Shown here: positions 1 to 32,059 of the stretch, piece after piece
Numbering within the stretch: position 1 is the first letter of the stretch
How the letters are laid out: each line of letters starts with the position of its first letter
DNA from: Deltaproteobacteria bacterium
Lineage (GTDB): Bacteria > Myxococcota_A > Polyangia > GCA-2747355
Assembly (NCBI GenBank): GCA_019314525.1
Contig: JAFCZD010000013.1
Span: 1 to 32,059 of the forward strand
Direction of reading: 5' to 3'
DNA: 32,059 nucleotides
Position numbers and translations under genes: made by a program
Notes under the pieces: model-generated
What the model was told of the DNA's origin: nothing
Database searches by the model: none
Seen by the model: only the letters and a program-made list of their open reading frames with translations

Positions 1-168
1 CTGGGCGAGCATGTCAAGGCCACCATGGGCATCGAGTGCCGCAAGGACGATGAGGTGATCGACGAGACACCCATGGCGTATAAGCCCATCGAAGCGGTGA
101 TGAAGGCACAAGAAGATTTGGTCGAAGCCGTACATACGTTGCGCCAAGTGGTTTGCGTGAAGGGATAG
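1..168 (+). CDS. rtcB: RNA-splicing ligase RtcB, C-terminal fragment
   Basis: Frame 1 is open from the window edge and stops with TAG at 166-168, giving the last 55 residues of a protein. The end reads HTLRQVVCVKG, which as I recall it is the C-terminus of proteobacterial RtcB, and DETPMAYKPIEAVMKAQ upstream fits the same family. RtcB joins RNA 2',3'-cyclic phosphate or 3'-phosphate ends to 5'-hydroxyl ends using GTP and Mn2+, in tRNA splicing or repair of cleaved RNA. The catalytic histidines and cysteine lie before the window and cannot be checked. The gene points toward the Ro60-like gene at 1658, an arrangement reported for bacterial RNA-repair loci. Identification is firm although only the tail is visible. 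Confidence 0.93.
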   Translation: MGEHVKATMGIECRKDDEVIDETPMAYKPIEAVMKAQEDLVEAVHTLRQVVCVKG

Positions 169-237
169 GCCCATAAAGACGACAGATAGGATCACGATCG
201 ATGGCGCGGTGCCCAAAATGCATGCGACCAGTGCGCA

Positions 238-401
238 TGGCTATTGGCTCCGGTGGCACGGCGGCCCGCTTCTTCCGCGCAAATTAGCCAATCTGGCCAA
301 GTGATCCCAAAAGGCGTTTAGGGACACAGAAACCCCTATGCAGGACATCGTGTGGGCCCTGCGACACGGCCTAGCCCCGTACTTGGTCGGTCCACGCGTG
401 G
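238..401. other. Gene-free region with a row of stem-loops after rtcB
   Basis: The 399 bases between the rtcB stop and the ATG at 568 contain no convincing gene. Successive inverted repeats are visible: TGGC 238-241 with GCCA 296-299 enclosing ATTGGCT 243-249 with AGCCAAT 286-292; TAGGG 319-323 with CCCTA 334-338; CGTGT 349-353 with ACACG 364-368; and the perfect palindrome CCACGCGTGG at 392-401. A smaller one, CATGCG/CGCATG, lies at 221-239. The first compound stem is the most substantial. It could be the rtcB transcript end, although no T-run follows, or part of a structured RNA such as the Y-RNA-like RNAs found beside Ro60/RtcB genes. Short stems are common in GC-rich DNA, so RNA status is not established. 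Confidence 0.3.
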
Positions 402-483
402 GCATTCTTCTTGACTCTCTTGCTGAACGCTAAATCACTTCACATCGTTGCCCATGAACCCACGAGTAGGCCATCATGCTGCG

Positions 484-559
484 AGTCCGGTTCCGCACCC
501 CAGGGGCGGAACCGCAGAAGTCCGGTTCCGCACCCCAGGGGCGGAACCGCAGAAGTCCG
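484..559. repeat. Two 35-bp tandem copies of a palindromic element
   Basis: An exact 35-bp unit occurs at 484-518 and 519-553, followed by the first six bases of a third copy at 554-559. Each unit contains a perfect 9-bp inverted repeat, CGGTTCCGC and GCGGAACCG, with arms at 488-496/506-514 and 523-531/541-549. The 9-base spacer contains CCCCAGGG, so almost the whole unit can fold. The pair ends 8 bases before the ATG at 568 and just before its Shine-Dalgarno GAGG (559-562). It would therefore lie in the leader of the DUF1016-type gene. It resembles REP/BIME palindromes in form; a role as terminator, attenuator or mobile palindrome is not decided. Confidence 0.85.
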
Positions 560-567
560 AGGTGCCC

Positions 568-1424
568 ATGCCCATAGGTAACCGCCGCAAGATCACGCTC
601 TCACAGCGCACATACGAGCTTCTCGTGCGCGATCTCCGTAAGCTCCTCGTCGTCGGAAAGCAGCGCGCTGAAGCGGTCGCCGGACGGGAGTTGGTGCCTA
701 CCATGCCCTGGGCACGCGCATCCTCAAGGCCAAGCTCACCGAGCGCGCCGGTTACGCCAGCGCCCTGATGCAGCGCCTCGCCGGGGACCTCGGCGTCCGC
801 GAGCGCCTCCTCCAGCAGGCGGTGGCCTTTGGGAAGCTCTACCCCCGGCTGCCTCCCGCGAAGCGCTGCCTGCGTTGGGCCCACTACCGCGAACTCTTGG
901 TGGTGAAAGACCCGCACATTCGCGCCTTCTATGAGGAGCAAGCGTTGACGCATCAATGGACACAGGACAGGCTCATGGAAGCGATCCGCAGCGAGAGCCA
1001 CCTGCGCATGCTGCCCGACAGGTCAGGAGCCGCTGGGCAGAAGAAGGTCGTCACCATCCTGCCTCGCCCGGGCAACGCTCACCGTGTCTACAAGGCCACA
1101 GTGGAGCAGGTGATCGACGGCGAGACGCTGATGGTGATGCTCGACCTTGGCTTCCACCTCTACAAGCGGCAACGCATCCGGTTGGCGTTGGTTCAGGCGC
1201 CGCCCCTAAGCCAAGCCAAGGGAAAAGACGCGCAGGCCTTTGTGCAAGATGCCCTCGCCGCAGTGCAGTTCGTGATGCTCAAGAGCGTAACCCTGGGTCA
1301 CGACGGACGCGCCACCGCTCACGTCTTCTTTGAGCCAGGAGCTCGCGACGAAGGGAAAATCTTCGCCAAGGGCAGACACCTCAACCAGGAGCTGGTGCAG
1401 CGTGAACTGGCCCAAGCGATTTGA
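568..1424 (+). pseudogene. DUF1016-N / SNase-like protein, frameshifted
   Basis: Two overlapping frames together read as one protein. Frame 1 from ATG 568 (Shine-Dalgarno GAGG at 559-562) runs through TYELLVRDLRKLL to GRELV near 696. The homologous reading continues only in frame 3 from 699 (YHALGTRILKAKLTERAGYA) to TGA 1422-1424. A net loss of one base (or gain of two) near 696-699 explains the switch, and no slippery heptamer is visible. The first part resembles the YhcG/DUF1016 N-terminal domain. The second part, from about 1087, resembles staphylococcal-nuclease folds (VIDGETLMVMLDLG, RIRLALVQAPP, DGRATAHVFF, LNQELVQRELA). The usual Asp and Glu after the strand corresponding to RLxxIDAPE are Q and P here, so catalysis is doubtful even without the frameshift. 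Either decay or a sequencing error is possible. Confidence 0.75.
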
Positions 1425-1445
1425 GCGCTGCCTGGCGCTGTTCAG

Positions 1446-1616
1446 CGGACAACCTGCGGGGGCCGCAGGCCGTCCGAAGGATAGTAGCTTTCGCGACAAA
1501 GAGGTCGCGACCCGCGTCGCATTGTAGTAGCAGTTTGGTGTGGGGCGGCGCTCGTGGGACTCTGGCGTGACTTCCGAATAGCTTTTGCAGCTAGTAAGCC
1601 GGTCGCGTCGCTTACT
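1446..1616 (+). ncRNA. Candidate structured RNA upstream of the Ro60-like gene
   Basis: The 233-base gap 1425-1657 contains three clean stem-loops. The first has CGGAC 1446-1450/GTCCG 1472-1476 stacked by a 2x2 internal loop on CCTGCGG 1453-1459/CCGCAGG 1463-1469 with a GGG loop. The second is TCGCGAC 1491-1497/GTCGCGA 1504-1510. The third is AGTAAGC 1593-1599/GCTTACT 1610-1616. Bacterial Y RNAs are often encoded next to Ro60 orthologues, which makes this gap a natural candidate. The stretch GTCCGAAGG at 1472-1480 resembles the conserved start of metazoan Y RNAs, but I could not pair it with a matching 3' strand and saw no tRNA-like T-arm. This is a proposal from position and structure, not an identification. 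Confidence 0.3.
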
Positions 1617-1657
1617 CCCCGAGCGTCGCCCTCTTCGCTTGAACGAGGGTGGTACCC

Positions 1658-3112
1658 ATGAGCTGGAAGGCGCGAAAAGAACACGTTGAGCGCGTTGAGC
1701 GCGTTGAGCGCGTTGAGCGCGAAGACCTCGTCATGTTCATCAACGCCTGCTTCGCCTGCACGCGGCAGCAGGAGTTTTACAGCACCAGCGAAAGCCAAGC
1801 GATCACCATCGAGTTTTTGCACGAGTACATCCTCGGAAACTATCGGCGGCTCTACGCGCGCACCCTCGCTGGAGGCATCAATCACTTCAACCAAGCTCTG
1901 ATCGCGTTGAACTTGCTGCAGGTGGGTGCGCCCAACAACGGGGCGGATCGCCGGGAGGAAGGCGCGCTCATCGCCGGCGCGTTGAAGCGGCTGCCTCCTC
2001 AGCGTGTGTTCTCGCTCTTTGCCACCCTCCGAGAGCGTCGCGTCAACAATCGCCGGACCCGGGCCACGATTCGAAAATATCTGAGTGAACGCAAGGACCC
2101 CATCTTCGACGCCATCAAATACCGAGGCAAGGTGCGCGCCGCCTCCGCCCACGCACACCTGAAGCTGCCAGGAGAGCTTGGCGCCTTCCTCTTCGATCTC
2201 AAAAAGCAGGCGCGATTCAACACCGATCTCCTTGAGCGCTTTCGCCAGGCCCACTACAGCAAGGAGGCGGTATACACGTTGCCCTTCACCGTCGCCGAGG
2301 GATTGGCTGAAAAACACGGCGTTCCTCGTGACGAGTTTCTCGCGCGCATCGCAGACAAGATGACCATGGGGGAAAAGCTCCGCGTACAAAAGAGCGCCGC
2401 ACGCTCAGGCGCCACCACGCCCTCTGTGGATTTCAGCCGCATTCCTTTGACGAAGCTGGCGCTCTACATCCTCGCGCAGAGCATCGCCCAAAGACGCGAA
2501 CGCTGCGCAGAGTTTTCGGCGGCCATGCGGGAAGCAGCCGCGCGTACCCTGCGGCGAGCGCCTCTTCGCCTGGGCAGAGTGGCCACGGTGCTCGATAGCA
2601 GCTATTCGTCGGCGGGCTCGTCCGAGAAGCGCCGCCGGCCCCTGGGCGTGGCGTTGGCCGCGAGCTTCCTCCTAGGGGAAGCGTCTCAAGCGTATCGCGC
2701 CTTCTGGAGCCCCCACGTGGGCGACGACATCCTTGTCCGAGCCAAAGGCCAGACGAACCTCGCGACGCCTCTGCTCGACGCCTTGGATTGGGCGCCCGAT
2801 CTGATCGTGATCATCTCTGATGGTTTTGAAAACGATCCGCCTTTGGGCGCAGCCGAGGTCGCCAGAAAATACCGCCGCGACCTCGATCCCAAAGGGCGGG
2901 TCGAGATCGTGCACATGAACCCGGTCTTCGATGCAGAAAACTATGCGCCGCGGGCCATAGGCGCCGCCATACCCACGGTGGGGGTTCGTGACGCCGAGGA
3001 CATCCCCACGATGTTGGGCTTCGCGCGCTTCGCGAGCGGGTCTGCGCCCCTCGGCGAGCTTGAGGCCTACCTGGCGCTTCGAGTGCAAGACCTGTTGAAG
3101 GGGGCAGCGTAG
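1658..3112 (+). CDS. TROVE-like / vWA protein (Ro60 type)
   Basis: The protein has 484 residues from ATG 1658, chosen because GAGGG (1645-1649) lies 8 bases upstream; a GTG at 1649 is in frame but overlaps that site. The first ~300 residues are helix-rich, consistent with HEAT-like repeats of a TROVE module but divergent from Deinococcus Rsr. The last ~180 residues look like a von Willebrand A domain: VATVLDSSYSS supplies a DxSxS-type MIDAS loop, GQTNLATPL a threonine, and DLIVIISDGFEND the second aspartate. Ro60 proteins bind misfolded or damaged RNAs and Y RNAs. Position between rtcB and an ARPP-like gene supports an RNA-repair role. Residues ~10-21 (VERVERVERVER) come from a short DNA repeat. 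Family assignment of the N-terminal half is the weaker part. Confidence 0.72.
   Translation: MSWKARKEHVERVERVERVEREDLVMFINACFACTRQQEFYSTSESQAITIEFLHEYILGNYRRLYARTLAGGINHFNQALIALNLLQVGAPNNGADRREEGALIAGALKRLPPQRVFSLFATLRERRVNNRRTRATIRKYLSERKDPIFDAIKYRGKVRAASAHAHLKLPGELGAFLFDLKKQARFNTDLLERFRQAHYSKEAVYTLPFTVAEGLAEKHGVPRDEFLARIADKMTMGEKLRVQKSAARSGATTPSVDFSRIPLTKLALYILAQSIAQRRERCAEFSAAMREAAARTLRRAPLRLGRVATVLDSSYSSAGSSEKRRRPLGVALAASFLLGEASQAYRAFWSPHVGDDILVRAKGQTNLATPLLDALDWAPDLIVIISDGFENDPPLGAAEVARKYRRDLDPKGRVEIVHMNPVFDAENYAPRAIGAAIPTVGVRDAEDIPTMLGFARFASGSAPLGELEAYLALRVQDLLKGAA
1685..1720 (+). repeat. Four 9-bp tandem units inside the Ro60-like gene
   Basis: GTTGAGCGC is repeated exactly four times in frame (1685-1693, 1694-1702, 1703-1711, 1712-1720), encoding a VER-rich charged stretch at the protein's N-terminus. 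Copy number changes would alter length by three residues without breaking the frame. Confidence 0.9.
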
Positions 3113-4285
3113 ATGGCGAAGTCACGAGCACAGTCGAAAACGGTCACGGCGCTGGCATTGCGGGGGCTGAGCTTTGCGCCGTCGCAATCGTGGGGTGGCG
3201 TGCGGCTCGTGCCTCTTTTGCGCGAAGAGGTGCGCGACGATCTTCGACTGACAAAACGGGAGTATACCGCCGATGTCATGGCCGTAGATGTGGGCAACGC
3301 CGCGCATTGGTCGTTTGTTCCCCACGGCATCGTCGCTGAATGGAGCACAGACGGAACCCCCATCGTGCCTTTTGGCACCCAGGTGAGGCATCGTGATGGA
3401 AAGCACGTGCAGACCAGCGCGGGCATGGTGCAGCTCGCCCACCGCATGGTACGCCGGGAAGAGCCTACTCGGCTGCGCTTTTTGCCGCTCCACCTGGCCA
3501 TGGAGGGCTACCTCGCGCATTTTTTTGGCGGGCCGGAGATCGCGTGGGGGGAGTATTCCAAGGGTGCGATATCAACGGGCCTTAGCCCCCGTGTGGAGAC
3601 CTCCGTCTCGGGCGCTGGCCTGCCGGGCTTGAGCGATGCCCTGCGCATCTTTGAGATTCATGAGGGCCAGGTGGGGATCTTGCTCTATGTCGGAGGCGCG
3701 CTGGGTGCGGCGTTCGTGGTGCCCCACCCCGAAGATTATCGCGCCCTGCACACGTCGTTGATCGAGGACTTTTATGGTGAACTGCTGGTGTATTACGGGT
3801 TGCAGGCAACGGCCGAGCGGATGGAGTGTGCGCTGCCTGAGACGAAGGTTTCATCGTTGGGGCAGCTTCGTGGGGAGCTTTCCGCTATGCGCGCGGCGTG
3901 GGCGACGTTTCAAGAGGAGATGGGGCATCGTTTGTTGGAGCGTGAGCTGACGGCGCAGGTTGTCTACAGCTTCGGCCCCTTCAGCATGCAGCACTTTTCT
4001 ACGGACCTTCGTCTCAAGGAGGAAAATCACCTCGGCGAGGTGATCATGCACGACGACGGAACGCTGCAATATCTCAAGACCTATAGGTTGTCTGCCGCGC
4101 AAGCCCGACGGGCCTATCTCTTGAAAATGCTGGCGGCTTGCCACTGGAACATCGAAGCCACCGCGCGATCCCTCGGGCAAAGCAACGACGAATTCGTGCT
4201 ACGCTTGGACAAGGCGGGCTTTGACTACCTCTTGAAGGAGCATGTGCTCGCAGCCGCACGCCGGCATAAGCGGAACGAGAGGTGA
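3113..4285 (+). CDS. ARPP-like protein with C-terminal Fis-type HTH
   Basis: ATG 3113 follows the TAG of the Ro60-like gene with no gap, and AAGGGGG lies about 9 bases upstream, so the two are surely co-transcribed. The 390-residue protein opens with GLSFAPSQSWGGVRLVPLL and contains EGQVGILLYVGGALGAAFVVPHPEDYRAL and FYGELLVYYG. This resembles, from memory, the ARPP-type domain (probably ARPP-2) that comparative genomics linked to prokaryotic RNA-repair loci; its activity is unknown to me. The last ~60 residues (LLKMLAACHWNIEATARSLGQ and following) look like the Fis-type helix-turn-helix found at the C-termini of NtrC-family activators such as RtcR, without an AAA+ or sigma54 domain. The protein may sense or regulate the locus. 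The HTH call is fairly good; the ARPP label is tentative. Confidence 0.6.
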   Translation: MAKSRAQSKTVTALALRGLSFAPSQSWGGVRLVPLLREEVRDDLRLTKREYTADVMAVDVGNAAHWSFVPHGIVAEWSTDGTPIVPFGTQVRHRDGKHVQTSAGMVQLAHRMVRREEPTRLRFLPLHLAMEGYLAHFFGGPEIAWGEYSKGAISTGLSPRVETSVSGAGLPGLSDALRIFEIHEGQVGILLYVGGALGAAFVVPHPEDYRALHTSLIEDFYGELLVYYGLQATAERMECALPETKVSSLGQLRGELSAMRAAWATFQEEMGHRLLERELTAQVVYSFGPFSMQHFSTDLRLKEENHLGEVIMHDDGTLQYLKTYRLSAAQARRAYLLKMLAACHWNIEATARSLGQSNDEFVLRLDKAGFDYLLKEHVLAAARRHKRNER

Positions 4286-4312
4286 TAGGAGGAGAAACCT
4301 TCCTGATCACCT
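4280..4312. terminator. Bidirectional hairpin between convergent genes
   Basis: A perfect outer stem AGGTGAT 4280-4286/ATCACCT 4306-4312 encloses a second stem AGGAGG 4287-4292/CCTTCCT 4298-4304 with a single T bulge and an AGAAA loop. It overlaps the stop codon of the ARPP-like gene and sits before the stop of the convergent gene ending at 4326. No T-run follows on either strand, so it may act as a Rho-assisted or processing hairpin rather than a classic intrinsic terminator. Confidence 0.5.
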
Positions 4313-4325
4313 GATCACCCTCGCC

Positions 4326-4523
4326 CTACTCGTCCTCTTCGGGGATGGGCTGTGGCCCAGCGACTATGCCGGCGAGATCTGGGTCCTCTTCGGGGGCTCC
4401 GTCTGGGCGGTCCTGGCGTTCGGCCAGCTTGCGGGCGCGCCGTTCGGCCTTCTCGCTCTTCTTTTCCTTCTTCGCGTTTTCGCGTTGGCGCTTGGCGAAG
4501 GTGGGGCGTACGCGGGGGCTCAT
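4326..4523 (-). CDS. Small charged conserved hypothetical protein
   Basis: The 65-residue product begins MSPRVRPTFAKRQRENAKK and is dominated by Lys/Arg/Glu in its first 40 residues. It ends in an acidic segment, EEDPDLAGIVAGPQPIPEEDE. The combination of a basic FAKRQRE start and a DLAGIVPGPQP-type tail recurs, as I remember it, in small hypothetical proteins of Myxococcota, which supports a real gene. No enzymatic motif, signal peptide or membrane segment is visible; a helical nucleic-acid- or ribosome-binding peptide is possible but unproven. Ribosome binding is weak (GAG about 8 bases upstream). It converges on the RNA-repair genes and is divergent from rpoD, with a 234-base gap. Confidence 0.65.
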   Translation of the reverse strand: MSPRVRPTFAKRQRENAKKEKKSEKAERRARKLAERQDRPDGAPEEDPDLAGIVAGPQPIPEEDE

Positions 4524-4757
4524 ATTAGCAACTCATTTATCATAGGCTGTCCTTGACTGCGTTTGTGCTGTGAACCTCTAGCATGTGATGGCACCCGAGC
4601 AGAAGAGTCTTCTTCAGACCCGTCGCCGATCTCTCAGCACGCCACAGTAAGATACCTCGAAGTGAAAGACCTACATTTTCCGGGCATTTTCATCAGGAGC
4701 TGGCATACTCGGGGCACGTTGCCGCCCGAAGGGCACGGTAATTAAGGGATAGTGACG

Positions 4758-6371
<1,614 letters not shown>

Positions 6372-6450
6372 ATGACCGAACCAAGAAAACGTCTGGGGCG
6401 TTGACCACCTCGTGTCGTTGCGCGATGATTTTCCCAACGGCCCAGGTGTG

Positions 6451-6495
6451 GCTATGATGACGGCCGCTATGATGAGGGCCGCTATGATGACCAAG
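6451..6495 (+). repeat. Three 15-bp tandem repeats carrying TATGAT
   Basis: GCTATGATGACGGCC (6451-6465) is followed by GCTATGATGAGGGCC (6466-6480) and GCTATGATGACCAAG (6481-6495). Each copy contains TATGAT, one mismatch from the sigma70 -10 consensus. No clear -35 box lies at the right distance. The repeat also codes for the mini-ORF at 6454-6504. Confidence 0.85.
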
Positions 6496-6504
6496 CGTTG
6501 GTAG
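6454..6504 (+). CDS. Possible leader mini-ORF
   Basis: ATG 6454 opens a 16-codon frame, MMTAAMMRAAMMTKRW, that stops at TAG 6502-6504, 13 bases before the ribbon-helix-helix gene. AGGTG at 6444-6448 is a plausible ribosome site 5 bases upstream. The peptide has six methionines in three MM pairs because the 15-bp repeat keeps frame. It could be a translated leader or simply a by-product of the repeat; nothing outside the window supports expression. Confidence 0.25.
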   Translation: MMTAAMMRAAMMTKRW

Positions 6505-6517
6505 AGTTGGGAACGAA

Positions 6518-6700
6518 ATGAGTACATCAGACAAACGAAAGCAGAGCTTGTATTTCCCTGAGCAGATGTTGCAAGAGATTCGAGAGCAGGCCTCCCGCTT
6601 GGACCGCTCGTTGTCGTGGATCATGCAGCGCGCCTGGAAGGTTGCACGCAAGGATTTGAAGGCCGTGCCATCTGCCACAATCGATGAGGACATAGATTGA
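6518..6700 (+). CDS. Small ribbon-helix-helix (CopG-like) protein
   Basis: The 60-residue protein MSTSDKRKQSLYFPEQMLQE has one short strand (KQSLYFP) followed by two helices (EQMLQEIREQASRLDRS, LSWIMQRAWKVARKDL), the ribbon-helix-helix pattern. Such proteins dimerise through the strand and bind DNA with it. The wording RKQSLYFPEEML plus DRSLSWxxQxAW matches my memory of a small family typical of Myxococcota (I associate it with TIGR04563). No toxin partner is adjacent: the next gene is ihfA and the previous one is rpoD. The target is unknown; autoregulation through the repeat just upstream is an inference. Ribosome site is weak. Confidence 0.8.
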   Translation: MSTSDKRKQSLYFPEQMLQEIREQASRLDRSLSWIMQRAWKVARKDLKAVPSATIDEDID

Positions 6701-6773
6701 TTTCTGGGCTGGCCGAACTCCACAGGAGCATGTGGCAGGCTGATTCCAGAAATGTTGGAGTGGAGAATCGTTG

Positions 6774-7064
6774 ATGACTATGACCAAAAACGACATCGTC
6801 GACACCCTCTGCGAAAAGCTCGATGACGTCTCCAAAAAGGAGGCGGCCGCGCTGGTCGCGACGCTCTTCGACACGATCAAGGACACCCTCTCAGGGGGCG
6901 AGACGGTCAAGATCGCAGGGTTCGGGAATTTTGTTGTACGTGACAAAGAGGCGCGTGTGGGGCGCAACCCGCAAAGTGGGGAGAAGATCACCATTAGCGC
7001 GCGGCGTGTTGTGACCTTCAAGGCGAGCCCATCCCTCAAGGACGCCGTGAACGACGCCGGTTAG
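6774..7064 (+). CDS. ihfA: Integration host factor alpha-type DNA-bending protein
   Basis: ATG 6774 is chosen with TGGAGA 7 bases upstream; TTG 6771 and ATG 6780 are alternatives. The 96-residue protein has the HU/IHF fold throughout: KNDIVDTLCEKLDDVSKKEA, the FGNFVVRDKEARVGRNPQSG segment leading into the DNA-embracing arm with its intercalating Pro (RNPQSGE), and ARRVVTFKASPSLKD. RNP plus ITISARRVVTF is closer to IHF alpha (E. coli ITARRVVTF) than to HU. It bends DNA as a heterodimer with IHF beta, which is not in the window; a homodimeric HU-like role is the alternative. Codons and spacing fit its neighbours. Confidence 0.9.
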   Translation: MTMTKNDIVDTLCEKLDDVSKKEAAALVATLFDTIKDTLSGGETVKIAGFGNFVVRDKEARVGRNPQSGEKITISARRVVTFKASPSLKDAVNDAG

Positions 7065-7088
7065 TCGCTCAGTCGCTCAGTCGCTCAG
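7063..7088 (+). repeat. 8-bp tandem repeat after ihfA
   Basis: AGTCGCTC is repeated three times without change (7063-7070, 7071-7078, 7079-7086), starting inside the ihfA stop codon and ending in AG before a C-run. The rest of the gap to 7202 shows nothing I recognise. Confidence 0.8.
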
Positions 7089-7202
7089 CCCCCCTCCATG
7101 CAAGGGTTTAAATTCGAAGAGCGCGCCTTGATCCAACCATGACGTTGGCGGCGGCTCCCCTTGCCCTCCGCATTCTATCCTCCAATACACCGCTGGTCCC
7201 GA

Positions 7203-7231
7203 TTGACACCCTTGCTGCGATCTGAGTGAAT
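7203..7231 (+). promoter_or_regulatory. Possible sigma70 promoter for the secreted repeat protein
   Basis: TTGACA (7203-7208) is a perfect -35 box. At a 17-bp spacing lies GTGAAT (7226-7231), a weak -10 with 3/6 matches; AATAAT overlaps 3 bases further on but would need a 20-bp spacer. The Shine-Dalgarno AAGGAG follows at 7245-7250, so the leader would be very short. Confidence 0.35.
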
Positions 7232-7257
7232 AATGGTTCAACCCAAGGAGTTTGACC

Positions 7258-9174
7258 ATGCGATCTGCGCGTCTGCTGATCACGCCCACTCTAGGAGCGG
7301 CCCTATTCTTTTCATTGGTAAGCGAGGTCCGTGCCGAACGCGTCGGGGTCGTCACCAACGACGGTCGCGGGGGTGGCTATCGGCGGGGGGGCACCTACAA
7401 GGCGGTGAAATACGACAAATTTTCTGCCAAGGACACCGTGGGCTACCAGGTGCTCTCGGGGACGTTCAAGTATTGGACGATCCACGCGCGCTACAATGGT
7501 GGCTTCTGGAAGACCGTCTACAAGGGGCCCCAGAACAACCTCTCCATGAAGTTGATTCGACACCGAGTGAACAAGCTCGGCCGCGGGCGGCCCACGCACC
7601 TCAACTTCAGCGTCAACGGTGCCCACGAGCGTTATGAGCCCATCGCGTGCCGCCTGGCGATCCGGCGCCTGCCGCGCCAAGCGCCTCCTCCCGCTCAGAG
7701 CCCTGGGCAAATCGCTGTCGTCACCAATGATGGCCGAGGAGGAGGCTACCGTCGCGGCGGCACCTACGCTGCCGTGAAATACAACAAATTCGGCGTGAAC
7801 GACCGTGTGGGCTACCGCGTGCTCTCAGGGACGTTCAAATATTGGACGATCCACGCGCGCTACAAGGGCGGCTTCTGGAAGACAGTCTATAAGGGGCCCA
7901 AGAACCTCGTCCCCATGGCGCAAATTCGGCAGCGCGTCGCGAAGCTTGGCCAAGGGCGACCGACGCACCTCAACTTCAGCGTCAATGGCGCGCACGAGCG
8001 CTATGAGCGTATCGCTTGCCGCTTGGCGATCATTCAGCGTCTTGGCTCGGCGCCACCACGCCCCCCGGTGGCCCGAGGAGATACGATTCAGGTCGTTGCC
8101 GGGACGTACGGCAAGAATTGCGGAACCCACCGCGGCAACAAAACCGCGCACCTGCGTCAGGCTTGTCAGGGGCGCCGCTCATGCGTTTACACCATCGACC
8201 ACCGGGTGATCGGCGATCCGCGCCGTGGCTGCGGCAAAAACTACATCGCCGAGTGGCGTTGTGGCAGCAAGCGCCAGGTGCGGCGCGCAGTGGTTGCACC
8301 CGAGGCGGGCTTCCGCAAGCAGGTCACGCTCTCCTGTGGCGCCCAAGGTGGCCACGTAACGGGCCAGGGTACCGGACACGGTCATGGGACCGGTTATGCG
8401 GGCCACGGCGTAATCCGAGTCGTCTCTGGCACCTATGGCCAAAACTGTGGCGCTCGCCACGGCAACAAGACGAGGCATCTGCGTAAGGCGTGTCAGGGGC
8501 AGCGCTCCTGCTCTTACACCATCGATTATCGGGTCATCGGCGATCCGCGCCGTGGCTGCGGCAAGAATTACGTCGCCGAGTGGCGTTGCAGTGGCACCAC
8601 GAACCTACGACGCGCCGTGGTGGCGCCCGAGGCGGGCTTTCGCAAGCGAGTGGTGCTCACCTGTGGTCGTGGATTTGGGCGCCCCCATGTTCCGCCTCCG
8701 CCTGTGGCCCGTCCTGCTCAAGCCTTTCGGCTCTTTCGGGCGGTGGCCAAGCAGAGCTCCAGCAACTTCAAGCACAACCGCTATCGCAGGTTGCGCGTTG
8801 CCACGAATCAATTTGATCGCGTGCCCTACCATATGGCTTCAGCGGCCACGCGCACGCTTACCGTCCAGCCTGGGCAGCGTTGTTTTCTCGCGGGCAACAA
8901 GGCGGGCACGGCGGGTTTTGGCGTCGATAATTTCCTCTACATAAAGATCGGTCGGCGAGGCAAGGGGGCTCGTTTTGTTGTGGGCGCGGCGGACCCGGTG
9001 ACCCATCGTGGGCGGCCTGTGGCGCGCCTCGGGGGCAATAAGTTCAAGTTCCGCGCTGGGGAGATCGACCTCACCTCGCATATTCCCAAGGGTGTGCCCA
9101 CGCGCATCAAGGTCTTGGCGCTCGACTACGGCGCCGTGGGTTATGTTAGTGATGTGTTCTTGATCGTTCGCTAG
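7258..9174 (+). CDS. Secreted protein with two duplicated domain pairs, lectin-like
   Basis: ATG 7258 has AAGGAG 7 bases upstream. Residues 1-26 (MRSARLLITPTLGAALFFSL then VSEVRA) form a signal peptide with an AxA-like VRA cleavage site, so the protein is exported. Residues ~30-135 and ~152-258 are near-identical copies of an aromatic and glycine-rich domain (VVTNDGRGGGYRRGGTY, FKYWTIHARY, GGFWKTVYKGP, PTHLNFSVNGAHERYE) that I cannot name. Residues ~275-360 and ~384-469 are copies of a four- to five-cysteine domain (GTYGKNCG, HLRQACQGRRSCVYTI, GDPRRGCGKNY, EWRC) resembling SUEL/rhamnose-binding lectin domains. Residues ~489-638 form another probable beta-sandwich. Binding of extracellular or self glycans is an inference from the lectin-like pair. 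The gene stands alone between ihfA and a convergent sugar gene. Confidence 0.72.
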   Translation: MRSARLLITPTLGAALFFSLVSEVRAERVGVVTNDGRGGGYRRGGTYKAVKYDKFSAKDTVGYQVLSGTFKYWTIHARYNGGFWKTVYKGPQNNLSMKLIRHRVNKLGRGRPTHLNFSVNGAHERYEPIACRLAIRRLPRQAPPPAQSPGQIAVVTNDGRGGGYRRGGTYAAVKYNKFGVNDRVGYRVLSGTFKYWTIHARYKGGFWKTVYKGPKNLVPMAQIRQRVAKLGQGRPTHLNFSVNGAHERYERIACRLAIIQRLGSAPPRPPVARGDTIQVVAGTYGKNCGTHRGNKTAHLRQACQGRRSCVYTIDHRVIGDPRRGCGKNYIAEWRCGSKRQVRRAVVAPEAGFRKQVTLSCGAQGGHVTGQGTGHGHGTGYAGHGVIRVVSGTYGQNCGARHGNKTRHLRKACQGQRSCSYTIDYRVIGDPRRGCGKNYVAEWRCSGTTNLRRAVVAPEAGFRKRVVLTCGRGFGRPHVPPPPVARPAQAFRLFRAVAKQSSSNFKHNRYRRLRVATNQFDRVPYHMASAATRTLTVQPGQRCFLAGNKAGTAGFGVDNFLYIKIGRRGKGARFVVGAADPVTHRGRPVARLGGNKFKFRAGEIDLTSHIPKGVPTRIKVLALDYGAVGYVSDVFLIVR

Positions 9175-9185
9175 ACCGCTCCCAT

Positions 9186-9236
9186 CTAGGACTGATCTTG
9201 CGCGATAGCTGCGTCGCTCGCTGCGGTGCCTGCTCA
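9186..9236 (+). repeat. 51-bp dispersed element, copy 1
   Basis: This 51-bp stretch recurs in reverse complement at 19789-19839 with 46 of 51 identical bases; the differences are at unit positions 5, 6, 25, 30 and 43. It fills half of the 100-base gap between the convergent genes ending at 9174 and 9275, starting 12 bases after the first stop. The core CTTGCGCGATAGC and the block GCTCGCTGCGG are unchanged. I found no strong continuous hairpin and no T-run. Confidence 0.9.
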
Positions 9237-9274
9237 GGTGAAATAGCCAGCGCAAGGGAAGGCATGGCGCGCAT

Positions 9275-10867
9275 TCAGAGCGTCCTGTAGCGAGCGTCGA
9301 TCGCAGCCTCGATCGCGTCCGGTGTTACTTCGCGTTGACGCATCTGTGCAAACTTCTCCGCGAAGGAGAGGCGGTTGGGTGCGTGTGCCTCCTCATAAGC
9401 CTCTGGCGTGCCAGGGTCTTTTCGGCTGTCCCAGATGAGGTGCTCGAGGCCTTGCTCGAGGTCCGTGGGGTCCACCGGGAGGGTGGTGAGCACATGCTCG
9501 GCAGCTACCTTGATGGCGTCTCCCACGGCGCGAAAGGCGAAGGCGCCCTGGTCGAGGGCGAGGTCGTGGCAGGTGCACTCGAAGGCGACGGCGCGCGTCG
9601 CCTGCACACCCTGCAGTCGTGAGTCCACGATCACGGATCCTTCGATTTGGGCGGTGCCTTCAATGACGCTCTCGATGATCAACGAATCGCGCACGGAGCC
9701 ATCCATGGGCACGCGGCACTCTCCGATGACCAGGTTGCCCTGGGGATCGCGTGTGCTCTCGGCCACGGCGGCGAGCTGGCGTGCGAAGCTGCCCTCGGGC
9801 CCAACGTCCAGCAGCTGCAAGTAACCGTCGCGAGCTTTGGCGAGCTGGCCGATGTCTCCCCAATAGAGGCCAGCGCCGAAATCGATGACCTTGATGGAGA
9901 GCGCGCGGCCGCGTCGTTGTTCGAGGCGCGCCTTCAGCTCTCGCACCTTCTCATAAAAATCGGGGCGCTCGTCGAGGAGCTTGCGTAGCCCTGGGTCACG
10001 GGCAGCTTCGGCCTGCCAGGCGTCCTCTTCGTGCGTCAACGCTTCGAAGAGATAGCCGTCGACGTCGAGCCAGCCCTTCATCTCGCCGAAGGTGCGCTGA
10101 GCTTCCTCGAGGAATACGTAGGAGAGCGCGGGGCTGCCGATGTGCACCAGGGCTTTGGCCTTGGGGGTGTCGGCCAGCTCAAAGCGCGAGAGCAGCTCAG
10201 AACGTGAGCGGCGACGCACCTGGAGCTTGAGCTCAGCGCTCTCGGCGTCGCGCAGCAGCCACTCCTTGTTGCGCGCCAAGTCCTCGGTGATCGTGATCTC
10301 GCAGCCAAAGCGCAGGGCGTCGGTGTGGGAGAGGTCGAGACCAAGGGCGCCAAGGTCCAGGGCGGGGATTTGCGGCTCGTCGCCCCATTTCCAGGCTACG
10401 CCCGAAAAGCCCATGCTCTCGAGGTGGTGGGCCACCAGGGCCCAGGAAAAGAGTGAGGCGCTCGCGCCGCTGAGCCAAGGGCTCGCCGCTTGGCGCCGGA
10501 TCAGCATGGGCAAGAAGGGTTTGATGCCGTGCAAGCGCTGGGTGAGCGGGCTGAGGCGCGTGCCTTTGCCCGGCAGCATGATGCCCAGGGCCACGCCTTC
10601 GGGTTTGAAGCCTTGAGCTTGCACAGCTTGTTGCGCGTCGAGCAGGCCGAGGAGCTGACCGCGCCGGGTGCGCTCCTCGTGGGCGAAGACGTGCGTGGAA
10701 CCATCGGCGCGAAAGATCTCCTGGGCTACGCCCTGCAGGCGCTCGGCGACGATGGGGCCGTCACCACCGTTCGTGATGGCGATGACCTGGCGTGGGCCTT
10801 GTGAGGCGCTGATGAGCTCTCGCAACGCTTCGAGGTTGGCGAGGCGGAGATCGTCTTTGCGGGTCAT
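9275..10867 (-). CDS. Sugar nucleotidyltransferase with left-handed beta-helix tail
   Basis: The 530-residue protein has an NTP-transferase signature at ~residues 94-122 (GIMLPGKGTRLSPLTQ, then HGIKPFLPM), the GxGTRxxPxT loop and lysine of enzymes that charge sugar-1-phosphates with a nucleotide. A C-terminal segment near residues 400-430 (GSVRDSLIIESVIEGTAQIE) has the hexapeptide periodicity of a left-handed beta-helix. It is longer than the usual 300-450 residues and starts with a ~90-residue extension of unknown role. ATG overlaps the TGA of the upstream phosphohexomutase by 4 bases, with GAGGAG 9 bases ahead, so the two genes are translationally coupled. The mutase would supply its sugar-1-phosphate substrate; which sugar is not evident. 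Confidence 0.78.
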   Translation of the reverse strand: MTRKDDLRLANLEALRELISASQGPRQVIAITNGGDGPIVAERLQGVAQEIFRADGSTHVFAHEERTRRGQLLGLLDAQQAVQAQGFKPEGVALGIMLPGKGTRLSPLTQRLHGIKPFLPMLIRRQAASPWLSGASASLFSWALVAHHLESMGFSGVAWKWGDEPQIPALDLGALGLDLSHTDALRFGCEITITEDLARNKEWLLRDAESAELKLQVRRRSRSELLSRFELADTPKAKALVHIGSPALSYVFLEEAQRTFGEMKGWLDVDGYLFEALTHEEDAWQAEAARDPGLRKLLDERPDFYEKVRELKARLEQRRGRALSIKVIDFGAGLYWGDIGQLAKARDGYLQLLDVGPEGSFARQLAAVAESTRDPQGNLVIGECRVPMDGSVRDSLIIESVIEGTAQIEGSVIVDSRLQGVQATRAVAFECTCHDLALDQGAFAFRAVGDAIKVAAEHVLTTLPVDPTDLEQGLEHLIWDSRKDPGTPEAYEEAHAPNRLSFAEKFAQMRQREVTPDAIEAAIDARYRTL

Positions 10868-12660
10868 TGAGCCGGCTCCTCTTTGATCTCCCGTTCCATG
10901 CGGCGCAGGGTGCCATGGGGCTCGCCGATGGCCTCGTCAACGATGGCCGAGGTGCGGGCTTCGTCGTCGCTGACGGCATAGATGCGCAGCTGGGGCGCGT
11001 TGCCCGAGGGGCGCAGGTGCACAACCTCGCCGCTGTTGAACCACGCGCGTACGCCGTCGACATAGTTGAGCTTGATCACAGGGCCAAAAGCCCGATCGCC
11101 GCTGAAGTGGTGTTGCAGCCGCCTTCGGCAGAGCGTCAGCTCCTGATGGAGGGCGTCTTTGGCTTCCAAGGTTTCGGGCGCGCTGCTTGGCTCCCGCGAG
11201 ATGATGATGTTGCTCTTGTCATCGCGTGCGTTCTCGCCGCCGTCCGCACTACGTTCGAAACGAGCCTCCGTGATGTCTGAGGCAGAAGGCGAGTAGCGCG
11301 CGACGATGGCCTGGCTCGCCTTGCGCGGGAAGTCGTCGATCAGGCCCGCGCCCGTGGCTCGCTGCGGCAGTTCGGAGAAGAGCGCAGAGAGCGGGATCTT
11401 GCGCCGCGAAGCACTGAGCAACGCCGCGAGGATGGGGAGCACGGCGTCTCGGGTGGGCAGCGCCCTGAGGGTGCCAGCTGAGAGCTCGAAGTCGCTGGCG
11501 GTGAGAAAGCCTCCGTTTGCTTCCCAGCCCACGGCGTCGTCGCTGCCCCGCGCGAGGGCTTCGTTCATCGCGGCGACCACATAGGGGGAGCCAATGCGCG
11601 TGCGCTCCACCTGCAGTGAGAGGCCCGCCTGGGAGACATAACCCTCGATGGCGTCGCTGCAGCTGATGGGCACGGCCGCGTAGGTTGCCTTGAGGAAGGC
11701 GGCTGTCACCGCGCCCAGCACGTCACCTCGGTGAAAGACGCCGCTCTCATCTACCACCAGGGGTCGGTCGCTGTCCCCATCGGTGGAGACGATCGCGTCG
11801 GGGTGGTGTTCAGCGGCCATGCGGGCGAAGAGGGCATGATCCTCAGCGGTGACGTCTTCGGTGTCGACGGAGACGAAGTGCGCAGTGCGCCCCACAGCAA
11901 TGACCTCTGCGCCCAAGCTCTCGAGGAGGCGGACGAGAAGATCGCGGCCCACGGCGGAGTGTTGATAGACCACCACGCGTTTGTCGGTGAGGGGCGCCTC
12001 TGCCGCGAAGAGCGAGAGATAGCGCTCGAGATAAGCGGCCTCTGCGGGCATCGCGTCCATGGTGGTGGTGGGAACAATCTTCAGCATGCTTGATGCATCA
12101 AAGGCCGACGTGTTCGCGTCTTTTTCGTATTCCTCTCGCCGAACGTCGGCGACGGCGGCGAGGATTCCCTCTTCGTCGCGCTTGAGCACCTCGCCGTCAC
12201 GCTTGTAGAACTTCACGCCGTTACGATTGGCGGGGATATGGCTGCCAGTGATCATCACACAGGGCATGGGCGCCTCGCGGGAGGCTGCGTAGTAGGCCAA
12301 GGTCGGCGTGGGCAGCTTGCCGCAGTGCACCGCCTCGAGGCCAGCATCCCGGATTGCCTGCACCACCGCCAGGCCGATGCGAGGGCTGCTGCTCAGGCCA
12401 GTGTCGGGATCCGTTTCCCGCAGATCCTCCGCGAGGGCGACCGGCTCGTTGAGCGCGAGCTCTCCCCCCTGCAACAGGTAGCGCAAGAACCCCTTGGTAT
12501 TGATATACACCTCGAGATCGGTCATGTCGCACACCAGGCCACGCAGGCCGCTGGTGCCAAAGCGCAGGGGAGTGGGGGGTGTGGTGAGAAATGACGGGTG
12601 GGGGGTGGGGGGGAGAGATGACGGGGTGGGGGTGAGAGATGACGGTGCGATGGCGCTCAT
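10864..12660 (-). CDS. Phosphohexomutase (phosphomannomutase/phosphoglucomutase family)
   Basis: The 598-residue protein shows the four loops of the alpha-D-phosphohexomutase family: active-site serine in MITGSHIPANRNGVKFYK, metal loop STDGDSDRPLV, sugar loop GWEANGGF, and phosphate loop RPSGNAPQLRIY. It interconverts hexose 6- and 1-phosphates. TGSHIP and GEANGG-like loops set it apart from standard GlmM or Pgm, so mannose or a relative is plausible but not proven. The start at 12660 is supported by AGGAG 7 bases upstream; the first 31 residues are then a Ser/Thr/Pro-rich tract before the family's usual beginning LRFGTSGLRG. It overlaps the nucleotidyltransferase gene downstream and diverges from a small membrane gene and a flippase, together suggesting surface polysaccharide synthesis. 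Confidence 0.88.
   Translation of the reverse strand: MSAIAPSSLTPTPSSLPPTPHPSFLTTPPTPLRFGTSGLRGLVCDMTDLEVYINTKGFLRYLLQGGELALNEPVALAEDLRETDPDTGLSSSPRIGLAVVQAIRDAGLEAVHCGKLPTPTLAYYAASREAPMPCVMITGSHIPANRNGVKFYKRDGEVLKRDEEGILAAVADVRREEYEKDANTSAFDASSMLKIVPTTTMDAMPAEAAYLERYLSLFAAEAPLTDKRVVVYQHSAVGRDLLVRLLESLGAEVIAVGRTAHFVSVDTEDVTAEDHALFARMAAEHHPDAIVSTDGDSDRPLVVDESGVFHRGDVLGAVTAAFLKATYAAVPISCSDAIEGYVSQAGLSLQVERTRIGSPYVVAAMNEALARGSDDAVGWEANGGFLTASDFELSAGTLRALPTRDAVLPILAALLSASRRKIPLSALFSELPQRATGAGLIDDFPRKASQAIVARYSPSASDITEARFERSADGGENARDDKSNIIISREPSSAPETLEAKDALHQELTLCRRRLQHHFSGDRAFGPVIKLNYVDGVRAWFNSGEVVHLRPSGNAPQLRIYAVSDDEARTSAIVDEAIGEPHGTLRRMEREIKEEPAQ
12568..12660 (-). repeat. Pro/Thr/Ser tract with G-rich complement at the mutase start
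   Basis: The first 31 mutase codons come from imperfect repeats built around GAGAGATGACGGGGTGGGGG on the plus strand. Plus-strand runs of three to seven G recur every few bases between ~12569 and 12632, giving G-quadruplex potential. The coding strand is correspondingly C-rich. The tract precedes the conserved domain and looks prone to length change. Confidence 0.7.
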
Positions 12661-12680
12661 GAACGGTCTCCTGGCCGTGT

Positions 12681-12707
12681 GCAGGGTTGCAAACTTTGCA
12701 TACCTGC
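12681..12707. promoter_or_regulatory. 27-bp dyad in the divergent mutase/membrane-peptide gap
   Basis: GCAGG (12681-12685) and CCTGC (12703-12707) flank the perfect inner palindrome TGCAAACTTTGCA (12688-12700); everything is symmetric about C12694. It sits 20 bases upstream of the mutase start and 79 bases upstream of the small membrane gene. Related TGCAAA (12740-12745) and TTGCAG (12766-12771) sites follow. The form suits an operator for a dimeric repressor or a 5'-leader hairpin of the mutase transcript; the regulator is unknown. Confidence 0.5.
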
Positions 12708-12786
12708 GTAGCTGAACTAAGGTCTTGCGTAAACCTCACTGCAAATCACCCCAATTGCCAGGAAATTGCAGCGAGAGGAGCGCGAG

Positions 12787-12930
12787 ATGCCCTCAGACCA
12801 GCACCGACGAACCGCTATCAACTCGTCCAGGCTTCCTGGGCGCTGGTTCACGCGTTTGCTGCTCGTGGTCAATGGTTTGCTCTTGCTCGCGCTCGTGCTC
12901 TTGGGCGTGGTGCTGATCCGCTCCCACTGA
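12787..12930 (+). CDS. 47-residue single-pass membrane peptide
   Basis: ATG 12787 has AGGAG (12776-12780) 6 bases upstream, the best ribosome site in the area, and the frame stops at TGA 12928-12930. The peptide starts with a polar, basic segment (MPSDQHRRTAINSSRLPGRW) and continues with a strongly hydrophobic helix (LLLVVNGLLLLALVLLGVVL) ending IRSH. Positive residues precede the helix, predicting the N-terminus in the cytoplasm, or an uncleaved signal anchor. I know no family for it. It lies 57 bases before the flippase gene on the same strand, so the two may be co-transcribed and the peptide could accompany the flippase. Longer open frames across this stretch on either strand lack a ribosome site. 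Confidence 0.6.
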   Translation: MPSDQHRRTAINSSRLPGRWFTRLLLVVNGLLLLALVLLGVVLIRSH

Positions 12931-12987
12931 GGTTGTCGCTTTGCTGATGGTTGACCTCGGGGGCGCATACGATTAACAACCCAGGCT

Positions 12988-14472
12988 ATGACGAAAGCCG
13001 TAAGCGCTGGCCGAGGCGTGCTCTACATCGCCGCGGCCAAGCTCTATTTCATGATCGCTGGCTACGCGATCTACTTCACCTTGCCCCGGCTCTTTGGCAA
13101 CCCCGTGGATTGGGGCAACTACCTGCTCGTCGTGGGCTTGGTGTCAGTCATCGACAATGTGATCGTTACCGGCACGATCCAGGCCGTCAGCAGGTTCACC
13201 GCCCAGGGGGATGAGAGCCCTGACGCGGTGAAGAAGACCGCGCTTCGGGCCCAGCTGATCATGGGCGGGGGCGTAGCGGCGGTGTATTTTCTGCTCGCGC
13301 CCCTCATCGCGGCGCTGCAGAAGGACGAGAGCCTCGTGGGGCTCTATCGCATCTCCGCGGGCATTGTCTTCTGCTACGCGTTTTACGCGGTGTTCGTGGG
13401 GTCGGTGAACGGAGAGCGCCACTTCGGCAAGCAGGCGCTGCTTGACACGAGCTTCGCGACGATTCGTGCCACGTTGATCCTCGGCGCGGCGGCCCTCGGC
13501 TGGGGGGTGGCAGGTACCGTGGGCGCGTTCGTTAGCGCGGCGGCGACGATCCTCGTCATTTCGCTGCTTTGGGTTGGGCTGCCCGCGCGAGGCACCGAGG
13601 GGTCTTCTATGGGCGAGCTGTGGCGCTTTGCCCTGCCGCTCTTCGGCTATACCTTTTTTGTCAACGCCGTGATGCGCGTGGATTTGATCATGCTCAAGCG
13701 CTTTGCGGCTGATTTGCCAGCGCTGGGTCAGAGCGTGGCCGCTCAGGCGAGCGTCGTGGCAGGCTATTATGGTACGGCCCAGTCGCTGGCGTTCATTCCC
13801 TACCAGGCGATCCTTTCCGTGGCCTTCGTGATCTTTCCGCTGGTTTCGCGGTCGACCTTCGTGGGCGATCTCGAGACCACCCGCAGCTATGTGAAGCAGA
13901 CGCTGCGTCTTTCGTTTCTTTTCGTGATGGGCGTGGCGAGCGTATTGATCGCCAACCCTTCCAGCGTGATCGCCGTGGTGTATCCAGAGCGCTATGTGTT
14001 CGCGGGGGAGGCCCTGCGCATCCTGGCGGGCGGCATGGTGAGCTTTTCACTCTTCACCATCATCAACACCATCCTCAACGGGGCTGGTTTGACGCGAGAT
14101 ACGTTGATCTCGGGGATCATCACCGCCATGCTGGCCCTCGTCGCCAACATCGTCGCGGTGCCCCACGCCACGAGCGCAGGTGGCATGCTACTGGCGGCGG
14201 CGTGGGCTACGAGCTTGGCCATGACCGTCGGCCTCGGAATTTCAGCGGTTTTTCTCTACAGGCGTTTTGGTGCGGGTTTGGGGTTGGTGTCCTTGGTACG
14301 GGGGCTGCTCGCGGCCGCTCTGGCGGTGGCTGTGGGCGAGATCATCCCCACTCACTCCAAGCTTGTGACCCTCGGCGAGTGTGTTGTGGTTTTCGGGGTC
14401 TATGTTGGGGTTCTTCTGCTGACACGGGAGCTCCGGCTGGCGGAACTCAAGCAGCTGCGCTCACGCAAGTGA
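12988..14472 (+). CDS. Wzx/PST-type polysaccharide flippase (MOP superfamily)
   Basis: The 494-residue protein is hydrophobic along nearly its whole length with about 12-14 predicted membrane segments. The arrangement fits the oligosaccharidyl-lipid flippase branch: an early YFMIAGYAIYFTLPRLFGNP segment, a central charged loop with MRVDLIMLKRF, and a second half starting AGYYGTAQSLAFIPYQAI. Such proteins move undecaprenyl-linked glycans across the inner membrane. No glycosyltransferases or polymerase are adjacent, so the substrate is unknown. The mutase and nucleotidyltransferase transcribed away from it are likely pathway partners. Start ATG 12988 has no strong Shine-Dalgarno. It ends in TGATG, overlapping a possible upstream start of the next gene. 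Confidence 0.85.
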   Translation: MTKAVSAGRGVLYIAAAKLYFMIAGYAIYFTLPRLFGNPVDWGNYLLVVGLVSVIDNVIVTGTIQAVSRFTAQGDESPDAVKKTALRAQLIMGGGVAAVYFLLAPLIAALQKDESLVGLYRISAGIVFCYAFYAVFVGSVNGERHFGKQALLDTSFATIRATLILGAAALGWGVAGTVGAFVSAAATILVISLLWVGLPARGTEGSSMGELWRFALPLFGYTFFVNAVMRVDLIMLKRFAADLPALGQSVAAQASVVAGYYGTAQSLAFIPYQAILSVAFVIFPLVSRSTFVGDLETTRSYVKQTLRLSFLFVMGVASVLIANPSSVIAVVYPERYVFAGEALRILAGGMVSFSLFTIINTILNGAGLTRDTLISGIITAMLALVANIVAVPHATSAGGMLLAAAWATSLAMTVGLGISAVFLYRRFGAGLGLVSLVRGLLAAALAVAVGEIIPTHSKLVTLGECVVVFGVYVGVLLLTRELRLAELKQLRSRK

Positions 14473-14516
14473 TGCCAAACTTGCCGTGCTGGCCTGGCAT
14501 GGATACGCTGACGCCT

Positions 14517-14942
14517 ATGAAGGTCTTCACCACTGTCGCGCTGTTGCTGCTCTCTTCTTGTGCGTCTCAACAGGAGAAGAAGAGCCTCGATGAGGCCCTC
14601 TTCGAGTATACTCATGGGCTGCGGTGGTCCCGCTATGATTATGTGACCGCGTACCTTCCGCCCCGTGTTCGCGCAGCGTTTCTCCAGCGAGCGGAGAGAG
14701 CAAAGGGGCTGCGGGTAACCCGCTGTGTGGTGTCCACAACGCGCGCGGTGGGTACGGAGTTCGAGGTGGTCGTGGCGCTCGATTGGTTTTGGCTCCATCA
14801 GGGGCGAGTGCGCACAACGCGCATCGCTCAGCGCTGGAAACACGAGGAACAAGGGTGGAAGGTTGCGCGTCAGCGTCTTCTTTCTGGGGCCGCCTTGCCT
14901 CTCTTGGTGCCGGTGGTCGCTCTGCAGAACGACGCGAGCTAA
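14517..14942 (+). CDS. Lipoprotein of unknown function
   Basis: From ATG 14517 the 141-residue product starts MKVFTTVALLLLSSCASQQE, a short signal peptide with lipobox LSSC, so Cys15 should be lipidated and the protein anchored in a membrane facing the periplasm. The rest (LDEALFEYTHGLRWSRYDY, FEVVVALDWFWLHQG, RIAQRWKHEEQGWKVAR) has an alternating pattern compatible with an NTF2-like cone fold, a guess from memory. In-frame ATGs at 14472 (overlapping the flippase stop) and 14499 are alternatives; none has a clear ribosome site, but 14517 gives the proper signal peptide. Coupling to the flippase gene is likely. Confidence 0.72.
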   Translation: MKVFTTVALLLLSSCASQQEKKSLDEALFEYTHGLRWSRYDYVTAYLPPRVRAAFLQRAERAKGLRVTRCVVSTTRAVGTEFEVVVALDWFWLHQGRVRTTRIAQRWKHEEQGWKVARQRLLSGAALPLLVPVVALQNDAS

Positions 14943-14943
14943 T

Positions 14944-14973
14944 TTGACGGCACTGCGGGCATTCTTCTAGAAT
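14944..14973 (+). promoter_or_regulatory. Sigma70 promoter for the TPR gene
   Basis: TTGACG (14944-14949, 5/6) and TAGAAT (14968-14973, 5/6) are separated by 18 bp, directly after the lipoprotein stop. Transcription would begin near 14980, giving a leader of about 60 bases that holds the hairpin at 14996-15018. The -10 overlaps the palindrome TTCTAGAA. Confidence 0.6.
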
Positions 14974-14995
14974 TGTCAGGGTTTTTTATGTATTT

Positions 14996-15018
14996 GGGGG
15001 GCCTCGCTTGGGCCCCCC
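14996..15018 (+). other. GC-rich leader hairpin
   Basis: GGGGGGCC (14996-15003) pairs perfectly with GGCCCCCC (15011-15018) around a 7-base loop. It ends 14 bases before the Shine-Dalgarno AAGGAG (15033-15038) of the TPR gene. With no T-run after it, a leader structure affecting translation or message stability is more likely than a terminator. Confidence 0.6.
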
Positions 15019-15043
15019 CACAGTGGTTGTCCAAGGAGACCGC

Positions 15044-18000
15044 GTGAGCCGTCTCGAGAGGCCAGGTCAAAGCTCGTGTAGCAACGCTGACACACCGGAC
15101 TTCGTCCAGCGTGGCAAGGTCTTGGTTGTCCAGCGCCAGTTTCGCGAGGCCGTCCGAGTGTGCCGCATCGGTCTGTTGGGTGAGCCTACCTGCGTTGAGG
15201 GGCGCTTGGTGCTTGGTATGGCGCTGATGGCCTTGGGGCGCTTCGAAGAAGTCCTCACGGAGATGCAAGCTGCCCTCGAGCTCGACAAGCATAACAGCAT
15301 GACCTATTTGCTGTGTGGAGAGGCGATGTTGCGCCGTGGCCAGAATGAACTCGCCCAGTCGACTCTCTTGAAAGCGCGCGAACTCGATCCACGGAACGAG
15401 AAGATCCTGCGACTCCTCGGCGAGGCAGAAGCTCGGATCTCTCTGAGTGAATTGTCCTCCTCGGACGAGAGTCTCAAGCCAGGTGAGCTGGATATTGGAG
15501 AATATGAGGTGTCTCTGCCGCTGATTCAAGCCGAGGAAGAGGATGATGAACGATATACGACGGCATCATGGCTTCCGCCCAAGCGTTCCCGGACGATGGC
15601 AGAGCGGTTTGATGACGGGGATACAGAGGTTGACGACGGACGGCGCAGCGTCCCCTCGGGCATCGTCCCACTGACCTGCGAGCAGGTCACGGGCGAGAGA
15701 ATTTCTCCAGAGGCAGAGGCGCTGCACGGGCCCAAGGCGACCAGCGAACTCACTGTCACCGCGACGGGCACCGACCTCTTGGATTTGACCCCTGCCGCCG
15801 GCTATGAGCCGGGGGGCGGATTCGGCGCCGAGCCCACGATCCCCGATTCGGGCTCTGTGACGGAGTTGGAAAGAGAGATGCCAGCACCGGAGATGCCAGC
15901 ACCGGAGATGCCAGCACCGGAGATGTCAGCACCGGAGATGCCAGCACCGGAGATGCCAGCACCGGAGATGCCAGCACCGGAGTTGCCAGCACTGGAGATG
16001 CCAGCACCGGAGATGCCAGCACCGGAGTTGCCAGCACTGGAGATGCCAGCACGGGAGTTGGTGGAGGAGTTGGTGGAAGAGTTGGTGGAGCGGCTACCCA
16101 ATGAGCCCACCGCCGAGGTGGTTTCGGGGGTGGCCCTTTGGCCGGCGGACCTGGATGAGAACCTGGATGAGAACCTGGCAGCAGCGGAGCCGCCCAGTGG
16201 TGAGATCACCAGCGAGTCGGGAGTGTTCGATGGGCGCGCCGCCCCATTTCGCGTTGACGGGACGGCTGAACTCTCAGATGCACCTAGCTGGCAGCGTCAA
16301 GATGGAGACCTTGGCCCAAATACGCCTGGTCCAGTGGACCTTTCTTTGCCCACCGCGCGGCTCCCCGATGATTTCCCCGACGCCTCCATCGTCTCTTCGC
16401 CTTTTGATCAGGTGCCCGACGCACCACGCATGCACCGCGCAGACGATCCAAGCGATCTGACCTACGACCTGCCACTTTCAGCGCTGGAGTTGCTCCCCGA
16501 AGACGAACTCAGTCGCGAGCACGCCCTTGATGAGGTTCTGAGTCCGCTCGATGAGCAGGAGCCTGCAGAGGTGAGCGAAGCCCTTCACGAGCCGCAGGGT
16601 GTGGATGAGGCGCCTCTCTACCTCGCCGAGCCTGCACCCATGGTCGATGAAGAGCTTCATGACGAGGACATCGGCTTTGAGGCCCCGGATGGAGGTGAGT
16701 TGCCCTTTGAGGGCGAGGATGCGGGGGCGCTCGTGGACGATGAAATCGAGGACCCGACGCCGGCGGGAGGCTCCCTTGAGCCGATCTCTGCCCCACTTCA
16801 TTTGGATGAGGAGCTTCCTGGCCTCGAGGACACCTCTGCGCCCAGGCGGCTGGACGAGGTGACCCCTCACTCGATTCCAAATGCGCCCTTGGATGCACCC
16901 CTTCACCTTGATGAGAGTGGCCCAGGTGCACCCGTCCCTTCTGCACCCGTCCCTTCTGCGGCACAAGATGAGCTTGGTGCGCCACAGGAGACTCATCTCC
17001 CTGGGAGTGCTCCAAGCCAATGGGGCTGGAACTCGGAGGAAGGGTCGTTTCCTCCCTCCATCGCTGTTCCATCGGCGCTCGATTCCGCGGAGATCGGCCT
17101 GGAGCCTCCCTCGGAGTCTCCCGAGAGTCATCCGCGGCGAACGGCCGCCATGCAAGACGACGGGCGCTTCATCCCTTTCATTGATGATGCGGCGGAGGGT
17201 ACCGGGGAGACGAAGGCCGGTGGGCGTCGGGATCGCAGTCAGGCGGGGCGCTACGGACATCGCAGTGACCCTGGCCGCTCTGGGCATCGTAGCAAGGTTG
17301 AGACCGGGGGGCGTGGGCACCGTAAAGAGGTTGGGCGCTCTGGAGCGCAGCCCTTCGACGACGGCTCCCTCGATGACTCGTTTCTGGATGAGGCTCGGCA
17401 ACGGCGGCGCCGCGCGCCCGTAGCGGCTGAGCGCACGACCTGGGTAACATTGGTCTTGGGTGAGTCGGGGCAGCAGCGCTGGGTACGAGGCGTGGCCGCT
17501 GCGTGCATCGTGCTGCTTGCCTTGGGAGGCGGCTTCCTCTTTCGCTCCTTGCGTATTGGGCATCAGGTAGAGCGCAAGCTGAAAGAAGGGCGTGCCTTGC
17601 TCAACCGTGGCAATTTGCGCGACTTTCAGCAGGCAGCCCAGCGCTTCGCCGACGTTGTTCGTGGCCGGAAAGAAGATGGCACAGCGAAGCTGAGGGTGGC
17701 GCGTGTGAACGCTGCGATCCCCTTCGAGTTTGGTGACGCCAACCCTGCGGCCTCGCGTGATGCGCCCAAGGGCAGCGAGGGTGGCGCGGTGCGGGCGGCC
17801 CTGTCGATCTATCAGCTCCTGGCTGAAGGCAAGCTCCGAGCTGCCGCTCGGAGTGCGTTCGATGCACGAGAACAGCACAAAAAGAGCGCCAGAATTCACT
17901 ACCTCTCAGGGCGGGTCTTTCTGCTCGAGGGGCGCACTGAGTCTGCGTCTCGCGATTTGGCCCGGGCTGTAGAACTCAACCCGCGTGATTGCCAGGCCAT

Positions 18001-19783
18001 GGCCTGGGTGGGCATGGTCCAACTCGAAATGGGTCATCCAGAGGAGGCCTCCAAGTGGTTCGAGAAGACATTGCGGCACAACCCAGATCATGTGACCAGC
18101 CATCTCGGACGCGCGAGGGTGTTGCTCTCCCAGCGTCATCTGGCCGAGGCTGACGTATTACTCAGCGAGATTTCCAGCGGGAAATACCGGAGCCACGCTT
18201 CCCGTGGACAGCGGGGCTGGGCACTGGCGTTGAGGGCCAAGGTCAAGGCTCAGGAGAAGAAGATCCGACCCGCGCGGGCGTTTGTCGAGAAGGCGAGGGG
18301 CAGCGCGCCCACCAGCGATCCTGCGTTCTATGATCTGTTGGCTGATGTGCTGATCGACCTTTTTCAGCTGGGATCCGCAGAGAGGATGGCCAAGCGGTCG
18401 GAGAAGGTTATGGGGGACCGGCCCCACCCACGTATCGCCCAGGCCCGCATCTTTTTGCTCCAGGGGCGTGCCAAGGCTGCCTGGCGGGCCAGCAGAGCGT
18501 TGGACTCCGAGGCGTCAGCGCTGCTCAAAGCACGAATTCAGCTCGAGTTAGGCAACATCTCTGATGCCCGTCGGTCCATCGAGGGGGTGCTCAAACGCAC
18601 CAAGAGCGTGGAAGCTGAGCTGACGATGGCTCGTGTGCTGGCCGCCGAAGGGAGGCTCGAAGAAGCGCAGAGCGGGCTAAAGGCGCTCTCAAGCGCTCAC
18701 CCCAAAGATGGCCGTGTGTTGACGGCACTTGGAGCGCTCTTCCTGCGACAGAGGCGCTACGACGAGGCCAAGGACCACTTCACCCGTGCTTCCAGGTATG
18801 ACCGCACGGCGCTGGGGGCCAAGCTCGGCTTGGCAGATGTCTTGTTGGCTCGTGGCGAGTTCCAGAGGGCTCACGAAACGTTGAACGAGGAGCATCGTAC
18901 CCATCCATGGTTCGTGCCCATCAACAAGAAGCTGGCATGGCTCGATATCGGCAGCATGAACCTTTCAGAGGCGAAATCTAATCTGCAGCGCGTGCTCAAG
19001 GCCGTGTCCGGAGATATGGAGGCGCAGCTGATGTTGGTGGAGGTGTTGACGCTTCAACGCGACTTCGGGGCGGCCAGCCGCGAGTTGGAGCAGGCACGAG
19101 GCGGGGCGGCGCCTGCCGTAGCGCTCGCCGAGGGGCGCTTGGCCTTGGCCCAGGAGGAGGCGAGGCTAGCCATCAGCAAGCTCGAGGTCGCCTGCCAAAC
19201 AGGAAAAAATCCTGCTTCGTTGGTTCTCTTGGCGCGTGCGTATGGCTTCGAGACCAAAGGCAAAGTTGCCTCGCTCTCTCGTTATCGGGCCACCTTTGGA
19301 AAACTGCCCGAGTGGAGTCAGGCCCGGGGAGTGCTGGCGTTGGCCCAAGGGCGGCCCCGCCGCGCAGCCTCTGAGTTCTCCAAGGCGGTCTCACTGCTGC
19401 GCAGCAACCCACGTTCACCACGAGATGTGGCTCACCTTCATATTAACTGGGCGCAGGCGCTCCAAGAGGATGGTCGCCCTGAGGAGGCTCTCAAGAAGTT
19501 GAAGGAAGCCCGACGAATATGTCGAGGATGTTACCTGGGTTATTACCGGGAGGGGCTGGTTCGTGACGAGCTAGAGCAGCCCGCCGCGGCCATCAGCGCC
19601 CTGGGCAAGGCTGTGGAGTTGGCCCCACGATTTCGTGATAGCTACTACTGGCTGGGCAAGATCCACGCTGATCGCGGCAAGACCAAGGACGCGCAGGACG
19701 CTTACGCAAAATACCTGAAGCTCAACCCCCCAAGCGCTGAAGCGGAAGAGGTGCGGGAAGCGCTGCGAGACCTTCGGCGCTGA
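15044..19783 (+). CDS. Giant TPR protein with central transmembrane helix
   Basis: GTG 15044 is the start because AAGGAG lies 5 bases upstream; the open frame extends to 15008 without a ribosome site. The product has 1,579 residues. Residues ~17-132 hold about three TPR units (AVRVCRIGLLGEPTCVEGRL and following). Residues ~135-800 are acidic, Pro-rich and low in complexity, including twelve EMPAP-type pentapeptides (278-337). A basic Gly/Arg/His stretch comes near 730-770. A single membrane helix follows at ~814-838 (VAAACIVLLALGGGFLF). From ~860 to the end runs a long array of TPRs (YLSGRVFLLEGRTESASRDL and many more). The two TPR regions would lie on opposite sides of the inner membrane. 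TPRs scaffold protein complexes; the partner is unknown. It has its own promoter and ends in a convergent gap. Confidence 0.85.
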   Translation: MSRLERPGQSSCSNADTPDFVQRGKVLVVQRQFREAVRVCRIGLLGEPTCVEGRLVLGMALMALGRFEEVLTEMQAALELDKHNSMTYLLCGEAMLRRGQNELAQSTLLKARELDPRNEKILRLLGEAEARISLSELSSSDESLKPGELDIGEYEVSLPLIQAEEEDDERYTTASWLPPKRSRTMAERFDDGDTEVDDGRRSVPSGIVPLTCEQVTGERISPEAEALHGPKATSELTVTATGTDLLDLTPAAGYEPGGGFGAEPTIPDSGSVTELEREMPAPEMPAPEMPAPEMSAPEMPAPEMPAPEMPAPELPALEMPAPEMPAPELPALEMPARELVEELVEELVERLPNEPTAEVVSGVALWPADLDENLDENLAAAEPPSGEITSESGVFDGRAAPFRVDGTAELSDAPSWQRQDGDLGPNTPGPVDLSLPTARLPDDFPDASIVSSPFDQVPDAPRMHRADDPSDLTYDLPLSALELLPEDELSREHALDEVLSPLDEQEPAEVSEALHEPQGVDEAPLYLAEPAPMVDEELHDEDIGFEAPDGGELPFEGEDAGALVDDEIEDPTPAGGSLEPISAPLHLDEELPGLEDTSAPRRLDEVTPHSIPNAPLDAPLHLDESGPGAPVPSAPVPSAAQDELGAPQETHLPGSAPSQWGWNSEEGSFPPSIAVPSALDSAEIGLEPPSESPESHPRRTAAMQDDGRFIPFIDDAAEGTGETKAGGRRDRSQAGRYGHRSDPGRSGHRSKVETGGRGHRKEVGRSGAQPFDDGSLDDSFLDEARQRRRRAPVAAERTTWVTLVLGESGQQRWVRGVAAACIVLLALGGGFLFRSLRIGHQVERKLKEGRALLNRGNLRDFQQAAQRFADVVRGRKEDGTAKLRVARVNAAIPFEFGDANPAASRDAPKGSEGGAVRAALSIYQLLAEGKLRAAARSAFDAREQHKKSARIHYLSGRVFLLEGRTESASRDLARAVELNPRDCQAMAWVGMVQLEMGHPEEASKWFEKTLRHNPDHVTSHLGRARVLLSQRHLAEADVLLSEISSGKYRSHASRGQRGWALALRAKVKAQEKKIRPARAFVEKARGSAPTSDPAFYDLLADVLIDLFQLGSAERMAKRSEKVMGDRPHPRIAQARIFLLQGRAKAAWRASRALDSEASALLKARIQLELGNISDARRSIEGVLKRTKSVEAELTMARVLAAEGRLEEAQSGLKALSSAHPKDGRVLTALGALFLRQRRYDEAKDHFTRASRYDRTALGAKLGLADVLLARGEFQRAHETLNEEHRTHPWFVPINKKLAWLDIGSMNLSEAKSNLQRVLKAVSGDMEAQLMLVEVLTLQRDFGAASRELEQARGGAAPAVALAEGRLALAQEEARLAISKLEVACQTGKNPASLVLLARAYGFETKGKVASLSRYRATFGKLPEWSQARGVLALAQGRPRRAASEFSKAVSLLRSNPRSPRDVAHLHINWAQALQEDGRPEEALKKLKEARRICRGCYLGYYREGLVRDELEQPAAAISALGKAVELAPRFRDSYYWLGKIHADRGKTKDAQDAYAKYLKLNPPSAEAEEVREALRDLRR
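15875..16054 (+). repeat. Twelve 15-bp in-frame repeats (EMPAP)
   Basis: Twelve consecutive 15-bp units based on GAGATGCCAGCACCG encode EMPAP, with variants EMSAP (unit 4), ELPAL (units 8 and 11) and EMPAR (unit 12). Several units are identical at the DNA level, which points to recent expansion. The shared ELPAL-EMPAP order in units 8-9 and 11-12 suggests block duplication. Confidence 0.95.
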
Positions 19784-19788
19784 GGTAG

Positions 19789-19839
19789 TGAGCAGGTACC
19801 GCAGCGAGCAACGCCGCTATCGCGCAAGATCAGGTCTAG
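19789..19839 (-). repeat. 51-bp dispersed element, copy 2
   Basis: Reverse complement of the element at 9186-9236, 46/51 identical. It fills almost the whole gap between the stops of the TPR gene (19783) and glgC (19836), and its last four bases run into the glgC stop codon. The gap, like that of copy 1, lies between convergent genes. Confidence 0.9.
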
Positions 19840-21098
19840 CCGAATGAGTATTCCTTGGGGATGACAACGATGGCTTCGTCGCTGACGTGCAGGCCGCGGG
19901 CGCGGTCTTCGTCGAGGTCGTGCCCAATCTTCGTATTGGGTGGGATCGTGACATATTTGTCGACGATGGTGCGGCGAAGGCTGCAGTGGCGGCCCACCTC
20001 GACACCATCCATCAAGATCGAGTCTTTAACCTCTGAGAAGCTATTAATGCGCACCTTGGGGAAGAGTACGCTGCGCTGGATGTGACCACCGCTGATGATG
20101 CACCCTGGAGACACCAAGGAGTCCGTCGCGAACCCCATGCGGTCGCCTTCATCAGAGAAGACGAACTTTGCCGGGGGCATGGGTCGCAAGGTGGAGTGGA
20201 TCGGCCAGCGGTAGTTGTAGAGGTTGAGCACGGGCTTGACGGAGGTCAGGTCAAAATGAGCTTCGATGAAGGCCTCTAGGGTTCCAACATCTTTCCAATA
20301 GCCGCGTTCATCCTCGTTCATGCCCGGGACTTCATTGTCGAGGAAGTTGTAGACGTACACGGGCTGCTGGGGGAAGAGCATGGGCACGATGTCGCGTCCG
20401 AAATCATGCACCGAATCGTTGCTCTCTGCGTCCTCCTTGAGGGCCTTTCGAAGCACCTCAGGAGTGAAGATATAGTTGCCCATGGAGGCCAAACACCAAC
20501 CAGGTCGGCCAGGGATCTCCTTCGGGGTTGTTGGCTTCTCCTCGAATCCCACCATGCGCCAGTTCTCGTCGATTTCGATCACCCCAAAGGCTTGGGATTG
20601 CTCAGAGGGAACTGGGAGAGCTGCCACGGTCATGCCGGCCTTGCGCTGGATATGTGTGTTGAGCATCTGCCGCACGTCCATGCGGTAGATATGGTCCCCC
20701 CCGAAGACGCACACATAGTCAGGGTTCTCTTCAATGACGACGTTGTAGCTCTGATGTAACGCGTCTGCGGAGCCTCGGAACCACTGCTTGCCCAAGCGTT
20801 GTTGTGCGGGGACAGGCTCGACGTAGTGGTCTACCATCGAAGAGAGTCGCCAGCCGCGTGCGATATGGCTGAGCAGCGAGTCGCTCTTGTATTGCGTCAG
20901 GACCTTGATGCGATGGATCCCAGAGTTGACGAAATTGCTCAATACGAAGTCGATAATGCGAAAGCTGCCACCAAAAGGCACGGCGGGCTTGGCGCGGTCC
21001 GCTGTGAGAGGCCACAAGCGCGTTCCTTCACCTCCGGCGAGGACGACGGCGAGAATGCGTGGGCGCGGACCGAGTGCGAAAGATGAGTGCTGAGTCAT
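19836..21098 (-). CDS. glgC: Glucose-1-phosphate adenylyltransferase
   Basis: ATG 21098 was chosen because AAAGGGGGG lies about 6 bases upstream; the frame is open 17 codons further. The 420-residue protein has the ADP-glucose pyrophosphorylase loop [15 protein letters not shown] with [10 protein letters not shown], the GDHIYRMD metal site, the VGFEEKP substrate loop and [11 protein letters not shown]-terminal beta-helix follows ([19 protein letters not shown]). It makes ADP-glucose from glucose-1-phosphate and ATP, the committed step of bacterial glycogen synthesis, normally under allosteric control by glycolytic intermediates. No other glycogen genes are present; the upstream neighbour is a Ser/Thr kinase, with an 86-base gap. 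Length and motifs are typical. Confidence 0.96.
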
Positions 21099-21184
21099 CG
21101 TTTCCCCCCTTTCTTTGGCGACATGGCCACCTATTGCGTTAGAGCTCACCTATTGCGTTACAGCCCACTGGAGGCCGCATGGGC

Positions 21185-22612
21185 CTATTTGGGGTAGATG
21201 ATATCGTGGTTCTTTTCTTCAGGCTCACTGCCGAGCATGCCCATGGAGTGCAGGACGAAGATCGTCGCTGCGCCAAGCAAGATGAAGAGCGTCACGGCCG
21301 TTACGGCTCCCTTCCAACGTTTGGGTGGCTTGCTCTTGGGCTCTTCGGGCAATCGGAATCCCTCGTTGGTTTGTCCCCCTTCGAGCACTCCCTCAAGGGG
21401 GGTGACCTCTGGGAGCAGGTCCTGCTGGAAGTCCTGCACTTGGAAGTCGGCGTCGGGCTGGGACTCTTCTGACTTGCCATCAATGGCAGGGAGTTCGCTG
21501 GTCCAAATGCGTGGATCGATGAAATCCTGCGGGTTGAGCGGGCCTGCCCCCTCCGATGAGTCTTTCTCCTTCGCCTCAGCGTTCGGATCGAAGTCCGAGC
21601 TGTCCAAAGAGGTGAACTTGAGCACCTCCTCATGGATCAGCTGGTTGATCACCCGACCTCTGACACGGGTGTTGGGTGGCTTTCTCTCCCCACGCTCGGT
21701 GAGACAGCGGCGTACCATGGTGGCGATGTCGCGGCTCGTGACCTTCATGCCACGGGCGAAGAGAAATTGCGCGAGCGCTTCTTGCATCTCGTAGGCGTGC
21801 TGGAAGCGGTGGTCTGGATCGCGGGCGAGGGCACGCTGCACGATCTGGTTGAGCTCCGCTGGCACAGCGGGGTTGATCGTAGAGAGCGAGGGGATCTTCG
21901 CTTGGCGGACCAACTCAACGGTTTGGTAGTCGGTCTCTCCATAGAAGAGCCGCCGACCCGTGAGCAACTCGAAGAGGATAATGCCGGAAGCGAAGATGTC
22001 GGCTCGGTGATCAACGGGCGCGCCGCTGGCCACCTCTGGTGAGAGGTAGGAGAACTTTCCCTTCACCACACCGGGATCTGTGTTCTCCAGCTGGCTGGCA
22101 GCCTTGGCCAGACCAAAGTCCACGAGCTTGATTTCGCCATTACGGGAGAGAAGAATATTGGGCGGGCTCACGTCGCGATGGACGATTTGCAGCGGGCTGT
22201 TGTCGTCGGGGCTGAGCATATCATGGGCGTAGCCCAGGCCCTTGCAGACCTCCATCAGGATGAAGATGGCCTTCTCCATCGAGACAGGCTCGTTGAGCCG
22301 ACGCATGGTCTCGTTGACGGTGCGCAGATTTGGCCCGTCAACATACTCCATGACGATAAAGTAGGTGTCGCCCGAACGGCCGATGTCAAAGACATGAACG
22401 ATATTAGCATGGTCCAAGTAGAGGCTCAGGCGAGCCTCATCAAGGAACATGGCGACGAATTTCTTGTTCTTGGTGAGATGGGGAAGGATGCGCTTGATGG
22501 CAACCTTCTTCTTCATCCCCTGCATCAGCTCGGCTTCGGCGCGATAGATCTCGGCCATGCCGCCGCTGTCCAGCTTGTCGATGATGCGATATTTTTGTTC
22601 GGGACCGCGCAT
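21185..22612 (-). CDS. Membrane-anchored Hanks-type Ser/Thr protein kinase
   Basis: The 475-residue protein begins with a kinase domain: glycine loop DSGGMAEIYRA, VAIK lysine 40, HRD at 145-147 (HRDVSPPNILL), DFG aspartate 165 and SPE at the activation segment's end (YLSPEVASG). All catalytic residues are intact. The VSPPN variant of the catalytic loop is frequent in myxobacterial kinases. A low-complexity acidic linker (~330-425) leads to one transmembrane helix (GAVTAVTLFILLGAATIFVL) and a short ~20-residue tail, so the kinase is cytoplasmic with no sensor domain outside. PASTA repeats are absent. It lies between a DksA-like gene and glgC on the same strand; a link to glycogen metabolism is only suggested by position. 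Confidence 0.93.
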   Translation of the reverse strand: MRGPEQKYRIIDKLDSGGMAEIYRAEAELMQGMKKKVAIKRILPHLTKNKKFVAMFLDEARLSLYLDHANIVHVFDIGRSGDTYFIVMEYVDGPNLRTVNETMRRLNEPVSMEKAIFILMEVCKGLGYAHDMLSPDDNSPLQIVHRDVSPPNILLSRNGEIKLVDFGLAKAASQLENTDPGVVKGKFSYLSPEVASGAPVDHRADIFASGIILFELLTGRRLFYGETDYQTVELVRQAKIPSLSTINPAVPAELNQIVQRALARDPDHRFQHAYEMQEALAQFLFARGMKVTSRDIATMVRRCLTERGERKPPNTRVRGRVINQLIHEEVLKFTSLDSSDFDPNAEAKEKDSSEGAGPLNPQDFIDPRIWTSELPAIDGKSEESQPDADFQVQDFQQDLLPEVTPLEGVLEGGQTNEGFRLPEEPKSKPPKRWKGAVTAVTLFILLGAATIFVLHSMGMLGSEPEEKNHDIIYPK

Positions 22613-22766
22613 GCTTTGGGCTTACTTTACCCCACAGCGAAGCCGCCACACTACCGTCTTTAGTGGCTAGCCTCCGTCTGTTTACCAATCAAAGATGACT
22701 GGAATTCTACCCCTTCCACGCCTACGACTCCAGCAGAAGCGATTAAATACTCGCCAATTTATCGTG

Positions 22767-23159
22767 TTACTCGGGAGACGAGTTGTCCTCAGCTCCGGTG
22801 AGCTGACGTTCGTTCTCCTCCGCCTCTTCCTTACAGGCGATGCAGTAGTTGGTGACAGGGCGCACCAGTAACCTCTTGAAGGCAATGGGCTCACCGCACT
22901 CTTCGCACTCATCGATGGTCCCATCGTTGAGGCGGGCGATGGCGTCACGTACCTTGATCAGCAGCTTGCGTTCACGATCCCGCAGGCGCAGGTGGGTGGA
23001 AACAAGCTCTTCGCTGTTGGATTGATCAATGGAGTCTCGCCCTTGGTCACCCGCGCCCTCACGGCTGAGGTCAAAGGTGTTGCGTGCGGCGGCGAGAATG
23101 CGCTGTTCTTCCTGGACCAGCGCCTCCTGCAGTTGCTTCTGCTCGTTTTCGTTTAGCAT
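22767..23159 (-). CDS. DksA/TraR-family zinc-finger protein
   Basis: From ATG 23159 the 130-residue product has a predicted coiled coil (NENEQKQLQEALVQEEQRIL), a second helix (HLRLRDRERKLLIKVRDAI), then a four-cysteine zinc finger CEEC...CIAC with 17 residues between pairs, as in DksA. DksA-type proteins insert the coiled coil into the RNA polymerase secondary channel and, with ppGpp, reset transcription of growth genes. The acidic tip that E. coli DksA uses is not clearly recognisable, so function should be called family-level. An upstream extension to 23282 is open but overlaps clpX and has no ribosome site. The gene follows clpX by 50 bases on the same strand. Confidence 0.85.
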   Translation of the reverse strand: MLNENEQKQLQEALVQEEQRILAAARNTFDLSREGAGDQGRDSIDQSNSEELVSTHLRLRDRERKLLIKVRDAIARLNDGTIDECEECGEPIAFKRLLVRPVTNYCIACKEEAEENERQLTGAEDNSSPE

Positions 23160-23209
23160 CCAGATGATGGTAGGTGTGCCTCCGAGGGATGTCAACGCGG
23201 TCTTGACCC

Positions 23210-24409
23210 TCAGCTCGCCCGCATTTTTCGTATGAGCCGTGGTTGCGCACGTTCTTGGATGGTGTCTGTGTCCACCACACACTCAGCGACGTCCTCGAGA
23301 GAAGGCAGCTCGTACATCACGTCGAGCATGACCTCTTCGATGATCGAGCGGAGGCCGCGTGCTCCAGAGCGGCGTTGGAAGGCCTCAGTGGCCATGGCGT
23401 GCATAGCGCCTTCCGTCACCTCTAGCCGCACACCATCCATCGAGAGCAGGTACTGGTATTGGCGCAGGAGCGCGTTCTTGGGGCGCCAGAGGATTTCCAC
23501 CAAGTTTTCGACGTCGAGATCGTCGCAAGCGGTCACCACGGGGATGCGGCCGATGAACTCTGGGATCAGGCCAAACTTGATCAGATCCTCATGGCGCACG
23601 CGGGAGCGCAGCTCGTTGAGATCATCGAGCTTGCGCTCGGTCTTCGCGCCAAAGCCGATGTTCTGGCCCCCGAGCCGCTGCCTCACCATCTCCTCGATGC
23701 CCTTGAAAGACCCCGTGAGAATGAAGAGCACGTGGGTTGTGTCGACCTGGATCAAGTCCTGTTGGGGCCGATTTCGGGCTCCACCCTCGGGGCTGATGGA
23801 GGCCTTGCGCCCCTCGAGGAGCTTGAGCAGGGCTTGTTGTACGCCCTCACCAGAGACGTCACGGCTCATGGATGGCGCGCTGCCGCGGCGGGCCAGCTTG
23901 TCGATTTCATCAATACAGATGATACCGCGTACCGCCTGGCTCATATCATCATTCGCTGCTTGATAGAGCGTCTTGATGATGCTCTCGACATCTTCGCCCA
24001 CATAGCCAGCTTCAGTGAGGGCGGTGGCGTCGGCCATGGCGAAGGGCACATCGAGCTTACGAGCCAGGGCCTGGGCCAGGAGTGTCTTTCCGCAGCCTGT
24101 GGGGCCCAAGAGCAAGATATTACCCTTGGCCAACTCCACATCCCCTGGGCGTATTCGGTAGGAAATGCGCTTGTAGTGGTTGTAGACGGCTACGGAGAGG
24201 ACGTGTTTGGCGCGGGTTTGGCCGACCACATAGCGGTCGAGATACTCCTGCACCTCCTGCGGCTTGGGGTACTGGGCCGCAGCAGGTTCTTCGTCCTGGC
24301 GGATGATGTCATCGCAAAGAGTAACGCACTCATCGCAGATGAATACATTCGGTCCGCTGATGAGCTTGCGTACCTCGGAGCGACGCTTTCCGCAAAATGA
24401 GCACGCCAT
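23210..24409 (-). CDS. clpX: ATP-dependent Clp protease ATP-binding subunit ClpX
   Basis: ATG 24409 has AGAGGGG about 8 bases upstream; the longer frame to 24592 is non-homologous. The 399 residues start with the ClpX zinc finger (CSFCGKRRSEVRKLI, ICDECV). The AAA+ core follows: Walker A GPTGCGKT, pore loop GYVGED, Walker B IICIDEID, RDVSGEGVQQALLKLLEG, the ClpP-docking IGF loop (GGQNIGFGA), and sensor-2 region RSGARGLRSIIEEVMLD. ClpX unfolds tagged proteins and feeds them to ClpP. clpP is not next to it, unlike the common clpP-clpX order; instead a DUF3108 gene precedes and a DksA-like gene follows, all on the minus strand. Confidence 0.97.
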   Translation of the reverse strand: MACSFCGKRRSEVRKLISGPNVFICDECVTLCDDIIRQDEEPAAAQYPKPQEVQEYLDRYVVGQTRAKHVLSVAVYNHYKRISYRIRPGDVELAKGNILLLGPTGCGKTLLAQALARKLDVPFAMADATALTEAGYVGEDVESIIKTLYQAANDDMSQAVRGIICIDEIDKLARRGSAPSMSRDVSGEGVQQALLKLLEGRKASISPEGGARNRPQQDLIQVDTTHVLFILTGSFKGIEEMVRQRLGGQNIGFGAKTERKLDDLNELRSRVRHEDLIKFGLIPEFIGRIPVVTACDDLDVENLVEILWRPKNALLRQYQYLLSMDGVRLEVTEGAMHAMATEAFQRRSGARGLRSIIEEVMLDVMYELPSLEDVAECVVDTDTIQERAQPRLIRKMRAS

Positions 24410-24473
24410 CTCCTGCACCCCTCTAGTGTGGCACAACCTTGGCGCGTAATCGATAGGAGTCAGGCGGACATCT

Positions 24474-25361
24474 TCACAACGCCAGGCCCACTGTGAGTGC
24501 GCGCTCGCAGGGGCGGTAGCTCTCCAGTTGGAGCTTGATTTGTCCCCAAGGGCTCTGAAGGTCGGCCCTGAGGGGGATCCTCGCGACGTCATCGCTGAGC
24601 CAAAGGGTGAAGGTCTTGGGCTTGTGGCGCAGGGGCCGTCCTTCGTCGGAGATCTGGCGTATCACGCCTTGCAGGCGGAGACAATTTGCCATGCGACCCT
24701 GTGTGCGGACACGTTCATGACCTTTGACTGCAACGTGGACTCTGTAGCTCTTACGTCCACTGACCACATGCAGCTCCACACGGCGGCCTTGATCCCATGA
24801 CGTGCTGCGCAGGAGCAAGAGGGCGCTGAAAAGATCAAGATGTCCTTGGGGTAGTCTTCTTCGTCGTTGTTTCAGGCTGACCTTTTGGCCCATTCGGCGT
24901 GTAATCCTCTGCTCGCTCAGCCCTCTGTGGCGATGCCTGGTTCGGGTTTCAGTGATGCGTTCACCGCGTTGGGTGGTGAGAAACGAGCGCAGGGGGCGCA
25001 TGTGCGCCAAATCGACGTGGGTGAGCAGCTCTTCACTGAGGGCGAAGAGCGAGGGGAGGTTGCTCTCGCCTCGCCCGCGAACGCTGATCTCCCGGCCCGC
25101 GCGCCGAGATTTTCCGATGCTGAGGGAGGCGCGGCCCGCTTCGATCCCGCCTAGCCCAATGCTGAAGGTCATCTGCTCTCCCGGCCCCCATCCCACGGTT
25201 TTGCGCTGAAGGGCTGGATATTGGGTCAGGGTAAGAGGGAGGCGTTTGGGCTGTGAGAGCAGCGCAGCGCGCATGGTGGGGCGTTTTGCGGCGAGCGTTG
25301 CGCAGGGCGCCATGAGCGTGGCTATCAGGGTGACCATGGAGAGGGGGGATTGTGGCCTCAT
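24474..25361 (-). CDS. DUF3108-type periplasmic protein
   Basis: The 295-residue protein starts with a hydrophobic segment (LSMVTLIATLMAPCATLAAK) that reads as a signal peptide. The mature part has the beta-rich DUF3108 pattern: GEQMTFSIGLGGIEAGRASL near the start, and TFTLWLSDDVARIPLRADLQ with WGQIKLQLESYRP near the end. The family is widespread in Gram-negative envelopes and structurally a beta-barrel-like lipid- or polymer-binding fold; no reaction is known to me. A basic central stretch (RTRHRHRGLSEQRITRRMGQ) is unusual. It sits between clpX and the MinD-like gene, same strand, with gaps of 64 and 92 bases. Ribosome site is weak, so the exact start is uncertain. Confidence 0.72.
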   Translation of the reverse strand: MRPQSPLSMVTLIATLMAPCATLAAKRPTMRAALLSQPKRLPLTLTQYPALQRKTVGWGPGEQMTFSIGLGGIEAGRASLSIGKSRRAGREISVRGRGESNLPSLFALSEELLTHVDLAHMRPLRSFLTTQRGERITETRTRHRHRGLSEQRITRRMGQKVSLKQRRRRLPQGHLDLFSALLLLRSTSWDQGRRVELHVVSGRKSYRVHVAVKGHERVRTQGRMANCLRLQGVIRQISDEGRPLRHKPKTFTLWLSDDVARIPLRADLQSPWGQIKLQLESYRPCERALTVGLAL

Positions 25362-25453
25362 GGCGGGTGGGACGCCCTTTCCCCGCTGCCTATTCAGCCT
25401 CTCGCGTTCTCAATTGAGATTTGAAACCACCCTCACAGCTTCTGGGGTGGCCT

Positions 25454-27280
25454 CTAGCGCCCTTTGGCCTCACGCTGGAAGGTCTCGAACCTCTCCATAT
25501 ACGTTTGCACAACCTGCTCGGGGTCGAGCTTGAGCTGTCTGGCCACGGCGCGGAGGAAGCCCTTGAGATAGACGGCGGCCGGTGGGTTTGGGAAAATTTC
25601 GTCCTCGATGGCTTGAAGATGGCTGATGGAGATCTTCGTCTGCTCCGCGATATCCATCAGCTCCAGTCCGCGGGCCGCCCGGACGGCACGCAGTAGCGCA
25701 CCGTCAAAGGGTGTGTCAGCGTGGATCTCAGGCATGGTTGGCAGGGGAAGCGGCGTGACATCCTCACGCTCTAAGAGCCCCTCACGCACATCAGGTGTCT
25801 CTGGGCTCTGTTTGGTGGCCATCTCCTCCTCTTCGGGAGCCTGCCAGTCGGGGAAGATCTCCCGAATATACGTCTGGCTCTTTTCTGGGTCGACCAAGGT
25901 GGCGTAGGCGGCCTCTACACGCTCACGCACTGAAGCCACTTCGTCTGGAGGAACCACCCCGTAGATGGCTTGGGACTCAGCGTCATAGATCCCACGCAGT
26001 CGTCGCTCTGCGCTCCGCACCTCCGCCTCGGGGGCTCCAGGATGAAGTCCAAGAATCTCATAATGACTCTGGTCTTCCAGGGGGACCGTTTTATTGCTGG
26101 AGAGTGTGCGGTCCAGGTTGTCGCGTCCTGCGATACGCCGCGCTACACGCTCGATGTCCTTGCATACTTTGGCCTCTGTGAACTGCACCAGGAGCGGCTT
26201 CCGCTTGCGCACGCTGACCCAGGCAAGGTCTTCATGTTCGACATATCCAATGTACTCCACCGGCAATCCGAGGTGTCGTCGGCATACGATGGTGAGCGCA
26301 GGGCCGATCTCGAGGTCCGCTCGTGTGCGTGTCTTGTTGATCAGCAGCAAGGGACGAAAAGTGTTCATTGCCTTACAGATCTCGTCCACCAGCTCAGGGC
26401 GATCCGCCTGCGCCTGGCGAAGGAGCTGCCGTGGGGTGGGCAGACCTCGGTAGGCTCCTTCCTGTGCCTTCGCCACCAGGGTGTCAAAGCCATCGAGGGT
26501 GCGGAGACGGCGCAAGAAAGCGCTCTTCATCAGCCTCATGGAGCTCTCGATGGCCGTCGGCTCGGGCTCGGTCACGACAATGTGCACGTCGGAAGCAAGG
26601 AAGATATCAAGGGTGTTGAAGCCAGTCCCACTGGAGGTGTCCACGACCACGTAGTCTGTGGGCAAACTCCGCAGCTGGGAGAGGAGCCGCCCTTTTTGTG
26701 CGGGGCGTGGGTTGGCTGCTGTGATGCCATCGTCAATACCAGAGAGCAACCCCAACTTGGGAAATGGGGTTTCAATGATTGCATCACTGAGCTGCTTGAT
26801 ATCACGACGGAAGAAGCTCTGGAGTGTGGCTTCGGCCTTGTCGACTCCTACGAGCGTGTGGATATTTCCGCAGCCCAGGCTTGCATCCACCAAGACCACG
26901 TCTCGGCCCAGTTGTGCGAGGTAGATCCCCACGCTCGTCGCCAGGAGGCTCTTTCCAACGCCACCCTTGCCGCTGGCGAAGGCGATGATCTGGCAAGCCC
27001 CTTTGCGGGGACGTTCTTCTGTGGCTTCTTTGGGTGGGGCTTCTTTGGGTGTGGCTTCTTTGGGTGGGGCTTCTTCGGATGGGGCCAGGTCTTCGTCAAC
27101 CTTGGGATCCTCTGGCTGCTCGCCCATGCTCGGGGCGGGTGCGGGCTCAATCCACACATCGTCTTCGTCGTGCTCGGGTGGGCTGGCCTCGAACTCCAAG
27201 TCGGCGGTGTCGCCGTCTGGTGGCGCGACCTCTTCAAAGGTACCGTTGGTGCCTGTGGCGTTGTCTTGTTGGTCAGACAT
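25454..27280 (-). CDS. MinD/ParA-like ATPase fused to J-like and RodZ-type HTH domains
   Basis: ATG 27280 has GGAAGGA about 8 bases upstream, giving 608 residues. After an acidic linker with APPKEATPKEAPPKEATEE repeats, residues ~97-375 form a deviant-Walker ATPase (SGKGGVGKS at 103-111, DASLGCGNIHTLVG, VVVDTSSGTGFNTLD), of the MinD/FlhG type. Residues ~410-490 start YEILGLHPGAPEAEVRSAER and resemble a J-domain, but I see no HPD tripeptide, so DnaK stimulation is unlikely. Residues ~530-600 (LLRAVRAARGLELMDIAEQT, KISISHLQAIE, FLRAVARQL) form a RodZ/HTH_25-type helix-turn-helix. The combination suggests a spatial-regulation or shape/motility protein; that is inference. The gene is divergent from the 27364 gene. 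Confidence 0.85.
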   Translation of the reverse strand: MSDQQDNATGTNGTFEEVAPPDGDTADLEFEASPPEHDEDDVWIEPAPAPSMGEQPEDPKVDEDLAPSEEAPPKEATPKEAPPKEATEERPRKGACQIIAFASGKGGVGKSLLATSVGIYLAQLGRDVVLVDASLGCGNIHTLVGVDKAEATLQSFFRRDIKQLSDAIIETPFPKLGLLSGIDDGITAANPRPAQKGRLLSQLRSLPTDYVVVDTSSGTGFNTLDIFLASDVHIVVTEPEPTAIESSMRLMKSAFLRRLRTLDGFDTLVAKAQEGAYRGLPTPRQLLRQAQADRPELVDEICKAMNTFRPLLLINKTRTRADLEIGPALTIVCRRHLGLPVEYIGYVEHEDLAWVSVRKRKPLLVQFTEAKVCKDIERVARRIAGRDNLDRTLSSNKTVPLEDQSHYEILGLHPGAPEAEVRSAERRLRGIYDAESQAIYGVVPPDEVASVRERVEAAYATLVDPEKSQTYIREIFPDWQAPEEEEMATKQSPETPDVREGLLEREDVTPLPLPTMPEIHADTPFDGALLRAVRAARGLELMDIAEQTKISISHLQAIEDEIFPNPPAAVYLKGFLRAVARQLKLDPEQVVQTYMERFETFQREAKGR

Positions 27281-27296
27281 CTGAAGTGTCCTTCCT

Positions 27297-27330
27297 TTGA
27301 CAGGGCAGTGGAAGGTTGTTAATTTAACCT
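27297..27330 (+). promoter_or_regulatory. Promoter and inverted repeat in the divergent gap
   Basis: TTGACA (27297-27302) and TAATTT (27320-27325) are 17 bp apart and would drive the 27364 gene. The -10 lies inside the inverted repeat AGGTT (27313-27317)/AACCT (27326-27330), so a bound protein could block it. Read on the other strand, TTAAAT is a possible -10 for the MinD-like gene. Confidence 0.45.
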
Positions 27331-27363
27331 CGAATTTTCTAGTCACTAACAGCGGGGATAAAG

Positions 27364-27642
27364 ATGGGCAAGCCTGTTCGCAAGCCAATCGACAAGCCAG
27401 AGCGAGCGCGACAGCTGGCACGGGCTATTGCGTCCGACCTGAGTCTCTATCATGAAGACAAAATTGTCGGTGGTGTCGAGAACGACAACCTCTTTGATGT
27501 GATGTCCGCTGAGATTCAAGAGGGGCGGGAGCTCTTCAAGAGTCGTGTGGTGGAGGACATCTCGAAGATGAATATCTATGACCGCGCCATCATCGACGTG
27601 TTGATCAAGTCCAAAGGCCACGTCAAGTCCAAGATGTGGTAA
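27364..27642 (+). CDS. Small conserved hypothetical protein upstream of rluD
   Basis: ATG 27364 has GGGGA about 6 bases upstream. The 92-residue protein (MGKPVRKPIDKPERARQLAR then AIASDLSLYHEDKIVGG, ENDNLFDVMSAEIQEGRELF, YDRAIIDVLIKSKG) is mostly helical and soluble with no cysteine. I recall similar ~90-residue proteins in Myxococcota with the same RARQLARAI...SDI...Y and YDRAIVDIL wording, but know no function. It overlaps the presumed start of the pseudouridine synthase by 7 bases, so the two are likely translated together, and a ribosome-related role would fit. Confidence 0.75.
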   Translation: MGKPVRKPIDKPERARQLARAIASDLSLYHEDKIVGGVENDNLFDVMSAEIQEGRELFKSRVVEDISKMNIYDRAIIDVLIKSKGHVKSKMW

Positions 27643-28637
27643 GTACGCCCAGTCACAACACTTCTCGCGATGACACACTGTGCAGGGATACCCAACTCTG
27701 CGCGTTTGAGTTTCGTGTGAGCGAAGAGGAGGGCGGGCAGCGCCTCGACCATTACCTTGTCGCCCGCCAGCTCCCACCGAGTCGATCCCAGATAAAGAAA
27801 CATCTCGATGCTGGCTGTTGTGAGGTCAACGGAGTCGTGGCACGTCCAGCGCTCCGCCTGCAGCGAGGAGATGAAGTGGTCTTTTTGCTGCCAGCGCCCC
27901 AGCCGAGCCAGGTTGAGGCTGAGGACATCCCCCTGAACGTGCTCTTCGAGGACGATGAGTTGATCGTGGTGGACAAACCCGCGGGGATGGTGGTGCACCC
28001 AGCGCCGGGGCACCGTTATGGCACCTTGGTGGGAGCGTTGCTCCACTACTGCGAGACGTTATCGGGGGTGGGTGGTGAGCTTCGTCCAGGCATCGTTCAC
28101 CGGCTGGACAAACTCACCAGCGGCGTGATGGTGGCTAGCAAGACAGACGCTGCACATCACGGCTTGGCGGCACAATTTGCGGCTCACACCATCGAGCGCC
28201 GATACTTGGCGCTCATCGTTGGGAGGCCTGCGAAGGCCAGCGGGACCTTTGACACCTTCCACGGGCGCCATCCGACAGACCGCAAGCGCTACAGCTCCAA
28301 GGTGGAGCGAGGTCGCCGTGCGGTGACTCATTATCGCCAAATTGAGGCGCTGGGGGCTGCAACATTGATGGAGGCCCAGTTGGAGACAGGCCGAACTCAT
28401 CAGGTGCGCGTACACTTCGCTGACGCGGGGCATGGGCTCCTGGGTGATCCTGTCTATGGTCGCGCAGGTCGCGATCCGGATTTGCGCCGAATAGGGCAGG
28501 CGCTGGATCGGCAGGCGCTGCACGCACGCATTCTCGCGTTTGACCATCCCTGCAGTGGGGAGCGGCTGCGCTTCGTCACGCCCCCACCTGCTGACTTCAT
28601 GCAGGCGGTGGAGGCGTTGCGGCGAGCGGCAAAGTGA
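27636..28637 (+). CDS. rluD: RluA/RluD-family pseudouridine synthase
   Basis: The 333-residue frame begins with an S4 RNA-binding domain (QRLDHYLVARQLPPSRSQIK, CCEVNG). The catalytic domain follows: LIVVDKPAGMVVHPAPGH, the catalytic aspartate in RPGIVHRLDKLTSGVMV, RRYLALIVG, and LETGRTHQVRVHF. RluD makes pseudouridines in 23S rRNA helix 69; other RluA-type targets are possible, so the symbol is the best guess. GTG 27636 overlaps the preceding gene and keeps the FEFRV strand that normally opens the family; no good ribosome site is visible, and GTG 27718 would cut the S4 domain's first strand. Confidence 0.9.
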   Translation: MVSTPSHNTSRDDTLCRDTQLCAFEFRVSEEEGGQRLDHYLVARQLPPSRSQIKKHLDAGCCEVNGVVARPALRLQRGDEVVFLLPAPQPSQVEAEDIPLNVLFEDDELIVVDKPAGMVVHPAPGHRYGTLVGALLHYCETLSGVGGELRPGIVHRLDKLTSGVMVASKTDAAHHGLAAQFAAHTIERRYLALIVGRPAKASGTFDTFHGRHPTDRKRYSSKVERGRRAVTHYRQIEALGAATLMEAQLETGRTHQVRVHFADAGHGLLGDPVYGRAGRDPDLRRIGQALDRQALHARILAFDHPCSGERLRFVTPPPADFMQAVEALRRAAK

Positions 28638-28649
28638 CGTCTTCTGCCC

Positions 28650-29399
28650 ATGGCTGGCGGCGAGACCAACTCTGATCTCATGCGGCTTCCGGGGGTCGTG
28701 CACGGCTTCTCCACACGTCCTCTCGACTTTGGCTCTCAGAGCGCCAACGCCCTGCGCGAGAACCACCTCCGCCTCGCTCAATGCGTTGGTTATGCCCAGG
28801 AGCGCCTCTTTCAGGTCAAGCAGGTTCATGGGCGAGAGGTGGTGCGCGTCGCGGCGGGCCACCCCCCCCGCTCTATCGCAGACCTCGAAGCGGACGCGCT
28901 GATCACCGATCAGGTCGGTATCACCTTGGGGGTAGTAACCGCCGATTGCATGCCAGTGTTGATCCTCTCTATGGCACGGCCCGCCATCGCGGCGGCGCAC
29001 GCGGGGTGGCGTGGGCTGGCCGCGGGCGTGCTCGAGGCGAGCGTGGAGGCCTTATGCAGCAGCTATGGCTGCGCCTCCTCGGAGCTGATAGCCGCTGTGG
29101 GGCCTTGTGTGAGTGGCCGTGTTTATGAGGTGAGCTCAGCGGTAGCGGCACATTTTTCCGCCATCGAAGGGGCCGTGGAGAGCAACGCGGGGCGGCACCT
29201 CGTTGACCTGCAGCGAGTGGCAGCCGCTCGCTTGGTCGCTGTGGGTGTGTCAGAAGTTACGCTCGCTCCTCATTGCACCTTTGAAGAGCCCGTTCTCTTT
29301 CACTCCTATCGACGCTCGGGTGCTGGCGCAGGGCGGCAACTCAACGTGATCGGTTTGACGGGGCGGGCGTCTTTGCCCCCAACGACGGGGATGTGTTAA
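28650..29399 (+). CDS. pgeF: PgeF/YlmD-type peptidoglycan-editing and purine nucleoside phosphorylase protein
   Basis: The 249-residue protein has the DUF152/multicopper-polyphenol-oxidase signature: QVKQVHGREVV, TADCMPVLIL, AHAGWRG, VGPCVSGRVYEV and a final CTFEEPVLFHSYRR with SGAGAGRQLNVI. The metal-binding His and Cys residues of TADC and AHAGW are present. Members were first annotated as laccases. Later work described phosphorolysis of purine nucleosides and, for E. coli PgeF (YfiH), correction of misincorporated serine in muropeptides. It follows rluD by 12 bases, the same gene order as rluD-yfiH in E. coli, which strengthens both calls. Confidence 0.92.
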   Translation: MAGGETNSDLMRLPGVVHGFSTRPLDFGSQSANALRENHLRLAQCVGYAQERLFQVKQVHGREVVRVAAGHPPRSIADLEADALITDQVGITLGVVTADCMPVLILSMARPAIAAAHAGWRGLAAGVLEASVEALCSSYGCASSELIAAVGPCVSGRVYEVSSAVAAHFSAIEGAVESNAGRHLVDLQRVAAARLVAVGVSEVTLAPHCTFEEPVLFHSYRRSGAGAGRQLNVIGLTGRASLPPTTGMC

Positions 29400-29434
29400 T
29401 CATCATAGGAGCCGACCACAAAGCAGGAGCAGTC

Positions 29435-29911
29435 ATGAGCAACTGGCAGAAGATGGCCATTGGGATCGCATCGTCTTTGGTCGTTGGGCTCATCATTGGC
29501 TATGGCTTTGGAGCCTCGGGCAAGGGGGCGCTCAAGGCCGCCGCGGAGAAGGCGCGTGGTGTTGCCACAGCCGCCAAGCAAGCAACACAGCAGGCCACCA
29601 CCGAGGTGAAGAAGGTTAGAGACGCGCAAGCGCGTCACCTGGGGCTTCTGCGCTGCAAAGAGGAACTCTTGCGTGGTTTGGTGCAGATGTATGCCAACAA
29701 CTTTGGCATCGCCAGTCAGCACCTGGGCGGCGCCAGGGCGCGCCTCAAGCGTGTGCGCGCTGACGTGGCTCCTGGCACAAAGAAGCGTATCGACATGATC
29801 CTCGCCGAGATCTCCCAGGCGCACACGCTAGCCATGCGCCTCGATCCGATGGTGCGGGTGCGGATGGAGCGGCTCGTGGAGCTGGTGCACGGGCTTCCCG
29901 GCGCACGTTGA
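29435..29911 (+). CDS. Membrane-anchored helical protein of unknown function
   Basis: ATG 29435 has AGGAG (29425-29429) 5 bases upstream; the open frame to 29393 overlaps pgeF. The 158 residues begin MSNWQKMAIGIASSLVVGLI, an N-terminal membrane helix with a glycine-rich turn (GYGFGASGKG). An Ala/Lys-rich helix of about 45 residues follows, likely coiled coil (LKAAAEKARGVATAAKQATQ), then a helical bundle (LGLLRCKEELLRGLVQMYAN). The pattern is that of a periplasmic or cytoplasmic stalk protein. No family is recognised. It is closely followed (7 bases) by a polytopic membrane protein gene, so the pair probably act together. Confidence 0.7.
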   Translation: MSNWQKMAIGIASSLVVGLIIGYGFGASGKGALKAAAEKARGVATAAKQATQQATTEVKKVRDAQARHLGLLRCKEELLRGLVQMYANNFGIASQHLGGARARLKRVRADVAPGTKKRIDMILAEISQAHTLAMRLDPMVRVRMERLVELVHGLPGAR

Positions 29912-29918
29912 GCGGCTC

Positions 29919-30710
29919 ATGACAGGTGATGAACGCGGGCCTCCCATGCTCCGCGTCTCAGCGTTGTCGCAGCTTGGCGAAGCCTTGCGCTATGTGGCGC
30001 ATATGGACAGCCTCCTCGCCTTAGCTGTGCTCTCGCTGCTCCTAGGCGCCCTGGAGCGCGCGTCTGGGTTCCCGCTGCCGGGGGCCTGGTTGGCGCTGCC
30101 TTTGGCGCGCCTCTGCTGGCTGGCGTACTTCTTTTTGGTCTTCTTCAAAGCCACGGCGGGGAAGCAACGGTTACCACGCTTCGGCAACTACATCGCCACC
30201 TGGGACGCTCTGATTTTGCCCCTGCTGGCCGCTTGCCTGATTTCCATCTGGCTGGTGCTGCCTGGCGCGCTGGCGGTTCACTTCTCCGTGGGCTGGCGCG
30301 ACTTCATCGAGCGGCTACAGATCAGCCCGCTGAGGTTCTCCAGGGAGCCCTATCTCGCCGCCTACCTCGCGCTGGGTTGGGTATGCTTTGTCTGGCCACC
30401 TGGGCTCGTTGCCACCGCATTGGAGCGCCGCAGGTGGGCATTGCTGGACCCCTTCTGCGGGCTGCGTATGGTCTTGCCGCTTGGGTTTCGCTATGCAGAG
30501 GGACTTGGAGCGTTGCACACCCTGACGCTCCTTGGTCTGCTCTTCGATAGCTTGGCCGTGACGTTGCAGCAGCGTCTCCCCATCCCCTTTGTCGCACCAG
30601 TGCTTGGAAACCTCCTGGTGCTCTGGGTCCCCCTCGCTCAAGCACGACTCTGGGGTGCTTTTGTGCATCGCGAGCGCAAGACGATGGAGCCCTCGAGAGC
30701 AGCCTCCTAA
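29919..30710 (+). CDS. Polytopic inner-membrane protein, unknown function
   Basis: The 263-residue protein has about six hydrophobic segments, such as LLALAVLSLLLGALERASG, LCWLAYFFLVFFKATAG and LILPLLAACLISIWLVLPGA, with a conserved-looking loop SRFGNY-like RLPRFGNYIATWDALILP. The charged C-terminus (FVHRERKTMEP) is likely cytoplasmic. It is reminiscent of DUF4013/YIP1-like membrane proteins but I cannot place it. ATG 29919 is 7 bases after the anchored helical gene; ATG 29946 is an alternative. Its TAA overlaps the TAG of the convergent gene by 4 bases (30707-30710). Confidence 0.7.
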   Translation: MTGDERGPPMLRVSALSQLGEALRYVAHMDSLLALAVLSLLLGALERASGFPLPGAWLALPLARLCWLAYFFLVFFKATAGKQRLPRFGNYIATWDALILPLLAACLISIWLVLPGALAVHFSVGWRDFIERLQISPLRFSREPYLAAYLALGWVCFVWPPGLVATALERRRWALLDPFCGLRMVLPLGFRYAEGLGALHTLTLLGLLFDSLAVTLQQRLPIPFVAPVLGNLLVLWVPLAQARLWGAFVHRERKTMEPSRAAS

Positions 30711-31228
30711 TCCAGGCGGTCGATCAAGCGGTCGGCGAGCTCTTCCATCTCTCGTTCGTCCGCCATGTCACGGATCATCTTGAGTTGGCCAACGAGGGCG
30801 CGGACGCGCTTGGGTTTCTCTGTGTCGAGCAGCGCGTTGAGCTTCTGCATCGCCGTGAGCTGAATCCCCGCTTTGCGGTGGTGGACCGCCTTCGCCAGCA
30901 CATTCGCGTCGTCTGGCAGTTCGTATTTTTCGAGGTAGGCGTCAACGGCTTTGGTGATGCTGGCGCGGTCTTCAGCGGTACTGATCGCGTGGAGCAATTT
31001 GATGCGCGAGGCATCATCCGGCGTCTTTTCGGTGCCCTCTTCTTCAGTCTGCTCTTTGATGAGCGCACCGATCTTTCCACTGTTGAACGCCCTGTCGAGG
31101 GCCGCGCGGTACGACTTCTGCCCCTTCTGGGAGCGTGGGTAACGTTCGGAACGGGGTTCGCGACGCGAGCTGCCGTCACGCATCCGATCGATATCTTTCC
31201 AGCTTCTTCGCTCTCGATCATCGCTCAT
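30707..31228 (-). CDS. Conserved hypothetical, charged N-terminus and helical C-terminal domain
   Basis: ATG 31228 has AAGGAG 9 bases upstream; the open frame to 31441 is rejected because it overlaps the exonuclease gene. The 173 residues start MSDDRERRSWKDIDRMRDGS, an Arg/Asp/Ser-rich disordered stretch. A helical region follows with KAVDAYLEKYELPDDANVLA and LTAMQKLNALLDTEKPKRVR ending in LADRLIDRL. As I remember it, similar RERRSWxxIDR...KAxxAYL...LPDD proteins occur across Myxococcota. The helix pairs near the end suggest a small HEAT/ARM-like fold. Function unknown. It shares its terminal 4 bases with the convergent membrane-protein gene. Confidence 0.75.
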   Translation of the reverse strand: MSDDRERRSWKDIDRMRDGSSRREPRSERYPRSQKGQKSYRAALDRAFNSGKIGALIKEQTEEEGTEKTPDDASRIKLLHAISTAEDRASITKAVDAYLEKYELPDDANVLAKAVHHRKAGIQLTAMQKLNALLDTEKPKRVRALVGQLKMIRDMADEREMEELADRLIDRLD

Positions 31229-31310
31229 CGTAGATGACTCCTTGAGCACACGAGTCTGACAAGAGGAGAGGCTTCGAGGCAAGAGGTCACCCGCAGTAGA
31301 TGACGTTTCT

Positions 31311-32021
31311 TCATGGCTCTGCCTTGCGGTCTTTTGCTTCTTGGCGGGCGAGCTGCGCCTCTTGACGTTGAAGCTCGGCCCGCGCTTGCACGGCTTTGCG
31401 TTGGGCGAGGTGCCCGAGGTGCATCGCGTCGAACGCGCCACCGAGGGTCTTCACTCCGGCCTGCTTCATCTGCGCCAGAAAGACCTTTCCTGTGGTCTCG
31501 GCGTCAGTGGTTGCATCGTGGAGTTCACCTTTCACGTTAATGCCATAGTGTTCGGCGAGTGCGCCGAGGCTGTGCTTGCTGCCGCTCTTCGGCCCTCCGG
31601 GGGCGTAGGAGAGCAAGAAGGTGTCGAGGACCATGCGTTTGGGCTTGGGGAGGTCGACGCCGAGGCGGGCAAGGCCGGAGCGCAGCCATGCCCAATCACG
31701 TTTCTGAAAGGCCTGCCCTACGATAGGGCGCCCCTGCATAACTTTCAGCAGCTTGTCGATGACGGTGGGGTCTTCGAAGCGTGGGGCGTTGGCCAATTTG
31801 CGGGCGGTCAATCCTGTCAGCTTCGCCGCCGCCTTTGCCACCTTCACGTCAGGTTTGACCCTGGTGGAGCCCCTCTCTATCACGCGTCCCCTCCGAAAAA
31901 GCGCATAGCCAATCTCCGTAATCTCATCCCAACCTGCCGAAAAATATCCGGCTTTTCGCTTGAACCCGCCGGACTGTTGGCCTGAGGCTTCGAAGTCAAT
32001 GGCGACGAATGTTTTGTCCAA
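31311..32021 (-). CDS. DEDDh 3'-5' exonuclease (DnaQ-like)
   Basis: The protein shows Exo I AIDFEASG (Asp9, Glu11), Exo II VGQAFQKRDWAWL, and Exo III HDATTDAETTG with His and Asp four apart, the DEDDh pattern of DnaQ/epsilon, RNase T and TREX-type exonucleases. Asn before Exo II Asp is replaced by Gln here. The last ~40 residues (KAVQARAELQRQEAQLARQE) are a charged helical tail. TTG 32021 is the only initiator marked, without a ribosome site, and the frame stays open to the window edge (32059), so the true start may lie outside. It probably trims 3' ends of DNA or RNA; a polymerase-proofreading role is only one possibility. A gap of 82 bases separates it from the downstream gene. Confidence 0.85.
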   Translation of the reverse strand: MDKTFVAIDFEASGQQSGGFKRKAGYFSAGWDEITEIGYALFRRGRVIERGSTRVKPDVKVAKAAAKLTGLTARKLANAPRFEDPTVIDKLLKVMQGRPIVGQAFQKRDWAWLRSGLARLGVDLPKPKRMVLDTFLLSYAPGGPKSGSKHSLGALAEHYGINVKGELHDATTDAETTGKVFLAQMKQAGVKTLGGAFDAMHLGHLAQRKAVQARAELQRQEAQLARQEAKDRKAEP

Positions 32022-32059
32022 TGAGGCTGTGAGGGGAAGGTGACGGTTCCCGTTCAGCT

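Follow-up and report, generated by a model that had tools for sequence, protein, structure and literature searches.

The window, that is, the whole stretch of 32,059 nucleotides that was analysed, contains two gaps between converging genes, each of which is occupied by a copy of the same sequence element. The genes and features at these two sites are the following.

7252..9174, plus strand: gene upstream of copy 1 and ending in it; 640 amino acids, with a weak match to the SUEL lectin domain below the Pfam cut-off
9171..9236, plus strand: left half of element copy 1, consisting of the tip CTAG (9171-9174), the left arm and the conserved apex core on one side only; cut off at 9236; 98% identity with the 150-nt consensus of the element over its positions 2-67; hairpin strand minus
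9172..9174, plus strand: stop codon TAG of the gene upstream of copy 1, formed by the tip TA and the first base of the element
9275..10867, minus strand: converging gene downstream of copy 1; 530 amino acids, without a Pfam match; its stop codon lies 38 nt past the element
15008..19783, plus strand: gene with TPR repeats that converges on glgC; the TGA stop codon (19781-19783) abuts copy 2
19785..19839, minus strand: left half of element copy 2, inverted with respect to copy 1; 93% identical to consensus positions 17-71; hairpin strand plus
19836..19838, minus strand: stop codon TAG of glgC, made by the element tip
19836..21149, minus strand: glgC, glucose-1-phosphate adenylyltransferase-like, with a complete C-terminal hexapeptide domain

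Positions 9186-9236 and the reverse complement of 19789-19839 are identical at 46 of 51 positions. The next-best match to the 51-mer inside the window comprises 28 positions and the best obtained from 100 shuffled windows 32, which confirms the match described in an earlier note on this DNA. The gene positions likewise agree with its statements that both copies sit between converging stop codons and that the second overlaps the stop codon of glgC. The extent of the copies differs from that first given: copy 1 starts at 9171 rather than at 9186, as the preceding CTAGACCGCTCCCAT is also element sequence, and copy 2 fills the entire gap from the stop codon of the TPR gene to that of glgC. The tip CTAG of copy 2 (19836-19839) is either the inner CTAG of the element, altered at two places, or its outer tip, in which case about 15 nt were deleted. 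The 51-mer represents only the left half of a palindrome of about 135-150 bp, and both window copies are truncated. Since the C-terminal domain of glgC is complete, the tip substitutes for a stop codon at the natural end of the gene, which has not been cut. Folding of the 71-nt window pieces alone revealed no structure beyond chance, as expected of truncated halves. The most likely view of the window copies is that they are relics, which do nothing by themselves except provide a stop codon.

The window contains further repeats that differ from the element. The gene upstream of copy 1 has two internal repeat sets (7343-8011 and 8092-8666) with units of about 300 nt and 170 nt that are 79-80% identical, consistent with a repeat-built surface protein. 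Within the TPR gene, positions 15875-16054 hold approximately 12 tandem copies of the 15-nt unit GAGATGCCAGCACCG, encoding the peptide EMPAP, possibly a coding repeat of variable length. A perfect 35-bp tandem duplication at 484-553 consists of two copies of AGTCCGGTTCCGCACCCCAGGGGCGGAACCGCAGA and contains a GC-rich inverted repeat.

In a search of the 7.57-Mb draft genome from which the window derives (G000, 84% complete) with the piece 9176-9246, the second copy was recovered with E = 2.8e-13 and about 20 places were found at E < 1e-7. The sequence is thus a dispersed repeat, as the earlier note had supposed in proposing a dispersed intergenic element, and not a two-copy coincidence; no clear intragenic copy was found in G000. 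Several of the aligned copies extend past the 51-bp block into the reverse complement of its first half (TCTAGACCGCTCCCATCTAGGACTGATCTTG ... CAAGCTCAACCCTAGCTGGAAGCGATCTAGA), and a complete copy is a near-perfect palindrome of about 135-150 bp with TA at each tip. The 150-nt consensus identified nine long copies and many halves in this genome, and R1, a covariance model of the family, ten full-length copies. Copies consisting of only the right arm (L048, L049) and copies lacking the middle (L021, L022) also occur, which fits deletion within the palindrome. Six loci with complete copies gave no match to Rfam 15 at E ≤ 1, and no matches to the element were found in viral contigs, phages or plasmids.

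Complete copies fold into a single long hairpin on the strand opposite to that of the 51-bp block. Its apex, GAGGAGC-S-NGCGGAGC followed by a stem-loop and GTGAGCA-S-GCACCGCAGC, is conserved across phyla; in G003, which belongs to another family of the same order, the core is the same and the arms differ but still pair. In an alignment of 35 sequences (A1) with 22 base pairs, 95.9% of the cells are paired. Changes on both sides of a pair occur in 124 cells, compared with 39.6 +/- 5.6 in shuffled alignments (reached in 0 of 500), and the covariation score is 0.416 compared with 0.129 (likewise 0 of 500). Sliding the partners against each other lowers pairing to 19-40%. The search pattern fixes many of the core letters and thereby accounts in part for the invariant columns of A1; it does not account for the covarying pairs, which fall at free positions of the pattern or outside it. 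Copies from one and the same genome illustrate this behavior as well: L106 carries GCAGTGATGC/GCATCACTGC where L067 and L072 carry GCATTGATGC/GCATCAATGC, and within G072 GAGGATG/CATCCTC alternates with GAGCGTG/CACGCTC. The arms of the approximately 145-bp element are free to change provided that pairing is maintained, whereas the apex is conserved.

A pattern scan of 84,980 genomes yielded 43 loci, nearly all in metagenome-assembled genomes of Myxococcota and Desulfobulbaceae (Desulfofustis), some of them labeled only as Proteobacteria. One locus, L073 from Microlunatus, appears to be a fortuitous match within a reading frame that codes for protein. Among 284 genomes of Myxococcota, nearly all of the genomes searched being drafts, model R1 found the element in 24, distributed over 22 genera and often in 14 or more copies, and most close relatives of the carriers lack it. 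The carriers in Desulfobacterota are Desulfofustis and other Desulfobulbaceae. Copies in G072 and G122 have a TAAGC..GTGC apex. G020 contains a variant family (L199-L210) with similar arms and a shortened, different apex, GGAGCGGCGCACAC..GTGTGAAACCGACGAGC; its 12 copies, 4 of which apparently lie inside called genes, are nearly identical, and the variant is a recent expansion.

The ends of the element were determined by comparing boundaries within genomes and by searching for TA pairs; automatic tip finding by simple arm extension was abandoned as it overshot into the flanking sequence. A sharp boundary was seen in G096, where most copies read (TA)AACCACGTCCAG..CTGGACGTGGTT(TA), similarity is lost outside and the flanks are unrelated; a few copies have a degraded tip. 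Other genomes have other tips, such as (TA)AACAGT.. in G296, TATACAT..ATGTATA in Desulfobulbaceae and (TA)GACCGC.. in G000. Overall, 43 copies have TA tips together with at least 9 of 14 complementary tip bases. In G122 the element L155 lies 13 nt past the apparent stop codon of groEL, and the congener G072 has no element there (L233). The orthologous spacers of G072 lack the element and hold other sequence that is too diverged to display a single TA. TA at both ends is what duplication of a TA would leave, but it could be part of the element instead, because these spacers yielded no empty site that has one TA. The patchy occurrence, the multiple copies and the absence from the orthologous spacers of the congener are the behavior of a mobile element. 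Two further observations concern other sequences. G072 (L223-L230) contains more than 30 near-identical copies of an apparently unrelated repeat of about 31 bp (region of ACCGCTTTCGATTTGACGCGATCTCTTCGTG), which is also present in the spacers of the congener of G072. Just past the element in L106, and at about 7530-7556 in L100, the adjoining sequence resembles the end of a tRNA gene (GATTTGAACCT and GACCGGGATCGAACCGGTG).

The position of the copies relative to genes was derived from lists of open reading frames and a simple codon-usage gene finder, the latter for genes outside annotated records. In G000, 16 of the 23 classifiable copies lie in convergent gaps, 7 in co-directional and none in divergent gaps, a bias that is significant against the gaps in other genomes (26 of 115 convergent, p = 2.5e-5) and against the remaining gaps of the window, of which 1 of 15 is convergent (p = 1.6e-4). 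The placement in convergent gaps emphasized in the earlier note thus holds for this genome but not as a rule of the family: in five other genomes 12 of 51 copies are convergent compared with 11 of 65 background gaps (p = 0.48), and a separate tally in other genomes, 10 of 30 copies, showed no significant preference either. A few copies in other genomes lie inside called genes. What extends beyond G000 is the association with gene ends, as 26 gene 3' ends but only 6 gene 5' ends were counted near tips in a set taken mostly from other genomes. A stop codon formed exactly by TA and the first element base occurs in both window copies, at both tips of L067, and in L193, L196, L186 and L007. In G000 the left tip faces the stop codon of a gene in almost all copies; an orientation rule for the whole family was rejected, as the wider set gave 15 versus 11.

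The 3'-end and convergent bias in G000, which is strong, and the deeply conserved apex with its covarying arms would suit a structured RNA or DNA adapted by the host to gene ends, in which the hairpin is under selection as a bidirectional 3'-end processing signal or as an insulator that separates convergent genes. This is unlikely. Many of the copies in the genome, including both in the window, are incomplete halves unable to form the hairpin, the element is patchy (24 of 284 genomes) and missing from the orthologous spacers of the congener, and the convergent bias is not seen in the five other genomes. Nor was an intrinsic terminator, a GC-rich stem followed by a T-run, found within either window copy, which speaks against the role in ending transcription that the earlier note had suggested. 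A TA-flanked mobile element that inserts harmlessly where TA and stop codons coincide accounts better for the placement.

The known repeat that most resembles the element is ERIC (also IRU or RU-1; MITEEc1, MITEPlu5). ERIC is an imperfect palindrome of about 127 bp that folds into one long hairpin, is transcribed together with neighboring genes and affects mRNA in an RNase E-dependent and orientation-dependent manner; it has been in use for strain typing for decades. Both elements are imperfect palindromes of roughly 125-150 bp that are intergenic and found at the 3' ends of genes. Both have TA at the tips, and the TATAC..GTATA of ERIC also occurs in the Desulfobulbaceae copies. Both form a long hairpin on one strand, with an apex of GGAGC, stem-loop and GTGA and, in several members, AAGGCG/AACGCAGC lower down. 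According to a 2024 review, ERIC is confined to Enterobacteriaceae and Vibrionaceae (PMC10969869). In Photorhabdus (MITEPlu5), it has duplicated TA, and strains show 47 differences in its presence or absence (PMC6267812); in Yersinia it alters mRNA stability depending on its orientation (PMC2229807).

Model R1 picked out E. coli ERIC at the right place, on the right strand and in register with 15.5-17.4 bits (E = 5.7e-4 to 3e-3 in 34.5 kb), and it also matched Rahnella ERIC; such R1-only matches of 15-17 bits are weak, and a model of any long hairpin favors other long hairpins. In the reverse direction, a model built from ten enterobacterial ERICs (R2) was applied to 246 kb of the new loci, and all five of its matches (E up to 10) fell on the elements and on the right strand. 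In Myxococcota genomes R2 identified L237 in G396 (54 bits, E = 1.8e-8) and four copies in G315. L237 is matched by R1 as well (29.8 bits, E = 5.7e-9). In a side-by-side alignment, with limits chosen by eye, the stretches AAGGCG, GGAGC/GTGA and AACGCAGC are common to several members and ERIC. The differences concern the phyla (Myxococcota and Desulfobacterota), the arms, which are unrelated in sequence, the stem below the apex, which is GC-S-NGC with an A-A mismatch here and CCCCAG/CTGGGG in ERIC, and the conserved CCC near the tip, which the new element lacks. These sequence comparisons make common descent of the two elements likely, although they do not prove it. The element is named ERIC-like, and not ERIC, because its carriers lie outside the known range of ERIC, range not being a structural criterion. 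No reports of such repeats in Myxococcota or Desulfobacterota were found in the open-access literature.

Tandem G-A pairs often occur next to a stem, and the likeness of the apex to that of ERIC might therefore be convergent. On this view the element would be a MITE that arose by reduction of a resident IS630/Tc1-mariner transposon, the transposase of which moves it, and would not descend from ERIC. The TA tips are like those of IS630, and a connection to IS630-type ends has been made for Photorhabdus ERIC (PMC6267812). IS630-linked MITEs such as RUP of Streptococcus pneumoniae are also small and non-autonomous with TA at their ends, and the ends of RUP match those of an IS630 element (PMC2229807). 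However, an IS630 partner was not found for the element described here, the ends of which vary freely. G072 and G122 are rich in copies yet contain no DDE_3 (PF13358) match, an absence that is provisional in draft genomes; the only DDE_3 gene of G000 has neither matching tips nor TA-flanked inverted repeats, and the PF13358 matches in the drafts G000 and G096 show no matching tips. Moreover, the conserved part is the apex and not the tip, and L237 is strongly matched by both R1 and R2. An origin from a resident IS630 transposon is accordingly quite improbable.

A REP-like element was the other kind considered in the earlier note. REP/REPIN sequences, which are moved by a RAYT transposase, are likewise palindromic, dispersed, intergenic and biased to gene 3' ends, but can be dismissed as highly improbable, as the element is several times longer (about 145 bp versus 20-40 bp), has TA tips instead of a GTAG or CGTC tag and resides in a draft genome (84% complete) without a RAYT (Y1_Tnp, PF01797) gene, whereas the control search was positive in five genomes.

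Both sites in the window thus probably hold truncated copies of an ERIC-type MITE, a palindromic mobile element that is non-autonomous. It differs from a typical MITE, which has a fixed transposase-binding end, in that its arms vary freely. The element would be moved in trans by an enzyme into TA sites. TA is depleted in this GC-rich genome (559 in the window compared with 1189 predicted by base composition, about half) and would be met with in stop codons. Insertions that use or adjoin a stop codon would be harmless because the tip TA and the first base, G or A, restore TAG or TAA, and since only harmless insertions would survive, copies at gene 3' ends would be kept. These could later shrink by deletion into half elements such as the two in the window. 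An effect on gene expression, if there is any, would be secondary: complete copies would place a hairpin of about 140 nt in 3' untranslated RNA, where it may affect processing as ERIC does.

A broader model, which we advance only tentatively, regards ERIC as a branch within an ancient superfamily that comprises palindromic mobile elements of Gammaproteobacteria, Myxococcota and Desulfobacterota, in which the apex and not the ends is recognized and a structure-reading enzyme moves the element in the form of a folded single strand, either of DNA or of RNA. If this is true, such movement lets the arms drift while they remain complementary. That a family related to ERIC occurs in two further phyla, its apex conserved and its arms drifting yet complementary, suggests that the function resides in the apex, and the carriers among Myxococcota and Desulfobacterota offer an independent set of genomes in which to seek the enzyme that mobilizes ERIC-type elements. 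Finally, TA tips that rebuild stop codons would provide a simple reason why such repeats crowd at the ends of genes.
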